From Rhodospirillaceae bacterium bin65 (GTDB lineage Bacteria; Pseudomonadota; Alphaproteobacteria; Bin65), in assembly GCA_002238725.1 (NCBI GenBank), contig MPMX01000001.1, forward strand, positions 1 through 64,000: 64,000 bases of DNA, read 5' to 3'. Below the pieces are notes generated by a model. It worked only from the letters and a program-made list of their open reading frames with translations. It did not search any database and was not told the DNA's origin. This document shows, piece after piece, positions 1 through 64,000 of the stretch. Each line of letters begins with the position of its first letter. Position 1 is the first letter of the stretch. The position numbers were made by a program, and so were the translations under genes.

Positions 1-80
1 CTTTCGACCGAGCAGCGCGAGGGGAGAATTCCCGGCTCGGCCCCACGAGCAAACGCCGGACGCCGGCGTCTCTCCCTCAA

Positions 81-233
81 TTGCCACCCCGGACGGAGCG
101 CAGCGGAAATACGGGAACCAGAGTCGCCCGACCGAACCAGTCGCCCCTTCGGCTTCGCTCAGGGCAGGCTCCGGACCCACCCTTCGTTGCCACCCCGGAC
201 GGCGCGAAGCGACGATCCGGGGACCAGGAGTCA
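81..233. repeat. Two direct copies of a GC-rich intergenic repeat
   Basis: Two 45-47 base copies begin with TTGCCACCCCGGACGG (81-125 and 187-233) and both end with a CCAGAGTC or CCAGGAGTC-like tail. A related CCCCGGAT/ATCCGGGG element occurs at 2012-2070. No convincing gene lies in 1-386; open frames here show no protein-like composition. Such extragenic elements are common in alphaproteobacteria. Only the repetition is directly seen. Confidence 0.5.
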
Positions 234-386
234 CAGGCGAGGCCATACCTGGCGACTCTGGGCCCCGGATCGGGGTCCGGGGCAGCACATACGTTGCATT
301 GTCGTGTCTTGAAGACGGCGAGGCCGGGTCGAAGTCAAGGAATTTTATGCTTGCATATTTAATCTATTTTCCTATATCCGCGTTCG

Positions 387-401
387 GAACATATATCGAA
401 C
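387..401 (+). promoter_or_regulatory. Probable LexA (SOS) box GAAC-N7-GAAC
   Basis: GAACATATATCGAAC is an exact match to the alphaproteobacterial LexA site GAAC-N7-GAAC (the same as GTTC-N7-GTTC on the other strand). It lies 13 bases before the ATG at 415, in a locally AT-rich stretch (345-400) that looks like a promoter. Its position suggests damage-inducible control of the terminase-like gene. The match is seen; the regulation is inferred. Confidence 0.6.
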
Positions 402-414
402 AAAGGATGCCGCC

Positions 415-1204
415 ATGTCCATTGCCGTACCCGCCGCCCCGGCCGGGACCGCGCCGGAGTCTCCGCCCCCTGCGCCATCCCCGGATGCGCCCCTCACCCT
501 GCGGCAGGAGGAGTTCTGCCGCCACTACGCGGCGACCGGCAACGCCGCCCCGGGGGCGGGGGGATCCCCCCCGCCCGTACGGGGCGACCGGCAACGCCGC
601 CGCGGCGGCGCGCGACGCCGGCTATGCCGAGGGCTCGGCGCGCCAGACCGGCCACGACCTGCTGGACCGGTCCGCCATTGCCGAACGGGTGCGGGCAATC
701 CGGGCGGCCTGGCAGGCGGTCGAACTGGAGGAAAGCCAGATCCTGCTCGGCCGGCTCGAGCAGGCCTGGGACGCGGCGGTCGAGAAGGGCTCGGCGTCGC
801 TGATGATCCGGGTCGTCAAGTTGCAGGCCGACCTGTCCGGCCTCGACCGGCGCCATGCCCACCGGCGCGCCGGCCTGTGGCCCCTGCCGGGAGAAGTGAC
901 CGGAGCAGTATCCGGAGAGGAAGGACCCCGCCCGGCGGATGCAGGCGCGGCGGATTCCGGCCCGCCCATGGGTCCTTTGGCCGAAGCGGTGCGCCGGGGC
1001 CGGCACCGGACCGAGCGGGCGCTCGCCGCCCACCGGGCGAGCCGGATGATCCTGGAGGAATATGACGATTTCGATGAGGCCGACTGGCTGGCGACCGCGC
1101 AACGCCTGCACGCCACCGTCGAGGAGCGCCGGCCCCGCACGCCGGACCGGGCGGCCCCCCCCGCCCGGCGGCGCGGCCCCCCCCGCCCCCCCCCCCCGCC
1201 ATGA
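415..1204 (+). pseudogene. Terminase small subunit-like gene, frameshifted
   Basis: The first 45 codons from ATG 415 end in LTLRQEEFCRHYAATGNAA, the start of the Terminase_2 (phage terminase small subunit) helix-turn-helix. The rest of the domain (AAAARDAGYAEGSARQTGH..LL) continues in another frame from about 601. Between them, 52 extra bases repeat GGCGACCGGCAACGCCGC (531-548 and 583-600) around a GC palindrome and break the frame; removing them restores one continuous protein of about 245 residues. The 3' end runs through C-homopolymers (about 1155-1200), so its terminus is uncertain, and its stop overlaps the next ATG as ATGA. No large terminase or phage structural gene is nearby, so this is an orphan. 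Family assignment is good; the break may be real or an assembly error. Confidence 0.6.
531..600. repeat. 52-bp insertion: 18-bp direct repeat flanking a GC palindrome
   Basis: An 18-base direct repeat (531-548, 583-600) brackets a near-perfect palindrome, GGGCGGGGGG-AT-CCCCCCCGCCC (554-576), centred on GATC. The 52-base offset is not a multiple of three and shifts the host frame. It resembles a slippage or hairpin-driven partial duplication, or an assembly artefact in a GC homopolymer zone. Confidence 0.6.
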
Positions 1205-1746
1205 CGAATCATGACATATCGTTACATTCCGCCACGGACGCGCCGGCGCCGGAAAGCGCGCCGGACAGCGCGCCGGACGCCCCCAACCCGACGAATCATG
1301 ACATTTCCTTACACCGGGCCGGCCTGATGCCGGCGAAGGCGGACGGCGGCGCCCGCGGGCCGGTCGGCAGACCCAAAGCGCCCTACAGGCCGTTCTTCTT
1401 CCGGCCCGAAGACAGCGACGACCCGCCGGCGCCGGACGAGGGCGACATCTGGAAGGACAACGAGGCGCACCTGCACGACCTCAGGGCCAGGGTGGCCAGC
1501 AAGATGGCAGCGTCCGAGCGGCAGAGCCGCGACGCCGACCCCGACGAGCGCCGGTCCGACAAGATGCTGGACGCCGGCGACGTCCTGCCGCCCGCCGGGG
1601 ACCCCTGCCCCATCGAGCGGGCCGCCGCCGAAGAGGAACAGGACTATCTCAAGGAGCTCGCCCGGACCCGCCCGCCGCTGGAGAACCGGACCGCCGGCGC
1701 GTATCTCAGGGAATTCGACTATGTCCGCCCCTGCCGCGGAGACTGA
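1201..1746 (+). CDS. Orphan hydrophilic protein, 181 aa, with repeated TNHDISLH
   Basis: I do not recognise this protein. Its ATG overlaps the stop of the terminase-like gene (ATGA), so the two are probably translationally coupled and should work together. It is hydrophilic, has no signal peptide or membrane segment, and is rich in Asp, Glu, Arg, Ala and Pro. The octapeptide TNHDISLH occurs at residues 2-9 and again near residue 31, encoded by a 23-base DNA repeat with only two mismatches. The C-terminal half (about residues 75-175) is charged and probably helical. Genes next to terminase small subunits in such orphan loci are often lineage-specific. Frame and length look real; function is unknown. 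Confidence 0.5.
   Translation: MTNHDISLHSATDAPAPESAPDSAPDAPNPTNHDISLHRAGLMPAKADGGARGPVGRPKAPYRPFFFRPEDSDDPPAPDEGDIWKDNEAHLHDLRARVASKMAASERQSRDADPDERRSDKMLDAGDVLPPAGDPCPIERAAAEEEQDYLKELARTRPPLENRTAGAYLREFDYVRPCRGD
1204..1313 (+). repeat. 23-bp direct repeats around TCATGACA
   Basis: A 23-base sequence starting ACGAATCATGACAT occurs at 1204-1226 and 1291-1313 with two mismatches. Two more TCATGACA cores lie at 1761-1768 and 1771-1778, just after the gene ends. The copies inside the gene fall in the same reading frame and encode TNHDISLH, so a protein-level or DNA-level role are both possible. Confidence 0.55.
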
Positions 1747-1790
1747 CGCAGCGTGGCCGTTCATGACAATTCATGACACTTGCACACTTT

Positions 1791-1915
1791 CCCCGTCATT
1801 CCGACCGAAGCGCCCCGCGAGGGGTGCGGAGCGGAGGAATCTCATCGCCGAAGTCCGGTGTTTGTGCGTCGGATCGAGCCGGGATCCACTCACTTGCGCT
1901 CGGTTGGGATGACGG
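1791..1915. repeat. Imperfect inverted-repeat extragenic element
   Basis: The left arm CCCCGTCATTCCGACCGAAG (from 1791) pairs with the right arm GCGCTCGGTTGGGATGACGG (1897-1915). The interior carries the stock phrases GGAGGAATCTCATC and GGGATCCACTCACTTG seen in dispersed intergenic palindromes of alphaproteobacteria. A partial second unit (AGCGAAGGGGAGGAATCC) follows to about 1955. It lies in the roughly 400-base gene-free stretch 1747-2155. Confidence 0.6.
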
Positions 1916-2011
1916 GAGAGACGGAGCGGGGGCGAAGCGAAGGGGAGGAATCCTTGGGGTTACACCTGTGACGACGAGTTGGCAGGCCGCCGACATTGAC
2001 GACACCCCGGT

Positions 2012-2070
2012 GTCGCCCCGGATGGAGCGGCCTGCCCCGGACTGCGATCCGGGGAGCGGAAATCCGGGGC
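2012..2070. repeat. CCCCGGAT / ATCCGGGG repeat element
   Basis: This stretch contains GTCGCCCCGGATGGAGCGG, then GCGATCCGGGGAGCGG and AATCCGGGGCG, arranged as partly inverted copies of one core. It is related to the repeats at 81-233. It sits just beyond the 3' end of the minus-strand binding-protein gene and may act as a transcription or mRNA-end structure; that role is inferred only. Confidence 0.4.
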
Positions 2071-2155
2071 GCCGCCGGGGTGAAGGGATGGCAGATCCCT
2101 TCGTGCCGATCGGCGCCTGCCGGAATTCCGCTACGTCAAAGGGCGCCGAACCGCC

Positions 2156-3484
2156 CTAGTACGCCAGCGGCTCGATCTGCGCGCCGGCGGCGATCTGGGG
2201 CGCCGACTTGTTGTTGACGATCACCAGGTCGTACTTGAACTTCTTGCCCTTGACCCATTGGCCACCAACCAGCGGCGTCCGGCAGGCATTCTTCACCGGG
2301 TTGCGCCGGTCGCCGAATTTCCACGAGACCGGGCCGACGATCGAATTGTAGTCGGTCTCCTCGATCGCCTTGAGGATGGCTTCGGGATCGCCCGGGTCGC
2401 CGCAACGCTTGAGCACGTCGACCGCGACCTCGATGTTGGCGTGCTTGAAGCCCATCGGCTGGGTCCACTGCTTGCCGGTGGCCGCGATATACGCCGCTGC
2501 GAACTCCGCCGACGACTTGCCGTTCAGCCCGGAGCGGAAGGGATGGGACGGCGACCACCAGACCTCGGTCGTCAGCCCGACGCCGCGGTCGCCGAGCGCC
2601 TCGACGGCGGCCGGGAACAGCAGCGCCTTGGCGATGGTCGCGGCCTTCAGCTGCCCGGCCAGCCCCTGCTGGGCGGCCTGGCCCCAGAAGGTCGAGAAAT
2701 CCGGCGGCGTGGCGAGGCCGGTGAGAATTTCCACGCCCTCTTTCCTGAAGTCGCCGATCTGCCCGCTGAAGTTGAAGGTGCCGGGATTGAACAGGCCGCG
2801 CTGGAAATACTTGAAGCCGCCGGCTTCCATCGGGGGCTTGAAGCCGCGCTTGGGATCGCCGGCGACCACGCCGTCGGAATCGTTGGCGATCAGGGCGCCG
2901 ATCTTCCTGTTGGTGTCCAGATCGTTCCACATGTTCATGAACACACCGATCATGTCGTCGATGCCCCAGAAGAAGTGGTAGGTCCACTTGAAGCCCTTCT
3001 TCGGCGTGCCGCCCCGGCCGAAATAGACCACCTGCCAGGGCGTGTCCGACGTCACGCAGGGCACCTCGTTGGCCTCGCACTGGTCCGACACCGGATTGAC
3101 GGTATCGCCGGACGACGAGCCCATCATCAGGTTGACGTTGTCCTTCAGGATCAGCTCCGCCGCGACCTCGGCGGCGCGGTTCGGGTTCGACTGCGAATCC
3201 TTGGAGACGATTTCCACCGGATAGGTCTTCGAGCCGATCTTGATGCCGTTCTTGAGCGTCGCGCGGGCGTCGGCCAGCACGAACCGGTCGGTCTCGCCGA
3301 ACGGCGCCAGCGGGCCGGTCTGCGGGCTCACGAAGCCGATCTTGACCGTCTTGGCGGCGTGCACCGCCGGCGCGCCGATTGTCGTGGCCGCCGCTGCTGC
3401 GGCCGCGCCGCCGCCGGCCGCCAGAAATTCGCGCCGCCGCATCCGGTTCGGCGCCGGTACGCCTGTCTGCCGCCTCTTCGCCAT
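2156..3484 (-). CDS. ABC transporter periplasmic binding protein, branched-chain amino acid (LivK) type
   Basis: This 442-residue exported protein belongs to the Leu/Ile/Val-binding family (peripla_BP_6, COG0683). A twin-arginine motif RRREFL (residues 16-21) precedes an Ala-rich hydrophobic core, pointing to Tat export. The mature part opens VKIGFVSPQTGPLAPFGE, typical of the family, followed by the ligand-lobe phrase LMMGSSSGDTVNPVSDQCEA. GGAGGAG lies upstream of the ATG. No permease or ATPase gene is adjacent, so it works with components encoded elsewhere. The family binds amino acids but also aromatic acids, amides and urea; the neighbouring HpaH-type hydratase might hint at an aromatic-derived ligand, but that is speculation. 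Confidence 0.85.
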   Translation of the reverse strand: MAKRRQTGVPAPNRMRRREFLAAGGGAAAAAAATTIGAPAVHAAKTVKIGFVSPQTGPLAPFGETDRFVLADARATLKNGIKIGSKTYPVEIVSKDSQSNPNRAAEVAAELILKDNVNLMMGSSSGDTVNPVSDQCEANEVPCVTSDTPWQVVYFGRGGTPKKGFKWTYHFFWGIDDMIGVFMNMWNDLDTNRKIGALIANDSDGVVAGDPKRGFKPPMEAGGFKYFQRGLFNPGTFNFSGQIGDFRKEGVEILTGLATPPDFSTFWGQAAQQGLAGQLKAATIAKALLFPAAVEALGDRGVGLTTEVWWSPSHPFRSGLNGKSSAEFAAAYIAATGKQWTQPMGFKHANIEVAVDVLKRCGDPGDPEAILKAIEETDYNSIVGPVSWKFGDRRNPVKNACRTPLVGGQWVKGKKFKYDLVIVNNKSAPQIAAGAQIEPLAY

Positions 3485-3647
3485 GATCGCTTCTCCTCCA
3501 TCGAAATGCCACGCCGCCGCTGCGGCGGCGCCAGCTGACGATTTGCCGGGCGCCCGGCGCTGTGCCGGACAGCCGCGACGGAAACCTTAGCCTGCCGGCC
3601 CCGGCAATGCCACTGTCGGGATACGCTCCGGTTCTGTCGCCGGCCGC

Positions 3648-4430
3648 CTATTCGAAACCGACGCTCACCACGCCGAGTTCGCCGAAATCGGCGCGCAGCG
3701 TGTCGCCCGGCTCGGCCCAGACCGGCCGGACGAAGGAGCCGGACAGCACGATATGGCCGGGTTCCAGCCCGACGCCGTGGGCGCCCAGCTTGTTGGCCAG
3801 CCAGGCGATGCCCATGGCCGGATGGCCGAGCACGCCGATGGCGACGCCGGTCTCCTCGATATCGGTGTTGCGGTACATCGCGCCGCCGACCCAGCGCAGG
3901 TCGATATCGTGGGCGCCGACCGGATGGCCGCCCAGGACAATTCCGGCGGCGGCGCCGTTATCGGCGATGGTATCGAAGATCCTGCGCGGGTTCTGCACTC
4001 TGGCGTCGATGATCTCGATCGACGGCACGACATATTCTGTCGCCCGCAGGACGTCGAGCAGGCCGACCCCCGGCCCGGCGAGCGTCTTGCCGAGCACGAA
4101 GGCAAGCTCGAGTTCGACCCGCGGGATGCAGTAATCGGCATGGCGGACGGTCGCGCCGTCGGCCACCAGCATGCGATCCAGCAGATGGCCGTAATCCGGT
4201 TCGTCGATCTGGGACGAGCGCTGCATCGCCTTGGAGGTCAGGCCGACCTTGTGGCCGATCACCCGGGCGCCGGCGGCGACCTTGCGCGCCGTGACCTCGG
4301 CCTGGATGGCATAGGCATCCTCGAAGCCGATGTCCGGCCAGGTCTTCGACAGCTGGAGCACCGGCGTGCGCGTCTCCTCCGCCTGCATCAGCAGGTCGGC
4401 CGCCTTGTTGCGATCGGCATCCGAAAGCAT
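3648..4430 (-). CDS. hpaH: 2-oxo-hept-4-ene-1,7-dioate hydratase-type enzyme (HpaH family)
   Basis: The 260-residue protein matches the FAH/hydratase fold of HpaH and MhpD, which add water to a 2-oxo-alkenoate in meta-cleavage of aromatic acids. The segment GHKVGLTSKAMQRSSQ followed by EPDYGHLLDRM is nearly the HpaH signature, and VELELAFVLGK carries the acidic metal ligands expected in the barrel; ETGVAIGVLGHPAMGIAWLA is also HpaH-like. The full length equals the family norm. No other homoprotocatechuate genes are in the window, so the pathway partner is unknown. HpaH is the best fit; a related 2-keto-4-pentenoate hydratase is the alternative. Confidence 0.8.
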   Translation of the reverse strand: MLSDADRNKAADLLMQAEETRTPVLQLSKTWPDIGFEDAYAIQAEVTARKVAAGARVIGHKVGLTSKAMQRSSQIDEPDYGHLLDRMLVADGATVRHADYCIPRVELELAFVLGKTLAGPGVGLLDVLRATEYVVPSIEIIDARVQNPRRIFDTIADNGAAAGIVLGGHPVGAHDIDLRWVGGAMYRNTDIEETGVAIGVLGHPAMGIAWLANKLGAHGVGLEPGHIVLSGSFVRPVWAEPGDTLRADFGELGVVSVGFE

Positions 4431-4610
4431 GGTTTTCCCCCGACAATCCCCGTGTAGACCCGAGCGGTATAGGCGCGCGCAGGCCGTCCGTCCAACGGCG
4501 TCTTGACCGTGCCGCAGGACGCGGCATCCCGGGTCGGCGGGTTCACGGCTGCAATCGAGGGCATCCCTCGAATGGGGGAAGGCCGGGACAGGGCCGGTCC
4601 TGTGCCCCGT

Positions 4611-4650
4611 TTGATCCAGATCAACGTGCCCCTCCGGCCAGTGGCATAGT
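4611..4650 (+). promoter_or_regulatory. Fnr-dependent promoter of the universal stress gene
   Basis: TTGATCCAGATCAA (4611-4624) is a perfect Fnr/Anr/FixK box (TTGAT-N4-ATCAA). A CATAGT hexamer at 4645-4650 is placed as a -10 element that would put the box centre close to -41, the class II activator geometry. The downstream gene starts at 4685. An fnr gene lies at 15305-16087. The box is directly seen; activation is inferred. Confidence 0.75.
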
Positions 4651-4684
4651 CTCGTCCCGCAGAGGGCTCTTGCAGGAGGCGGGC

Positions 4685-5524
4685 ATGGCGTTCCATCGGG
4701 TGGCGGTGAATATCGACAGCGACCGGACCTGCGCGACGCGGGTTGCCTTCGCGGCCGGAATCGCGCGGCGGTTCGGGGCCGAGCTGGCCGGTGTCTACGC
4801 CCGCCTGCCCAATCCGGCAGGCGCCGCGGCGGTCTGGCCGGCCCTGCCCAACAACGACGTGATGGACCGGCTGCGCGAAACGCACAGCGCGGAGGTCGAC
4901 GCCCATATCGGCAGGTTGCGCCCGCAGTTCGAGGCGGCGGCCGGCGACGTGCCGACGGACTGGCTGGAGATTTCGGGCGACCGCGCCGCAGCGATGATCC
5001 GGGCGGCGCAGGCGGCCGCCCTTCTGGTGGTCGCCCAGCCGGATGAAGGGGACCCGCTCAACTATCTGACCCGCGAGAGCGTGTCGGACATCGTGATGGG
5101 CAGCGGCCGGCCGGTCCTGTTCCACCCCTATATCGGCGCGGACTCCGGTTTCCGGCGCATTCTGGTGGCCTGGGACGGCAGCCGCGAGGCCGTGCGCGCC
5201 TTCAACGACGCCGCGCCCTTCATGGACGGCGCGGACGTCCTGTTCCTGACCGTCGCGCCGGACAGCGAACAGAAGGCGTCGGCCGCCGACGCCGACCGCC
5301 TGACCGGCTTTGCCGGACGCATGGGCGCCAGGGCTTCATTCGCCGAACACATCGCCCGCGAAATCGGGGTCAGCGACGTCGTCATGTCGCGCGCCGCCGA
5401 CCACGGCGCCGACCTGGTCGTGATGGGCGGCTACAGCCATTCGCGCTTCCGCGAGCTTATCCTCGGCGGCGCCACCCGCGATATCCTCGACCAGATGCCC
5501 GTCCCGGTGCTGATGAGCCACTGA
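4685..5524 (+). CDS. Universal stress protein, tandem UspA domains
   Basis: A 279-residue cytosolic protein with two UspA domains (about 1-140 and 150-279). The second ends in VMGGYSHSRFRELILGGATR, the G-x2-G-x9-G type nucleotide-binding signature; the first half is more diverged. AGGAGG at 4674-4679 sits five bases before ATG 4685, which I prefer over an upstream TTG at 4670. Usp proteins bind ATP and support survival under energy or oxygen stress. Its Fnr box and its place at the end of the cbb3 oxidase cluster fit a low-oxygen role, as for many fnr-linked usp genes. It converges on ccoS. Confidence 0.88.
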   Translation: MAFHRVAVNIDSDRTCATRVAFAAGIARRFGAELAGVYARLPNPAGAAAVWPALPNNDVMDRLRETHSAEVDAHIGRLRPQFEAAAGDVPTDWLEISGDRAAAMIRAAQAAALLVVAQPDEGDPLNYLTRESVSDIVMGSGRPVLFHPYIGADSGFRRILVAWDGSREAVRAFNDAAPFMDGADVLFLTVAPDSEQKASAADADRLTGFAGRMGARASFAEHIAREIGVSDVVMSRAADHGADLVVMGGYSHSRFRELILGGATRDILDQMPVPVLMSH

Positions 5525-5538
5525 GCGGGCGGGGCCGC

Positions 5539-5688
5539 CTACCCCTCCTCGTCGTCGTCGAGCAAGATGCGTTCGGCGGCGCCTTCGGGATCGTCGAACT
5601 GGCCGGAGCGGGCGGCCCACAGGAAGCCGGCGAGGCCGAGCCCGCCGAGCAGCAGGGCGATCGGGATCAGATAGACCAGGACGCTCAT
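5539..5688 (-). CDS. ccoS: cbb3 oxidase maturation protein CcoS
   Basis: A 49-residue inner-membrane protein: one N-terminal membrane helix (VLVYLIPIALLLGGLGLAGFLWAA, quoted here only as region 4-27), then the CcoS hallmark SGQFDDPEGAAERIL and an acidic tail. CcoS is needed to insert haem and copper into the CcoN subunit. Its ATG overlaps the stop of ccoI (ATGA), so the two are coupled. It is the last gene of the eight-gene minus-strand cco cluster. Length and motif are standard for the family. Confidence 0.93.
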   Translation of the reverse strand: MSVLVYLIPIALLLGGLGLAGFLWAARSGQFDDPEGAAERILLDDDEEG

Positions 5689-7985
5689 CGGGCCGTCTCC
5701 GTCCCCACTGCCCCGGCCGCCCGGCGCGCGCGGCGCGTCCGGCCGGCGAGCCGGACCGCATTCAGCACCACGACGATGGACGAGCCCGACATGCATATTG
5801 CGGCGACCATCGGCGTGACCAACCCGGCGACGGCGAGCGGCACGGCGAACAGGTTGTAGCCGACGGCGAGGCCGATATTCTGCCGGACCAGCCCCTGGGC
5901 CCGGCGCGCAACCGTGAGCGCCTCGGCCACCGGCCCCAGCGACCGGCTCTGGAAGACGATGTCGGCCGCGACCTGGGCGATGTCGGCCGCGCCCGACGGC
6001 GAGACCGAGACATGGGCGGCGGCGAGCGCCGGCGCATCGTTGAGACCGTCGCCGACCATCAGGACGCGGGCGCCCTGTGCGCGCAGGGCCTCCAGCGCCG
6101 CCAGCTTGTCCTGCGGCGTGCAGCCGGCGCGCCAGTCTTCGATGCCGACGGCGGCGGCAACGGCAGCGACCGCTCCCGGCCGGTCGCCGGACAGCAGCAG
6201 CGGGCGCAGGCCGGCGTTGCGCAGGGCCTCGACGGTCTGCGCCGCGTCCGGGCGCAGGGCGTCCTCGAACCGGAAGCGCACCGGCGCAGCGCCCGGCCGG
6301 GTCAGCCAGAATTCGCTGCCCGACGCGCCGGCGCCGCCGGCCTCCGCGGTTTCCTGCGCCACGCCGCACCAGTCCGCCTTGCCGAGCCGGATTTCGCCTT
6401 CGGGCGTCGCAAGGCTGAGCCCGCAGCCCGGCATTTCCGCCACGTTCACCGCCGGCGCAACTTCCGGCGCCGCCTGGGCGAGGGCGCGCGACAGCGGATG
6501 GCGGCTCGCTGCCGCCAGCGACGCCGCCAGTGCGAGGGAATCGGCCGGGACCGCGCCGCGGCCGGCCAGCGTCGGCGCGCCGAGGGTGAGGGTTCCGGTC
6601 TTGTCGAAGACGACGGTGTCGGCAGCCGCGAGCCGCTCCAGCGCGTCGCCGGACTTGACCAGCACGCCTATGCGGAGCAACCGGCCGGTCGCCACCACCT
6701 GGACCACCGGCACCGCAAGGCCGAGCGCGCAGGGGCAGGTGACGATCAGCACGGCGATGGCGATCAGCAGAGCCGGCTGCCAGGCCATTCCGCCGAGCAG
6801 GATCCAGCCGAGGAAGGCGAGCAGCGCCAGCGTGTGAACGGCCGGCGCGTAGAGGCGGGACACCCGGTCGGCGAGCACGACATAGGCCGACTTGCGCTGC
6901 TCAGCGGCTTCGGTGAGGCGGACGATATCGGCCAGCACCGTCCCGTTGCCGGCCGCCGTCACCTCGATCTCGACGGGCGCGGCGAGATTGACGACGCCGG
7001 CATGGACCGTCGCACCCGGCTCGATCTGACGGGGCGCGGCTTCGCCGGTCATCAGGCTGGCGTCGACCTCCGACCGGCCGCGGCGGACGATGCCGTCGGC
7101 GGCCAGCCGTTCGCCCGCCGCCACCGCGAGGCGCATGCCGGCTGCCAGATCCGCCGCAAGGACCCGGCCGGCTTTCCCGTCCTCTCCGATGACCGTCACA
7201 CGGGCGTCCTGCAACGCGATCAGCCGGCCCGCCGCGGACTGCGCCTGACGCCGGGCGCGCCGGTCGAGATACCGCCCGATCAGCAGGAAGAAAAGCAGGG
7301 CGATGGCCGAATCGAAATAGGCGTGCGGCCCGCCGCGGATCGTCTCCCACAGGCTGACGCCGGCCGCCAGCGTCACCGCCAGCGAGATCGGCACGTCCAT
7401 GTTGGTCCGGCCGTTGCGCAGGGCATCGACTGCCGAGCGGAAGAACGGCCGCCCGGCATAGGCCAGCGCCGGCAGCGCGATCAGCGCCGAGAACCAGTGG
7501 AACAGGCTGCGGGTCTCCGCCGCCATGCCTTGCGAATGCCCGGCCCAGATCGAGAGCGACAGCAGCATGACGTTGGCGGCGGCGAAGCCGGCAACCGCCA
7601 TGCAACGGACCATGTCGCGCTCTTCAGCGGCGGTCCGCACCGGCAGGCTTTCCGGCACAAGGACCGAAGCGTCGAAACCGACGCCGCGCAGGGCGGCGAT
7701 GAAACGGTCGCCGGCATGCGCGCCGGCGTCCCGGCCTTCAGCCCCGTCCGGGGCCGGCGGATCGGCTCCCGCGTCGCGCCAGCGGATGCGCACCCGCCCC
7801 TGGGTCAGGTTGGCCCGGGCCAGTTCGACCCCCGTCATTGCACCGATCGCCCCTTCCACTTTGGCGATGCAGGCGCCGCAATGCATACCGTCCACATGCA
7901 GGCTGATTTCGCGGATGGCCGGCGCCGACGCCGGATTCCCCTGCCCTGCGGACGCGACCCCGGCCATGTCGGGCGGTGCGGCCAT
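5685..7985 (-). CDS. ccoI: Copper-exporting P1B-type ATPase CcoI (FixI)
   Basis: A 766-residue copper ATPase that supplies copper for cbb3 oxidase assembly. An N-terminal heavy-metal domain holds GMHCGAC (33-39). The core carries the CPC membrane site (VTCPCALGLAVP), the phosphorylation motif DKTGTLTL, the HP motif (SRHPLSRA) and GDGLNDAPAL. The CPC site marks a copper transporter. I start at ATG 7985 because it overlaps the ccoH stop as TGATG; a start 24 codons further upstream would lie inside ccoH. The next gene, ccoS, overlaps by four bases. The order ccoG-H-I-S is the classic fixGHIS arrangement. Confidence 0.95.
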   Translation of the reverse strand: MAAPPDMAGVASAGQGNPASAPAIREISLHVDGMHCGACIAKVEGAIGAMTGVELARANLTQGRVRIRWRDAGADPPAPDGAEGRDAGAHAGDRFIAALRGVGFDASVLVPESLPVRTAAEERDMVRCMAVAGFAAANVMLLSLSIWAGHSQGMAAETRSLFHWFSALIALPALAYAGRPFFRSAVDALRNGRTNMDVPISLAVTLAAGVSLWETIRGGPHAYFDSAIALLFFLLIGRYLDRRARRQAQSAAGRLIALQDARVTVIGEDGKAGRVLAADLAAGMRLAVAAGERLAADGIVRRGRSEVDASLMTGEAAPRQIEPGATVHAGVVNLAAPVEIEVTAAGNGTVLADIVRLTEAAEQRKSAYVVLADRVSRLYAPAVHTLALLAFLGWILLGGMAWQPALLIAIAVLIVTCPCALGLAVPVVQVVATGRLLRIGVLVKSGDALERLAAADTVVFDKTGTLTLGAPTLAGRGAVPADSLALAASLAAASRHPLSRALAQAAPEVAPAVNVAEMPGCGLSLATPEGEIRLGKADWCGVAQETAEAGGAGASGSEFWLTRPGAAPVRFRFEDALRPDAAQTVEALRNAGLRPLLLSGDRPGAVAAVAAAVGIEDWRAGCTPQDKLAALEALRAQGARVLMVGDGLNDAPALAAAHVSVSPSGAADIAQVAADIVFQSRSLGPVAEALTVARRAQGLVRQNIGLAVGYNLFAVPLAVAGLVTPMVAAICMSGSSIVVVLNAVRLAGRTRRARRAAGAVGTETAR

Positions 7986-8494
7986 CACTTGACCAGAAAG
8001 CGGCGCTCGCCCGTGATGCGGTCCCGGCCGAGCGCAATGTGGAACAGTACCTGCCATTGCCCGAGCCGCAGCGCGTGGACTGGCGCGTCGTAGCGGCCAT
8101 CGCCCAGCGGCGTCAGGGCGACCGCGAAATCGAGCCCCTGTTCGATGGGCCGGCGGAATTCCGCACGCACGCTTGCCGACGACAGGGGCCGGCCGGCCCT
8201 GTCGTGCAGCGCCAGAGTCAGGCGCCCGCCGTCAGCCCGCCTGTCCAACCGGGCAGCGACCTGCCAGGCCAGTTCCGAGGCCCGCTGTTTCGCTTCCAGC
8301 TGCTTGTTGAAGCCGAGCCCGCGCCGGTAGGAATCGTCGGTCGAGACGCCGGTGAAGCTGTCGAAGGCGAAAAAGACCATGATGCCGTTGGCCGCCAGGA
8401 TGACGACGAACCCCCAGACGAAGGTCCAGGGAATCCAGTGGCTGCGCCGCTCCTGTGCGCCCGTTCTGTCGGTTCTGTCGGTCCGGTCGGTCAT
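7985..8494 (-). CDS. ccoH: cbb3 oxidase assembly protein CcoH (FixH)
   Basis: A 169-residue FixH-family protein with one membrane helix (about 21-43) and a periplasmic domain that stabilises the oxidase during assembly. Family hallmarks are WIPW before the helix, the Asp-Ser-Tyr/RGLGFNK segment after it, and GRYDAPVHALRLGQW in the beta domain. The N-terminus is a short repeat, MTDRTDRTDRT, from three copies of a 9-base DNA unit, which suggests replication slippage. It overlaps ccoG upstream by four bases and ccoI downstream by one. Confidence 0.92.
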   Translation of the reverse strand: MTDRTDRTDRTGAQERRSHWIPWTFVWGFVVILAANGIMVFFAFDSFTGVSTDDSYRRGLGFNKQLEAKQRASELAWQVAARLDRRADGGRLTLALHDRAGRPLSSASVRAEFRRPIEQGLDFAVALTPLGDGRYDAPVHALRLGQWQVLFHIALGRDRITGERRFLVK

Positions 8495-10014
8495 CGGCTG
8501 TCCGGTTTCGGGCCGCGGAAGGTCGTCTCCCGCACGGTCTTCCCCCCTTCCGCGCTGGTGACGACGAAGCGGATTTTCGTTTCCGGCGCGGTCACGCTGG
8601 CGGCGGGCGCCCGGACGTGCAGGCGGTATTCGCCCAGCCCGTCAGGCGGCGCGCTGACGATGACATGGGCCGCAGGCCGGGTAGAGCGGCCGACCAGGAC
8701 GATTTGCGCGCCCGGCAGTCCCTCGACGGTCAGGTCGAAGTTTCGCGTCGTCCGCGCCTTGTTCAGGACCTTCAGATCGTAGCTGTTCTGGATCGCGCCG
8801 CTCGACATCTGCACGAACAGGGTCCGGTCGTGCAGCACGTTGATGCCCTGGTCGTCGCGCGTGGCCAGCGCGAAGACCATCAGGCCGGCGACACCCAGCA
8901 TCAGGAAGAAATAGAGTACCGTGCGCGGCCGGATCAGCCGGTAGGTCAAGGGCTGCTTCGCCGAACGCTGCGCCATGCGCCGCTCGGTATCGAAGGCGAT
9001 CAGGCTGGGCGGCAGGCCGACCTTCGCCATGATGTCGTTGCAGGAATCGACGCACAGGCCGCAGCCGATGCATTCGAGCTGGAGGCCGTCGCGGATGTCG
9101 ATGCCGGTCGGGCAGACGGCGACGCACTGCTTGCAGTCGATGCAGTGGCCGGTATCGCCCCATGCCTGCCCCTTGCGGTGCGGGCCGCGCGGTTCGCCGC
9201 GAAACCGGTTGTAGGTGACGACGAGGGAGTCCTCGTCCAGCATCGCCGCCTGGAAGCGCGGCCAAGGGCACATGAAGGTGCAGACCTGTTCGCGCGCCAT
9301 GCCGGCCAGCAGATAGGTGGTCGCGGTGAACAGGCCGACGAAGAAATAGATCGTCTGCGAGGCCGCGCCGGTGAAGAAATCGCCGACGACCGTGGGCGCA
9401 TCGGCGAAATACATGATCCAGGCGCCGCCGGTGAGGAACGCGATGGCCAGCCAGGCGCCGTGCTTGGCCGCCTTGCGTGCCGCCTTGCCGGCCGACCACT
9501 TCTGCTTGTCGAGCCGGATGCGGGCGCCGCGGTCGCCTTCGATCTGCCGTTCGACCCACATGAACAGGTCGGTCCACACTGTTTGCGGGCAGGCGTAGCC
9601 GCACCAGACGCGGCCGGCCAGGCTGGTCGCCAGGAACAGGCCGACCGCGGCGAGCACCAGGATGCCGGTCAGGTAGTAGACCTCCTGGGGCCAGATCTCG
9701 ATGAAGAAGAAATAGCCGCGCTCGTGGTTGAGATCGACCAGCACGGCCTGATCGGGCGCGCCGGGGCCGCGGTCCCAGCGCACCCAGGGCAGGACGTAGT
9801 AAAGGCCGAGCAGAGCGACCAGGGCGGCCCATTTGATCCGGCGGAAGCGGCCGCTGACCTTGCGGGGATAGACCTGCACCCGGCGGGCGTAGAGGCCGGG
9901 CGGCCGTGCATCGCCGGCGGCGCGGGCGCGGGCGTCTGCCTTCTGCTCACGGACCGAAAGGACATCCGCCGCGTCGCCGAATTCCTGCGCCGTGCCGCTA
10001 CCGTCCGGGGACAC
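8491..10014 (-). CDS. ccoG: cbb3 oxidase accessory ferredoxin CcoG (FixG)
   Basis: A 507-residue membrane iron-sulfur protein of the FixG/CcoG family, proposed to reduce copper for insertion into the cbb3 oxidase. It has several membrane helices in the first 260 residues, including the GYACPQTVWTDLFMWVER segment, then two [4Fe-4S] ferredoxin motifs, CIDCKQCVAVCP and CIGCGLCVDSC, and a C-terminal immunoglobulin-like domain typical of FixG. ATGA overlap with ccoH shows co-translation. A gap of about 65 bases separates it from ccoP, so the GHIS half may have its own promoter. Confidence 0.95.
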   Translation of the reverse strand: MSPDGSGTAQEFGDAADVLSVREQKADARARAAGDARPPGLYARRVQVYPRKVSGRFRRIKWAALVALLGLYYVLPWVRWDRGPGAPDQAVLVDLNHERGYFFFIEIWPQEVYYLTGILVLAAVGLFLATSLAGRVWCGYACPQTVWTDLFMWVERQIEGDRGARIRLDKQKWSAGKAARKAAKHGAWLAIAFLTGGAWIMYFADAPTVVGDFFTGAASQTIYFFVGLFTATTYLLAGMAREQVCTFMCPWPRFQAAMLDEDSLVVTYNRFRGEPRGPHRKGQAWGDTGHCIDCKQCVAVCPTGIDIRDGLQLECIGCGLCVDSCNDIMAKVGLPPSLIAFDTERRMAQRSAKQPLTYRLIRPRTVLYFFLMLGVAGLMVFALATRDDQGINVLHDRTLFVQMSSGAIQNSYDLKVLNKARTTRNFDLTVEGLPGAQIVLVGRSTRPAAHVIVSAPPDGLGEYRLHVRAPAASVTAPETKIRFVVTSAEGGKTVRETTFRGPKPDSR

Positions 10015-10079
10015 GATCTCTCTCCCTCAGCGCGCGCTCCCGCAGGGGCGCCCGTCTTTCCGGAGCTGCGCGGGACCGA

Positions 10080-10961
10080 CTATTCGCCGCCGCCCAGGGC
10101 ATGGACATAGACGGCCAGCATCTTGATGGTCTCGGCGTCGAGCCTCGTGCGCCATGCCGGCATCGCCCCCATGGTCGGCTTCGCGATTTGCGCGACGATA
10201 CCATCCTTCGAGCCGTCGCGCAGCCAGATGGCGTCGGCCAGCCGGGGCGCGCCCTGATCGCGGTCGCCTTTGCCGGCGGCGCCGTGGCAGGTGGCGCAAT
10301 GTTCCTTGTAGAGCGGCGCGCCGCGGGCCGCAGCAGCAGCGTCGGTCGAGCGCTTGCCGAGGGAGAGCACGAATTCGGCGACATCGGCAATCTGCTCCGG
10401 CGTCAGCGTTGCATCCTCCTCCTCGCCGCCGAAGGCCGGCATCTCCGAGGTCCGGGCGTCGTCATCCTCGTTGCGCACGCCGAAAAGAATCGTCTCGTGG
10501 ATTTCCTCGAGCCCGCCGCCCCAGAGCCAGTCATCGTCGGCGAGCGAGGGATAGCCGCCCGGATTGCCGGTGCCGCCGACGGCGTGGCAGGGCGCGCAAT
10601 TGTCCGCGAAGGCCGCCTTGCCGCCGGCGAGCGCAAAACGCAGCAGCCGGTCGTCCTTGCGGATATCCGCAAGCGAGGACGTGCGGATGCCGTCGAGGTA
10701 CTTGCCCTGTGCAGCCTTGGCCGCCGCGATCTTCTGCCCGATCTCGACCCGGGACGAATATCCCAGCACGCCCTTTGTGTAGCCGCTCAGGCCCGGGATC
10801 GCCGGATAGAGGATGAAATAGACGACCGACCAGGCGATGGTGGCGTAAAGCACCCAAAGCCACCAGCGTGGCAACGGCGTATTCAGTTCCCGAATGCCGT
10901 CCCATTCGTGACCCGTGGTGGCCTGGCCGGTGTAGAGGTCTTTTTCGACTTTGGTCGGCAT
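10080..10961 (-). CDS. ccoP: cbb3 oxidase dihaem cytochrome c subunit CcoP
   Basis: A 293-residue membrane-anchored dihaem cytochrome. The N-terminal DGIRELNTPLPRWWLW precedes the single anchor helix and is diagnostic for CcoP. The two haem c sites are CAPCH (122-126) and CATCH (222-226), and MPAF and MPAW supply methionine ligands. It passes electrons from the soluble cytochrome pool to CcoO and CcoN. It starts three bases after the ccoQ stop, within the ccoNOQP core operon. Confidence 0.96.
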   Translation of the reverse strand: MPTKVEKDLYTGQATTGHEWDGIRELNTPLPRWWLWVLYATIAWSVVYFILYPAIPGLSGYTKGVLGYSSRVEIGQKIAAAKAAQGKYLDGIRTSSLADIRKDDRLLRFALAGGKAAFADNCAPCHAVGGTGNPGGYPSLADDDWLWGGGLEEIHETILFGVRNEDDDARTSEMPAFGGEEEDATLTPEQIADVAEFVLSLGKRSTDAAAAARGAPLYKEHCATCHGAAGKGDRDQGAPRLADAIWLRDGSKDGIVAQIAKPTMGAMPAWRTRLDAETIKMLAVYVHALGGGE

Positions 10962-10964
10962 CGC

Positions 10965-11177
10965 CTAGGCCCCGTCTTTGCCGGCGGCGGCCGGCCGGGC
11001 AGGCGCAGCGCCTGCGGCGGGTTCGGCGGGCCGGGCGTCATCCGACAGCGGGATCCGGGAGGCGCGGCGGAACCGATCGCGGTTCGACGGCCACAGCACC
11101 CAGGCGACGATGCCGACGAACAGCGCCATCATCCAGACGACCCAGGCGGAGCGGACGAAAGCGTAGAATTCCTCCAT
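10965..11177 (-). CDS. ccoQ: cbb3 oxidase small subunit CcoQ
   Basis: A 70-residue protein with one membrane helix (about 13-30), then the WPSNRDRFRRASRIPL segment typical of CcoQ/FixQ and an Ala/Pro-rich tail. CcoQ stabilises the CcoN-CcoO-CcoP complex. It lies between ccoO and ccoP with short gaps. The low-complexity tail is longer than in many homologues but carries no recognisable domain. Confidence 0.92.
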   Translation of the reverse strand: MEEFYAFVRSAWVVWMMALFVGIVAWVLWPSNRDRFRRASRIPLSDDARPAEPAAGAAPARPAAAGKDGA

Positions 11178-11188
11178 CGCCGCGCCGC

Positions 11189-11923
11189 CTACTGCTGCAG
11201 GTCCTTGACGGTGTATTTCTTGAAATCCACCATCCGGCCGAGAATCTGGAGATAGGCCACGAGCGCGTCCATTTCGGTCAGCTCTTCGGGCTTGCCGTCG
11301 AAGTCCGCAATCATGGCCTTGGGATAGCGCTCAAGCAGCGCATCGTGATCGTGATCGCCCTCGGGATCGGCCTGGGCGACCATGTCTGCATAGGCCGCGG
11401 CGATCATAGCCGGCGTGTAGGGCACGCCGACTGCCTTGTTGGCCTGCAGGTGCCGGGCGATATCCTCCCGGCCCAGCTTGCGCCGCAGCAGGAAACTGTA
11501 GGGCGGCATCACGCTGCCGGGCTCGACGCTGCGCGGATCAACCAGATGCTGGACCTGCCAGGCGTTGGAATATTTGCCGCCGACCCGGGCGAGGTCCGGC
11601 CCCGTCCGCTTCGAGCCCCACTGGAAGGGATGGTCATACATGCTTTCCGCAGCGAGGCTGTAGGGGCCGTAGCGCTCGACCTCGTCGCGGAACGGCCGGA
11701 CCATCTGGCTGTGGCAGTTGTAGCAGCCTTCGCGGATGTAAATCTGCCGGCCGGCCAGTTCGAGCGGCGAATAGGGTCGGACGCCCTTCACCGGCTCGAT
11801 GGTCGACTTGATCGTGTAGAGCGGCACGATTTCCACCAATCCGCCGATCGAGACCGTAATCAGGGTCGCGATCGCCAGCAGGATGACGTTCTTTTCCAGG
11901 ATCGCGTGGGAGAATTTCGCCAT
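11189..11923 (-). CDS. ccoO: cbb3 oxidase monohaem cytochrome c subunit CcoO
   Basis: A 244-residue FixO-family subunit: membrane anchor at about 12-34 ([18 protein letters not shown]), then one haem c motif CYNCH (67-71) in the conserved [17 protein letters not shown] context. Ser-Val-Met-Pro-Pro-Tyr near residue 140 gives the axial methionine. The chosen ATG gives [12 protein letters not shown], the usual CcoO start; the open frame further upstream would overlap ccoN. It lies 13 bases after the ccoN stop. Confidence 0.95.
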
Positions 11924-11936
11924 CGTGCGCCTCCCC

Positions 11937-13463
11937 CTAAGCGGTCGCCGCCGCGCCGGCGCGTGACGGCTGCGACGCCTCGTATGCCGACACCTGGTCG
12001 TCGGCATAGTTGCCGCGGATCGTCCGGTACAGGTTGTAGATCATCAGCAGCGCGCCGATCAGGAACAGGATGCCGCCGAACGCGCGGATCACGTAGTAGG
12101 GATGCATCGCCTCCACGGTCTCGACGAAGCGGTATTGCAGGAAGCCGAGATCGTTGTAGGCCCGCCACATCAGCCCCTGCATGATGCCGGAGATCCACAT
12201 CGAGGTGATGTAGAGCACGATGCCGAGGGTCGCGATCCAGAAGTGGTAGCTGACCAGCTTGAGGCTGAAGAGTTCGCGCCGGCCCCACAGTTTCGGCACC
12301 AGGAAATAGAGCGCGCCGAAGCTGATGAAAGCGACCCAGCCGAGGGCGCCGGAATGGACGTGGCCGACCGTCCAGTCGGTATAGTGGCTGAGCGCGTTGA
12401 CCGGCTTGATTGACATGACCGGCCCTTCGAAGGTGCTCATGCCGTAGAAGCCGACCGAGGCCACCAGGAAGCGCAGCACCGGATCGGTCCGCAGCTTGTC
12501 CCAGGCGCCGGAGAGCGTCATCAGGCCGTTGATCATGCCGCCCCAGCTCGGCATCCAGAGCATCACGGAGAACATCATGCCCAGGCTCTGCGCCCAGTCC
12601 GGCAGAGCGGTGTAGTGCAGATGGTGCGGGCCGGCCCAGATGTAGAGGAAGATCAGCGACCAGAAGTGGATGACCGACAGCCGGTAGGAATAGACCGGCC
12701 GCTCCGCCCGTTTCGGAATGAAGTAATACATGATGCCGAGGAAACCGGCGGTGAGGAAGAAGCCGACCGCATTGTGGCCGTACCACCACTGGGTCAGCGC
12801 GTCCTGGACGCCGGCCCACAAGATGTAGCTCTTGGCGCCCGCCCACGACACCGGGACCGCCAGGTTGTTGACGATATGCAGCATCGCCACGGTGATGATG
12901 AAAGCGAGGAAGAACCAGTTGGCGACGTAGATATGCGGCTCTTTGCGGCGCAGGATCGTGCCGGTGTAGACCAGCAGATAGATCACCCAGACGATCGTCA
13001 GCCAGATATCGACATACCATTCCGGCTCGGCATATTCCTTGCTCTGGGTGATGCCCATTACATAGCCGGTGCCGGCCAGAACGATGAACACCTGGTAGCC
13101 CCAGAACAGGAAAGAGGCGAGCGACGGGCCGCCCCAGAGCGGCGCCCGGCAGGTGCGCTGGACGACGTAGAGCGATGTAGCGAACAGGGCGTTGCCGCCG
13201 AAGGCGAAGACAGCGGCCGACGTGTGGAGCGGGCGCAGGCGGCCGAAGCTCGTCCAGGGCAGGTCGAGATTGAGAACCGGGAAAGCGAGCTGCAGGGCGA
13301 TGACGACGCCGACCAGGAAAGCCGCTATGCCCCAGAAGGCCGTCGCCAGCGTGAACTGGCGGACCACGGTCATATTGTAGGCCGGCGATTGCTGGCTTCG
13401 GGCTGCTTCGCCGGCACCGGCGCCAACGCCGTCCGGACCCGCTTCCGCTGTTGCAGCTACCAT
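11937..13463 (-). CDS. ccoN: cbb3 cytochrome oxidase catalytic subunit CcoN
   Basis: The 508-residue haem-copper oxidase subunit I of the high-affinity cbb3 (C-family) oxidase, which reduces oxygen to water under microaerobic conditions. About twelve membrane helices are visible, with family histidine segments such as [19 protein letters not shown] (shown at about 86-104), [19 protein letters not shown] and [19 protein letters not shown]. The first 30 residues are Ala/Gly-rich and poorly conserved, so the exact start is less certain than the rest. It is first of the cco cluster. A perfect Fnr box lies about 107 bases upstream. Confidence 0.96.
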
Positions 13464-13569
13464 CGCGATCCCTGCCCCCGATCGACCAGCTCAGGCTGTC
13501 ACCGGAGAGAGGCGCCGGACCGCGCACCGGTGACAGTTGCATTGGGCACGATTGATGTTGTCATAGGCA

Positions 13570-13583
13570 TTGATTTATATCAA
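13570..13583. promoter_or_regulatory. Perfect Fnr/FixK box in the ccoN divergent promoter region
   Basis: TTGATTTATATCAA matches TTGAT-N4-ATCAA exactly. It lies between ccoN (minus, start 13463) and the DUF2189 gene (plus, start 13651) in a short AT-rich patch. A TAGCTT hexamer at 13606-13611 is spaced to act as a -10 element for the plus-strand gene; for ccoN I could not pick a clear -10. One site may serve both directions. Confidence 0.8.
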
Positions 13584-13650
13584 TTGTTTGCAACCTGTGA
13601 CGACGTAGCTTGCTGCGGTTGACCGGTTAGCTGCTCGGCGGAGCTTGGAC

Positions 13651-14475
13651 GTGGCGGTGACAGAGGCATCGGCAGACAAGGAAGCGGCGGCGGAAGCCGG
13701 AACCGTTTCGCTCGGCGCGCCGTGGGCCTGGCTCGCCGCCGGCTGGGAGGATATCCGCCGGTCGCGCGGCTCCAGCCTGCTCTGGGGCGGCCTGTTCGCC
13801 GGCGCCGGGTTGATCATCCTGCTGATCCTGCATCGCTACCGCCTGTACAACCTGGCGTTACCGCTGGTGGCGGGCTTCATGCTGGTCGCGCCCCTGCTGG
13901 CGGTCGGTCTCTATCATGTCAGCCGGGAACTGGAGCACAACCGGCCGGTCGGAATGGGCACGGCATTCGGCGGTTGGGGCCGCAACCCCGGCCAGGTGGC
14001 GCTGCTCGGCTTCATTCTGGGGCTGTTCTTCCTGTTCTGGATCCGCGTCGCGACGCTGCTGTTCGCGCTGTTTTTCGGCGCGGAACCACCGTTGGCGTTC
14101 GGCGAGGCGGCGCCCAGTCTTCTGGGCTTCGTGGAATCGGTCATCCTGACCACCCGGAACCTGGGCTTCCTCATTGTCGGGTGCATGATCGGCGCAGCGA
14201 TGGCGGTCGTCGTCTTTACAATTTCCGCAGTCTCCGCACCTATGCTGATCGACCGCGACGTAACCGTGATCGAGGCCATTGTCGTCAGTTTCAACACGGT
14301 CCGGCGCAACAAGACGGCCATGATGCTGTGGGCGGTCCTCATCGTGCTGTTTACGGGGGCGGGCTTCCTCGCCGGGTTTATCGGCCTGGCCGTGACCCTC
14401 CCGCTCGTCGCCCACGCCACCTGGCACGCCTACCGCGATCTCGTGCCGCCGCCGGCCGGTTCAGCGGCCGGTTAG
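13651..14475 (+). CDS. DUF2189 integral membrane protein
   Basis: A protein of about 274 residues with the DUF2189 opening VSLGAPWAWLAAGWEDIRRS, followed by roughly six membrane helices (about residues 50-70, 75-97, 120-150, 175-205 and 235-262). GGAG at 13640-13643 lies seven bases before GTG 13651, so I prefer it to the TTG at 13645. DUF2189 proteins often sit beside cbb3 oxidase or cytochrome genes; their function is not established. The Fnr box between it and ccoN suggests shared low-oxygen control. A 53-residue membrane protein follows. Membership is confident; the role is unknown. Confidence 0.8.
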   Translation: MAVTEASADKEAAAEAGTVSLGAPWAWLAAGWEDIRRSRGSSLLWGGLFAGAGLIILLILHRYRLYNLALPLVAGFMLVAPLLAVGLYHVSRELEHNRPVGMGTAFGGWGRNPGQVALLGFILGLFFLFWIRVATLLFALFFGAEPPLAFGEAAPSLLGFVESVILTTRNLGFLIVGCMIGAAMAVVVFTISAVSAPMLIDRDVTVIEAIVVSFNTVRRNKTAMMLWAVLIVLFTGAGFLAGFIGLAVTLPLVAHATWHAYRDLVPPPAGSAAG

Positions 14476-14516
14476 GGCTCGCCGGCTGCCGGGACAGTCC
14501 AGCAGGGAAACCGCCC

Positions 14517-14678
14517 ATGTCCAATATCGTGATGATGTTCGTCGGCATCCTGGTCGCCCTGGCCGGACTTTTCATGGTCGCCCGGGCGACCGATGACATG
14601 TTCGGCTTCGCCGGCGCGGTGTTTACCGCCTTCGGCGTCCTGTTCACCTTCGGCGTTGTCCGCCGGATGACCGGGTAG
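14517..14678 (+). CDS. Small two-helix membrane protein, 53 aa
   Basis: ATG 14517 opens a 53-residue frame, MSNIVMMFVGILVALAGLFM onward, with two hydrophobic helices (about 3-22 and 28-47) around a short ARATDDMFGFAG loop and a basic end (RRMTG). AGGGA lies about ten bases upstream. It follows the DUF2189 gene after 41 bases in the same direction, so it is probably in that operon. The helix-loop composition looks like genuine coding. I do not recognise a named family; a helper of the neighbouring oxidase is a guess from context. Confidence 0.65.
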   Translation: MSNIVMMFVGILVALAGLFMVARATDDMFGFAGAVFTAFGVLFTFGVVRRMTG

Positions 14679-14687
14679 CGCCGTTTT

Positions 14688-14820
14688 CTAACCGCCCTGG
14701 ATTTCCGCATCCGGCAGCAGCCGCGCGATCTCCGCCCTGACCGCCAGCAGCCTCTCCACCAGCGCTTCCCGTTCGATGCGGAACCGCTGCGACGAGGCCG
14801 GGATCGAAATTGCATAAACG
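14688..14820 (-). pseudogene. 3' remnant of an IclR-type regulator
   Basis: The minus-strand frame ending at 14688 reads GTVYAISIPASSQRF, then an alternating helix (EALVERLLAVRAEIARLLP). This resembles the last strand and C-terminal helix of IclR-family effector domains, where a ..ALS-P...RF motif is followed by a final helix. The DNA-binding domain and most of the effector domain are missing: upstream, the sequence turns directly into the SDR remnant on the opposite strand. About 43 codons of an expected 250 remain. The family call rests on the tail alone and is moderate. Confidence 0.45.
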
Positions 14821-15264
14821 GTGCCGCGCACCCTGAAGGCGACCCAGTCCTGGCTGCTGGCCCGCGCCGCGACGCGGCAGATGAAGGAGCAGGGCGGCGG
14901 CAAGATCGTTCTCGTCTCGTCAGCGCGCGGCCTGCTCGGCCACCCGGCCGGTTACACCGCCTATTGCGCGTCCAAGGCGGCGGTCGACGGCATCGTCAGG
15001 GCGCTGGGCTGCGAGCTGGGCCCGGCGGGAATCACAGTGAACGCCATCGCGCCAACCGTTTTCCGCTCGCCGCTCACCGCCTGGATGTTCGAGGATACAC
15101 CGGAGGCCGCCGCGGTACGCGACGGATTCCTCACCCGCGTCCCGATAGGCCGTCTGGGCGAGCCGGAAGACCTGGCCGGCCCGCTCCTGTTTCTCGCATC
15201 GTGGGCGTCGGACTTCTACACCGGCCACATCCTGTACGCGGACGGCGGTTACACGGCGGGATAG
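14821..15264 (+). pseudogene. 5'-truncated short-chain dehydrogenase (SDR)
   Basis: A 147-residue frame holds only the C-terminal 60 percent of a classical SDR. It includes the LKAT...LLARAATRQMKEQGGG helix, IVLVSSARG with the catalytic Ser, YCASK (the YxxxK pair), GPAGITVNAIAP, and the FxGHILYADGGYTAG end. The N-terminal Rossmann TGxxxGxG and NNAG motifs are absent, so it cannot bind NAD(P) normally. The GTG at 14821 is merely the first possible start. It abuts the IclR remnant head to head, as if one deletion removed the 5' halves of a divergent regulator-enzyme pair. Confidence 0.7.
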
Positions 15265-15304
15265 GACGAAGCCGGGACCGATGCAGGACGGCGGCCGGTG
15301 GGCA

Positions 15305-16087
15305 TCACACGCGGCGCGCCGTCGCCGGCCTGAGCGCCCTGCCGCCGCCGGCGCGTTGGCGCAGATCTTCGATATCCAGTATGTCGATGCCGTGCTTGCC
15401 GATCGTCCCGATCGTGCCGGCCAGGCGCATCCGGGTGATCGTCCGGCTCACTGTCTCCACGGTCAGGCCGAGATAGTCCGCAATATCGCGGCGTGTCATG
15501 GGCAGATCGAGCAGGGTGAGATTCCGGCTGCGTAACCGCGTTCTGTGGACCTGAAACCACAGGAAGGTGGCGATTTTCTCCATCGCATTCTTGCGGCCGA
15601 GCAGGAACATCTGGTCGTGCGCCGACGCCAGCTCGTCGGAGCAGTGCCGGAGCAGCCAGTGCTCCACTTCGGGATAGGCCCGGAACAGCTCCCTGAGATC
15701 GGCAATCTCGTACTGGCAGACGACGGCATCGTTCAGCGCCTCGGCGGAATAGACGTAGCGCTGGTGATGATTGAGCCCGAGCATGTCGCCGGCATAGAGG
15801 AAACCCGTGATCTGCCGCCGTCCGTCATGGGCTTCCTTGAACGCCATCATGGCGCCCTCGGTGACGACGAAATAATGCGCCGCAGGATCGCCCTCGTCGA
15901 ACAGCCTGCCGCCGGCATCGATCCGGCGGCGAACAACGAAATCGTTGAGGCAGGCGATGCGCTCTTCGCCCAGGACGCTGCACACGGCGGACGACCGTGC
16001 CTGGCAAAGCAGGCAGGGCAGATCGCCCGGCACGATCCTGCCGCCCAGTGCCAAGGCGTCGATTGCGGGAGTGTGGGCCTCGTTCAT
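15305..16087 (-). CDS. fnr: Fnr-type oxygen-sensing transcription regulator
   Basis: A 260-residue Crp/Fnr regulator. C25, C28 and C36 (Cx2Cx7C) plus C124 in AVVCQYEI match the four ligands of an oxygen-labile [4Fe-4S] cluster. The cNMP-type barrel follows, then the helix-turn-helix MTRRDIADYLGLTVETVSR, whose E211, S214 and R215 read TTGAT half-sites, as in E. coli Fnr. I chose ATG 16087 over a TTG 21 codons upstream because it gives the usual length. Two perfect Fnr boxes in this window (4611 and 13570) are likely targets. It is transcribed alone. Confidence 0.93.
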   Translation of the reverse strand: MNEAHTPAIDALALGGRIVPGDLPCLLCQARSSAVCSVLGEERIACLNDFVVRRRIDAGGRLFDEGDPAAHYFVVTEGAMMAFKEAHDGRRQITGFLYAGDMLGLNHHQRYVYSAEALNDAVVCQYEIADLRELFRAYPEVEHWLLRHCSDELASAHDQMFLLGRKNAMEKIATFLWFQVHRTRLRSRNLTLLDLPMTRRDIADYLGLTVETVSRTITRMRLAGTIGTIGKHGIDILDIEDLRQRAGGGRALRPATARRV

Positions 16088-16230
16088 CCCTGCATCCGGA
16101 CGTTGCGGCAACAGCCGGTCCCTCGTCCGCCTGCTTGCCGCAGTCTCCAATCCGCTGCGGTGCAGGTCAATCGACGATTCGAGATTGTGACCGCTTCGCC
16201 GGGCGGCGCTCGGCCCGCCCGGCTGATGTT

Positions 16231-16413
16231 TCAGCGGATCAGCCAGATCAGGCCGAGGCCTATGGCAGCGGCCCCCAGACCGGTCAGACGGATGGCCGCT
16301 TCCGAGGCTTCGAGGAAGGTTTTCACCAAACGGCGCATCCCGTTGGGGAAGAGCGCGTAGACCATGCCTTCCAGCACGAGGGCCAGACAGAGCGCCAGCA
16401 GCAGTTCCTTCAC
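16231..16413 (-). CDS. DUF2065 (YjeT-type) small membrane protein
   Basis: A 60-residue protein with two membrane helices (about 2-20 and 42-59) around VYALFPNGMRRLVKTFLE, the conserved centre of DUF2065. In enterobacteria the homologue YjeT is encoded just after hflC, and the same order (hflK-hflC-DUF2065) is kept here with an 80-base gap. The function is unknown; the linkage points to the HflKC membrane complex. Confidence 0.88.
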   Translation of the reverse strand: MKELLLALCLALVLEGMVYALFPNGMRRLVKTFLEASEAAIRLTGLGAAAIGLGLIWLIR

Positions 16414-16493
16414 GCGAAATTACCTATCGATCCGGCAGCCCATTCCAGCGCACGGCACGCCCGCGGGCCTTGGGACCGCCGAAGCCGCGGCGT

Positions 16494-17384
16494 CTACTTC
16501 TTCGCCCCGGCGGTCTTTTCGCCGTTCATGTTGCTGAAATATTTGAAGAACCCGCCCGAGGCCGGGCCGATATAGCGCGTGTTTTCCGCGCCGAGCGAAT
16601 CGCGCAGCGCGTTCATGGAAATCCAGAATTCGAAGAAGCTGCCGTCCCGGCCGTAGGCCTTGTTGTAGATCTCCTGCGCCTTGCCCTCGCCCTCGCCGCG
16701 CAATTCCTGGGACCGGCGCTCGGCCTTGGCGACGGTGATCCGGGAATCCCGGTCGGCATCGGCCCTGATGCGCGCCGACTCACGCTCGCCGTTGGCCCGG
16801 ATGCCGGTCGCTTCCTGACGCCGCTGGGATTCCATCCGCTGCAGGATCCGTTCGCTGTTCTGCGGCGGCAGGTCGAGGCGCTTGACCCGCACGTCGATCA
16901 GGTCGACGCCATAGCGGCTTTCCACCGCCGTGCTCACGCGGTTTGCGATATCGCGCATGATTTCCGCGCGCTTGGCCGTCAGCAATTCCGACAGCGGCAC
17001 CCGGGCGAAAACCGCCCGCGTCGTCGAGCTCACGATGTCGCCGAGCTGCTGCTCGAAGACCGCCACGGCCCGGGCCGCCTGGAAAAATTTCAGCGGGTTC
17101 ACGATCCGGTAGCGCGCGATGGTGTCGACAATGGTCTGCTTCTGGTCGCTGGTCGGCATTTCGGCCGGCGCATCGTCCAGGTCCAGAACGCGCCGGTCGA
17201 AATACTGGATGTTCTGGATGAACGGCAATTTGAAGTGCAGGCCGGGATCGCTGTCCTGGCGCACGACCTTGCCGAACTGCAGCACGAGCACCTGGTCGCG
17301 CTCGTGAACGGTATAGACGGCCGAGTAGCCGAGGATGCCGATAACGACCAGGAAGGCGATCAGGGCAATACGGGTCCGGGTCAT
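16494..17384 (-). CDS. hflC: FtsH-modulating protein HflC
   Basis: A 296-residue SPFH/prohibitin protein with an N-terminal membrane helix (5-24) and a large periplasmic domain. Signatures include ERDQVLVLQFGKVV, DPGLHFKLPFIQ and the long helical coiled region with RMESQRRQEATGIRANGE, continuing to QEIYNKAYGRDGSFFEFW. HflC and HflK form a cage around the FtsH protease and tune its degradation of membrane proteins. Its ATG follows the hflK stop by one base, so the two are co-translated. Confidence 0.96.
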   Translation of the reverse strand: MTRTRIALIAFLVVIGILGYSAVYTVHERDQVLVLQFGKVVRQDSDPGLHFKLPFIQNIQYFDRRVLDLDDAPAEMPTSDQKQTIVDTIARYRIVNPLKFFQAARAVAVFEQQLGDIVSSTTRAVFARVPLSELLTAKRAEIMRDIANRVSTAVESRYGVDLIDVRVKRLDLPPQNSERILQRMESQRRQEATGIRANGERESARIRADADRDSRITVAKAERRSQELRGEGEGKAQEIYNKAYGRDGSFFEFWISMNALRDSLGAENTRYIGPASGGFFKYFSNMNGEKTAGAKK

Positions 17385-17385
17385 G

Positions 17386-18657
17386 TTACTGGCTCCTGCT
17401 GGCGTCGGCTTCCGGCCGGCCGACCGTCGCGCCCGTTCCGGGTGTCGCGTCGCCGTCCTCGTTCCTGGCCGTGCCGCGCTGCTTGATCAGTTCGTCGAGC
17501 GGCAGGTAGGGCACGACGCCCTGACTGCCGGACTGGTTCACGATGATCTTCTCCATACTCTTCAGGATGTCCTGCATCGTGGAGATGTAGATGCGCTTGC
17601 GGGTGATGTCCTTCGACGCTTCATACTCGTGCAACAGCGCGAGGAAGCGGCTGGTCTCGCCCTGGGCGATCTGGATGCGTTCCTGCTTGAAGGCTTCCGC
17701 CGCCCGGGTCACCTGGTCGGCCCGGCCGTTCGCCCGCTCCAGAATTCGCTTCTGGTAGGCGGTCGCCTCGTTGATCAACTTGTCCCGGTCGGCGCGGGCC
17801 GCCTGCACGTCGCGGAAGGCAGGGAGCACCTTGTCCGGCGGATCGGCGCCCAGAAGCTGGACACGGGCCACCTCGATGCCGGCGCCGTATTCGTTGAGGA
17901 TGCCCTGGATAAGCAGTTTTGCGTCGCCCTCGATCTTCAGCCGGCCTTCGGTGCGGATTTCCTCGAACGGCGTCTTGCCGACGATTTCTCGGATCGCGCT
18001 CTCGGTCGCGTCCTTGAGCGTCTTCTCCGGGTTGCGGATGTTGAACAGAAAATCGCGGATGCCCGGCTGGGTCGTCACGTCGCTGCCGTCGACCTTGCGG
18101 GTCACCGGCCGGGCGTCGATGCGCCAGTGCACCACAACCTTGATGTCGACGATATTCTCGTCGCCGGTCAGCATCAGGCTTTCCTGCTCTTCCGTCCGGC
18201 GCGAATCGCCAAGCTGGATGAAGCCGACATTGGTCTTGGAAATTTCGGTGATCTTGGGCTTCTCGGTCTCGCCGATCGGCGACGGCCAGTTCCAGTGCAG
18301 CCCCTGGGCCGAGACGTGGACCACTTCGCCGAACACCAGTTCGACGCCGGCCTCCTTCGGATCGACACGGTAGAATCCGGTCGCCATCCAGATCGCGATC
18401 ACCAGCAGGGCGATCAGCGCAAGGCCCTTGGGCGATCCGACTCCGCCGGGCATCACCCTGCGCACACCGTCCTGGCCGCGCCGGATCATGTCTTCGAAGT
18501 TCGGCGGCTGTCCGCCGCCGCGGCCGCCGCCCCGGCCACCGCCGCGCCGCCCGCCCGGGTTGCCGGGCCCGCTGCCCCACGGTCCGCCGCCGCCGCCGCC
18601 ATTGCCGCCCCACGGCCCGCCGCCGCCTGAGCCGCCGCTCTGGTTTTTCCAAGGCAT
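17386..18657 (-). CDS. hflK: FtsH-modulating protein HflK
   Basis: A 423-residue SPFH protein. The first 50 residues are an extreme Gly/Arg-rich cytoplasmic tail (MPWKNQSGGSGGGG onward), as in other HflK proteins. A membrane helix at about 76-93 and the periplasmic SPFH core follow: VDPKEAGVELVFGEV, GLHWNWPSPIG, VDIKVVVHWRI. The ATG at 18657 gives the standard MPWKNQSGG start; the frame is open further upstream but without coding character. It is first of hflK-hflC-DUF2065. The C-terminal tail after residue 395 is polar and variable. Confidence 0.95.
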   Translation of the reverse strand: MPWKNQSGGSGGGGPWGGNGGGGGGPWGSGPGNPGGRRGGGRGGGRGGGQPPNFEDMIRRGQDGVRRVMPGGVGSPKGLALIALLVIAIWMATGFYRVDPKEAGVELVFGEVVHVSAQGLHWNWPSPIGETEKPKITEISKTNVGFIQLGDSRRTEEQESLMLTGDENIVDIKVVVHWRIDARPVTRKVDGSDVTTQPGIRDFLFNIRNPEKTLKDATESAIREIVGKTPFEEIRTEGRLKIEGDAKLLIQGILNEYGAGIEVARVQLLGADPPDKVLPAFRDVQAARADRDKLINEATAYQKRILERANGRADQVTRAAEAFKQERIQIAQGETSRFLALLHEYEASKDITRKRIYISTMQDILKSMEKIIVNQSGSQGVVPYLPLDELIKQRGTARNEDGDATPGTGATVGRPEADASRSQ

Positions 18658-18957
18658 CTGTTCGCCGTCCCTGATATGGCCCCGTTGAGGGTCTATCGCG
18701 CGCTGCGATGGTGTATTTCGTCCCGCTTCCCGCACTGCTTCATCGGCAATTTGCGGTATTCTCCCGGTCGCCGGTACATAGCGACGCCGGTGTCCGGCGG
18801 CAATGCGCACCGGCCTCCGACGCCCGGACTGCTGCGAAGAGGCGCAGCCGGGCACGCCGCGCTGGATCGCTTCCAGCGTCGGGTCTAGTTCAACGCCGGA
18901 CCTCGACGCCGACGACCCGCTCTTCGGGATATCGGACGCAACGCGGAGAATTCAAGC
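18658..18957. other. Divergent intergenic region hflK / apbC
   Basis: About 300 bases separate the divergent hflK and apbC starts and must hold both promoters. I see no strong -35/-10 pair, no Fnr box and no repeat. Short frames crossing it lack coding character. GCGGAGAATTCAAGC before ATG 18958 contains the apbC ribosome site. Confidence 0.5.
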
Positions 18958-20085
18958 ATGGCGACGATCACCGAAGAACGGATCCTGGAGGCGCTGCGCC
19001 GGGTGCGCGACCCCGAACAGGGCAAAGATCTGGTGTCCCTCGGCATGATCGGCGGCCTTGCGATCAAGGACGGCAACGTCGGATTCTCCGTCGAGGTGGC
19101 GGCGCAGCGCGGCGCCGCTGCCGAGCCGCTGCGCAAGGCGGCCGAGCAGGCAGTCTTTGCCCTTGAGGGCGTCACCTCGGTCACCGCGGTGCTAACCGCC
19201 CATAGCGGCGGCGCAGGTGCGGGGCAACCGCCGACCGGAAACGGCCCTGCCGGCAGTGCCGCTGCGGCGCCCAAGGGGAGCGGGGCAGACCGGATCGGGT
19301 CGATCGTCGCCGTCGCATCGGGAAAGGGCGGCGTGGGCAAATCGACGACGGCGGCCAACCTGGCGCTCGCCCTGATGGCCGAGGGCGCCCGGACCGGCCT
19401 GCTCGACGCCGATATCTATGGCCCGTCGATGCCGCGCATGATGGGGGTCCGCGGCAAGCCGACGACAGCGGACGGCAAGGTGCTGGATCCGATGAACGGT
19501 CACGGCGTAAAACTGATGAGCATGGGTTTCCTGGTCGACGAGGAGACGCCCATGATCTGGCGCGGGCCGATGGTGATGAGCGCGCTCCAGCAACTGTTGC
19601 AGGATGTTGACTGGGGGCCGCTCGACGTGCTGGTCGTCGACATGCCACCCGGCACCGGCGACGCGCAGCTTACGCTGGCCCAGACCGCAAAGCTCGCCGG
19701 GGCGGTCATCGTCTCGACGCCCCAGGACATCGCCCTGCTCGATGCGCGCAAGGGGCTGAACATGTTCCGCAAGGTCGATGTCCCGGTGCTTGGAATCGTC
19801 GAGAACATGAGCTATTTCCAGTGCCCGCATTGCGGCGAACGCAGCGATATTTTCTCGCACGGCGGCGCCCGGCGCGAGGCGGAGCGGCTTGGCGTTCCCT
19901 TCCTGGGCGAAATTCCCCTCGACATTGCGATCCGGGAAACCTCAGACGGCGGACGGCCGATCGTCGCCGCCGAGCCTGACGGCCCCCACGCCGCGGCCTA
20001 CCGCGAGATCGCCATGAAGGTCCTCGACCGGCTCGACGCCGGCGCGGACGGCCCGAAGCCGGCGCCGAAGATCGTCATTCGATGA
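18958..20085 (+). CDS. apbC: Iron-sulfur cluster carrier ATPase ApbC (Mrp)
   Basis: A 375-residue Mrp/NBP35 P-loop protein that carries [4Fe-4S] clusters to apoproteins. An N-terminal MIP18/DUF59 domain (about 1-82) is joined by a Gly/Ala/Pro linker to the ATPase. The deviant Walker A is SGKGGVGKST (121-130), followed by GLLDADIYGPSMPRM, PPGTGDAQLTL and the cluster-binding CPHC in YFQCPHCGERSDIF. Its TGA overlaps the next gene's ATG as ATGA. Many Fe-S and haem proteins of the nearby oxidase cluster are plausible clients, though ApbC is general. Confidence 0.95.
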   Translation: MATITEERILEALRRVRDPEQGKDLVSLGMIGGLAIKDGNVGFSVEVAAQRGAAAEPLRKAAEQAVFALEGVTSVTAVLTAHSGGAGAGQPPTGNGPAGSAAAAPKGSGADRIGSIVAVASGKGGVGKSTTAANLALALMAEGARTGLLDADIYGPSMPRMMGVRGKPTTADGKVLDPMNGHGVKLMSMGFLVDEETPMIWRGPMVMSALQQLLQDVDWGPLDVLVVDMPPGTGDAQLTLAQTAKLAGAVIVSTPQDIALLDARKGLNMFRKVDVPVLGIVENMSYFQCPHCGERSDIFSHGGARREAERLGVPFLGEIPLDIAIRETSDGGRPIVAAEPDGPHAAAYREIAMKVLDRLDAGADGPKPAPKIVIR

Positions 20086-21089
20086 CGCCGCGCCCCGTCC
20101 TGGCCCGGCCTGCACTGCGGCTCCTGACGGCGTTCGCCGCCGGCGCCCTGGGAATAGCAGCGGCCATACCCCCGGCGAACGCCGCAAATCGTGCGCTGTT
20201 GCCGGGCCTGCTGCGGCCGGCGCCCGACACCGGACCGGACCGGTCCTACACGCTGGTCCGAAGCAGGTATGTGCGAGCCAAGCCGCGGCTGCGCACCGAA
20301 GAGGCACCCCGGGGCAATTCGCGCAGGGGCCAGCCGGGACCGTCGATCGACCGCCTGGCGTGTAAGGCCTGGAAATATCACGGCGCCGATCAGATTCCGC
20401 GGCCCTACGACCCGGACCGCTATGTCTATTCCGAGGAATACAAGCGCGGTCCCGACCGGCCGGGCCGGGAAGAAGCGGCGCAGCAGGCCGACGCGGCCTT
20501 CCCGCAGCTGATCGACGCCAAGGTCCTGCGCATGCTGCAGCTGATCAACCAGGTGCGCGAGCGCCGCGGCCACACCACCATGAAGCTGGAGCCCCGGCTG
20601 ATGGTGGCGGCAAAGCGGCACAATCTCGATATCGCCCGCCATGCCCTGATGCAGCATACCGGCACGGACTGTTCGCAGCTTGGCGACCGGGTCTGGGACG
20701 AAGGCTACACTTGGAGGCGGATTGCCGAGAACCTGGCCGGCGGCCGGGCGACGGCGGAAGCCACGATGGAGCAATGGACCGGCAGCACCCGCCACCTGAT
20801 GCAGATGACGCTGACCGGGATGACGGAAGTCGGGATCGCTTACGACTACAACCCGAACCCGCCGCGCCACGGTATCCCGATCAAGCATTTCTGGACCCTG
20901 ATTATGGCAGGTCCCGATCCGTGGCGCGACCGCCTCTGGCCGAAGAAGCCGGCGCCGTGTGCCGGGGAGCACTGCCCCGAAGCGGCAAAAGAACCTGCCG
21001 GCGCCGCAAAGACCGAAGAACCTGCCGGGAACGCCGGGAAAGCGGAGGGACCGATCGATCTCCGCGGCGGCGCGACGCGCACGCAATGA
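20082..21089 (+). CDS. Secreted CAP (SCP/PR1)-domain protein
   Basis: A 335-residue protein with an N-terminal signal peptide (hydrophobic 12-34, cleavage near PANAA). The CAP domain spans about residues 145-280: MLQLINQVRERRG, AAKRHNLDIARH..MQHTG with CAP histidines, then WDEGYTWRRIAENLAGG and EQWTGSTRHLMQM...TEVGIAY. The tail after 285 is Pro/Ala/Glu-rich, with the near-repeat KEPAGAAKTEEPAGNAGK. Bacterial CAP proteins are extracytoplasmic; most have unknown function. It is translationally coupled to apbC by a four-base overlap, an uncommon pairing, and is followed by a second CAP gene. Confidence 0.82.
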   Translation: MTPRPVLARPALRLLTAFAAGALGIAAAIPPANAANRALLPGLLRPAPDTGPDRSYTLVRSRYVRAKPRLRTEEAPRGNSRRGQPGPSIDRLACKAWKYHGADQIPRPYDPDRYVYSEEYKRGPDRPGREEAAQQADAAFPQLIDAKVLRMLQLINQVRERRGHTTMKLEPRLMVAAKRHNLDIARHALMQHTGTDCSQLGDRVWDEGYTWRRIAENLAGGRATAEATMEQWTGSTRHLMQMTLTGMTEVGIAYDYNPNPPRHGIPIKHFWTLIMAGPDPWRDRLWPKKPAPCAGEHCPEAAKEPAGAAKTEEPAGNAGKAEGPIDLRGGATRTQ

Positions 21090-21173
21090 GGCAGCGCGAG
21101 CATCGCGGTCCCGGATGCAGTTCCGCATGCAGGGCCTTGCACAGATTACCCGTCCGACTAATTTAGGCGCGCC

Positions 21174-21818
21174 ATGAAAATTCCGACTTCGCTTATCGCC
21201 ACGTTTTTCCTCTTCGCCCTCGCCCTCGGCGGATGCACCGGCACCAAAACCGCCGAATTCACCCGCGTCGAGGCCCGGGTCGCCGATCCGGCGCCGGAAC
21301 AGATGCGCCACGCCCAGACGGTCATCCGGATCATCAACGAGTTCCGCACGGCAAACGGCCTGCCGCCGGTGATTCTGGAAGCCCATGTCATGAAAGCGGC
21401 CGACGACAAGGCCAAGGATTTCCGCAACAACTGGCGCTTCTACCATGCCGGCAGCGACGGCTCGTCACCCAGCGAGCGCGTGGCGCGGACCGGCTACGAC
21501 TGGGTCGAGGTCGGCGAGACCCTGTCGGCCGGGCAGATCACCGCCCGCGGCGCGGTCGCCAATCTGAAGGCGAGCCCCTGCCATCGATTCGCGCTGTTGC
21601 GGAAGGTCTACCTCCACGCCGGCGCCGCCTATCTCCACACGCCGGATGCGCCGCGGGGGCGCTACAGGCACTGGTGGGTCGTCAAGCTGGCCCAGCCGAG
21701 TTCCAGCATGAACTGGGAACGGACCTATCCCACCGCCGGCGCCGAACTGAACGAGCGCAGCAAGCAGACCCGGATGCGCCGGCCGCCCGGCTGCGTGATC
21801 CGCGAGGTGGTTTCCTGA
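21174..21818 (+). CDS. CAP-domain lipoprotein
   Basis: A 214-residue protein with a lipoprotein signal: hydrophobic 4-18 then the lipobox LGGC with C21 as the lipidated residue. A divergent CAP domain follows (IIRIINEFRTANGLPPV, AADDKAKDFRNNWRFYHAG, DWVEVGETLSAG, HAGAAYLH). It is shorter than its upstream neighbour and lacks the acidic tail, so the two are not simple duplicates. The gap is 84 bases in the same direction. An outer- or inner-membrane lipoprotein facing the periplasm is expected; function unknown. Confidence 0.78.
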   Translation: MKIPTSLIATFFLFALALGGCTGTKTAEFTRVEARVADPAPEQMRHAQTVIRIINEFRTANGLPPVILEAHVMKAADDKAKDFRNNWRFYHAGSDGSSPSERVARTGYDWVEVGETLSAGQITARGAVANLKASPCHRFALLRKVYLHAGAAYLHTPDAPRGRYRHWWVVKLAQPSSSMNWERTYPTAGAELNERSKQTRMRRPPGCVIREVVS

Positions 21819-21847
21819 GGCGGCGTCGAGCCCCCCGAGCGGGCCGG

Positions 21848-22060
21848 ATGAAGAGGCGCTACGGAGAGCCGGTCCGCAGCCGGGACCGGCAGACAGCCTC
21901 TCAGGCCATTCGCCCAACTCCGATTCGTCGTCCGGATCGCGCGGAGAGCATTGCGGAAATGCTCGACGCGGTTTACGCGGAAGACGAATCCGTGTCGGCG
22001 CTCGACGGGATCCTGGAGCGGCTTCAGTTTTTGTCCCTGCCGCCCGAAGAAAAGTGGTGA
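21848..22060 (+). CDS. Small hypothetical protein, 70 aa
   Basis: ATG 21848 opens a 70-residue frame. The first half is basic and Arg-rich, and the second half is acidic and helical, AESIAEMLDAVYAEDESVS onward, ending LPPEEKW. It follows the CAP lipoprotein by 29 bases and converges on the CobW gene. The ordered helix in the second half argues that it is real; I recognise no family. It has no signal or membrane segment. Confidence 0.45.
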   Translation: MKRRYGEPVRSRDRQTASQAIRPTPIRRPDRAESIAEMLDAVYAEDESVSALDGILERLQFLSLPPEEKW

Positions 22061-22069
22061 AACACTGCC

Positions 22070-23011
22070 TCAGCCGGTAGGCCGCGCTCCGGTTTCGGCT
22101 TCCCTGATCGCCCGCCTGACCGCCGCTGGATCGGCCTGGTCCTTCAGGCCAATGCAGACCAGACCGGGCAGCGCGCCAGCGGGCGCATCCGAGACCGTCC
22201 AGCGGCTGCCGACGACCTGGAGGGCGGCCATTGCGCCGTCCGGCCGCCGGACAAATCCTTTTGCCCGCAACAGACGGCGCGCCGGGTCGGCCAGCAGACG
22301 GGCGAGCGCCTCCGGGTCGACGCCGGCCGGCGGATCGAGTTCGGCGGCGACATACCCAGCGGTGTGATCCCGGAATCGGCGGCCGGCCGTGACCGCGCTG
22401 CCGTCCGTCCGCGTCCCCAGCACCGCTTCGATCGGCACATCGGCCTGCTTCGCACGGACGATCCGGGCGGACGGCGCCACGTCGCCCAGCCAGGCCTCGA
22501 CGGCCTCGGGGTCGGCCGCCAGGTCGCACTTGTTGAGCAGGATCAGGTCGGCCTGCGCCAGTTGCTGCCGGACGGTGCTGCCGAGATAGCGGTCCGCGGC
22601 CCGGCGCTGCACGGTTTCGGCGTCGGCAAGGACGATGATGCCGTCGAGAACGAAATCCTGCAACAGCCCGACCGTGCCGGAGATCGCGCCCGGGAAGGCA
22701 ACGCCGCTCGCCTCAAGCAGCACATGGTCCGGCCGGGGGTCGAGCGCCGCCAGCATGGCGAGGGACGACACCAGATCCTCGCCGTAGCTGCAGCAGACGC
22801 AGCCGCCGGTCAGGCTGACGATCCGGTCGTCCGCCGCCTCGATCAGGCTGCTGTCGATCGGCAGCGCGCCGAACTCGTTGACCATGACGGCGAGCCGCCG
22901 GCCGCCGGCCCGGCGCAACATCGCGTTGATCAGGGTCGTCTTGCCGGCGCCGAGATAGCCGCCCACGATGGTGACGGGCAGCGGGCCGGGTTGTCGGCCG
23001 CCGGGCGCCAT
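22070..23011 (-). CDS. CobW/COG0523-family GTPase (metal chaperone)
   Basis: A 313-residue G3E GTPase. It has Walker A GGYLGAGKTT (17-26), the metal-binding GGCVCC motif (69-74), the switch region LLEASGVAFPG and the guanine-specificity NKCDLA. The C-terminal CobW domain is short (about 200-313). COG0523 proteins insert or allocate metals such as zinc, cobalt or nickel. The amidohydrolase gene ends two bases upstream of its ATG. A metal-dependent amidohydrolase plus a metallochaperone in one operon suggests that the chaperone serves that enzyme, an inference from context. Confidence 0.88.
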   Translation of the reverse strand: MAPGGRQPGPLPVTIVGGYLGAGKTTLINAMLRRAGGRRLAVMVNEFGALPIDSSLIEAADDRIVSLTGGCVCCSYGEDLVSSLAMLAALDPRPDHVLLEASGVAFPGAISGTVGLLQDFVLDGIIVLADAETVQRRAADRYLGSTVRQQLAQADLILLNKCDLAADPEAVEAWLGDVAPSARIVRAKQADVPIEAVLGTRTDGSAVTAGRRFRDHTAGYVAAELDPPAGVDPEALARLLADPARRLLRAKGFVRRPDGAMAALQVVGSRWTVSDAPAGALPGLVCIGLKDQADPAAVRRAIREAETGARPTG

Positions 23012-23013
23012 GT

Positions 23014-24654
23014 CTAGATTCCGGCCGCCGGGAAGATGCGGCCGCCCTGCACCGTGCCCCAGACGCGCACGTCTTTGAGGGCCGCGCCGCCGACGCTTTC
23101 CGGATCGTCTTCCAGCACCGCGAAATCGGCGCGCTTGCCGGTCTCGATCGAGCCGATCTCGCCGTCCAGCTTGAAGGTATAGGCCGCGCCCAGGGTGATC
23201 GTGCGCAGCGCGTCGGCAACGCCGATCCGCTCGTGCTCGCCGAGGGTCCGGCCGGTCGCCGTCCGCCGGTTGACCGCGCACCAGGCAGTGAACAGCGGTC
23301 CGAGCGGCGTGACCGGCGCATCGGAATGGATGGCGAGCGGCACGCCGGAGGCGAGCGCGGTCGCGCAGGCGTTCATCCGCTCGGCGCGCTCCGGGCCGAC
23401 CGTGATGCCGTAATGCTGGTCGCCCCAGTAGAAATGATGGTTCGGGAAGAGGTTTACGCACATGCCGAGCCGGGCCATGCGGCGGAACTGGGCCGCGTCG
23501 GCCATCTGGCAATGCTGCAGCGTGAATCGATGGTCGGGCGACGGATGCTTGCGCAGCGCCGCCTCGACGCAATCGAGCGCCAGCTCCGTTGCCTCGTCGC
23601 CGTTGGTATGGGTGTGGACCTGCACGCCGGCCGCCATGGCGCGCTCGTAGATTTCCAGCAGATGCTCTGGCGGGATGTACCACAGACCTTCCGGCGCTCC
23701 GTTGTAATAACCCGGCCAGCGCAGCCGCGCCGAGAAGCCCTGGATCGAGCCGTCGGCCACCGCCTTGATTATGCCGAGGCGCAGATTGTTCTGGCTGCAG
23801 TCGCGCAAGGCGAGCACATGGGCGATCAGTTCCTCCGGCGTCACACCGTAGAAGCGGCGCAGCGAAACGATGCGCGCCGGAAAATCCGGCTCGGCGGTCA
23901 CCCGCAGCATCATGTCCACCGCTTCGTCCGGCAGCGTGTTGGCGAGGTCGGCTGCCGTCGTCACGCCGGTGCGCACGCACAGCCTCGCGAAGCGGCGCAG
24001 CCCGGGCTCGTCGCAGGACAGCAAGTCCCGGTCGAACCCGGTATAGGGGCCGAGCGGCGCCATGGCGTCCGGGCCCTTCATCTCGCCGGTGGGCAGGCCG
24101 TCCTCACCCAGCGGAATGCCGGGATGGTCGAGTCCCGTCTTGAGCAGGCCGGCCAGTTCCAGCGCCTTGCTGTTGACGTTGAGGATATGGCCCGAGGCGT
24201 TTAGCACGCCGACGGGGCGTTCGGTCGACACCCGGTCCAGATCGTGCCGGTTCACGCGCCGATTGCCATAATAGATCGCGTCGAGCGACCAGCCGGCGAG
24301 CGGCCTGCCAGGGTCTTCGAGCCGGCCGGCGGCCTCGCTTAGCCGCTCCACGATCTCGTCGATCGATTTGAGGCCGGGCCAGACCGTGCCTTCCGGGTCC
24401 ATGCGGTCGAAGAAGCCGCAATAGACATAGGCCCAGAGGGTGCCCTCCATCGTATGGCTGTGGCCTTCGACCAGGCCGGGCATGAGCACCTTGTCGGCGA
24501 AGCGGTCGTCCAGCGTGTAGGCGCCCCACCCCGCCAGCTCGTCCAGCGTGCCGGCGCCGACGATGCGGCCGTCGCGCACCGCGACGTGGCCGGCGTGTGG
24601 CCGGGCCGGGTTCATGGTGATGATCTTGCGCGCGGGATAGATGGTATTGGTCAC
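23014..24654 (-). CDS. YtcJ-type metal-dependent amidohydrolase
   Basis: A 546-residue amidohydrolase_3 protein. The N-terminal beta-sandwich strand TIYPARKIITMNP leads to PGLVEGHSH, which provides the HxH metal ligands. Further ligands are likely in VHTHTNGDEATE and LQHCQMAD, and IHSDAPVTPLGPL carries the catalytic Asp. The C-terminal ..GSIETGKRADFAVLEDDPE is typical of the family. I start at GTG 24654, just before the usual first strand. Substrates in this family vary (amides, carbamates, N-acyl groups) and cannot be predicted here. It is encoded upstream of the CobW-type GTPase, almost touching it. Confidence 0.87.
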   Translation of the reverse strand: MTNTIYPARKIITMNPARPHAGHVAVRDGRIVGAGTLDELAGWGAYTLDDRFADKVLMPGLVEGHSHTMEGTLWAYVYCGFFDRMDPEGTVWPGLKSIDEIVERLSEAAGRLEDPGRPLAGWSLDAIYYGNRRVNRHDLDRVSTERPVGVLNASGHILNVNSKALELAGLLKTGLDHPGIPLGEDGLPTGEMKGPDAMAPLGPYTGFDRDLLSCDEPGLRRFARLCVRTGVTTAADLANTLPDEAVDMMLRVTAEPDFPARIVSLRRFYGVTPEELIAHVLALRDCSQNNLRLGIIKAVADGSIQGFSARLRWPGYYNGAPEGLWYIPPEHLLEIYERAMAAGVQVHTHTNGDEATELALDCVEAALRKHPSPDHRFTLQHCQMADAAQFRRMARLGMCVNLFPNHHFYWGDQHYGITVGPERAERMNACATALASGVPLAIHSDAPVTPLGPLFTAWCAVNRRTATGRTLGEHERIGVADALRTITLGAAYTFKLDGEIGSIETGKRADFAVLEDDPESVGGAALKDVRVWGTVQGGRIFPAAGI

Positions 24655-24898
24655 GCCTCGGGGCCTTCTGAAACGGTGCGGATCGGGCTGGCAGAGCCGG
24701 CAGCGCTCCGCTTTTAGCGCGCGGACGGCCATCCCGACAGGCAAATCGCTGCCGCCGCGCTGCCGCCCCGTGTCGCGCCGAAGCCGGGCCGGCGCGGGAA
24801 TGAGTCGCCTCGCGAACGGTCCGATCAACGCTATTGTGGTTTCGTCGGTGGTGTCGCCGGCGCGCAAGGCGCCGCGGCCGGGCACGAGAGGACGCACG

Positions 24899-25762
24899 AT
24901 GGTTCAGCTTTTGGAGACCGATATCCGCACGCGCGATGTGCTCGGCTGGCAGGGCGTGCACCTGTTTCATTTCCACGGCTCGTCCTGTTCGCAGAAAACG
25001 CGGATCGTCCTCAATCTGAAAGGTGTCGAATGGGAAGCCCATCCGATCGACCTGCCCAAAGGCGAAAACCTGAGCGCACGGTTTCTCGGCATCAATCCGC
25101 GCGGGCTGGTGCCGACGCTGGTCATCGACGGCGACGTCCATATCGAGAGCAACGACATCGTCACGCTGCTCGACCGGCGGTTTCCCGTCCCCCGGCTGAT
25201 CCCGGAAGGCCGCGAAGCGGACATGGCCGAACTGTTGCGCCATGAGGACGATCTGCATCACGATCTGCGGACGATCTCCTTCCGGTTTACCCAGCCGCGG
25301 CCGCGCGCGCCGAAATCGCCGGAGGCGCTGGCCGATTACCGCGCCGGCGGTAGCGGGACGGTTCAGGGGGACCGCGACCCCAACAAGGCCGCGGAGATCG
25401 CCTATTGGGAACGCATGGCGCGCGACGGGATCACCGACGAGGCCATCCGGGTCTCGGCGGCGCGGTTTCGCCGGGAGTTCGAAGAGCTGGACCGCCGGCT
25501 CGGCGCCGCGCCCTACATTCTGGGCGCGCAGATGAGCATGGCCGATATCGCATGGTTCATTTACGTCAACCGGCTCGAGCTCTGCGGCTATCCGGTTGAA
25601 CGGCTGCATCGCGATTTGTTTGCGTGGTTCCGGCCGCTACGCGAGCGGCCCGAATTCGCCCGCGAGGTCGCGGTGCCGCCAGCAATCCGCGAGGCGATCG
25701 ACGAAAATCATCGCCGGCAGCGCGCGGCGGGAAAAACGCTGATCGACGTTGCCGGCCTCTGA
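24899..25762 (+). CDS. Glutathione S-transferase family protein
   Basis: A 287-residue GST. The thioredoxin-like N-domain reads HLFHFHGSSCSQKTRIVLNLKGVEWE, with S28, S29 and C30 near the catalytic position, then GLVPTLVIDGDVHIESNDIV (cis-Pro and Ser-Asn glutathione contacts). The all-helical C-domain contains MSMADIAWFIYVNRL. AGAGGA lies before ATG 24899; the open frame further upstream is not coding. It is longer than classic GSTs (about 210) because of a charged insert around 125-165. Divergent from the amidohydrolase and convergent with the GH3 gene. Confidence 0.87.
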   Translation: MVQLLETDIRTRDVLGWQGVHLFHFHGSSCSQKTRIVLNLKGVEWEAHPIDLPKGENLSARFLGINPRGLVPTLVIDGDVHIESNDIVTLLDRRFPVPRLIPEGREADMAELLRHEDDLHHDLRTISFRFTQPRPRAPKSPEALADYRAGGSGTVQGDRDPNKAAEIAYWERMARDGITDEAIRVSAARFRREFEELDRRLGAAPYILGAQMSMADIAWFIYVNRLELCGYPVERLHRDLFAWFRPLRERPEFAREVAVPPAIREAIDENHRRQRAAGKTLIDVAGL

Positions 25763-25852
25763 ACGCCGGGCCGTGGAAGACCGGGAAAGCTGCACGCCGG
25801 GCCGGCCTGCCTGAGCGGACGCAGAGTTTGACGCCGGGCGCGGGCCTGCGCT

Positions 25853-27406
25853 TCAGTTTCCGTCTGCCGTCTCCTGCGCCACCACGTGCAGCGCATCGAG
25901 CAGGCCGTCGAACAGTCCGGTATCGTTGATCACCCGCGGCACCTTGTGCTGGCCGCCCAGCTTGCCGCGCCGTTTCATCCAGGCGGTGAAGAAACCGGGC
26001 GGCGCAGCAAGCAATTCGGGCGCGCGCAGGCCGAAGCCGCCGGAGCGGTGGGCGGCGTAATCCTCGTTGCCCGCTGCCAGATCGGCATCGAGCGCCGCGA
26101 CGAACCCGTCGAGCGCCGCCGCAGAAGGCATCCCTCCGGCAAATTCCACCACATAGCGATGGCCGCCGAGCGGCTGCGTCGCCGTCGGGAAGACCGCGCC
26201 CATCGCATAGTCCGCGACCGAGAGGCCGGCCCCGGCGGCCGCCCGGCTGACCGCCCGGTCGATCTCCTCGCCGGTCAGGTGCTCGCCGAAAGCCGACATG
26301 GTCGCGCCGGTCCGGCCGGTCACCAGCAGGCGCGGCGGGTCGCGCTCCACGAAGCGGACCGTATCGCCGAGCAGCCAGCCCCACAGGCCGGCGCAGGTCG
26401 ACAGGACGACGGCATAGTCGACGCCGGCCTCGACCGTGCCGGTCCAGTAGCGCGCCGGCCGGTCGGCCCCGAGCTCCTCCAGCGGGACGAACTCGTGGAA
26501 CAGGCCGATATCGAGATTGAGCCGCAACCCTTCGCCGAACCCGCGGTCGCTGATCGCGACAAAGCCCTCGCTCGCGGCGTAGGCCTCGCGGTAGTCGACC
26601 GGCCGGCCGCGCAGCCAGTCGTCGAACTGCGGCTTGTAGGGATCGAAGCGCACGCCGCCGTGAATGATCAGATCGAGATTGGGCCAGATCCGGGCCAGGT
26701 CGCGTTCGGCCGCCGGCCGTAGCTCGGCCAGCCGCTCGAACAGCAGGAGCAGCCAGCTCGGCGTGCCGCCGATCGAGCGGATGTCCCGGTCGAGGCTGCC
26801 CCGGGCCAGCCGGTCGATCTTGCGCTCCCAGTCCGCTTCCAGGGCAATATCTTCCGGCGGCCAGGTGAAGCGCTGCGCCCAGGCCGGCACGTTTGCGGCG
26901 GCGATGCCCGAAAGGTCGCCGGCGAGGATGCCGGGCGCCAGCGGTTTCAGATCGGTGCTGCCGCCCAAGATGAAATTCGCGCCGCCCAGCACCCTGCTTT
27001 CCGGCCGCGCGGCCAGATGGTGGGCCAGCATATCGAGCGCAGCCCGTTTGTTGGACCGGACCATCGCCCGCGTGACGGGGATGTATTTCGTAACGTCCCG
27101 CATCGTGCCGCTGGTCAGCGCGAACCAGGGGACCGGGCCGGGCCAGCCGACGTCGCCAAGATGCGGGAAGGCGCTGCCCCAGACCTTGTCGCGGAACGCA
27201 TCGTAATCGCGGATCGGCACCGCAGCCTGAAAGTCGGCGACCGTGCGGATGTTTTCGAAACCGTGATCGCGGCCGAACCGGGTTCGTTCGGCGGCGCGCA
27301 CCAGCTTCAGCAGTTCGTCCTGCTGGACGGCGGCCGGATCCATCGCCGACAGGCGCCGGAGGCGCCGCCGCGCCCACAGGCGCAGCAGGGGCGTCGCATT
27401 CACCAT
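25853..27406 (-). CDS. GH3-family acyl-amido synthetase-like protein
   Basis: A 517-residue protein of the GH3 auxin-responsive family, an adenylating fold known from plants (amino-acid conjugation of hormones) and scattered in bacteria. Motifs: FALTSGTMRDVTKYIPVT (nucleotide-binding loop 1), REAYAASEGFVAI (loop 2), and DTVRFVERDPPRLLVTGRTG followed by GEHLTG (loop 3 and hinge). ATG 27406 is the first good start before LLRLWARRRLRR; no strong ribosome site is seen. It follows the HAD phosphatase by 25 bases in the same operon direction as a TRAP transporter. Bacterial GH3 substrates are mostly unknown. Confidence 0.85.
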   Translation of the reverse strand: MVNATPLLRLWARRRLRRLSAMDPAAVQQDELLKLVRAAERTRFGRDHGFENIRTVADFQAAVPIRDYDAFRDKVWGSAFPHLGDVGWPGPVPWFALTSGTMRDVTKYIPVTRAMVRSNKRAALDMLAHHLAARPESRVLGGANFILGGSTDLKPLAPGILAGDLSGIAAANVPAWAQRFTWPPEDIALEADWERKIDRLARGSLDRDIRSIGGTPSWLLLLFERLAELRPAAERDLARIWPNLDLIIHGGVRFDPYKPQFDDWLRGRPVDYREAYAASEGFVAISDRGFGEGLRLNLDIGLFHEFVPLEELGADRPARYWTGTVEAGVDYAVVLSTCAGLWGWLLGDTVRFVERDPPRLLVTGRTGATMSAFGEHLTGEEIDRAVSRAAAGAGLSVADYAMGAVFPTATQPLGGHRYVVEFAGGMPSAAALDGFVAALDADLAAGNEDYAAHRSGGFGLRAPELLAAPPGFFTAWMKRRGKLGGQHKVPRVINDTGLFDGLLDALHVVAQETADGN

Positions 27407-27431
27407 GGCCGGGATATAGGCCGGCCCCCGC

Positions 27432-28064
27432 TCAGCCGTAGAGGCGCTCCAAGATTTCGATGACCGCCTCGTGGCGGTGGCACCGGAAGTCCGCGCCATG
27501 GTCCGGGTCCGGATCAGGAGAGCCGTCCGGCACGAGGTCCAGGGCCGGGCTCGGCGTCTCGGGAACGAACTGGATCGTGGCACGCACGCCGGCCTCCCGC
27601 CCCGCCGCGATATCGCCCGCCCGGTCGCCGACCAGCACGCTTCGCCCCGGATCGACCCCGATGGCTTGAGCCGCCCGGCGCACCATGCCGGCGCCCGGCT
27701 TGCGCCACCAGGAATCGCGCACCCATTCGGCCAGCAGGGGCCGCCCGTCCGGCGGCGTCAGATCGGGCGGAAACCACGGGCTGTACTCGACACGGGCGAT
27801 CGCGACGCCCTCGCCGGCGAACCGCGCCACCATCCACGCCATCAGGTCGCGCAACTGCCGTGTGGTGTAGAGGCCGCGGGCGATGCCCGCCTGGTTGGTG
27901 ACGATCGTGATCGGCAGATTGAGCCGCATGGCGGTGCGGCCGAGGTCGAACACGCCGGGGACGAAGTCGATCTGGTCCGGCCGGTGCACATAGCCAACGT
28001 CGACGTTGACGACACCGTCGCGGTCCAGGAACAGCCCGCCGCGCGGGAGAAAGGAAACGGTCAC
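27432..28064 (-). CDS. HAD-IIIA phosphatase, GmhB/histidinol-phosphatase-like
   Basis: A 210-residue HAD enzyme. LFLDRDGVVNVDVGYV holds the nucleophile and acid Asp pair (D14, D16), ITIVTNQAGIARG is motif II, WRKPGAGM gives the motif III Lys, and VLVGDRAGDIAAGREAG gives motif IV. This is the GmhB pattern (D-glycero-D-manno-heptose bisphosphate phosphatase). However, the cysteine/histidine zinc loop of GmhB is missing: the only Cys is near the C-terminus, and the loop reads SPWFPPDLTPPDGRPLLAEW. It may therefore act on another phosphate ester. It lies between dctM and the GH3 gene. Confidence 0.78.
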   Translation of the reverse strand: MTVSFLPRGGLFLDRDGVVNVDVGYVHRPDQIDFVPGVFDLGRTAMRLNLPITIVTNQAGIARGLYTTRQLRDLMAWMVARFAGEGVAIARVEYSPWFPPDLTPPDGRPLLAEWVRDSWWRKPGAGMVRRAAQAIGVDPGRSVLVGDRAGDIAAGREAGVRATIQFVPETPSPALDLVPDGSPDPDPDHGADFRCHRHEAVIEILERLYG

Positions 28065-28159
28065 GCTTGTCTCGGATCGGGGAGCGGATTACCGGCCGGG
28101 TCGTCGACGCGCGCCGGGCACAGGGGTTCGAGCCGGAATCCGGGCGCACTTCGCCCGCG

Positions 28160-29548
28160 CTACCGGACGTAGCTGGCGAGCAGGAGCGACAGGGTCGGCA
28201 CGGCGACGATGAGCGTGAGTCGGAACAGGTCGGCGATCCAGTAGGCCGTGACGCCGCGGAAGATCGTCGTGGTGCGCACGTCCGGCAGCACGCCGCGCAG
28301 CACGAAGACGTTGAGGCCGACCGGCGGCGTGATCAGGCTGATCTCGGTAATCACCACCACGACGATGCCGAACCAGACGGCCACTTCGGTCGCGTTCAGG
28401 CCCAGGCCGACATCGGCGACGAGGTCCCACATCGGCGGCATCTGACCGGTGAACAGGTGCCAGAAGGGCGGCACGAACCCCGGCCCCAATTCCAGTATCA
28501 GCGGGAAGAAGATCGGCACCGTCAGCAGGATCATCGACAAGCTCTCGAAAACGCAGCCGAGCAGGACGTAGATCAGCAGGATGGCGGCGAGAACGAGCCA
28601 GGGGTTGTCCTCGAAGTTCGCCGCGATATCGAGAAGCGTCTGCGGGAATGTCGTGAAGTTGATGAAGTTTGCGAAGACCAGCGCGCCGATCAGCACGGTG
28701 AACAGCATCGCCGTGGTCGCCGCACTCTCCAGCAGCACGGCGTAGAAGCCCCGCAGGTCCATGGTGCGGCGCGCCACCGCGAACACGAAGGCGCCGAAGG
28801 CGCCGATGCCGGCCGCCTCGGTCGGGCTGAAGACGCCGCCGTAGATGCCGCCCATGACGAAGACGAACAGGGTCAGCACCCCCCAGACGTCGCGCAACGC
28901 AAGCAGCCGGCCTCGCCAGTCCGTGCGGTCGCCGCGCGGGCCGAGCGCCGGCCAGATGGTGATCACCGCACGCACCGCCAGAAGGTAGAACAGGATCCCG
29001 ACGATGCCGGGCACGACACCGGCGGCGAACAGCTTGCCGATGTTGGTCTGGGTCAGGATACCGTAAATCACCAGCAGCACGCTGGGCGGAATCAGAATCC
29101 CGAGGGTGCCGCCCGCGGCGATCGCGCCTGCGGCCAGCCCGTCGTCGTAGCCGTAGCGCCGCATCGACGGCATGGCGACTTTCGACATGGTTGCCGCCGT
29201 GGCGAGGCTGGAGCCGCAGACCGCGCTGAAGCCGCCGCAGGCGACGATGGTTGCCATGGCCAGCCCGCCCTTGCGATGGCCCAGAAACGCATTGGAGGCG
29301 GTGTACAGTTCCTCCGACAGGCGCGCCCGGGTCACGAAGTTACCCATCAGGACGAACAGCGGCACCACGGAAAGCTCGTAGTTGATCGCGGCGTCGAACG
29401 CGGTCTGGCCGACATTGGCGAGCGCGCCGTCAAGGTTCATCGACCAGCTCATGCCGATGAAGCCGACGATGATCATCGAGAAGGCGATCGGCACACGCAG
29501 GAAGGACAGCGTCAACAGCGCCGCAAAACCCAGCAGCGCAATGGTCAC
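28160..29548 (-). CDS. TRAP transporter large permease (DctM)
   Basis: A 462-residue membrane protein of the DctM family, the 12-helix sodium-coupled permease of TRAP uptake systems. Signatures: SVVPLFVLMGNFVTRARLS, GGFSAVCGSSLATAATMSKV, GTLGILIPPS, FSPTEAAGIGAFGA and VITEISLITPPVGLNVFVL. I use GTG 29548 because it overlaps the dctQ stop as GTGA, showing coupling. Two dctP genes lie upstream in the operon. The substrate is a carboxylate or similar anion, not identifiable from the permease. Confidence 0.93.
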   Translation of the reverse strand: MTIALLGFAALLTLSFLRVPIAFSMIIVGFIGMSWSMNLDGALANVGQTAFDAAINYELSVVPLFVLMGNFVTRARLSEELYTASNAFLGHRKGGLAMATIVACGGFSAVCGSSLATAATMSKVAMPSMRRYGYDDGLAAGAIAAGGTLGILIPPSVLLVIYGILTQTNIGKLFAAGVVPGIVGILFYLLAVRAVITIWPALGPRGDRTDWRGRLLALRDVWGVLTLFVFVMGGIYGGVFSPTEAAGIGAFGAFVFAVARRTMDLRGFYAVLLESAATTAMLFTVLIGALVFANFINFTTFPQTLLDIAANFEDNPWLVLAAILLIYVLLGCVFESLSMILLTVPIFFPLILELGPGFVPPFWHLFTGQMPPMWDLVADVGLGLNATEVAVWFGIVVVVITEISLITPPVGLNVFVLRGVLPDVRTTTIFRGVTAYWIADLFRLTLIVAVPTLSLLLASYVR

Positions 29549-30099
29549 GTCGTTTGTCCCGAGGCCTGGGCGGGATCGTCGCGCGCGCCGGTCAGATAGG
29601 CGACCGCTGCGGCGAGCTGGGCGACGGCCGCCAGCACGCACAGGATCGCCATGCCTGTGCTGAACGGCCAGATATCCAAATAGAGTTCGTCGGTCGCTTC
29701 CTCGAACTCCAGGTGGGTCATGGCCTTGACCCACAGGCGCCAGGCGATGAACAGCACGGCGCCGGCAGCGACGAGATTGATGAACACGCCCTGCACCCGC
29801 TTCAGCCTGGAAGGCACCACGCCGTCCAGCAGGTCGATGGTGACATGGCCCTCGCGGAAGCACACCATCGGCAGGACGCAGAACACCAGCCCGGCCATCA
29901 TGAACGCGATGATTTCGGCGAGCGCCGGCAGCGGGCTGTTGAACACATATCGCCCGGTGACGTCGACAAAAGTCAGCGTCATCATCAGGAACAGAACCGC
30001 ACAGGAGATCACCGCCAGCGCTTGGAGCGGCACAACGCCGATCCAGTAGGCCAGCGGCGAAACCCGGAGCTCTGCCGGTTTTTCCAGCTGTTCAGCCAC
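29545..30099 (-). CDS. TRAP transporter small permease (DctQ)
   Basis: A 184-residue four-helix protein (about 24-45, 60-82, 104-124, 145-170) with the DctQ phrases FVDVTGRYVFNSPLPALAEI and FREGHVTIDLL. It bridges the binding protein and the large permease in the inner membrane. It starts nine bases after the dctP stop and overlaps dctM by four. Confidence 0.92.
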   Translation of the reverse strand: MAEQLEKPAELRVSPLAYWIGVVPLQALAVISCAVLFLMMTLTFVDVTGRYVFNSPLPALAEIIAFMMAGLVFCVLPMVCFREGHVTIDLLDGVVPSRLKRVQGVFINLVAAGAVLFIAWRLWVKAMTHLEFEEATDELYLDIWPFSTGMAILCVLAAVAQLAAAVAYLTGARDDPAQASGQTT

Positions 30100-30108
30100 G
30101 CGCTGCCA

Positions 30109-31125
30109 CTATTGGAGTTTGGCGACTTCGGCCCGGTAGAACTTCAGCACCGCCTTGCCGTCGATGCCCTTGGTCTCCACCGCCTTGAAATATTCGGCTT
30201 CGAACTTTTTGTTGAGTACGCCGACCGCGTCTACCACCGCCTTGGGCGCCGTGATAATCTTGTTTCCGGCCTTCTTCGCTTCTGCAAGACCCTCGTCGTT
30301 GATCTTGTCCCAGGCTGCGCCGCCCATTTTGGCGAAATTCTCGCCGGAATAGCTGTCGACCGCCTTCTTCCCGGCCGGCGACAGAGCATCATATTTCTTC
30401 TCGTTCATCACCAGATAGTGGCTTGAACTGTACAGGCCGCCGGGAATGTAGGTGGCATAGGGCACCAGTTTCAGGATCTTGAAGCTGACCAGCGATTCCC
30501 AGGGAAAGGTGATGCCGTCGGCAATGCCGGTGGACAGGATTTCGTAGGATTTCGGCGCCGGTTGCCGGATCGGCACGCCGCCCCAGGCTTCGACGATCTG
30601 CTTCGGGATCGGGCCGCCGGTCCGCATCTTCTGGCCCTTCATATCGGCCGGGGTGCGGATATGCTTCTTGGAATGGAAGATCAGGCCCGGACCGTGGGTG
30701 TTCATTCCGATCAGCTTCGTGCCCGGATAATAGTTTCCGGCGGCGAAGAATTTCTCGTGCGTGCGTTGCAGCGCAACCGACGACGCCACGGCGCGGTCGC
30801 CGAGAAACGGCATTTCGGCGAACAGATAAGCGGCGAAGCGCTTCGGCGAATAGCCGTGAACGCTGAAGCCGGCGTCGATCTGGCCGGTGCGCACGCCGTC
30901 CAGATAGGAGCGCGGATGCCCGATGCCCTTGGGCAGGCGGCGGAATTTCACGTCGCCTTTCGATGCCTTCTCGATCGCATTCATCCACGGAACGTACAGA
31001 TTGACGTTGATCGGATGGGTCCACGGAATCCACGACGCATAGGTCAGGGTCGAGGCGGCCGTGGCCGGCGCAGCGGCCAGGGCGATCGCCAACATCGCGC
31101 CGGCGGCAAGCAGACTTCTTCTCAT
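30109..31125 (-). CDS. TRAP transporter substrate-binding protein (DctP), copy 1
   Basis: A 338-residue periplasmic protein: signal peptide (hydrophobic 6-24, cleavage near ATAAS), then SWIPWTHPINVNLYVPWMNAIE and the DctP core GQKMRTGGPIPKQIVEAWGG, with the Arg that usually contacts the ligand carboxylate, and LSTGIADGITFPWESL. GGAGGGA precedes ATG 31125; an upstream in-frame start adds ten non-signal residues and is unlikely. It is a paralogue of the protein encoded just upstream (31342-32364), with long matched stretches such as VHGYSPKR. Two binding proteins may widen the substrate range of one permease. Confidence 0.9.
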   Translation of the reverse strand: MRRSLLAAGAMLAIALAAAPATAASTLTYASWIPWTHPINVNLYVPWMNAIEKASKGDVKFRRLPKGIGHPRSYLDGVRTGQIDAGFSVHGYSPKRFAAYLFAEMPFLGDRAVASSVALQRTHEKFFAAGNYYPGTKLIGMNTHGPGLIFHSKKHIRTPADMKGQKMRTGGPIPKQIVEAWGGVPIRQPAPKSYEILSTGIADGITFPWESLVSFKILKLVPYATYIPGGLYSSSHYLVMNEKKYDALSPAGKKAVDSYSGENFAKMGGAAWDKINDEGLAEAKKAGNKIITAPKAVVDAVGVLNKKFEAEYFKAVETKGIDGKAVLKFYRAEVAKLQ

Positions 31126-31341
31126 AAATTTCCCTCCCGGAAGAACGATCCACACCGTTTGGCGTTACATCGGCGGGGAGAGTAGGGGAACGGATTGCAA
31201 CCGTAAAGCGCGCCGGTCAGGCTGCCCGAACGCGATACCAGACACGATACCGGACGGGACGGCCGGCGACCGGAATCCGAAAACCGCGAGACTTCCGTTC
31301 CCGGCCGCCCGACACGCGGTCGGCCGCTTGTACCCGGCCAG

Positions 31342-32364
31342 TTAGTTGGCCTGCAGTTTCGCGACTTCGCCGTAGTAGAATTTGAGCACGGCTGCGCCGT
31401 CGATGCCCTGCTTCTTCATGTCGGCGACGTAACGCGCTTCCAGGTTGGCCTTGATCTTCTTGACCGACGCCAGCATTTCGGCCGTCGCCACGCCGAACTT
31501 GTGACCGCCCTTCTTGGCCGCCTCCAGGCCGTCGGCGTCGTTCTGGTTCCATACCCTGCCCGCCGCATAGGCGAAGTTTTCGCCGGACAGGCTGGCGATG
31601 ACCTGCTTGTCGGCTGCCGACAGGCCATCGTACTTCTTCTGGCCGATGAACGTGTAGAAGCCGGAATTGTAGAGCCCGCCCGGCAGCTTCGTGTGGAACT
31701 TCACCAGGTTGACGATCTTGAAGCCGGTCAGCGCTTCGTAGGGGAAGGTGACGCCGTCGACCACGCCGGTCGACAGCACCTCATAGGATTTCGGCGCCGG
31801 CAGCCGGATCGAGGTGCCGCCCCAGGCCTTGACGATGGCGAACGGCGCGGGGCCGCCGGTGCGGATTTTCTGCCCCTTCATGTCGGCGATCGAGCCGATG
31901 AGCTTCTTGGAGTGGTGGATCACGCCCGGGCCGTGTGTGTTCAGCCCGATCAGGTGAACGCCCTTGTAGTAGCCCTTGCCCTTGAAGAACTTGTCATGGG
32001 TGCGCTGGAAGGCGACCGACGTCGCTACCGCGTCTTCCCCGGTCAGCGGAAACTCGCTGAACGCGTAGGCGCGCAGGCGCTTCGGCGAATAGCCGTGGAC
32101 GCCGAAAGCGGCACCGGCCTGGCCGGTGCGGACGATATCCAGATGGGCGCGCGGGTGGCCGAGCGGCTTGGGCAGCTGACGGAATTTCACCCGCCCTTCG
32201 GTCCTGTTCTCGATGACTGTCATCAACGGAATCAAGAGGCGCGTCGACAGCTTGTGGGTCCACGGAATCCAGTTGGAAAAGGCGAATTCGGTGGCGGCCT
32301 GCGAGGCCGGCGAGAACGCCGTCAGCGCAACGGCCACGCCGGCAGCGGCGAGCACAGGTTTCAT
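31342..32364 (-). CDS. TRAP transporter substrate-binding protein (DctP), copy 2
   Basis: A 340-residue paralogue of the downstream DctP, with a signal peptide (cleavage near ASQAA) and the same landmarks: NWIPWTHKLSTRL, FGVHGYSPKRLRAYAF, THGPGVIHHSKK, GQKIRTGGPAPFAIVKAWGG and LSTGVVDGVTFPYEAL. The two are roughly half identical by eye, so the duplication is old. GGGAGGA precedes the ATG. It is first of the TRAP operon, separated from copy 1 by about 216 bases that hold no gene. Its promoter region has three 20-bp iterons. Confidence 0.9.
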   Translation of the reverse strand: MKPVLAAAGVAVALTAFSPASQAATEFAFSNWIPWTHKLSTRLLIPLMTVIENRTEGRVKFRQLPKPLGHPRAHLDIVRTGQAGAAFGVHGYSPKRLRAYAFSEFPLTGEDAVATSVAFQRTHDKFFKGKGYYKGVHLIGLNTHGPGVIHHSKKLIGSIADMKGQKIRTGGPAPFAIVKAWGGTSIRLPAPKSYEVLSTGVVDGVTFPYEALTGFKIVNLVKFHTKLPGGLYNSGFYTFIGQKKYDGLSAADKQVIASLSGENFAYAAGRVWNQNDADGLEAAKKGGHKFGVATAEMLASVKKIKANLEARYVADMKKQGIDGAAVLKFYYGEVAKLQAN

Positions 32365-32440
32365 GGCGGTTTCCTCCCTTGGTGTCGTTTCTTGACGGCC
32401 GACGGATAACCGCGTCGGCGTTACGGAACGCGGACCTTAC

Positions 32441-32500
32441 AAATCTTTCTGGTCCGGGACAAATCTTTCTGGTCCGGGACAAACCTTTCCGGTCCGGGTA
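32441..32500. repeat. Three tandem 20-bp iterons in a divergent promoter region
   Basis: AAATCTTTCTGGTCCGGGAC occurs at 32441-32460 and 32461-32480, and a two-mismatch copy follows at 32481-32500. They lie between the TRAP operon start (32364, minus) and the class II aldolase start (32564, plus). The 20-base period is about two helical turns, so bound proteins would sit on one face of the DNA. This suggests a regulator site array for both units; no regulator gene is adjacent. Confidence 0.75.
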
Positions 32501-32563
32501 AACTCGCGAGTGCATCCCGATTTCGCCGGTCGAAGTCCGATCGGCGCCTCGCAGGAGACGGTC

Positions 32564-33298
32564 ATGCCCGATGACATTCGCACGCACATCGACAGCACCA
32601 TCGGCAGCGGCCTCCGGTCCATCGAGCGGACGGACAAGGCCAAGCTGGCCCTCGCCGCCCGCATCCTGGCCGCAAACGGACACGCTGCGGGCCTTGCCGG
32701 CCAGCTCACCGTGCGGGCCGAACCGGACGGCTGGTGGACCCTGCCGCTCGGCGCCGGCTTCGAGGAAGCTTCGGAAGAGGCTCTGCTGCGCGTCGACGGG
32801 AATGTCCGGACGGTCGAGGGCGACGGCATTCCCAATCCCGCCGTGCGCTTCCACGTCTGGATATACAACGCCCGGCCGGAAGCGCACTGCATCGTACACA
32901 CCCATCCGCCAGCGGTTTCGGCCCTGTCGACGATCGGCCGGCCCCTGGTCTGCGCCCATATGGACGCGATGCCGCTCTACGATGATTGCGCCTGGCTGCC
33001 GGAATGGCCCGGCGTGCCGGTGGCGGACGAGGAAGGCCGGATCATTTCCGACGCACTCGGCGGCAAGAGCGCCATCCTGCTGGCCCATCACGGCCTGCTG
33101 ACCGTCGGCAAATCGGTCGAGGAAGCGACCTATCTCGCCTACTATTTCGAACTGGCGGCGCGCATGCAGCTCGATGCCGAGGCCGCCGGGAAAGTCCGCA
33201 GCGTTGAGCCGGCCCACGGCCTGGAGGCCCGCCGCTTCCTGCGCCAGGACGCCATAATCGGCGCCAGCTTCGACCATCTGGCCCGGCGGGACGGATAG
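32564..33298 (+). CDS. Class II aldolase/adducin-family protein
   Basis: A 244-residue protein of the zinc aldolase/epimerase fold (FucA, AraD, adducin head). The metal histidines are visible in CIVHTHPPAVSALS and in LLAHHGLLTVGKSVEEA. RILAANGHAAGLAGQLTVR is the N-terminal substrate loop, although the usual N-hS-R residues are altered. GCAGGAG before ATG 32564 decides the start. In the family such enzymes cleave sugar phosphates or decarboxylate and epimerise; the substrate here is unknown. Its divergent position across iterons from a TRAP operon suggests that it acts on the imported compound. Confidence 0.83.
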   Translation: MPDDIRTHIDSTIGSGLRSIERTDKAKLALAARILAANGHAAGLAGQLTVRAEPDGWWTLPLGAGFEEASEEALLRVDGNVRTVEGDGIPNPAVRFHVWIYNARPEAHCIVHTHPPAVSALSTIGRPLVCAHMDAMPLYDDCAWLPEWPGVPVADEEGRIISDALGGKSAILLAHHGLLTVGKSVEEATYLAYYFELAARMQLDAEAAGKVRSVEPAHGLEARRFLRQDAIIGASFDHLARRDG

Positions 33299-33307
33299 GG
33301 TCGGGCG

Positions 33308-33352
33308 ACCCGCCCTTCGATACGCCGCTTGGCGGCTATTCTGGGTGAAGGT
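33308..33352. repeat. REP-like extragenic palindrome
   Basis: ACCCGCCCTTCGATACGCCGC, loop TTG, then GCGGCTATTCTGGGTGAAGG form an imperfect hairpin. The phrase CCTTCGATACGCC...GGCTA.TC.GGGTGAAGG is common between genes in alphaproteobacteria. It follows the aldolase stop by about ten bases and may serve as an mRNA 3' end. The remaining stretch to 33713 has no recognisable gene. Confidence 0.6.
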
Positions 33353-33713
33353 GAAGTTGGGGAAGGCTGCAAACAGCCCACATTCCAGGTAGCGCCGATC
33401 ATGGTCCGCGGCGGCAGCATCGGTTTGTTGGCGCGGCGGCGAATTGGCGGCGGCCGCTGCATGCGCCGGCTTTCTCACACCGTCGGCGGAATACTCGACA
33501 CCGTTGTAGTCAACGATAGGAGTTCAAATTTTTCCAGCACGGCGCCGCGGACCGGACGCTGTGGGTGAGAGATTCCGCCGCTCCACCCCGATCGGGGCCG
33601 GCGATCCGGTCGGAATGACGTGTCAGGGCTAAGCGAAAGTCGCTGGACCGTAACGGAACATTTTCCACCCTCCGGTATTGCAGGTTCGGACGCGCCGGAA
33701 CCGATGCTCCCGA

Positions 33714-33767
33714 TTGACGCTCCCTGCCGGAAATCGTTATAGTGGAATAAATCTAATATAGGAGGAA
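33714..33767 (+). promoter_or_regulatory. Sigma70-like promoter and ribosome site of the sulfite dehydrogenase gene
   Basis: TTGACG (33714-33719), an 18-base spacer and TATAGT (33738-33743) make one of the best housekeeping promoter matches in the window, in a rare AT-rich patch. GGAGGAA at 33761-33767 favours ATG 33774 (eight-base spacing) over ATG 33768. Confidence 0.6.
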
Positions 33768-33773
33768 ATGAAT

Positions 33774-35063
33774 ATGACGAAGAAAGCCGACCTTTTCGAA
33801 CTCTATGCCGAAGACCCCGAAGAAGCCGACCGGATCGTGTTCGGACGAGAGGCGCATCCGGACCGCCGCGGTTTCCTGAAAGGCGCCGGCCTCGCCAGCA
33901 TGGGCGCGCTGATCGGCGCGGCAATTCCGTTCCACCGCAACATGCCGTCGGGCTTCATCCCCGAGGCGCTCGCCGCCGGCAAAACGAAGATCGCGGGCAA
34001 GGACGGGCTCACGGTGCTCAACGACCGTCCGGTCAACGCCGAGACGCCGGCCCATCTGCTCGACGATGCGGTGACGCCGACGGCCCGGCATTTCATCCGC
34101 AACAACGGCATCGTGCCCGACGACATGGACCCGGCTTCCTGGAAGCTGCGGGTCGACGGTCTGGTAAACAGCCCGATGACACTCAGCATCGACGACCTGA
34201 AGAAGAAGTTCGAGGTCGTGACCCAGCAGCTCACTATCGAATGCGGCGGCAACGGCCGAGCTTTTTTCGACCCGCCGGCGCGCGGCAACCAGTGGACGGT
34301 CGGCGCGGTCGCCTCCTCGAACTGGACCGGCGTGCGCCTCGCCGACGTGCTCAAGGCCGTCGGCGTCAAGCCCAATGTCGTCTACACCGCCCATGTCGGC
34401 GCCGATTCGCATCTCTCCGGCAAGGAGGGCAAGCTGCCGATCTCGCGCGGCGTGCCGATCGACAAGGCGATGAACCCGAGCAACCTGATCGCCTTCGGCA
34501 TGAACGGCGGGCCGCTGCATCCGATGAACGGCGCGCCGCTGCGCCTGGTGATCCCCGGCTGGCCGGGCTCCTGCTCGCAGAAGTGGCTCAAGCGGATCTG
34601 GCTGCGCGACAAGGTCCATGACGGGCCGAAGATGACCGGCAGCGCCTACCGGGTGCCGGACTATCCGGTCTCGCCCGGCGAGAAGGTGCCGAAGAGCGCT
34701 ATGGGGATCATTCACGCCATGCCGGTGAAGTCGCTGATCACCAGCCCCAAGACCGGGCTGTCGATCTCCGGCCGCGAGATGGAGGTCGCCGGGCACGCCT
34801 GGGCGGGTGATGACGAGGTGGCGCGGGTCGACGTGTCGATCGATTTCGGCGCGTCCTGGCAGCAGGCCGAGCTGAGCAAGCCGGTCAACCCCTATGCCTG
34901 GCAGCACTGGAAGGCCGCGCTGAAATTCCCGCAGAAGGGCTATTACGAGGTCTGGGCCCGGGCGACGGACAGCCGCGGCGTCATCCAGCCCTTCGCCATC
35001 GCGTGGAATCCCAAGGGATACCTCAACAACTCGATGCACCGCATCTCGGTCCGGGTCAGCTGA
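33774..35063 (+). CDS. Molybdenum sulfite dehydrogenase, SorT/SorA type
   Basis: A 429-residue sulfite oxidase-family protein. A Tat motif RRGFLKG (31-37) directs folded export with the molybdenum cofactor. The molybdenum-ligating Cys is C157 in LTIECGGNGRAFF; the molybdopterin domain continues through HVGADSHLSGKEGK, PGWPGSCSQKWLKRIWLRD and YRVPDYPVSPGE. The C-terminal dimerisation domain has GHAWAGDDEVARVDVSIDFG. It oxidises sulfite to sulfate in the periplasm and passes electrons to a cytochrome c, here the next gene, five bases downstream. SoxC is the alternative, but no sox genes are near. Confidence 0.88.
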   Translation: MTKKADLFELYAEDPEEADRIVFGREAHPDRRGFLKGAGLASMGALIGAAIPFHRNMPSGFIPEALAAGKTKIAGKDGLTVLNDRPVNAETPAHLLDDAVTPTARHFIRNNGIVPDDMDPASWKLRVDGLVNSPMTLSIDDLKKKFEVVTQQLTIECGGNGRAFFDPPARGNQWTVGAVASSNWTGVRLADVLKAVGVKPNVVYTAHVGADSHLSGKEGKLPISRGVPIDKAMNPSNLIAFGMNGGPLHPMNGAPLRLVIPGWPGSCSQKWLKRIWLRDKVHDGPKMTGSAYRVPDYPVSPGEKVPKSAMGIIHAMPVKSLITSPKTGLSISGREMEVAGHAWAGDDEVARVDVSIDFGASWQQAELSKPVNPYAWQHWKAALKFPQKGYYEVWARATDSRGVIQPFAIAWNPKGYLNNSMHRISVRVS

Positions 35064-35068
35064 CCGCC

Positions 35069-35521
35069 ATGCCATCGCCGGCACGGGCCGCGGCCGTCGC
35101 CGCCGCGGCCCGGACGATCCTGGCCGCGACGCTCGCCGTCCTGCTGGCGATGGCGGGCGGCACCCTGGCGGCCGACGCACCGGCCGGCAACGCTGCGCCG
35201 GAAAAGGCCGCGAAGGCGCCCGCTGCCGAAACGGGCGACGAGGACGGCGAGGACGAGGATGAGGACGACGAGGAGGACGAGTATCAGGGCCTGCCGCCGG
35301 GCGAGGGCCGCGACGAGGTCTTCGGCTATTGCAGCGCCTGCCATTCGATCCGGCTGGTCACCCAGCAGGGCCTGACCCGCGCGGACTGGGGCGAGGTGCT
35401 GGTCTACATGGTCGAGGAGCACGAGATGGCGGAACTCGAGCCGGAGGACGAAAAGCTGGTCCTCGACTATCTCGCCCGCTTCTACGGCCGCGACCGGCGG
35501 GCGCGGAAGATGGGGCGCTAG
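35069..35521 (+). CDS. c-type cytochrome partner of the sulfite dehydrogenase
   Basis: A 150-residue exported monohaem cytochrome c. It has a signal peptide (hydrophobic 15-30, cleavage near LAADA), then an Ala/Pro/Lys linker, a striking acidic run at 54-71 (Glu/Asp at nearly every position), and the haem site CSACH (88-92). M113 or M120 may be the sixth ligand. The arrangement matches sulfite dehydrogenase cytochrome subunits (SorB or SorU). The acidic run is unusual and could dock to a basic partner. It is immediately downstream of the dehydrogenase gene. Confidence 0.82.
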   Translation: MPSPARAAAVAAAARTILAATLAVLLAMAGGTLAADAPAGNAAPEKAAKAPAAETGDEDGEDEDEDDEEDEYQGLPPGEGRDEVFGYCSACHSIRLVTQQGLTRADWGEVLVYMVEEHEMAELEPEDEKLVLDYLARFYGRDRRARKMGR

Positions 35522-35578
35522 CTCGGCGCGCGCAACGGCGGTATCCTGCCGCCGGCAAAGCATTGCGGGCGGGTTTCC

Positions 35579-36910
35579 GTGAACCAGCATTTCCAGGCCG
35601 TTCTGGACGGCATCGAGAGCGACGGGCAGGCGCTGGTCGACCTGTGCCTCGCCCTCGGCAATTTGCCCGACTATTCCGGCGAGGAACGGCAGGTCGGCGA
35701 AGCGGTCGTCGCGTGGCTGCACGACGCCGGCATCGAGGCCTGGCTGCAGTTCATGTCGGCCGAGAGCGTCAACGCGATCGGCCTGGTCCGCGGGTCCGGC
35801 GACCGCGCCGGCGGCGGTCGTTCGCTGATCCTCAACGCCCATATCGACACCCAGGGCGCCCGCCCCGCCGGCGGGGAGGACGCCGAACGGCGCCTGCGCG
35901 GCGCCTAGGTCGAGGACGGCCGGCTGTTCGGCCGCGGCCTCGCCAACGACAAGGCACAGCTGGCGGCCCAGATGATCGCCATGCGCGCCATCGTCCGGGC
36001 CGGGATTACGCTCAAGGAAGACCTCTACCTCGCGGGAAGCGGCCAGGAGACCTCGGCGCCGCCCGTGGCTGCCGGCGAGATCGCGGGCTGGTCCGGCGTC
36101 GGCCCGGCCGCCAGCCAGGTGCGTGAAGGCCATGGCGCGCGCTGGCTGGTCGAACACGGCGTGGTGGCGGACTATGCGCTGGTCAGCGAGATCTCCGATT
36201 TCCGCGTCACGGTCGCCCAGGCCGGCTATCTGCGCCAGCGCATCGCCGTTCCCGGCAACCTGGCCTACACGCCCGGCCTGCGCCGCGGCGCCCATTCGAA
36301 GGGGGGCGGGCCGGCCGGCAGCCCCAACCCGTTCGAACGGGCGGCCCGGGTCGTGCTGGCGCTGGAGGACTGGGCCCGCCGCTACGAAACCGAAGGGCAG
36401 GAGTCCTTCTGGGGCGGCACCCTGATCCCGAAAGCCCAGGTGCTGGAAATGCGCCCGGCCGGGCCGCCCTGGACCGAGGAACGGGACTATTGCCACATCT
36501 TCTTCGATGTGCGGCTGATGCCGGGCGCCCATGCGCCGTCGGTCCGCCAGCAGGTGCGCGACGCGGTCGCCGCGACCGGCATCGACGCGCAGATCGCCGC
36601 CTACGATTTCAAGCGCGGCTATATCGCGGATGGCGCCGAACCGCTGCTCGACGCGCTGCGCGCCGCCCATGAAACGGCGGTCGGCGGTGCGCTCGACTAT
36701 ACGGCGTCGCTCGAGATGAGCATGTGGCGCGACAGCAACGCCTTCAACGAGGCGGGCATTCCCGCCGTCGGCTACGGCCCGCCGGTCGCCGACCCGGGCG
36801 GGCCGCGCGGCGCGGCCGGCGTGCAGCGGCCGGTGGCGGTCGACGATCTGGTCAAGCTGGCAAAGGTGTTCGCCCTGACGGCGCTGCGCGTTTGCGGCGT
36901 CGCCGCCTGA
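35579..36910 (+). pseudogene. M20-family metallopeptidase gene with in-frame amber codon
   Basis: One continuous frame of about 443 codons is interrupted by a TAG at 35906-35908. Before it, ILNAHIDTQG gives the first metal ligands (HxD) of M20 peptidases (ArgE/DapE/carboxypeptidase G2). Just after it, VEDGRLFGRGLANDKAQLAAQ gives the bridging Asp. The remainder, with an AGSGQETSAPP acid site and a dimerisation domain, runs to 36910 with no further break. Only one base is wrong, so a recent nonsense mutation (for example CAG to TAG), a sequencing error or suppression are all possible. The start at GTG 35579 is tentative. It lies between the sulfite dehydrogenase pair and a TauD-type dioxygenase. 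Confidence 0.8.
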
Positions 36911-36929
36911 GCGGGCGAAAGCGAACCCG

Positions 36930-37967
36930 ATGCACGGCCCGATCGACAGCCTGGCGGACTGGCGCGGCCCGGACCTCGCACGGCGGACCGACTGGATCTA
37001 CCGGCTGACGGCGGACGACCGGGCGGAAATCGGGGCCGGGCTGGACCGGTGCATCGCCGGAGGCCGCCCGTTCGCGGACATGACCGCCGCCGATCTGCCG
37101 TTGCCGGCCTTCTCGCATCGGCTGCTGCACGCCCGGGAGGCGCTGGAAACCGGCTGCGGCATCTTCCTGTTCCAGGGTTTCCCGCTGGAGGGCCGCAGCG
37201 TCGACGACCTGCGCCGGCTCTATTGGGGCGTCGGCCGGCATATCGGCACGGCCGTTTCCCAGAGCAAGCGCGGCGACATGCTGGGCGACGTGCGCGATAT
37301 CGGCACCGATGTTTCCAGCCGCGAGGGCCGCGGCTACACCAGCCGGGCGGAACTGGAATTCCACACCGATTCGGCGGATGTCAGCGGCCTGTTTTTTCTG
37401 AAGACCGCCAGGTCCGGCGGCCTCAGCCGCTTCGTCAGCTCCGTGGCGATCCACAACGAGATCGCCCGGCAAAACCCGGAATTTCTGGATGTGCTGTATC
37501 GACCGTTTGTCTGGAGCCGGCAGGGCCAGGAACGCGCGGGCGAGGCGGCGTGGTACGAGCAGCCGATCTACGGCGTCGAGCAGGGCCATTTCGCCAGCCG
37601 CTACATCCGCACCCATATCCTGTCGGCCCAGAAGCATCACGATGTGCCGCCGCTGACCGAAATGCAACGCGATGCGCTGGCCGCCATCGACCGGCTGGCC
37701 GGCGATCCGGCCTTCTGCCTCGACACGATGCTGGAGCCGGGCGACATGGTGTTCCAGAACAGCCACACCACCTACCACGCCCGCACGGAATTCGAGGACC
37801 ATCCGGAGCCGGAGCGCAAGCGCCATCTGCTGCGCCTGTGGCTGTCGGTGCCGAACAGCCGCCCGCTGACGGAGGGCTGGTCGGCCGTCTACCGGAACCG
37901 GGAGGCGGGCGCGGTGCGCGGCGGCGTTCCCGGCCATTCCGAGACGCCGGCCTACGCAACGGAATAA
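36930..37967 (+). CDS. TauD/TfdA-family 2-oxoglutarate dioxygenase
   Basis: A 345-residue Fe(II)/2-oxoglutarate dioxygenase. The iron triad is H145 and D147 in LEFHTDSADV and a distal His (H283 in YHARTEF), with the 2-oxoglutarate Arg just after, in RKRHLLRLWL. The fold also covers taurine dioxygenase, alkylsulfatase and carnitine-pathway enzymes, so the substrate is open. It follows the M20 gene by 19 bases and lies 1.4 kb from the sulfite dehydrogenase; cleavage of a sulfonate or sulfate ester releasing sulfite would fit, but this is inference. Confidence 0.85.
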   Translation: MHGPIDSLADWRGPDLARRTDWIYRLTADDRAEIGAGLDRCIAGGRPFADMTAADLPLPAFSHRLLHAREALETGCGIFLFQGFPLEGRSVDDLRRLYWGVGRHIGTAVSQSKRGDMLGDVRDIGTDVSSREGRGYTSRAELEFHTDSADVSGLFFLKTARSGGLSRFVSSVAIHNEIARQNPEFLDVLYRPFVWSRQGQERAGEAAWYEQPIYGVEQGHFASRYIRTHILSAQKHHDVPPLTEMQRDALAAIDRLAGDPAFCLDTMLEPGDMVFQNSHTTYHARTEFEDHPEPERKRHLLRLWLSVPNSRPLTEGWSAVYRNREAGAVRGGVPGHSETPAYATE

Positions 37968-37979
37968 TCGGTCGGGCGC

Positions 37980-38846
37980 TTACCGGCTCCGGTTGCTGCC
38001 AAACCGGTCCTCGGTCGCCGCCCAGTCGTCGAAGCCGACGATCCGCTTGTACTCCTCGAAGCCGACGCCGGTCTCCCACAGCTTCATCTCGCCGGAGCGG
38101 AAGTCGGCCAGGGCGTCGCGCATGGTCCCGGCGATGCGCAGGATCAGCGAAATGCCGTAGACGATAACGTCGAAACCCAGGTCGTGCAGCCGCTCCGGCG
38201 GCAGGATCGGCGTGCGGCCGCCTTCGAGCGGGTTGGCGAGCTGCGGCACGTCGAAGGCGCCGCCGACGATCGCCAGTTCCTCCTCGGTCTCGGGCGCCTC
38301 GACGAAGATGGCGTCGGCGCCGACCTCCACATAAGCCCGGCCCCGGCGCAGCGCCTCGTCCAGCCCGTGGACCGCGCGGGCGTCGGTGCGCGCGACGATC
38401 ATGGTGTCCGGGTCGCGCCGGGCGTCGAGCGCAGCCTGCACCTTGTCGACCATGAAGGCTGTGTCGACGACATCCTTGCCCGCCATGTGGCCGCAGCGCT
38501 TGGGCCAGGTCTGATCCTCGATCATGATCGCACCGACGCCCATCTCCTCGTAGGTCCGCACGGTGTGGGCGACGTTCTTGACGTCGCCGTAGCCGTCGTC
38601 GCCGTCGACCAGCGCGGGCAGGCCGGTCGCGCCCAGGATATCGCGCACGCCGGCGGCGATCTCGCCGAGGCCCTTGATGCCGATATCCGGCACGCCATAG
38701 CGCGCGCCGACCAGCGGAAAGCCGCCGATGAAGAAGGCGGGATAGCCGGTCTGCTCGATCAGCCGGGCGCTCAGCCCGTCATGGGCGCCGATCAGGATCA
38801 GCGGGTCGTGGGCGGCGAGGATGCTGCGGAAGGAAGGGCGGTGCAT
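37980..38846 (-). CDS. PEP mutase/isocitrate lyase superfamily enzyme
   Basis: A 288-residue TIM-barrel protein of the PEP mutase, methylisocitrate lyase and oxaloacetate decarboxylase group. The metal-binding DGDDGYGD (81-88) and the active-site loop KRCGH (116-120) are intact, followed by IVARTDARAVHGLDEAL and IFVEAPETEEE. The KRCGH cysteine is typical of lyases that cleave a C-C bond rather than of PEP mutase. It is convergent with the dioxygenase gene and transcribed alone. The substrate, likely a 2-substituted malate or similar, is not determinable. Confidence 0.85.
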   Translation of the reverse strand: MHRPSFRSILAAHDPLILIGAHDGLSARLIEQTGYPAFFIGGFPLVGARYGVPDIGIKGLGEIAAGVRDILGATGLPALVDGDDGYGDVKNVAHTVRTYEEMGVGAIMIEDQTWPKRCGHMAGKDVVDTAFMVDKVQAALDARRDPDTMIVARTDARAVHGLDEALRRGRAYVEVGADAIFVEAPETEEELAIVGGAFDVPQLANPLEGGRTPILPPERLHDLGFDVIVYGISLILRIAGTMRDALADFRSGEMKLWETGVGFEEYKRIVGFDDWAATEDRFGSNRSR

Positions 38847-39133
38847 GATCGTCTGTCTCCGGGTGGCGACGGCGGCTCCCGGCCATTGTAGCAGCCGCTC
38901 CGGGCAAAATGACGGGTCGAGTGCCGGTTAAATTACAAGAAACTTGCCGCCCCGGCCTTGAGCCTGGGCCCAACGCCACAAGCGCAAGCCTGTCCTCGCG
39001 GCTCCGGACCCCTGACTTCCGCTTGCCGGATCGTTGTCCGGCACAGGAAATTACGGTCAAATGGCCAACCGGTAAAACCTCGTGGGCGGTATCGGACCGA
39101 TTTCCTGGGGCCGGCCGTACGGGAAAGGCAGAC

Positions 39134-40285
39134 ATGACCGCGCATCGCCTCGGGCTGATCATGAACGGCGTCACCGGGCGCATGGGGACCAACCAGCATC
39201 TGGTGCGCTCGATCTGCGCCATCCGGGCCGAGGGCGGCGTGCGCCTGGGCAATGGCGACACGGTTTTCCCCGACCCGATCCTGGTCGGCCGCAACGAAGC
39301 GAAGCTGGCGGCGGTCGCCGAAGCGAACGGCATCGAGCGCTGGACGACCGACCTCGACGCGGCGCTCGCCGACCCGGGCGACACCCTGTTCTTCGACGCC
39401 GCGACCACGCAGATGCGCAAGGACCTGCTGCTCAAGGCAATCGACGCCGGCAAGGACATCTATACCGAAAAGCCGGTCGCCGAGACCGTCGACGACGCGC
39501 TCGCCATCGCCCGCGCGGCCCGCGACAAGGGAATCAGGGCCGGCGTGGTGCACGACAAGCTGAGCCTGCCGGGCCTGATCAAGCTGCGCATGCTGCGGGA
39601 CACCGGCTACTTCGGCCGCATCCTCTCGGTGCGCGGCGAATTCGGCTACTGGGTCTTCGAGGGCGACTGGCAGGAAGCGCAGCGGCCGTCCTGGAATTAC
39701 CGCAAGGCGGAGGGCGGCGGCATCATCCTCGATATGTTGTGCCACTGGCGCTATGTGCTCGACCATACGATCGCCCCGGTCCGGGCGGTCTGCTGCCACG
39801 GCGCGATCCATATTCCGCAGCGCTGGGACGAGGCCGGCGAGCCCTACGACGCCGATGTCGAGGACGCGGCCTACGCCCTGTTCGAGCTGGAGGGCGGCAT
39901 CGTCGCCCAGATCAACTCCTCCTGGTGCACCCGGGTGCGGCGGGACGATCTGGCGACCTTCCATGTCGACGGCACCCACGGTTCCGCGGTCGCCGGACTG
40001 ACGCGCTGTTTCGCCCAGGCTCGGGTCAACACGCCGAAACCGGTGTGGAACCCGGATGTGCCCCAGACCATCGATTTCCGCGCCGGCTGGCAGGAGGTGC
40101 CGGACAACCGGGTCTACGAGAACGGCTTCAAGACCCAGTGGCAGGATTTCATCCGCCATCTCTACGAGGAAGCGCCCTGGGACTACACCTTCCTCTCCGG
40201 CGCCAGGGGCGTCCAACTCGCCGAACTCGGCTACCGGAGCTGGCGCGAGCGACGCTGGCTCGACGTGCCGGAACTGGAGCTTTGA
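39134..40285 (+). CDS. Gfo/Idh/MocA-family oxidoreductase
   Basis: A 383-residue NAD(P)-dependent dehydrogenase. The N-terminal Rossmann region reads GLIMNGVTGRMGTNQHLVR, and the diagnostic EKP is in IYTEKPVAETVDDAL. The C-terminal domain has GGGIILDMLCHWRYVLDHT, where Asp and His act in hydride transfer. ATG 39134 is preferred; the open frame upstream is not coding. It opens a six-gene operon with a DUF993 protein, a sugar-phosphate isomerase-like protein and a DHDPS-like aldolase, so oxidation of a sugar or polyol derivative is likely. Confidence 0.87.
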   Translation: MTAHRLGLIMNGVTGRMGTNQHLVRSICAIRAEGGVRLGNGDTVFPDPILVGRNEAKLAAVAEANGIERWTTDLDAALADPGDTLFFDAATTQMRKDLLLKAIDAGKDIYTEKPVAETVDDALAIARAARDKGIRAGVVHDKLSLPGLIKLRMLRDTGYFGRILSVRGEFGYWVFEGDWQEAQRPSWNYRKAEGGGIILDMLCHWRYVLDHTIAPVRAVCCHGAIHIPQRWDEAGEPYDADVEDAAYALFELEGGIVAQINSSWCTRVRRDDLATFHVDGTHGSAVAGLTRCFAQARVNTPKPVWNPDVPQTIDFRAGWQEVPDNRVYENGFKTQWQDFIRHLYEEAPWDYTFLSGARGVQLAELGYRSWRERRWLDVPELEL

Positions 40286-40287
40286 CC

Positions 40288-41454
40288 ATGCCTTCGGTCG
40301 ACCTGCCGGCACGCGACGGCCGCATCGAATCCTACCATCTGTCGCCGCCGCTCGCCTTCGAACCGGCCAGCGCCGCCGCCCTGCCCCGCGTCGCCTACGC
40401 CGCGGCCCATGTCGTCAACGATCCGCGCGCCGATGCCGACCCCTGGCTCGACACCGCCCTTGACTGGGAGGCGACGCTCGCCTACCGCGAACATCTGTGG
40501 TCGCTCGGCCTCGGCGTCGCCGAAGCTATGGATACCGCCCAGCGCGGCATGGGGCTGGACTGGCCGACCTCGTGCGAGCTGATCCGGCACTCGGTCAGCG
40601 CCGCAAAGGCCCGCGACGGCGGCGGGCTGATCGCCTGCGGCGCCGGCACCGACCATCTGGCGCCGGGCCCGGACACCGGCGTGGACGACGTGATCCGCGC
40701 CTACGAAGAACAGTGCGAGGCGGTCGAGGCCGCCGGCGGGCGGATCATCCTGATGGCGAGCCGGGCACTCGCCGCCTGCGCGGCTGGCCCGACCGACTAC
40801 GAGAAGGTCTACGGCCGCATCCTCGGCCAGGTCCGCGATCCGGTACTCATCCACTGGCTGGGCGAAATGTTCGATCCCGCGCTGGGTGGCTATTGGGGCG
40901 ACGCCGACCATATGGCGGCGATGGAAGTCTGCTTGTCGATCCTGTCGGCCCATGCGGAGAAGATCGACGGCATCAAGATTTCCCTGCTCGACGACGGCAA
41001 GGAGATCGTCATGCGCCGCCGCCTGCCGCCGAGCGTGCGCATGTATACCGGCGACGATTTCAACTATCCGGCCCTGATCGCCGGCGACGAAGAGGGCTTC
41101 TCCCACGCCCTGCTCGGCATCTTCGACGCCATCGCCCCGGCGGCCAGCGCCGCGCTGTTCGCCATGGCCCGGCAGGACATGGACGGTTACTACGCGACCC
41201 TGGCGCCGACCGTACCCCTGTCGCGCCACATCTTCCGTGCGCCGACGCGCTTCTACAAAACCGGCGTGGTCTTCATGGCCTACCTGAACGGGCACCAGGA
41301 CCATTTCACCATGGTCGGCGGCCAGGAGAGCGCGCGTTCGACCCTGCATCTGAGCGAACTGTTCCGCCTCGCCGACAAGGCCGGCCTGCTGCGCGACCCG
41401 GAGAGCGCCGCGGCGCGCATGGCCGCCGTGCTGGCGGTGCGCGGCGTCGCCTGA
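40288..41454 (+). CDS. DUF993 (dihydrodipicolinate synthase-related) protein
   Basis: A 388-residue DUF993 protein, a TIM-barrel family distantly related to DapA. Recognisable segments are GLGVAEAMDTAQRGMGLDW, IACGAGTDHLAPGPDTGVDD, KIDGIKISLLDDGKE with the likely Schiff-base Lys, and RMYTGDDFNYPALIAGD. It starts two bases after the upstream stop. DUF993 genes recur in operons with Gfo/Idh/MocA oxidoreductases and xylose-isomerase-like proteins. The reaction is not established; an aldol cleavage of a keto sugar acid is plausible. Confidence 0.82.
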   Translation: MPSVDLPARDGRIESYHLSPPLAFEPASAAALPRVAYAAAHVVNDPRADADPWLDTALDWEATLAYREHLWSLGLGVAEAMDTAQRGMGLDWPTSCELIRHSVSAAKARDGGGLIACGAGTDHLAPGPDTGVDDVIRAYEEQCEAVEAAGGRIILMASRALAACAAGPTDYEKVYGRILGQVRDPVLIHWLGEMFDPALGGYWGDADHMAAMEVCLSILSAHAEKIDGIKISLLDDGKEIVMRRRLPPSVRMYTGDDFNYPALIAGDEEGFSHALLGIFDAIAPAASAALFAMARQDMDGYYATLAPTVPLSRHIFRAPTRFYKTGVVFMAYLNGHQDHFTMVGGQESARSTLHLSELFRLADKAGLLRDPESAAARMAAVLAVRGVA

Positions 41455-41471
41455 AGCCCGGACGGTCCGAG

Positions 41472-42311
41472 ATGCGCGACTTTTCCGGCGATACGGCGCT
41501 GCTCTCGCTCAACACGGCGACCGTGCAGGCGCAGTGGACTCTCGAGCAATGCATCGAGGGCTGCGCCCGCCACGGTATCGGCGGCATCGCGCCCTGGCGC
41601 GACAAGCTGGCGGAATGCGGCGCCGCGCGGGCCGCCCTCCTGATCCGCGAAGCCGGCCTGCGCGTCACGGGCCTATGCCGGGGCGGCATGTTCCCGGCGA
41701 CGGAGCCCGCCGGGCGGCAGGCGGCGCTGGACGACAACCGCAAGGCCATCGACGACGCCGCAACCATCGGCGCCGAATGCCTGATCCTGGTTGTCGGCGG
41801 CCTGCCCGACGGCTCGAAGGACATCGCCGGCGCCCGGATGCAGGTCCGCGACGGCATTGCGGCGCTGCTCGAACACAGCCGCGCCGCCGGCGTGCCGCTC
41901 GCCATCGAGCCGCTGCACCCGATGTATGCCGCCGACCGGGCCTGCGTGAACACGCTGAAGCAGGCCAACGACCTGTGCGACGCGCTGGGTGACGGAGTCG
42001 GCATGGCGGTCGACGTCTATCACGTCTGGTGGGATCCGGACCTGGAGGCGGAAATCGCCCGGGCCGGCGCTGCGGGGCGCATTCTCGGATTCCATGTCAG
42101 CGACTGGCTGGTGCCGACGACCGATCTGCTGCTCGACCGGGGGATGATGGGCGACGGCGTCATCGACATCCCGAAAATCCGCGGCTGGGTCGAGGCGGCG
42201 GGCTACGACGGTGCGTCGGAGGTCGAGATTTTCTCGAAAGACAACTGGTGGCGGCAGGACGCGGACGACGTGCTGGCGACCTGCGTCCAGCGCCACCAAA
42301 CCGCGGTGTAG
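41472..42311 (+). CDS. Sugar phosphate isomerase/epimerase (AP2Ec TIM barrel)
   Basis: A 279-residue TIM-barrel protein of the IolE/xylose isomerase-like family. Metal ligands are expected in PLAIEPLHPMYA (Glu), VDVYHVWWDPDL (Asp and His), GFHVSDW (His, Asp) and the final SEVEIFS (Glu). The whole barrel is present and the length is normal. It lies between the DUF993 gene (17-base gap) and the DHDPS-like gene (five-base gap). Isomerisation or epimerisation of the compound handled by the Gfo/Idh/MocA enzyme is the likely role. Confidence 0.85.
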   Translation: MRDFSGDTALLSLNTATVQAQWTLEQCIEGCARHGIGGIAPWRDKLAECGAARAALLIREAGLRVTGLCRGGMFPATEPAGRQAALDDNRKAIDDAATIGAECLILVVGGLPDGSKDIAGARMQVRDGIAALLEHSRAAGVPLAIEPLHPMYAADRACVNTLKQANDLCDALGDGVGMAVDVYHVWWDPDLEAEIARAGAAGRILGFHVSDWLVPTTDLLLDRGMMGDGVIDIPKIRGWVEAAGYDGASEVEIFSKDNWWRQDADDVLATCVQRHQTAV

Positions 42312-42316
42312 CGGCG

Positions 42317-43381
42317 ATGGCGCGGCAAGTCGCGGACATCCCGGAAGCGGCGCTGGACCGCTTCCGCGCGGGCACGGTCATCCCCGCCCATCCCCTGGCG
42401 CTGACCGCGGCGCGAACGCTGGACGAAACGCGGCAGCGCGCGCTCAGCCGCTACTACATCGATGCCGGCGCGGGCGGCCTCGCGGTCGGTGTGCACACGA
42501 CCCAGTTCGCAATCCGCGAGGCCGGGCTGTATGAACCGGTGTTGCAATTGGCGGCGGAAATGGCGGCTGACCGGGCCCGCGACTCGCTCATTCTGATCGC
42601 CGGAGTTGTGGGCCGCACCGAACAAGCGGTCGCCGAAGCGCAGGTGGCGGCGGGCCTTGGCTATCACGCCGTGCTGCTCAGCCTCGCCGCCCTTAGGGGC
42701 GCGTCCGAGGGTGAACTGATCGCCCATTGCCGGCGCGTGGCGCAGGAGATGCCGGTGGTCGGCTTCTATCTGCAGCCGGCGGTCGGCGGCGTGCCCCTGC
42801 CCTACTCCTTCTGGCGGCGCTTCGCGGAACTGGAGAACGTCGTCGGCATCAAGATTGCGCCCTTCGACCGCTACCGCACGCTGGACGTCGTGCGTGGTGT
42901 CGCCGAGGCCGGGGCGGAGGACCGCATCGCCCTCTACACCGGCAACGACGACAATATCCTGCTCGACCTGCTGACGCCCTGGCGCCTGAAGCGCGGCGAC
43001 TCGACGGTGGAGTTGCGCATCGCCGGCGGCTTGCTCGGCCACTGGAGCGTGTGGGTGAAATCCGTCGTCGGCCTGCTGGACCGAGCCCACGCTGCGGTCG
43101 CCGCCGACCGGATCGACCGGGATCTGCTGGCGCTGGCCGGCCAGATCACCGAATGCAACGCGGCCTTCTTCGATGTCGCCAACGATTTCCGCGGCTGCAT
43201 TGCCGGGATGCACGAAGTCCTGCGCCGGCAGGGCCTGCTCGAAGGCACCTGGTGCCTCGATCCGGAGGAAACCCTGAGCCCCGGCCAGGCCGTCGAAATC
43301 GACCGGGTCTGCCGCGCCTATCCGCATCTCAACGACGATTCCTTTGTCGCGGAAAATCTGGGAAGATGGCTGTCGCCTTGA
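42317..43381 (+). CDS. Dihydrodipicolinate synthase-family aldolase
   Basis: A 354-residue class I aldolase-type protein of the DapA/NanA family. The barrel has YYIDAGAGGLAVGVHTTQF in place of the usual GT-GE motif, VGFYLQPAVGG with the conserved Tyr, and VGIKIAPFD, with Lys as the Schiff-base residue. It is longer than DapA (about 292) because of a C-terminal extension. With DUF993 in the same operon, two distinct DapA-like barrels appear together, suggesting successive keto-acid steps. The substrate is unknown. Confidence 0.82.
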   Translation: MARQVADIPEAALDRFRAGTVIPAHPLALTAARTLDETRQRALSRYYIDAGAGGLAVGVHTTQFAIREAGLYEPVLQLAAEMAADRARDSLILIAGVVGRTEQAVAEAQVAAGLGYHAVLLSLAALRGASEGELIAHCRRVAQEMPVVGFYLQPAVGGVPLPYSFWRRFAELENVVGIKIAPFDRYRTLDVVRGVAEAGAEDRIALYTGNDDNILLDLLTPWRLKRGDSTVELRIAGGLLGHWSVWVKSVVGLLDRAHAAVAADRIDRDLLALAGQITECNAAFFDVANDFRGCIAGMHEVLRRQGLLEGTWCLDPEETLSPGQAVEIDRVCRAYPHLNDDSFVAENLGRWLSP

Positions 43382-43435
43382 TTCGGGCCTGACGGGCAGA
43401 CATCGGGGCGGAAGAACCTCGGGAGGAGGCGCTAA

Positions 43436-44212
43436 ATGGGACCGGGACTTTCTGCCCAGACGATCTGGCGATGGACCGCCATCGTCCTCGTACACCTGGC
43501 GGTCGTGCTGATCTGGTATCTGGCGGTCAAGGTCGGCAAGGTTCCCAAATTCGTGCTCGCCTCGCCCGGGGACACCGTGCTGTCGCTGTTCGACACCTAT
43601 CCCTGGTTCCACAACACCATGGTAACAACGGCGGAAATATTCGGCGGCTATTTCCTCGCCGTGGTCGTCGGTGTCGGCCTCGCCCTGCTGTTCTCCTGGT
43701 TCCGCACGGTAGAGAACCTGCTGATGCCGCTGGTTGTCAGCCTGAACATGATCCCCAAGGTGGCGCTCGGGCCGCTGATCATCGTCTGGTTCGACTATGG
43801 CATTCAAACCAACATCATCATCGCCTTCTCGATCAGCTTCCTGCCGATCCTGATCACCACGGCGCGCGGCCTGCGTGAGGTCGAGCCCGACCTTGTCGAC
43901 CTGGTCAGGATCATGCGTGCGACCCGGCGCCAGGTCTTCGTCAAGATCCAACTGCCGGGCTCGCTGCCCTATATCTTTTCCGGCATGAAGGTGGCGGTCG
44001 TCCTGGCGGTCGCCGGCGCCGTGGTCGGCGAGATCATCGCGTCGGATTCCGGCCTCGCCTACCTGATCGGCCAGGTCCAGGTGACACTGGATACCGCGGC
44101 GATGATGATGGCGGTGATCCTGATCACCTTGGTCGGCGTCGTGCTGTATCTGATCGTACTGGGGCTGGAGCGCCTCGTTGTGGTGCGCGACGCGAGAGTC
44201 GAAACCGTATGA
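43436..44212 (+). CDS. ABC transporter permease, SsuC/TauC type
   Basis: A 258-residue inner-membrane permease with six predicted helices and the EAA loop [34 protein letters not shown] that contacts the ATPase. The family imports nitrate, sulfonates, taurine or pyrimidine precursors. GGGAGGAGGC lies before ATG 43436. Its stop overlaps the ATPase start (ATGA). The operon has no binding-protein gene; an NMT1/THI5-type binding protein is encoded alone at 53205. Confidence 0.9.
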
Positions 44213-44994
44213 CCGGGCCGACGACCGCCGCCGCCGAACCGTTCATCCGCCTGGACGGGGTCAGCAAGGTCTTCCGCGCCCGCCGTCAGGAGTTTCTGGC
44301 CGTCTCCGACGCCACCTTCGATGTCAACGAGGGCGAACTGGTCTCGCTGGTCGGCCCGTCGGGCTGCGGCAAGACCACCCTGCTTAAAATTATCGCCGGC
44401 CTCTTTCCCCACGACGGCGGCACCCTGGCGATCGGCGGCGCCGGCAGCGACTTCGACCCGGCGCGCGATGTCGGCATGGTGTTTCAGCAGCCGCTGTTGC
44501 TGAAATGGCGGCGGGTGCTCGAAAATGTGCTGTTGCCGGCGGAAATCCTAGGCCTGCCGATGGGCGAGGCGCGCGAGCGGGCGAACGGCTTGCTGGATAT
44601 GGTCGGCCTGGCCGGCCATGAACAGAAGTATCCCTACGAGCTCTCCGGCGGCATGCAGCAACGCGCCGCCATCGCCCGCTCGCTGATCCACGATCCGCGC
44701 CTGATCCTGATGGACGAGCCGTTCGGCGCGCTCGATGCGCTGACCCGCGAGCGCATGAACCTGGAGTTGCTGCGCATCTGGAAGCAGAGCCGCAAGACCA
44801 TCCTGTTCGTCACCCACGGCATTGCCGAAGCGGTGTTCCTCGGCACGAAGGTGGTTGTGCTCACTGCCGGACCGGCGCGCATGGCCGACCGGATCGACAT
44901 TGACCTGCCCCAGCCGCGCACCCTGGACATGAAGACTCATGAGCAGTTTGGCAGCTACACCCGCCGCATCTACCACTTGCTCGGCGTCGAGTAA
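44209..44994 (+). CDS. ABC transporter ATPase, SsuB/TauB type
   Basis: A 261-residue ATPase with Walker [10 protein letters not shown] (49-57), a Q-loop ([18 protein letters not shown]), the signature LSGGMQQR, Walker [13 protein letters not shown] and the H-loop VTHGIAEAV. The LKWRxVxxNV Q-loop is typical of nitrate/sulfonate/taurine-type importers. It is translationally coupled to the permease and ends the six-gene operon starting at 39134. Confidence 0.92.
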
Positions 44995-45152
44995 GCCGCC
45001 CTGCCAGACGAGCGCCGGCGCGGGTCTTTCACGCCGTTACCGCGCCCCGCGCGGAGTTCCTCGGCTCGATCGCTGACAGGCGGCGCTGGAGGACAGGGAC
45101 GAACCGACCATGGCGGCGGCGCGGCCGGGTCAGGGCGGGAATGGGCCCGGAT

Positions 45153-46139
45153 TCAGGGCATCAGAATAATCTTGGGCGCCGCGGCGCGCCCGGCCCGGAT
45201 ATCGGCAAAGGCCCGGGCGCCTTCGGCAAGCGGCCTGATTTCGGGCCAATCGAGAGGGCCGAGCCGGCCGGCAAACATGGCTGCTGCCGTGTCGCGAAAA
45301 TCGGCAGCGTTGTAGGTGTATGTGCCGATAAAAGTGATTTCCTGCAGCGTCATCCTGCGGATGTCGAGCCCGCCGGCGCCCGAGCCGAGGCCGATATGCA
45401 GGATGGCCCCGCCGGGCCGCACGGCTGCGGAAGCTGCCGCCCGGGTCGCTTCGAAACCGGCCGCGTCAATGACCAGATCGACGGGATCCGGGCCTTCTTC
45501 GGCCATTGGATCGTAGACCCGGAAATCGCCGGTGCGGGATACGATGGCGCGTCGCGCCGGGTTGGTCTCGGCGATGTGGATTTCCGGCGCACCCAGGGCG
45601 CCGAGGACGAGCGCAGCGCCGAGCCCCACTGCCCCGCCGCCGATGACGAGGCAGCGCGCTTCCCCGATCGGCCGGTCGAGCGCCCGTTGCGCCAGGCGTA
45701 CGGCATGCCAGCCGCAGGCGAGAGGCTCCGTCAGTGCCGCTTTTTCCGTCGGCACACCGTCCGGAATCGGGATCAGGTTACCTGGCGGCATGGCGAGCAT
45801 TTCCGCGAACGCGCCCTCGCGCGGCGGCATCGAAATGATCTGGCGCGATCCGCACAGATTGTCCCGGCCGCTCCGGCAATCCTCGCAAGCGCCGCAGGTG
45901 ACCAGCGGATTTACCGTGACGCGGGAGCCGGCGCCCGGACCCTCGACCACGGTTCCGGCAACCTCATGGCCCAGGATCAGCGGTGCGGGCCGGCGCTCGT
46001 CGTGGCCTGCCCAGGCATGCATGTCGGAGCCGCAGATCCCGACATGGGCGACGCGGATCAGGGCGTCGCCGCCGGGCCGGGGCTCCGGCGCCTCGCGATA
46101 ATCCAGCGTCTCGGGGCCGGTGTAGACGAGCGCTTTCAT
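45153..46139 (-). CDS. Zinc-dependent medium-chain dehydrogenase, HpsP candidate
   Basis: A 328-residue MDR alcohol dehydrogenase. The catalytic zinc is held by Cys in VGICGSDMH and by GHEVAGTV; structural zinc by CGACEDCRSGRDNLC. The Rossmann turn is LVIGGGAVGLGAA. ATG 46139 overlaps the SDR stop as ATGA. In Cupriavidus and Ruegeria, DHPS degradation uses HpsN plus two further dehydrogenases, HpsO and HpsP, that interconvert DHPS enantiomers through the 2-keto form. This gene and the neighbouring SDR fit those roles by position; the specific assignment is inference. Confidence 0.85.
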   Translation of the reverse strand: MKALVYTGPETLDYREAPEPRPGGDALIRVAHVGICGSDMHAWAGHDERRPAPLILGHEVAGTVVEGPGAGSRVTVNPLVTCGACEDCRSGRDNLCGSRQIISMPPREGAFAEMLAMPPGNLIPIPDGVPTEKAALTEPLACGWHAVRLAQRALDRPIGEARCLVIGGGAVGLGAALVLGALGAPEIHIAETNPARRAIVSRTGDFRVYDPMAEEGPDPVDLVIDAAGFEATRAAASAAVRPGGAILHIGLGSGAGGLDIRRMTLQEITFIGTYTYNAADFRDTAAAMFAGRLGPLDWPEIRPLAEGARAFADIRAGRAAAPKIILMP

Positions 46140-46903
46140 TTTGCCGTGTATCCCCCATCGACATAAAGAACCTGGCCGGTGACATAGTCGGCCGCGTCGG
46201 AACACAGGAAGAGTGCCGGACCCGCCAGATCGACCAGGGCGCCATTGCGGCCGATGCAGGTCTGCGCGGCATGTTTCGCCGCCAGCGCCGGGTCGTCAAA
46301 CACCGGTTCGGTTAGTTCCGTCGGAAAGAAGCCGGGCGCCAGCGCGTTGACCATTACCCCGTCGCACGACCAGGCTTCGGCCATGGCGCGGGTAAGCTGT
46401 GCGATGCCGCCCTTCGATGCGCCGTAGGCGAGCCCACCGGGGAAGGCCCGCACACTCTGCAACGACGCGATATTGACGATCCGCCCCCAACCATTCTGCC
46501 GCATCGCCGGGGCGAGCGCGCGGGCCAGAAAGAACGGCGCTGCCAGATTGAGGTCTATCGTCTTGCGCCACCCGTCGACGGTCGCTTCGTCTGCAGGCTC
46601 GCGGGTATTGAGGCCGGCGGCGTTGACGAGGATGTCAGGGGGCCCGAAAGGCGCCGAAATGCGGTTGGCCGCCGCCGACGCTGCCGCAGGCTCGGAGATA
46701 TCGGCCGGAATGGCCGCGGTCTCGCCGCCGGCTTCGCTGCGCCAGTCCTCCAGCGCCCCGGCGCGCCGGGCGACGCCGACAACCTTCGCGCCGGCTTCGG
46801 CGAGCGCCGTGGCAATCGCCCGGCCGAGGCCCGAACTGGCTCCGGTAACGCAGGCAATGCGGCCGTCGACGCTGAACAGGTCGGGGCGGTAGAGCGTGGC
46901 CAT
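46136..46903 (-). CDS. Short-chain dehydrogenase, HpsO candidate
   Basis: A complete 255-residue classical SDR: TGASSGLG (20-27), VNAAGLN, catalytic S147, Y160 and K164 (YGASK), and the C-terminal YVTGQVLYVDGGYTAK. It shares its final phrase with the SDR remnant at 14821-15264 but is intact. It starts four bases before the HpsN-like stop and overlaps the zinc dehydrogenase. In a DHPS-type operon it would oxidise or reduce the C2 hydroxyl. The natural substrate is not proven by sequence. Confidence 0.87.
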   Translation of the reverse strand: MATLYRPDLFSVDGRIACVTGASSGLGRAIATALAEAGAKVVGVARRAGALEDWRSEAGGETAAIPADISEPAAASAAANRISAPFGPPDILVNAAGLNTREPADEATVDGWRKTIDLNLAAPFFLARALAPAMRQNGWGRIVNIASLQSVRAFPGGLAYGASKGGIAQLTRAMAEAWSCDGVMVNALAPGFFPTELTEPVFDDPALAAKHAAQTCIGRNGALVDLAGPALFLCSDAADYVTGQVLYVDGGYTAK

Positions 46904-46907
46904 CGCC

Positions 46908-48215
46908 TCAATCCGATGCGGAAAGGTCGAAGGCCTCGTCCGGAAAGTATTTCTCGAGCCGGATATCGGCGGTGCGGGCATGGCCCTCCATGCCTTCGAG
47001 CCGGGAAATCCGCGCGGTCGCTTCGGCGATCGGTTTTGCCCCCTCCCGGGTCACGCGCTGCCAGGTCACCAGTTTCATAAATTTGTGGACCGAAAGGCCG
47101 CCGGTATAGCGCGCGGCGCCGGAGGTCGGCAGGACATGATTCGGGCCGGCGGACTTGTCGCCGAACGCGACCGTCGTCTCTTCGCCGAGGAACAGCGAGC
47201 CGTAGCACTGCAGCCGGCCGAGGAACCAGTCGAGGTCGGCAGCCTGGACATGGAGATGCTCGGGTGCGTAGTCGTCGGCCACTCGGGCCAGTGTCTCGCG
47301 GTCCGGCGCGACCATCACCTCGGCCATGTCGCGCCAGGCGTCGGCCGCGCTCTTGCGGTTGAGCTCCGGCAGCGTTTCGATATAGCGCGGCACCAGTTCC
47401 AGCACCGCCTCCGCCAGCGGCCTGTGGGTCGTGGCGAGCCAGACCGGCGAATTGTAGCCGTGCTCGGCCTGGCCGACCAAATCCCAGGCGACGAGATGCG
47501 GATCGGCGGAATCGTCGGCGAGGATCAGGCTGTCGGTCGGCCCGGCGAACATGTCGATGCCGACCCGGCCGAACAGAATGCGCTTGGCCTCCGCGACGAA
47601 CTGGTTGCCGGGACCGACCAGGATATCGGCCTTCGGCAGGCCGAACAGGCCGAAGGCCATCGCTGCGATGCCCTGCACGCCACCAAGCGCCAGAATCGTG
47701 TCGGCGCCGCAGAGATCTGCACTGTAGACGATTGCAGGCGCGATCCCCTCACCGGGCCGCGGCGGCGAACAGGCGGTAATGTGCCCGCATCCTGCGACCT
47801 TTGCCGTAGTGACGGTCATCAGCGCCGAGGCAACATGGCTGTAGCGTCCGCCCGGCGTGTAGCAGCCCGCCGCCTGGCACGGGATCGCCTTCTGCCCGGC
47901 GACCAGACCGGGGGAGATTTCGATCTGCATTTCGCCGATCGTGTCTTTCTGGGCCTCGGCGAAGCGGCGGACATTGTCCCACGCGAAGCGGATGTCGTCC
48001 TTCAGCTTCTGCGGCACCTGCTCCGCCGCCGCCTCGATCTCGTCGCGGACGAGCACGATGTTGCCGTCGTAGCGGTCGAACTTGGCCGCATAGCGCTTCG
48101 CCGCTTCATCTCCGCCAGCCTCGATCCGGTTCAGGATTTCCTGGACCGTTGCACGGATATCGCTCGCGTCGTCTGTGGATCTCCTGGAGGCTTTCTTGAG
48201 ATACTCGACGGTCAT
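46908..48215 (-). CDS. hpsN: HpsN-like dehydrogenase (histidinol dehydrogenase family)
   Basis: A 435-residue HisD-family protein outside any histidine operon. It keeps the catalytic Glu-His (YAPEHLHV) and zinc-site segments (LVGQAEHGYNSP, SAGPNHVLPT). The stretches ETTVAFGDK, GLSVHKFMK and ISRLEGMEGHARTADIRLEK match the sulfopropanediol 3-dehydrogenase HpsN, which converts (R)-DHPS to (R)-sulfolactate with four-electron NAD reduction. AAGGA precedes ATG 48215. It follows a TRAP permease gene by eight bases and precedes two more dehydrogenases, as in hps operons. True HisD is unlikely from these motifs and context. Confidence 0.82.
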   Translation of the reverse strand: MTVEYLKKASRRSTDDASDIRATVQEILNRIEAGGDEAAKRYAAKFDRYDGNIVLVRDEIEAAAEQVPQKLKDDIRFAWDNVRRFAEAQKDTIGEMQIEISPGLVAGQKAIPCQAAGCYTPGGRYSHVASALMTVTTAKVAGCGHITACSPPRPGEGIAPAIVYSADLCGADTILALGGVQGIAAMAFGLFGLPKADILVGPGNQFVAEAKRILFGRVGIDMFAGPTDSLILADDSADPHLVAWDLVGQAEHGYNSPVWLATTHRPLAEAVLELVPRYIETLPELNRKSAADAWRDMAEVMVAPDRETLARVADDYAPEHLHVQAADLDWFLGRLQCYGSLFLGEETTVAFGDKSAGPNHVLPTSGAARYTGGLSVHKFMKLVTWQRVTREGAKPIAEATARISRLEGMEGHARTADIRLEKYFPDEAFDLSASD

Positions 48216-48223
48216 TGCGATCC

Positions 48224-49555
48224 TTATTGCAAATTGTCCGGCAGCATGGCGGTGGAAATCTCGGGCAGGTAGGCGATCGCCAATACCACCAGCAGCATAA
48301 AGAAGACGAACGGGACGGCGTGCCCTGCGATCTTGAGGATCGATTCGCCGGTCAGCCCGGAGACGACGAACAGGTTCAGCCCCAGCGGCGGCGTGATGAA
48401 TCCGACGCCGAGCGCGCTGATCATCATGACGCAAAACTGAATCTCGTTCATGCCGATTTCTTGGGCGAGCGGCAACAGGATCGGCGCCAGAATGACAATG
48501 TTCGGCGTCGTCTCCATCACGCAGCCGGCCGCGATCAGGATGGCGATCATCAGCAGAATCAGCACGTAGGGATTTTCGGTCAGCGAGGTGACCGCGAAGA
48601 CGAACCCCTGCGGCACGCCGAGCGCGGCCATTGCCTGCGCGAGCGGCAGCGACATTGCGATGATCGGCAGGATCACGCCGTTGACCTTGGCTGAGCTCAC
48701 CAGCATTGCGGGAAAGTCCGAAAGCTTCAGCGTGCCGAGAACAAAGCCCAGGAAAATCGTGATGACGACTGCTGTGGCGCCGGCTTCGGTCGGCGTCAGC
48801 CGCCCTGAAAAAATTCCCCAGAAGATGATCCCGGGAACCAGGAACGCGTACCAGCCGCTCCTCAGCGCTCGCCAGAGATTTGCTGCCCACTCGCTCGCGG
48901 TGATCAGGTTTCCGCCCTCGTAGGCGTGACGGCGATTGACCACGATGTTGGTGACAAGGATCGAGCCCAGAATCAGGAGACCCGGAATCAGCGCCGCCTG
49001 GAACAGGGTCGAAGCCGATATCCCAAGAACCAGCCCTATCACGATGTAGGCGATCGAGGGCGGAATCAGGATACCGGTACAGGCGCCAGCTGCGACCAGC
49101 GCGCAGGCATGGGAGCGCGGATAGCCCGCTTCGACGAGCCGCGCGATGGTCATGCGGCCGACCGCAGCCGCACCAGCCGCATCGGAGCCGGATATCGCCG
49201 AGAACATCCCGCAGACCAGTACCGTGGCCGAGCCGAAACCGCCGCGCGCCCAGCAGGTCAGCGCCTCCGCAACATCGAGAAACTTTCGGCTGAGCCCCGT
49301 ACGCACCAGGACATCGCCGGTCAGGATGAACAGCGGCACGGCGGTCAGTGCGAAATGGTCGATCCCGTCGAACAGGCTCTCGCCCAGCAGGGAAAGCGGC
49401 AACACGCCGGATACGAGTAGCATCGTCACGGCGCCCGCGCCGACAACCGCCCAGACCGGGACGCCCAGCGCAATCAATATGACGAACAGCACGACCGGGC
49501 CGTAGAATTCCCAGCCGATTGCAGCGCCTTCCTGCTTCATCTGGTTCCAGAGCAT
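48224..49555 (-). CDS. TRAP transporter large permease, HpsM-like position
   Basis: A 443-residue DctM-family permease with FALTAVPLFILTGDVLVRTGLS, GMFSAISGSDAAGAAAVGRM, CTGILIPPSIAY, LTPTEAGATAVV and GFITPPLGLNLFVVSGL. GAGGG precedes ATG 49555; an upstream frame extends into dctQ and is not needed. It lies between dctQ (10-base gap) and hpsN (8-base gap). In DHPS degraders a TRAP system, HpsKLM, imports DHPS, so this permease is a good candidate for that substrate. Confidence 0.92.
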   Translation of the reverse strand: MLWNQMKQEGAAIGWEFYGPVVLFVILIALGVPVWAVVGAGAVTMLLVSGVLPLSLLGESLFDGIDHFALTAVPLFILTGDVLVRTGLSRKFLDVAEALTCWARGGFGSATVLVCGMFSAISGSDAAGAAAVGRMTIARLVEAGYPRSHACALVAAGACTGILIPPSIAYIVIGLVLGISASTLFQAALIPGLLILGSILVTNIVVNRRHAYEGGNLITASEWAANLWRALRSGWYAFLVPGIIFWGIFSGRLTPTEAGATAVVITIFLGFVLGTLKLSDFPAMLVSSAKVNGVILPIIAMSLPLAQAMAALGVPQGFVFAVTSLTENPYVLILLMIAILIAAGCVMETTPNIVILAPILLPLAQEIGMNEIQFCVMMISALGVGFITPPLGLNLFVVSGLTGESILKIAGHAVPFVFFMLLVVLAIAYLPEISTAMLPDNLQ

Positions 49556-49565
49556 CGCGCTACCC

Positions 49566-50072
49566 TCAGTCGAAGAGCCGTTCGCCCTCGTATGCGGAGC
49601 GGCCCGCGGCGAGGTCGGCAATGTCGCGCACAAGCGACTGGATCAGACGAAAGATCATCAGCGAGAAACCGAGGGGGACGGCGGCCAGAAACCAGACCAT
49701 CGATATGCGCAGGCCGTGGCTGACCGAACCGAATTTCCACGACACCGTCACGGTCTCGAATGACCACCAGACCGCGAGCAGCGCGATGATCATCATGACG
49801 ATGTCGCCGAATATGTAGAGACAGGCCTTAACCCGCGGCCCGACATAGTTGAAAAGCACGTCGATGCGGATATGCGCCCGGTCGCGCACTGCGGCGGCGG
49901 CGCCGATCCAGGCCAGATAGATGAAGGCGTAGCGCACGATCTCCTCGCCCCAGATCGAGGAGTAGGCGAACAACTCGCGGCGCACGACCTCAACCGCCAT
50001 GGTCGCGACGAGCATGGTGTAGAAGACCAGCAACGCCCAGCGTTCGGCATTTCGGTTCAGGATAGCGATCAT
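49566..50072 (-). CDS. TRAP transporter small permease (DctQ)
   Basis: A 168-residue four-helix DctQ protein (about 10-30, 45-62, 88-105, 125-147). Family cues are EVVRRELFAYSSIWGEEIVRYAF and VRDRAHIRIDVLF. It couples the binding protein to DctM in the membrane. It lies second in the hps-like transporter set, after dctP (about 105-base gap). Confidence 0.9.
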   Translation of the reverse strand: MIAILNRNAERWALLVFYTMLVATMAVEVVRRELFAYSSIWGEEIVRYAFIYLAWIGAAAAVRDRAHIRIDVLFNYVGPRVKACLYIFGDIVMMIIALLAVWWSFETVTVSWKFGSVSHGLRISMVWFLAAVPLGFSLMIFRLIQSLVRDIADLAAGRSAYEGERLFD

Positions 50073-50177
50073 GCACTCCCCCCTTTCCGGACCGGAACCG
50101 ACCGATCGGGCGGTTTCTCCGACCTAAGCGGGCAAGTTGCGCCGGGCGCGGAAACCGCACCCGGCGCCGAGACGCCT

Positions 50178-51332
50178 TCAGGCGTCGTGGACGTAGTACC
50201 GGCCCTTGGTTCCGGCGGCCTCAACCAGCTTGTTGAAGGCATCCATGGAACCTGCGAGACCGGTCTTGAAGCTGTTCCACTCGGAGCGCTGATACCCGCC
50301 GGCTTCCTGCCAGACTTTCAGTTGGGCCGCGCTGAGCGAATGGAACTTGACCCCGGACTTGCGCAACTCCGCCATCGCGAAGTTGCGGGCGGCAGGGACC
50401 TTGGCGAGGTTTTGATGCGAGGTGATTTCCGAAGCAAACTCGATTCCCGCCTTCACGTCTGCGGGCAGGTTGTTGAACCATTCGAGGTTGCACGAATAGA
50501 CCTGGCTGTCCGGCACCGCCTGGGTGAAGGTGATGTGGCTGAGTATGTCCTTGAAGCCGAAGACGTGGAGTGCGCCGACCGCCGGGTCGAGCGCGTCTGC
50601 AACGCCCTGCTTGATCGCTGAAGGAGTTTCGCCCCAGGCCACAGGCGTCGGGTTGGCGCCGACCATGCGGTAGTATTGCTGCAGCATCTTGGAGCCCGGA
50701 ACCCGGAACTTAACGCCCTTGAGGTCCGCCGGCGAGATGACCGCGCCAGCGCCGCCTTTCCGGACTGCAACCACCCGCGGGTCGATCACAACATAGTACA
50801 GCGGCTTGAAGCCCCTGGCTTCGACCTTCGGGTGGACGGTCTTCCTCCAGTGATCCGAGCTCACGAGGTTGACGAAGCGCTGGTTGGCGCCGCACAGGTA
50901 AGGCAGGTTGATGAGGTCGACGACCGGCGCGAAGGGCGCAAAGTTCGACAGGGAATGCTGTGCCGCCTGGATCGTTCCGCCCTGAACCTTCTGGGCCAGC
51001 GCTCCGCCGGCGCCGAGCTGACCGCCGGCGGCGAGCTTCACGTAAACCTTGCCGTTGGTGGCGTTCTGGATGTTCTCCTTGAAGTCGAGCTGCATGATCG
51101 GATAACTGCGATCCGCCGTCAGCACATAGGCCGTACCGATCGTCATGATGTGCTTGGCCGCCCGCTTGCGCCGGGCTTCTTCCCTGGCGGTCTGGGCCGA
51201 GGCCTCGCTCGATCCGAGTACACCGGCTGCGGCCGCAACCGCGGCTGCGGTAAATCCGCCGGTACCAACCAGCTTTACGAAATTCCGCCGTTCGACTGAG
51301 GCGATCTCGGCTTTGGTCTTTTCGTCTGTCAT
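50178..51332 (-). CDS. TRAP transporter substrate-binding protein, Tat-exported
   Basis: A 384-residue DctP-family protein. A twin-arginine motif ERRNFVKLVG (R15, R16) and an Ala-rich core (28-45) point to Tat export, unlike the Sec-type DctPs at 30-32 kb. The core reads FRVPGSKMLQQYYRMVGANPTPVAWGE, with the ligand Arg, and GVADALDPAVGALHVFGF. GGGAGGAG precedes ATG 51332. As the binding protein of the operon with hpsN it may bind DHPS. Tat use suggests a cofactor or metal-assisted fold. Confidence 0.88.
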   Translation of the reverse strand: MTDEKTKAEIASVERRNFVKLVGTGGFTAAAVAAAAGVLGSSEASAQTAREEARRKRAAKHIMTIGTAYVLTADRSYPIMQLDFKENIQNATNGKVYVKLAAGGQLGAGGALAQKVQGGTIQAAQHSLSNFAPFAPVVDLINLPYLCGANQRFVNLVSSDHWRKTVHPKVEARGFKPLYYVVIDPRVVAVRKGGAGAVISPADLKGVKFRVPGSKMLQQYYRMVGANPTPVAWGETPSAIKQGVADALDPAVGALHVFGFKDILSHITFTQAVPDSQVYSCNLEWFNNLPADVKAGIEFASEITSHQNLAKVPAARNFAMAELRKSGVKFHSLSAAQLKVWQEAGGYQRSEWNSFKTGLAGSMDAFNKLVEAAGTKGRYYVHDA

Positions 51333-51358
51333 CTTGTCTCCTCCCTTGGGATGTTCGT

Positions 51359-51565
51359 CTATTGAGTGTTGCCGCTGCGTGTTTCGGCCGCCTCCAGCAT
51401 CAGGACGCCGGTCACGAACAGTAGAGCGGCGGCAAAGAGGGTCAGCATCTCCGCCACGTCGCTGAACGGCGTGCCGAGGCCCGCTGCGCCCAGCGCAACG
51501 CTGCTGAAGAAGATGAGAAAGCAGATCAGTGCGCCGACGAGCACGATGCGGCCTGTACGAATCAC
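51359..51565 (-). CDS. Small two-helix membrane protein heading the hps-like operon
   Basis: A 68-residue protein with two hydrophobic helices (about 6-28 and 38-58) and a short hydrophilic tail. AGGAG placed eight bases before GTG 51565 favours that start over a GTG two codons upstream. It is 26 bases before the TRAP binding protein, so it is the first gene after the twin operators. I recognise no family; a transporter accessory subunit is a context guess. Confidence 0.6.
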   Translation of the reverse strand: MIRTGRIVLVGALICFLIFFSSVALGAAGLGTPFSDVAEMLTLFAAALLFVTGVLMLEAAETRSGNTQ

Positions 51566-51642
51566 CTGCACCTCTCCTTACCTCGACAGCCGATGATCGG
51601 ACCGCCGTGCTGCGAATCAGTATCGGGGCAGAATGTCGCCAA

Positions 51643-51677
51643 TGCAAGCGCTTTTATTTTCTTTTGAAGCGCTTTCA
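51643..51677. promoter_or_regulatory. Twin LacI-family operators, centres 21 bp apart
   Basis: TGCAAGCGCTTTTA (51643-51656) and TTGAAGCGCTTTCA (51664-51677) both centre on AAGCGCTT and resemble the LacI/GalR consensus TGAAAGCGCTTTCA. Centres are 21 bases apart, about two helical turns. They lie between the operon start (51565, minus) and the lacI remnant (51719, plus), where an autoregulated divergent repressor would bind. Confidence 0.75.
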
Positions 51678-51718
51678 TAACTAGGTTTACTGGATTCTGG
51701 AAAATAACCGACCGAAAG

Positions 51719-52202
51719 ATGAAATTCCGGCCAACATTTGAAGACGTCCCCGGAATGGCCAGGGTCTCGACCGCTACGGTATCGCGCGTGCTGAACGAGC
51801 CCGAACGGGTCAGCGCAAAGACCCCGTTCCGGGTTGAAGCTGCAGTGGCGCATTTCGACCAGACGCCGCACGTCGGCGGCCAGGCGCCGGCCTCGAACCG
51901 CACCAACGCTGTGGGCGGTGACCCCAACATGGAGAACAATATTCGCCCACGGTCTTCAGGCGCTGCAGGAGGCGTCGGCCGAAGCGGGAGTCACGCTGGT
52001 CGTTGCGACCTCTAACGACGACCCGGAGCGCGAGGCGGAGCAAGTGCGCGTTGTGCGGCTCAAAAGACTTGAACCTGGTCGAATCGTCATATCACCTGGA
52101 CGCCGGCGCGCGAGCGGCGGTGCTTCGACCGCCGGCAAAGCCCCGTCTGACTGCGATCGTCTGAGGCAACGACGCGCTCCCCGCCGCAGCCGCGCACCCT
52201 GA
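51719..52202 (+). pseudogene. Decayed LacI-family repressor gene
   Basis: From ATG 51719 the frame reads RPTFEDVPGMARVSTATVSR, then VLNEPERVSAKTPFRVEAA, a LacI helix-turn-helix and hinge. At about 51940 the homology moves to another frame (FAHGLQALQEASAEAGVTLV, then DPEREAEQV), as if one base were lost in ATATTCGCC. After about 52095 no LacI core can be followed, while an intact repressor would need some 340 codons. Both a frameshift and a lost C-terminal domain make it non-functional. Its twin operators remain just upstream. Confidence 0.75.
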
Positions 52203-52365
52203 ACATGAATACCCACGACCCGGTTCGGCAGCTATCCTCGCCGTTTCGACCGTCCGCTCCGCGTCGAATGAGCCGACGCGGCTTCGAGAGCACCCCGCTG
52301 GGGTGCCGGAACTGGTTCAAGGCTATAGGCTGCAACGTGACTGCCTGACATCGAAGGTCCTGAAC

Positions 52366-52872
52366 GTGTCGACGGCATTAACCGAAGAGATCGTCTCCTG
52401 GGACGGCAGATCCGTTGCCGACTTGCTGTCGACCTATGAGCGCCACTGCGCTGAAGAGGATTTCGTTGCGACGATCCTGCTGCATATAGCAGATGCCGAC
52501 TCGCAGCGGGCGGCAACCTGGCTGATGAAAAAACACCTCGAGGCGGGCAATTCCCTATCCGCTGTCGAGTGCCGGGCGATCATTGGCCGGTTATCCGCTC
52601 AGCATCATTGGCTAAGCGTATTGCATCTTCTCCAGTGCCTTCCCTATCTGAGCATTCTTGAGGAGGACAGCGCCGATATCGAGAAGTTTCTGGACGCCTG
52701 TGTCGAGAGCGACAAGAAATTTGTCAGGGCATGGGCCTATAACGGATTCAATGAACTGTCGCTGCGCTTCCCGCGGTACCGGGAAATGGTCGACGGCATG
52801 CTTGCCCGGGTCAGCAAAACGGAAACTGCGTCGGTTCGGGCAAGGATTCGCAATTTCCGGAAGCGACGCTGA
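52366..52872 (+). CDS. Helical-repeat (HEAT-like) hypothetical protein
   Basis: A protein of about 168 residues, nearly all helical: LTEEIVSWDGRSVADLL, FVATILLHIADADSQRAATW, LEAGNSLSAVECRAIIGRL and FVRAWAYNGFNELSLRFPRY. Pairs of amphipathic helices with Asp-rich turns resemble HEAT or DNA-alkylation-repair type repeats, but I cannot name a family. GAAGG before GTG 52366 supports that start; GTG 52303 is the alternative and would add 21 residues. Base composition is less GC-rich than the neighbourhood. It lies just after the lacI remnant, possibly part of what was inserted there. Confidence 0.6.
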   Translation: MSTALTEEIVSWDGRSVADLLSTYERHCAEEDFVATILLHIADADSQRAATWLMKKHLEAGNSLSAVECRAIIGRLSAQHHWLSVLHLLQCLPYLSILEEDSADIEKFLDACVESDKKFVRAWAYNGFNELSLRFPRYREMVDGMLARVSKTETASVRARIRNFRKRR

Positions 52873-53204
52873 AATACCTGCCGCAGCGCTGGAATTCCTG
52901 CAACCGATGGGGCGGCTGGCGGCAGATGGCGAAAGCGAGAACTTCATTGAAGCCTCTGGGCGTCAGAAAAAACTTTGAACGACAATATGTTAGGGCGATC
53001 TTCCAACCGAAGAACGCCTGCCATTCCACTGCAAATACACGGTTGTCGCCCGCGGCGGCGCGACGTAAGGTTTTTGTACCCGGTCAGTCACTTACGGGAG
53101 GAGACGCGGGCGGGAGGTAAGGCGGGCGCGCAGACAGCGGCCCGGTTTGCCGCCGGTAGCGGTTCCCCTTATGCGCCTGCGCACGGGTTCTAACTAGCAG
53201 CAAG
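52873..53204. other. Gene-free stretch before the orphan ABC binding protein
   Basis: About 330 bases with no convincing gene; short frames on both strands lack coding character. GGGAGGAGACGCGGGCGGGAGG (purine-rich, 53096-53117) resembles tandem ribosome sites but is followed by no frame. A promoter for the gene at 53205 must lie here; I see no clear boxes. Confidence 0.45.
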
Positions 53205-54239
53205 ATGGGGACAATCATGATTGGGCGTAAATCATTGGCAACCCTGGCCGTCGCCGCGGCCGGCAGCCTCGGCGCGACGCAGGCCGGCGCCGCGGAAAAA
53301 GTCGATTTCATTCTGAACTGGATCGCCGGCGGCGACCACGCGCCGTACTACTATGCCAAGAAGATGGGCCTGTACGCCAAGGCAGGCATCGACCTGAACA
53401 TCCAGCAGGGCAAGGGCTCGTCGATGTCGTCGCGCCGGACCGGCGCCGGCAAGAACCCGATCGGCCTGGCCGATCTCGGCACCGCGCTGGTCACCATGGG
53501 CAAGGGCGCCCGCATGGTTGCGGTGATGAACGTCTACGCCAATTCGCCCTACGGCATGTACTGGCTGAACAGTTCCGGCATCAAGGGGCCCAAGGATTTC
53601 GCCGGCAAGAAGATCGGCAACCCGCCCTGGGACGCGGCACGCCAGATGTGGCCGGCCCTGGCCAAGAAGGTCGGCGTCGACCCGGCTTCGGTAAAATGGG
53701 TCAACATCCAGCCGAACGCAAAACTCGCTGCGCTCAAGGCCGGGTCGATCGACGTCACCACCTCCTTCTACAACATCCACCACATTTTCAAGCGGGTGCT
53801 GGGCAAGGACATGGGCTTCTTCCCGTGGAAGAAGTACGGCATCAACCCCTACGGCAACTCGATCATCGTCAACATCGACTATCTGGAGAAGAACAAGAAG
53901 ACGGTGGCGGCGTTCGTCGCGGTGACCCAGAAGGCCTTCGCGACCTGCGTGAAGGCCCCGGCGCCCTGCATCGCGGCCCTGGTCGAGGCCAACAAGGGGC
54001 TCAAGGCCGCCAACGAGACCGAAAACTGGGGACTGGTGACCGAGTTGATGAGCGACAAGGTCTCGCGCACGGTTGCGCTCGGCTATTTCGATCCGGACCG
54101 CATGAAAGCCGACCACAAGCTGATCAACACCTACTTCAAGATCGAGACCAAATACGCCATCGAGGATCGCTACACCAACGAGTTCCTCAACCGCGAAATC
54201 AAGATGCCGAAGATCGACCGCAAGTCGGCATTCGAATGA
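53205..54239 (+). CDS. ABC transporter substrate-binding protein, NMT1/THI5 type
   Basis: A 344-residue periplasmic protein with a signal peptide (hydrophobic 10-28, cleavage near AGAAE). The mature part begins KVDFILNWIAGGDHAPYYYAKKMGLY, typical of NMT1/THI5 and SsuA/TauA-related binding proteins, and continues GLADLGTALVTMGKG and KLAALKAGSIDVTTSFYN. ATG 53217 is an alternative start. No permease or ATPase is adjacent. The SsuBC-like pair at 43436-44994 lacks its own binding protein and could be the partner; this is inference. Ligands in the family include pyrimidine precursors and sulfonates. Confidence 0.87.
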   Translation: MGTIMIGRKSLATLAVAAAGSLGATQAGAAEKVDFILNWIAGGDHAPYYYAKKMGLYAKAGIDLNIQQGKGSSMSSRRTGAGKNPIGLADLGTALVTMGKGARMVAVMNVYANSPYGMYWLNSSGIKGPKDFAGKKIGNPPWDAARQMWPALAKKVGVDPASVKWVNIQPNAKLAALKAGSIDVTTSFYNIHHIFKRVLGKDMGFFPWKKYGINPYGNSIIVNIDYLEKNKKTVAAFVAVTQKAFATCVKAPAPCIAALVEANKGLKAANETENWGLVTELMSDKVSRTVALGYFDPDRMKADHKLINTYFKIETKYAIEDRYTNEFLNREIKMPKIDRKSAFE

Positions 54240-54272
54240 TCGAGGCTGAATGAGCGGCTCCGCGCCCTGCGT

Positions 54273-54306
54273 CGGCCCGGCTGGGTTTTTTCCCGAGGCC
54301 GGGCCG
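54273..54306 (+). terminator. Nested GC hairpin with T-loop, possible terminator
   Basis: CGGCCCGGC (54273-54281) and GCCGGGCCG (54298-54306) are perfect complements. Between them GGG-TTTTTT-CCC forms an inner stem with the T-run in the loop. No T-run follows the outer stem, so it is not a textbook intrinsic terminator. It sits 34 bases after the binding-protein stop and 17 before the next start, so it may insulate or attenuate. Confidence 0.45.
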
Positions 54307-54322
54307 CCGCTGGGGCCCGGAA

Positions 54323-55936
54323 ATGGACGAAACTTACGACGCGATAATCCTGGGGGCGGGCCATAACGGCCTGATCCTGCAGACGTATCTGGCGCAAGCC
54401 GGGCTGGAAACCCTGGCCGTCGAGCGCCGGGACGAGCCGGGCGGCGGCCTTGCCGCCCTGGAGGATCCGCGCCATCCGGGGCTGATCCACAACTCCCACG
54501 CCTTCTTCCTGCGCGCCATCGACGCCATGCCCTGGTACCGGGACCTCGATCTTGAGGGCCACGGCGCCCGGATGATCGAGCCGGCGTTGAACGTCGCCAT
54601 GCTGACCCGCGACGGCGGCGCGCTGGAATGGTGGACCGATATCGAGCGCACAGTCGCGTCGTTCGCGCAGGTCAGCGAACGCGACGCCCGCACGCTGCGG
54701 CGCTGGTTCGACGAGTTCGGCCCGGTCGTCGAGCGCATCCTGATCCCGGAGGCAACCTCGCCGCCGATCCCGCTGGCCGAGCGCCGCGCCCTGCTGGAGA
54801 GGAGCGCAGAGGGCCGTCGCCTGCTCGAAGTCAGCGCGCTCAGCCCGCTGGAATTCGTTCGGCGCGAATTCGAGAGCCCGGTCATCCAGGCCGGGCTGCT
54901 GTTCTTCAACGGCCTGCGCGAGGTCGATCTGCGGATTCGCGGCTTCGGCCACCATATCGCCTTCCTGCTCGCCAATCCGTCCAAGGCGCAGATGTCCGCC
55001 GGCGGCAGCGCCGCCCTTGGCCGCGCACTGGCTAGAGCCGCGGAAACGGCGGGCGGGCGAATTGCCACCGGCGCGGCGGCAACGCGCATACTGATCGAAA
55101 ACGGCCTTGCCGAGGGTGTCGAGACAGCGGACGGCAAGCGCTACCGCGCCCGCCACCTCATTGCCTCCTCGCTCAATCCGCAACAGACCTTTCTGGACCT
55201 GATCGACCCAGACGCCCTGCTCGGCGCGTGGCGGAAAAGAGCGGCGGGCTTCCGTTACAACATTCTGGCGCCGCTCTTCGCACTCAACCTGGCGCTTGAT
55301 GCGCCCCCGGCTTACGCGGCCGCCGCACGCTATCCGGAACTGGCGCAGCCTTTCATGACCGTCCTCGGCCTCGACCATGTCGACCGGTTCGACGAGATCG
55401 TGCGCCATCACGAGGCTGGGTCGATTCCGCCGACCGTCATGTGGGGCACCTGCCCGACCCAGTTCGATCCCGGCCAATCCGCCGACGGCAAGCACGCCGC
55501 GTTCATGTGGGAAAAACTACCCTATGCGCTGGGCGGCGACCCGGCGAACTGGGACGCCGCGAAGGACGATCACGGTGAAACAATGCTGGACCTGTGGTCG
55601 GAATATGCGCCCGGCCTGCGCAAAACGGTGATCGGCAAGTTCACCCGCAGCCCGCTCGATATCGAGCGGGATTTCCCCAACATGGCCGCCGGAGATCTTC
55701 TGGTCGGCGCGTTCACCGACGGACAGATCGGCTACCACCGACCCTTTGAGGGCGCCGGCGACTATCGCACCTGCATCCGCGGCCTCTATCTCTGCGGCTC
55801 GTCCTCCCACCCGGGCGGTAACATTACCGGATTGCCGGGCTACAACGCGGCGCAGACCATATTCCACGATCTGGGGCTGCACGGCGACTGGCTGCCGCTG
55901 CCGGCGGCCCAGCGCATCGCCGAACTGGCGGCGTGA
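54323..55936 (+). CDS. Phytoene desaturase-like FAD oxidoreductase
   Basis: A 537-residue NAD(P)/FAD-dependent amine-oxidase/CrtI-like protein. The N-terminal dinucleotide fold is AIILGAGHNGLILQTYLAQAG (seen from residue 7), followed by ERRDEPGGGLA. The C-terminal FAD phrase is GLYLCGSSSHPGGNITGLPGYNAA, typical of bacterial PYNDR-domain or RetSat-like proteins. No carotenoid genes are nearby, so a carotenoid substrate is not implied. It is monocistronic or follows the ABC binding protein past the hairpin. Confidence 0.85.
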   Translation: MDETYDAIILGAGHNGLILQTYLAQAGLETLAVERRDEPGGGLAALEDPRHPGLIHNSHAFFLRAIDAMPWYRDLDLEGHGARMIEPALNVAMLTRDGGALEWWTDIERTVASFAQVSERDARTLRRWFDEFGPVVERILIPEATSPPIPLAERRALLERSAEGRRLLEVSALSPLEFVRREFESPVIQAGLLFFNGLREVDLRIRGFGHHIAFLLANPSKAQMSAGGSAALGRALARAAETAGGRIATGAAATRILIENGLAEGVETADGKRYRARHLIASSLNPQQTFLDLIDPDALLGAWRKRAAGFRYNILAPLFALNLALDAPPAYAAAARYPELAQPFMTVLGLDHVDRFDEIVRHHEAGSIPPTVMWGTCPTQFDPGQSADGKHAAFMWEKLPYALGGDPANWDAAKDDHGETMLDLWSEYAPGLRKTVIGKFTRSPLDIERDFPNMAAGDLLVGAFTDGQIGYHRPFEGAGDYRTCIRGLYLCGSSSHPGGNITGLPGYNAAQTIFHDLGLHGDWLPLPAAQRIAELAA

Positions 55937-55937
55937 T

Positions 55938-56831
55938 TTATCCCAGCTCGGGGCCGGCGATGGCGTAGAGCCAGGCGGGGTCGTCAAATCCGGCATCGCG
56001 GCCGCGTACCATGCGGATGTAGGGGCGCTGCAGCGCGAAGCCGGCGGCTTCTAGCCACCCGATGAATCCGGTGCGGGCCTCGGCGACGTCGATGTAGACC
56101 GGTCCGGTCACCCCATCGAGCGCGGCGGCGGCCAGCGATTGCGCGACCGCATCCTCGGCTGCCGCCAGCGGGCCAAGCTGCGTCGCCTCGCGGCCGTCCC
56201 GGGCCAGCACAAAGCCGGCCAGCCTGCCTTCGCGCCACGCGCCGAAGGCGGCATCGGGCCGCCGGCGGCGCAAATGGAACAGCAACTCCAGCCGGTCGGC
56301 GCCGAACAGGCGGCGGTCCGGCGCCGCGACCCGGGCCAGATCGGCGGCAGCCAGCGGGCGCACACTCAGCGCGTCGGGCAGAATGCCCGGCAGCACGGGC
56401 GGCGCCTCAGGCACCGCAGAATCAACCGTTTCCGCCCGATAGCGTCCCAGGCGATAGACGTCCCGGAAGCCGATCCGCCGGTAGACCTCGCGGCCGTCCG
56501 GCGTTGCGTCGAGCCCCGTGACCCGCCCGGCGGCCTCCTGCCGCGCAAGCACGTCGTTCGTCAGCCGGGTCGCCAAGCCCTGGCGGCGCCAGTCCGGCGC
56601 GACCAGCACCAAACAGATCCAGGCAAAACGGCCATAGGGCAGCGCCATCGCGCTCGCGACCAGCGATTCATCGGGCGCAAGGAGGCCGATGCCGTCGCCA
56701 TGAGCCAGGATATAGCGCCAGTCTTCCGCCGTCTGGTTCCAGCCGATCAGGGCGGACAGGCGAAATCCGGCGTCGGCATATTCGGGCGCCAGATCGACCT
56801 GCCGGAGCGCCTCTGCCGGTGCCGCCGGCAT
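55938..56831 (-). CDS. GNAT N-acetyltransferase
   Basis: A 297-residue protein with an N-terminal GNAT domain: ICLVLVAPDWRRQGLATRL is motif A with the RRQGLA acetyl-CoA loop, and REVYRRIGFRDVYRLGRY closes the fold. The second half (about 160-297) is a divergent GNAT or Acetyltransf_18-like domain (FVLARDGREATQLGPLAA). The acceptor is unknown. It follows the epimerase-like gene by two bases on the same strand and is probably its operon partner. Confidence 0.82.
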   Translation of the reverse strand: MPAAPAEALRQVDLAPEYADAGFRLSALIGWNQTAEDWRYILAHGDGIGLLAPDESLVASAMALPYGRFAWICLVLVAPDWRRQGLATRLTNDVLARQEAAGRVTGLDATPDGREVYRRIGFRDVYRLGRYRAETVDSAVPEAPPVLPGILPDALSVRPLAAADLARVAAPDRRLFGADRLELLFHLRRRRPDAAFGAWREGRLAGFVLARDGREATQLGPLAAAEDAVAQSLAAAALDGVTGPVYIDVAEARTGFIGWLEAAGFALQRPYIRMVRGRDAGFDDPAWLYAIAGPELG

Positions 56832-56833
56832 GG

Positions 56834-57874
56834 TCAGAACGCGCCGTCACGGCTGGCGAATTCGGTCGGTTTGCCATAGCCGCTGCCGCCGACCAGCAGC
56901 CAGTCGGCCACCCAGTCGACCATGGTGAGCAGAGGGACCGAAGGATTACCGAACAAACGCGTCGCCTCGCCGGAATTGACCAGCCAGCACTGCTCCGCCT
57001 CGACGCCCTCGAACCGGGGTGTCCGACCGAACCGCTCGCCGAAAGCCAGAGCGAGCGAGCGCACGCTGGCGGTCTCCGGGCCCGAGACATTGAGCGGCGT
57101 CGTCGGCGCCGTGCAGCGGACGAGGCAACGCAGGACATGGCTGTTGGCGTCGCCCTGCCATATGACATTGACGTTGCCGGTCGTCAGATCGACGGGTTCT
57201 CCGGCTAGCACCTTGCTGCCGATGTCGTGCAGTACGCCATAGCGCATGTCGATGGCATAATTCAGCCGGACGATCCGGCCCGGCGTGCCGAATTTCACTG
57301 AAAAATGTTCGAACATGCGCTCGCGGCCAAGGCAGCTCATCGCGTATTCGCCCATCGGCCCGGGCGGGTCGCTTTCGCGCGATCCACCCTCCGCAACCCG
57401 GGCGAACGGATAGACGTTGCCGGTGGAGAAGGCGACGATCCGGCTGTCGCGGAACGTCTCGGCGACGATGGCCGGCATCGCAACATTCATCGCCCAGGTC
57501 AACGAATGCGCGCCGGTCGTGCCGAACTTGCGGCCGGCCATGAAGATGACGTTCGGGCAGCGGGGCAGCGCCGCAGCCGCCTCACGGTCCAGCAGGTCGC
57601 AGGCTACGGTCTCAACGTCGCAAGCCTTCAGCTTTTCCCTGACCCCGGGATTGGAGAAGCGGGCTACGCCGATCACCCGCCGGTCGGGCGCGGCGCGCTT
57701 CGCCAGCCGCGCCAGCGTCGGTCCCATTTTACCGCCGACGCCAAGAATGAGGATATCCCCGCCGACCGCTTCGAGATCGTGGACCAGCGCGGCCGACGGG
57801 CAAGTCATGAACTCTTCGAGCGCCGCTTCATCAGCGAATCCCGCCGGCAGATCTATGGCATCGCGCCGCGCCAT
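56834..57874 (-). CDS. NAD-dependent epimerase/dehydratase-family protein
   Basis: A 346-residue extended SDR. ILILGVGGKMGPTLARLAKR is the N-terminal nucleotide loop, and IVAFSTGNVYPF carries the usual Ser/Thr. Where sugar epimerases have YxxxK it reads GEYAMSCLGRERMFEHFS, with no Lys at the expected place, so the standard proton relay may be absent. AAAAGGA precedes ATG 57874. It is divergent from the MetE-core-like gene. The family includes sugar epimerases and reductases; the real activity is unclear. Confidence 0.82.
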   Translation of the reverse strand: MARRDAIDLPAGFADEAALEEFMTCPSAALVHDLEAVGGDILILGVGGKMGPTLARLAKRAAPDRRVIGVARFSNPGVREKLKACDVETVACDLLDREAAAALPRCPNVIFMAGRKFGTTGAHSLTWAMNVAMPAIVAETFRDSRIVAFSTGNVYPFARVAEGGSRESDPPGPMGEYAMSCLGRERMFEHFSVKFGTPGRIVRLNYAIDMRYGVLHDIGSKVLAGEPVDLTTGNVNVIWQGDANSHVLRCLVRCTAPTTPLNVSGPETASVRSLALAFGERFGRTPRFEGVEAEQCWLVNSGEATRLFGNPSVPLLTMVDWVADWLLVGGSGYGKPTEFASRDGAF

Positions 57875-58007
57875 GAGCGTCCTTTTCTCCCGCACCGGGG
57901 CCCGGTGCAAGCCCGCGGCCATGCCGGCTTTCCGCCCCTTCAATTGTGCGATGTTCCGAATCCTGCCATTCTGGACGGAATTTGGGAATAGCCAGCAGAG
58001 GGCGACG

Positions 58008-59036
58008 ATGAACGCCGACAGCCCGCGAATCAGGACAACCGTGGTCGGCTCCTACCCGGCGCCGGACTGGCTGATCCAGTGCCCGTCGGAACAGGCGCTG
58101 GCCGACGCCACACGGGTTGTGCTGCATACCCAGGAACTGGCCGGCATCGACCTGGTGTGCGACGGCGAACTCTATCGCTTCGATCCGGACCACCCCGAGA
58201 CCAACGGCATGATCGAATATTTCGTCCGGCCGATGGGCGGGGTGGCCACCGAGATCGGCTTCGACGAGCTGACCCGCTTCCGCGCCCAGCCCGGCATGCA
58301 GTTCCGCAGCCGGCCGCCGGGCGTCGTCACCGGACCGGTCACGGCCGGCCATCTCGACCTGCCCGGCGCCTGCCGGATGGCGCGGCGGCTGACCCGTTCG
58401 CCCCTCAAGTTCACGCTGACCGGCCCGCACATGCTGGCCAAGACGCTGATCGACCGGCATTACCCGGACGCGCCGGCGCTCGCCCTGGCGGTCGCCGACG
58501 TGCTGGCCGAACAGGTCCGCCATCTCGATGCCGACGTCGTGCAGGTCGACGAGGCCAACCTGCCCGGCGCGCCGGAGGAAGGGCCGTGGGCGGCCGAGGC
58601 GATCAACCGGGTGCTCGACGCGGTCAACGGCCTGCCGGCGGTCCATCTCTGTTTCGGCAACTATGGCGGCCAGTCGATCCAGAAGGGAAGCTGGGACCGG
58701 CTGATCGACTATCTGAACGCGCTCCACGCCGACCATATCGTCATGGAGGTCGCCCACCGGCCGCCCGAGGAGTTGGCCGCTTTCCGCGGCCTGCGCCCGG
58801 AGATCGGCCTCGGCCTCGGCGTCGTCGACATCAAGACCACCGAGGTCGAGAGCGCCGACGGCATCGCCCGCGCCATCGAACGCGCAGAACGGCTGCTCGG
58901 CGAGGGCCGCGTCCGCTGGATCCATCCGGACTGCGGCTTCTGGATGCTCAAACGCGCGGTCGCCGACGCCAAGATCCGCGCCCTGGTCGAAGGCCGGGAC
59001 CTGTACGAGGGGCGGCAGGGCCGCGCGGCGGCGTAG
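58008..59036 (+). CDS. Stand-alone cobalamin-independent methionine synthase-core protein
   Basis: A 342-residue MetE C-terminal-barrel protein (COG0620). The zinc-site residues are all present: H213 and C215 (AVHLCFGNYG), E247 (IVMEVAH) and C309 (WIHPDCGFW). TTVVGSYPAPDWL is the usual start of these single-domain homologues, and DVVQVDEANL is the conserved substrate Asp/Glu strand. True MetE is about 750 residues with an extra N-terminal barrel. Short homologues may methylate other thiols or cleave a C-S or thioether bond. It is divergent from the epimerase-like gene and convergent with the sulfatase gene. Confidence 0.83.
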   Translation: MNADSPRIRTTVVGSYPAPDWLIQCPSEQALADATRVVLHTQELAGIDLVCDGELYRFDPDHPETNGMIEYFVRPMGGVATEIGFDELTRFRAQPGMQFRSRPPGVVTGPVTAGHLDLPGACRMARRLTRSPLKFTLTGPHMLAKTLIDRHYPDAPALALAVADVLAEQVRHLDADVVQVDEANLPGAPEEGPWAAEAINRVLDAVNGLPAVHLCFGNYGGQSIQKGSWDRLIDYLNALHADHIVMEVAHRPPEELAAFRGLRPEIGLGLGVVDIKTTEVESADGIARAIERAERLLGEGRVRWIHPDCGFWMLKRAVADAKIRALVEGRDLYEGRQGRAAA

Positions 59037-59055
59037 CGGCCCGAACCTCCGGCGC

Positions 59056-60654
59056 CTACCACACGCCGATCAGCACGCCCTGCCTGCGCGCGCCGCCGAG
59101 CGCGTCCTCGATCTCGCGGTCGGATTTTGTCGTCCGGGTGCGCCGCGTGCGCAGCCAGTGGAACAGGCGTTCGTGCAGGTCGGCGCGGACGGCTTCGTGG
59201 TCCTCGCTATCGCCCAGGTCGACCAGTTCGTCCGGGTCGCCGATCATGTCGAATAGCTGCGGCCGGAAGCCCTCGTAGAGGATGTATTTCCAGTCCGCCG
59301 TGCGAATGCAAAACGCCTTTGCCTGATGGGCGCGCAGAGCGAGCGCCGCACGAGCGTCGCGATAGGAGTAGTCGCACTCGGAGAAGGTGGCGTCGCGCCA
59401 GGGTTCGGCCCCGTTGCCGTTCGGGGCGCCGTTGCGCAACAGCGGCAGGATCGAACGGCCTTCCATCCAGTGATCCTGCTCCGCAGGATCGCCGCCCATC
59501 GCTTCGAAAAAGGTCGGCAGCATATCGATACATTCGACGAAGCGGCCATCTTCGGCGCCGCGGGTCGCGTCGGCCGCCGGGTCCGGATCGTAGACGATCA
59601 TCGGCAGGCGCAGCACGCAATCGTGGAACAGCTCCTTCTCGCCGAGCCAGTGGTCGCCCAGATAGTCGCCGTGGTCGGAGGTGAGCACGATCATCGTGTC
59701 ATCCATGCGGCCGGTCCGGTCCATATAGGCGAACAGCTTGCCGAGATGATCGTCGATCTGCTTGACCAGCCCCATGTAGGCCGGGATCACCGTCTCCCGG
59801 ACCTCGTCGCGGCTGAAGTTCAGGCTGTCCTCATGCTGCTGGAAGGCGGCGTAGACGGGGTGGCTGGTCTGGCGCTCGCGCGCGATGCGTACCGCCGGGA
59901 CGATGTCGGCCGGGCCGTACATCGCGTGATACGGCGCCGGCGCCAGATAGGGCCAGTGCGGCTTGATGTAGGAGAGGTGCAGGCACCAGTGTTGCCCGTC
60001 GCCGCATTCCTCCATGAAGTCCTGCGCGCGCCGGGTCATGTAGGCGGTCTCGGAATGGATTTCCTTCACGCGGGCAGGCAGACCCGCGTTGCGCATTTGC
60101 CAGCCGTCGACGATGTTGCCGTCGGCATCCAGCGCAGCGGCGCAATAATCCTGCCAGGGGTTGTCGCCTTCGTAGCCCTGTTCTCGCAAATAGCGGTTGT
60201 AGGCAAAATCCTGCGCGCTGTAGCCGCCCGGATGCAGGCCGTCGTCGCGGTCGAAGGGCTCGAAACCGGCCTGAGTCGCCAGCACGCCGTGGGGCGAGGC
60301 CCGGTCGATCCCCAGCCGGTCGAGTCCGGGCTGGTCGATCTGCATGTGCGTCTTGCCGGCCAGCGCGACCCGGGCGCCCAGGGTGCGCAGATGGTCGCCC
60401 ATGGTGCGGATATTGAGCGGCAGCGGCACCCGGTTCCAGTTGGCGCCGTGGGTGACCATGTAGCGGCCGGTGTAGAAGGACATGCGCGACGGTCCGCAGA
60501 CCGACGACTGGGTAAAGGCGCGGGTAAAGCGGACGCCCCTGGCCGCCAGCGCATCGATGTGCGGCGTCGCGAGCGTCGGATGGCCCATGCAGGACAGGTA
60601 GTCCGCCCGCAGCTGGTCGCACATGATGAACAGGACGTTCCGGACCTTGCCCAT
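59056..60654 (-). CDS. Sulfatase / phosphonate monoester hydrolase family enzyme
   Basis: A 532-residue alkaline phosphatase-superfamily hydrolase. The formylglycine site CGPSR (53-57) follows NVLFIMCDQLRADYL, and metal ligands are completed by TSDHGDYLGDHWLGEKE. PAPYHAMYGPADI, AYMGLVKQIDDHLGKLF and MDRTGRMDDTMIVLTSDHG closely recall rhizobial phosphonate monoester hydrolases, promiscuous enzymes with arylsulfatase activity. It needs a formylglycine-generating enzyme encoded elsewhere. There is no obvious signal peptide, so it is probably cytoplasmic. Whether it removes sulfate or a phosphonate ester is open. Confidence 0.86.
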   Translation of the reverse strand: MGKVRNVLFIMCDQLRADYLSCMGHPTLATPHIDALAARGVRFTRAFTQSSVCGPSRMSFYTGRYMVTHGANWNRVPLPLNIRTMGDHLRTLGARVALAGKTHMQIDQPGLDRLGIDRASPHGVLATQAGFEPFDRDDGLHPGGYSAQDFAYNRYLREQGYEGDNPWQDYCAAALDADGNIVDGWQMRNAGLPARVKEIHSETAYMTRRAQDFMEECGDGQHWCLHLSYIKPHWPYLAPAPYHAMYGPADIVPAVRIARERQTSHPVYAAFQQHEDSLNFSRDEVRETVIPAYMGLVKQIDDHLGKLFAYMDRTGRMDDTMIVLTSDHGDYLGDHWLGEKELFHDCVLRLPMIVYDPDPAADATRGAEDGRFVECIDMLPTFFEAMGGDPAEQDHWMEGRSILPLLRNGAPNGNGAEPWRDATFSECDYSYRDARAALALRAHQAKAFCIRTADWKYILYEGFRPQLFDMIGDPDELVDLGDSEDHEAVRADLHERLFHWLRTRRTRTTKSDREIEDALGGARRQGVLIGVW

Positions 60655-60773
60655 GAGTGGAGTTTTACCGGTTGGGGATCTGGATCGGCGGGACCCTAAG
60701 CAGCGACCGCCCTACCCGCAAGACGCACAATGGCCGGCAAGGGGCGCTGGGGCGGCACAGCCGGACTGCCTCA

Positions 60774-61451
60774 TTACCGACGGTCGAGCTCTGCCATCTT
60801 CTCGCGCATTGCCTTGAGCAAGCCGGCCAGGCTGCCGCCGCGGCGCCGGATAACCGAAGCGAACTCCCGGCGCTGGTTGAGCGACATGGAGACATTCTCG
60901 AACACCATGTCACGCACCTTGAGCCGGCTGCCCGACGGCCGCATCCGCCATTTCAGGCTAAACGGCCGTTCGCTGCGGGTACCGAAGATCCGGCTGGTAA
61001 CGACAACGCCTTTGCGGTCGGGTCCGGCGGCGATAATCTCGAACTTTTTTCCGGTGTATCGGCGTAGCTGGACAGTATAGACCTTCGCGATATAGCGCTG
61101 GAACAGGTTGAGGAACTGCGCCCTTTCCGCGGCCGTAGCTTTCGACCACACCGCGCGGCCCAGAACGAACCGTCCGATGCGCGGAACGTCGAAATGACGG
61201 GCGAAGAGTGCGAGGAAAGCGGCTTCCTGGGCGCGTCGGTCGCTCCCCTGGCGGAAAAGGTCGATCACCGAGGACGACAGGGACCGGACGATCGACTTTC
61301 CCTCCTCGACCATATCGGCCGGCGCGGCCGCGGCGCCGGCCGGAGTCGGCGACAGGACGGCGGCGATTGCGAGAACGGCGGCGAAAGCGCTACGTCGCAT
61401 CCCCGGGCTGCGGCGGGGCGCACGATATGGTTCGGTTTTCGCTACGGTCAT
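60774..61451 (-). CDS. mlaC: Phospholipid-binding protein MlaC
   Basis: A 225-residue MlaC/Ttg2D-type periplasmic lipid carrier. A signal region (about 20-42, Ala-rich) is followed by RRAQEAAFLALFARHFDVPRIGRFVLGR, FLNLFQRYIAKVYTVQLRRYTGKKFEI and the C-terminal helix. The family shuttles phospholipids between outer-membrane MlaA and the inner-membrane MlaFEDB complex. ATG 61451 is used; ATG 61400 would give a shorter, more ordinary signal peptide. mlaA lies about 130 bases upstream on the same strand. mlaFED is not in the window. Confidence 0.88.
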   Translation of the reverse strand: MTVAKTEPYRAPRRSPGMRRSAFAAVLAIAAVLSPTPAGAAAAPADMVEEGKSIVRSLSSSVIDLFRQGSDRRAQEAAFLALFARHFDVPRIGRFVLGRAVWSKATAAERAQFLNLFQRYIAKVYTVQLRRYTGKKFEIIAAGPDRKGVVVTSRIFGTRSERPFSLKWRMRPSGSRLKVRDMVFENVSMSLNQRREFASVIRRRGGSLAGLLKAMREKMAELDRR

Positions 61452-61581
61452 CGGCAGGGACTCTTGCCGGGCGGCCGCAGAACGCCGATTGTCCGGCGGA
61501 CCCGGCGCGCATCCGAATAATCGGGGTGCGGTTCCGAATCGATACCCGCGGCACGGCAGCAGGCGTTGCTGTGGCGAAAAA

Positions 61582-62418
61582 TCATTGGCTCCTTTCGGCG
61601 CGGCGGCTGTCGATGTTGCCGGGCTTCGGCGAAGCGCTGCCCGGCGCCGCTTCGGATTCGTCATCCTCGTCGTCGATATCGATGTCATCGTCGCCCGGCA
61701 CGATCGTCGCAATCCGCCCGTTGTGGATTTCGGCGATCCGCCTCTGCCAGTAGCTGCTTCGCGCGGCGGCATAGAAATCGAGCGAGGTTTTCTTCAGCCC
61801 GTCGACCGCCTCGATCAGGCGCTCGCGCTGATCGACGACATCGATCGTTGTGGTGATAAGCCCCACCCATTCGAGGTCGGTCGTGGTGAGCACATATCCG
61901 AACGGATTGAAACCGATATCGACGACCCGGCCGCCCAGGTGGCGCGTCGTTTGCGGCCCGAGCAAAGGCAAGACCAGATAGGGGCCCGGATCGACCCCCC
62001 AAACCGCCAGGGTCTGTCCGAAGTCCTCCTCGTGGCCGGGCAGCCCGGCATCCTTCGCAATGTCGTACACGCCGGCGATGCCGACAGTCGAGTTGATCAG
62101 GAACCGGAAGAGAGTGCCATGGGCGCGCTTGAACTCGCCCTGCAACAGATCGTTGACGAAGGTGACCGGCAAATTGAGATTGTCCGCGAAGTTCCGGATC
62201 CCGTCGCGGACCTGCTTGGGAAGTATATCCCGGTAGGCCACCGCGATGGGCTTGCCGATCGCGTCGTCCAGCTTGATGTTGAACTCGAAAGTCGCGCGGT
62301 TGAACCTTTCGAATGGATCGCGCAGGCCGTTGCCGCCGTCGGCGCCGCCATGGCTCGCGCAGGCGGCCAAAGACATAGCCGCAGCCGCCAGCAGGCTCCG
62401 TCCCGTTGCTGCTCCCAC
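61582..62418 (-). CDS. mlaA: Outer-membrane lipoprotein MlaA (VacJ)
   Basis: A 278-residue VacJ-family lipoprotein with a lipobox SLAAC (C20). RDPFERFNRATFEFN, NLNLPVTFVNDLLQGEF, FLINSTVGIAGVYDIA and YLVLPLLGPQT are the core motifs. The C-terminal tail (about 245-278) is unusually acidic, DDDIDIDDEDDESEAA, and probably disordered. The GTG start is the only one that keeps the lipobox near the N-terminus. MlaA removes misplaced phospholipid from the outer leaflet and hands it to MlaC, encoded next. Confidence 0.9.
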   Translation of the reverse strand: MGAATGRSLLAAAAMSLAACASHGGADGGNGLRDPFERFNRATFEFNIKLDDAIGKPIAVAYRDILPKQVRDGIRNFADNLNLPVTFVNDLLQGEFKRAHGTLFRFLINSTVGIAGVYDIAKDAGLPGHEEDFGQTLAVWGVDPGPYLVLPLLGPQTTRHLGGRVVDIGFNPFGYVLTTTDLEWVGLITTTIDVVDQRERLIEAVDGLKKTSLDFYAAARSSYWQRRIAEIHNGRIATIVPGDDDIDIDDEDDESEAAPGSASPKPGNIDSRRAERSQ

Positions 62419-62801
62419 GCAACACCCCCTTCTGCGCCACCCCGCCGCCGTGTTTCTTGTCGGTCGTGCGGTGCGCGCCGAGCCATCCGGTTAGCATACC
62501 GCAAAGCCCATTGCTATGTCGTAACAGCGCAGATTCGGTTCAGAATTGCCCCGTTTACCGCCATTTGTGGCCATTTTGCGGCGAAAACACCAGGCGCGGC
62601 CCGGTCGGGAACGATCGATTGAACTCAGAATCCGGAAGGAAGCCCGACGGACAGTACGCCACACGGATATTCCCGCCGGTTGTTACCATCTCCGGGATTG
62701 TCACGTTCCGGCCGGATCAGCTGAGAAGCCGGCCGGCGCGACTCGGAAAGCGGACCGGGCGGTAACGCACGACTGTCCGGCATGCCGGCCGGGATCGGAA
62801 T
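62419..62801. other. Intergenic region upstream of mlaA and the small membrane protein
   Basis: About 380 bases between divergent genes, with no recognisable gene. The part 62505-62640 is somewhat less GC-rich and may hold promoters. ATTGTGGCC and CCATTTTGCGGC are not clear boxes, and no inverted repeat stands out. Confidence 0.4.
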
Positions 62802-63038
62802 ATGCACACGAAGCTGTTGATTGCGGTTCTGATCGGACTGCTGGCGCTTTCGGGAGGCGCCGCCTGGCGCGTCTGGTCTGCATTGGACGACGCAGAGATG
62901 ACCGCCCACGGTTATGTCGCTCTGGCGGCCGGGTCGACGCTCTCCCTCCTCATCGGCGGCGGCCTGATGGCGCTGGTGTTTTTCAGCGCGCGCAGGGGCT
63001 ATGACGATGTCGACGACCCATCGCGGGACGATCGCTAG
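62802..63038 (+). CDS. Small two-helix membrane protein, 78 aa
   Basis: MHTKLLIAVLIGLLALSGGA begins a 78-residue protein with two helices (about 4-24 and 40-64) and an acidic tail, YDDVDDPSRDDR. The layout (short cytoplasmic start, helix, small periplasmic loop, helix) recurs in small alphaproteobacterial membrane proteins, but I know no function. It is monocistronic, about 140 bases before the thioesterase gene. Confidence 0.65.
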   Translation: MHTKLLIAVLIGLLALSGGAAWRVWSALDDAEMTAHGYVALAAGSTLSLLIGGGLMALVFFSARRGYDDVDDPSRDDR

Positions 63039-63117
63039 CACCAGGCGGCGCCTTTTACCCGTCCCCTGACCTGGGTTGCGCCGCGACAGGGCGACAGAGC
63101 GACACGGCACCCGATAC

Positions 63118-63149
63118 GGATTATTCGGCCCAAACAGCCGATTGTTCGG
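63118..63149. repeat. Direct half-sites 21 bp apart upstream of the thioesterase gene
   Basis: GATTATTCGG (from 63119) and GATTGTTCGG (from 63140) differ by one base and are offset by exactly 21 bases, two helical turns. They end 29 bases before ATG 63179, a plausible operator position. No regulator gene is adjacent. Confidence 0.4.
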
Positions 63150-63178
63150 TTCGCCCTTTCCCCAACCGGTCTGAGCCC

Positions 63179-63718
63179 ATGTCATCGATGGAGCGTCCGA
63201 GCCAGGCCCCGTCGGGCCGGCATCTCCGAATTCGCCGGAACGAGCGGCTGGTCGTGCACCGGTCCGCCGTGCTGCCGGAGTGGATCGACTACAACGGCCA
63301 TATGAATGTCGCCTACTACCTCCTCGCCTTCGACGAGGCGCTCGACGTGCTGTTCGACCGGATCGGCCTGACACAGCCCTACCGCCGGCGATACGGGGTT
63401 TCGACCTTCGCTCTGGAGGTCCACCTTTGTTACCTCCGCGAGGTCAACCTGGAAGACCCGCTGCGTTTTGAGGTCCAGATGCTCGATCTGGATGAAAAGC
63501 GGTTCCATCTGCTGATCCTTATGTTCGACGACGGGGCGGACGAGCTTTGCGCAACCGCCGAATGGATCAGCGCGCATATGGATATGACGACCCGCAGGAT
63601 GGCGCCGTTTCGCGCCGACATCATGGCGCCGCTCGAAGAAATCCTGGCCGCCCACGAAGGCATGGCCTGGCCGGACCAGGCCGGCCGCAGAATCGGAATC
63701 CGCCGCAAAGCGCCCTGA
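63179..63718 (+). CDS. Hotdog-fold acyl-CoA thioesterase
   Basis: A 179-residue thioesterase of the 4-hydroxybenzoyl-CoA/FadM/betainyl-CoA group. LPEWIDYNGHMNVAYYLLAFDEALD (residues 32-56, shown in part) contains D37, G40, H41 and N43 of the catalytic helix; STFALEVHLCYLREVNLEDPL and KRFHLLILMFDDGADELCATAEW complete the hotdog strands. The closest recall is of betainyl-CoA or carnitine-linked thioesterases (DYNGHM), but no carnitine genes are present. ATG 63188 is an alternative start. Confidence 0.85.
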   Translation: MSSMERPSQAPSGRHLRIRRNERLVVHRSAVLPEWIDYNGHMNVAYYLLAFDEALDVLFDRIGLTQPYRRRYGVSTFALEVHLCYLREVNLEDPLRFEVQMLDLDEKRFHLLILMFDDGADELCATAEWISAHMDMTTRRMAPFRADIMAPLEEILAAHEGMAWPDQAGRRIGIRRKAP

Positions 63719-64000
63719 GCGATCCGCCCGCCGGATCCGGGGCTGTCCCCGGCCCGGTGCTGTCCCCGGCCCGGCGCGAACGGCGTCTTCATCGGCTTCC
63801 CGGTTGGCATCGCTGCCGCCGCCATGCGATACCGCGACGATGGCCGCGAACCGCGATGACAGGATCGGCCGGACGGAACATTCCGTCTCCGACGGACCGG
63901 GCAATGCCGGGCGGCGAAGCCGTTTGCGCCGGGCCGTCGTCGGCGAAACGCGGCAACGCGCCGGCCAACTCGCCCGGGCGATGCGGGGTGAGGATGTTCG
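63719..64000. other. Window end: tandem 17-bp repeat and unassigned sequence
   Basis: GCTGTCCCCGGCCCGGY is repeated in tandem at 63742-63758 and 63759-63775. The remaining 220 bases contain no frame that I can assign. A minus-strand frame at the very edge could be the interior of a gene cut by the window end, but it is too short to call. Confidence 0.4.

Follow-up and report, generated by a model that had tools for sequence, protein, structure and literature searches.

The window, that is, the whole 64-kb stretch of DNA that was analyzed, forms the start of contig C27 (321,900 bases) in a genome of 4.29 Mb and 94 contigs, the contig ending at window base 1. Near this end, all on the plus strand, lie a −10-like region (CCTATAT; positions 371 to 377) that is kept upstream of the box in other copies, a LexA-type box (GAACATATATCGAAC; 387 to 401) that is kept in paralogues and congeners, and a gene for a protein resembling the small terminase subunit (TerS) of phages (415 to 1746). 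The box is exact and stands 13 nt before the ATG at 415, as reported in the first-pass annotation. The gene, a member of subfamily I, is an interrupted copy whose intact relatives consist of a single open reading frame (ORF). Its coding region contains two pairs of iterons (TCATGACATATCGTTACA at 1209 to 1226 and TCATGACATTTCCTTACA at 1296 to 1313), and a third pair (TCATGACAATTCATGACA; 1761 to 1778) lies directly past the stop codon, again on the plus strand. On the minus strand, the flanking gene at 2156 to 3484 is an ordinary one that reads as an ABC-type substrate-binding protein and stands outside the system; at the orthologous loci of four congeners, its orthologues adjoin neither a box nor an iteron (0/4). 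No Rfam RNA family was found in the window. Repeats of the CTTCGRCTTCGCTCAGGGCAGGCTC type occur at window positions 147 to 171 and at L003:600–725, with a tandem arrangement upstream of the copy in G001.

Relatives encode the TerS part together with the following frame (ORF2) as one open frame of ~310 to 420 codons. The window copy differs from an intact copy by two insertions: 52 extra nucleotides at approximately 549 to 600 (a GC-rich palindrome plus a repeat of the preceding bases), which shift the frame, and a poly-C stretch at approximately 1165 to 1199, 26 nt longer than in the intact copy L021, which changes it a second time. These insertions split the frame and create the apparent ATGA overlap that had been taken for coupling within a two-gene pair; a two-gene operon is ruled out because the relatives carry a single ORF, and the stretch from 1201 to 1746 is the C-terminal part of the same protein. 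Assignment of ORF2 to the PBC domain was also rejected (18.7 bits, versus a cut-off of 25). The insertions may be true mutations or assembly errors. Both are odd in composition (poly-G/poly-C palindromic at 549–600, poly-C at 1165–1199) and possibly assembly errors at the contig end. As assembled, the window locus is a damaged member of a set of gene copies that encode a DNA-binding protein of phage type.

The TerS domain recognized earlier in the window gene is recovered only in the frame after an insertion, where Pfam Terminase_2 scores 27.4 bits (cut-off, 26.1), and the same model scores 40 to 61 bits in all eight family members scanned. A profile search matches the SF6 TerS structures 2cmp, 4zc3, and 3zqp (E values of 4e-8 to 1e-7), and an AlphaFold2 model, confident mainly over residues 21 to 80 (pLDDT 92 to 98; pTM 0.45), superposes on the SF6 DNA-binding domain at 1.0 to 2.1 Å with a TM score of 0.84 by target length. 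Comparison of this model with the PDB gave no match at an E value of 0.001; there are weaker matches to the NV1 and PaP3 TerS, and matches to viral TerS models reach E values of 6e-4 to 8e-4. Viral contigs contain 48 relatives of the TerS domain, and a tblastn comparison of the TerS core with named phages gave nothing at an E value of 0.01. We assign to the protein an N-terminal DNA-binding domain of the SF6 type (Terminase_2).

The gene is multi-copy in six of the seven genomes of the genus. Matches to its TerS part were found in 11 of 61 genomes: the genome itself, five of six congeners and, outside the genus, the remaining four family members and a single one of the 50 genomes from the rest of the class. 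One congener (G006, 96% complete) has no copy of the TerS-like gene. Copies reside at differing places, with one site (G000:C90 / G001:C15) common to two species, where synteny extends over 5.7 kb at 82%. Two copies with both flanks present (L021 and L022) belong to the metagenome-assembled Rhodospirillaceae genome WTGH01; by eye, the ORFs on both sides look like ordinary genes of metabolism and transport, with no phage gene seen within 5 to 6 kb and no integrase, replication, or interference genes beside them. These two copies agree with the earlier view that the locus is not a prophage; the window copy is cut off on its left by the contig end. PADLOC models of anti-phage defence matched none of the five proteins submitted.

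The sequence GAAC-N7-GAAC is the operator bound by alphaproteobacterial LexA. In the window, it occurs twice versus 1.52 times expected by chance, the other occurrence (21018 to 21032) being inside an ORF; the box by itself is at chance frequency there and is not significant. We take it as real because it is conserved across gene copies, rather than from its frequency in the window. An exact box is present within 60 bp upstream of 10 of the 17 g1 genes, and one with a single half-site base off precedes six more (L004 and five genes of subfamily II), so that the predicted conservation before homologues holds; the seventeenth gene, L002, has lost its own upstream region. The control gene recA is preceded by an exact GAACN7GAAC or GTTCN7GTTC in all 10 genomes (counted in the 600 bp upstream of a conserved motif inside the gene). 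Among g3 genes, L050 has the box GTTCTCTTTTTGTTC, and L051 has a version one base off. Judged by operator sequence, the TerS-like genes would belong to the alphaproteobacterial LexA (SOS) regulon.

A repeated octapeptide had been described in a separate second protein. It is indeed present twice in ORF2 (1201–1746), but it is a by-product of DNA: the underlying nucleotides are iterons (TCATGACAWW) phased at 10 bp. Across 10 genes, leucine is encoded by TTA at 15 of 16 positions within iterons (versus 3 of 274 elsewhere), and isoleucine is encoded by ATT or ATA at 17 of 17 (versus 11 of 71). Such use of codons that are otherwise avoided implies constraint at the DNA level rather than the protein level, and we set the octapeptide aside as a protein motif. 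In several genes, the stop codon itself falls inside an iteron. All 12 genes of subfamilies I and III contain iterons (expected, at most 0.12 per gene), and the five genes of subfamily II have an imperfect box throughout, with a single iteron in one of them.

Iterons are also dispersed genome-wide. The iteron pair TGACANNTCMTGACA occurs 64, 55, 65, 50, 83, and 47 times in G000 through G005, respectively, once in G006 (which lacks the gene), and in none of six other genomes; the reversed pattern is absent from all 13. Around the iterons, in intergenic DNA, we find a promoter-like pattern (TTGAC, a spacer of 10 to 12 nt, and GAACATTATATGAAC or GAACANNATATGAAC) that is sigma70-like and overlaps a box. 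These SOS-boxed sites number 13, 17, 17, 14, 14, and 14 in G000 through G005 (n = 89), with none in G006 or the six others and none for a reversed control; the pattern was built on G000, so the counts in G001 through G005 are independent. The arrangement is polar: using a slightly relaxed iteron-pair pattern, a same-strand pair lies within 800 bp downstream of 56 of the 89 promoters, on the opposite strand of none, and upstream of 3, with 33 promoters having no pair within 800 bp. Viewed from the iterons, a box lies within 600 bp upstream at 13 of 20 G000 loci (L108–L127, stretches chosen from the 64 matches with multi-hit places favored), versus an expectation of 0.37 and a maximum of 3 over 200 shuffles. 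A co-directional downstream gene is absent from 13 of the 15 promoter loci with genes listed, leaving most dispersed promoters with no evident product; at L143 and L153, such a gene begins 0.3 to 0.5 kb downstream. Together, iterons and boxed promoters suggest a damage-triggered DNA-binding network that is undescribed: full-text searches of openly licensed papers found no description of one.

The 89 promoters resolve to ~46 sites (repeats may have merged some), of which 28 are present in one genome only and 18 are shared between species. Eight site groups were hand-picked from the promoter-site groups for comparison, and in the four that hold iterons, these are kept at 16/16, 23/24, 22/24, and 19/24 positions, versus 31, 36, 51, and 65% elsewhere. 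Identity in the promoter core at shared sites is partly circular, since the loci were found by that pattern, and only the iteron figures are used; in site group L252/L280, the promoter aligns poorly (5/20). Two further elements accompany the dispersed sites. Palindromes of the AGACCGGTCT type, which we take to resemble TetR-family operators, follow the promoter at 47 of the 89 loci, often where iterons are missing, and our model leaves them unexplained. Between iterons there is a conserved non-coding module of ~300 bp (L118:1818–2131, L108, L112, L113, and L117) consisting of an inverted repeat (CCGGAGCGGAA/TTCCGCGCCGG), an A-tract, and a AGACCGGTCTGT palindrome, repeated at 80 to 95% in G000. 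Among the ORFs near 80 element loci, as read by eye, no third gene recurs except orthologous neighbors.

The TerS-like genes of the sister genus g3 follow the same plan with an unrelated 10-bp iteron word, AAGCCAANNN. The pattern AAGCCAANNNAAGCCAA occurs 86 times in G008, 36 times in G010, and in none of seven other genomes (its reversed control is found once in G001 and twice in G007). The g3 arrays are stereotyped, with steps of 10 and ~32 bp and some members inverted, and a box is present within 600 bp upstream at 9 of 20 array loci, two of which have <150 bp of room, versus 0.29 expected. This word sits at or past the 3′ end of L050, L051, and L041. A third iteron word, CACCTAC, was met once, directly behind the G010 TerS-like gene (L042:1189–1258; steps of 10, 32, 11, and 10 bp). 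The gene is present without TCATGACA iterons in G007 and G008. L031 has no iterons, neither the g3 word nor CACCTAC, and three genes checked in G009 have neither a box nor the tested iterons, such that the network takes in only part of the TerS-like family. The 10-bp repeats of G009 are not claimed as iterons, one pair being within a conserved coding stretch.

On this evidence, the window probably holds an interrupted copy of an orphan TerS-like gene that forms part of a dispersed, SOS-controlled system of protein plus sites. LexA would repress both the TerS-like genes and the dispersed promoters, and the box common to the two predicts their joint derepression on DNA damage, when the TerS-like protein would be made. 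That this protein recognizes the iterons best explains why they lie inside its gene and why a related genus has another word in their place, behind the gene as well as at dispersed sites. Aligned on adjacent iterons along a single face of the helix, within its own gene and at the scattered sites alike, it would act much as phage TerS does on pac. What follows is less certain: the likeliest outcome would be nucleoprotein arrays with an origin in packaging initiation, maintained as a selfish element family or, alternatively, as a network that organizes the chromosome or marks DNA for packaging at times of damage. In SPP1- and SF6-type phages, pac is positioned in or beside the TerS gene. Our system resembles these in its DNA-binding domain (by profile and fold) and in having sites in or beside the gene, and differs in the long low-complexity C-terminal tail, the lack of an adjoining large terminase subunit (TerL), and the chromosome-wide sites. 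More tentatively, and with somewhat less than even confidence, we propose a damage-triggered, genome-wide network built from a domesticated packaging-initiation protein, in which an orphan TerS acts with tens of pac-like arrays, most of them behind an SOS-boxed promoter, and in which protein and word have changed together between genera.

Other readings have to be weighed against this one. We consider it rather unlikely that the elements are simply a selfish repeat family, with the TerS copies as its complete members and the intergenic sequences that have box and iterons as shortened forms, all dispersed by some as yet unseen route. The parallel is with REPs and their proposed spread by RAYT proteins, the likeness being one of small intergenic repeats tied to a single dispersed protein family; RAYT is a transposase and REPs are palindromic, whereas here there are a TerS fold, direct 10-bp iterons, and SOS boxes. 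Mobility would account for repeats between iterons that are common to loci, for alignments that often start or end at iterons, for the window copy lacking a counterpart at the four orthologous sites, and for the many copies at contig ends, and the 28 promoter sites confined to one genome fit mobility as well as function. Yet no recurring transposase or recombinase was seen by eye near the 80 element loci, no element ends or target duplications are defined, the 18 shared promoter sites and the TerS site at G000:C90 / G001:C15 are common to species, and iterons are conserved at shared sites while their surroundings diverge.

An unlikely possibility, argued from analogy, is that the TerS fold has been reused in a damage-switched network that would organize the chromosome or handle replication forks by the logic of MatP/matS or Noc/NBS, in which, as here, one DNA-binding protein serves tens of chromosomal sites. 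The tens of intergenic sites per genome, with their stereotyped and helically phased arrays, accord with this, as do the 13 of 15 listed promoter loci without a co-directional downstream gene. However, the present system is SOS-boxed, has a phage-like fold, and has sites whose turnover between species is high; the sites lie on unordered contigs, which do not give their chromosomal distribution.

We regard as quite unlikely the idea, also reasoned by analogy, that upon damage the orphan TerS would bring the TerL of a helper phage or gene transfer agent (GTA) to the pac-like arrays and so direct neighboring host DNA into particles, in the way that SaPI TerS serves its island. GTA packaging is not sequence specific; RcGTA and other GTAs share with our system an alphaproteobacterial setting, phage derivation, and a relation to packaging, and differ in that no head-tail cluster was seen beside the copies checked here. 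TerL was searched genome-wide as two families, PF03237 and phrog_2. Of the seven genomes of the genus, a single one has PF03237 above cut-off (G000:C37), and that ORF scanned alone falls just under it (21.4, versus 22); phrog_2 matches occur in G000 (best, 97 bits), G001, G003, G004, G006, and G009, and the G001 match is a TerL by PF20441 (43.1 bits). In G001, the TerL-like gene by PF20441 (G001:C6:191499; L321) shares its contig with a TerS copy ~45 kb away. The candidates in G000, G001, and G009 favor a packaging role, and the matches in several of these genomes do not support a large terminase that is always absent, a point that the first-pass annotation had proposed to check; nevertheless, the matches are not beside TerS copies, none was noted by eye among the ORFs flanking L021 and L022, and the 322-kb contig of the window has none. 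TerL is thus not universally absent, nor is it the next-door partner. Further against packaging, G002 and G005 match neither phrog_2 nor PF03237 though both have the network, and viral contigs gave no match to the triple pattern of iterons. For LexA control of a TerS, the nearest precedent, which also speaks for this reading, is operon I of SaPIs: this operon includes terS, is under LexA control, and encodes a TerS that works with the TerL of the helper (PMC5052747). The two share a terS without its own TerL and an SOS operator. SaPIs, however, occur as single islands that carry a packaging site of their own together with integrase, replication, and capsid-redirecting genes, as opposed to the many dispersed copies and sites found here with no such neighbors seen, and membership in the SaPI/PICI group or in a prophage is not supported.

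Very unlikely, in our estimation, is that the promoters produce LexA-controlled non-coding RNAs, with the TerS-like genes merely co-regulated and the iterons serving another factor. The promoter-like sequence (TTGAC-N10..12-GAACANNATATGAAC) and the usual lack of a co-directional downstream gene (13/15) would suit such transcripts, but at the shared cyclase site conservation is poor beyond the promoter (31%), no Rfam family other than a tRNA exceeds the gathering score near the elements, and iteron words lie in or behind TerS-like genes in two genera. That the locus is a plain prophage remnant, for which the homology of its TerS domain to phage proteins can be adduced, is extremely improbable and already largely refuted, given that the gene is multi-copy, its box is conserved, ordinary genes lie on both sides of two copies, and one copy has kept its place between two species.

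TerS proteins are known from packaging motors, whose substrates are viral genomes. If the proposed SOS-controlled network of TerS-like protein and sites is real, a multi-copy, SOS-boxed TerS with dozens of conserved chromosomal sites would represent a new use of this fold, and would tie the SOS response to a genome-wide DNA transaction. The differing iteron words of the sister genera would, in turn, offer a natural test of how TerS and its sites co-evolve.
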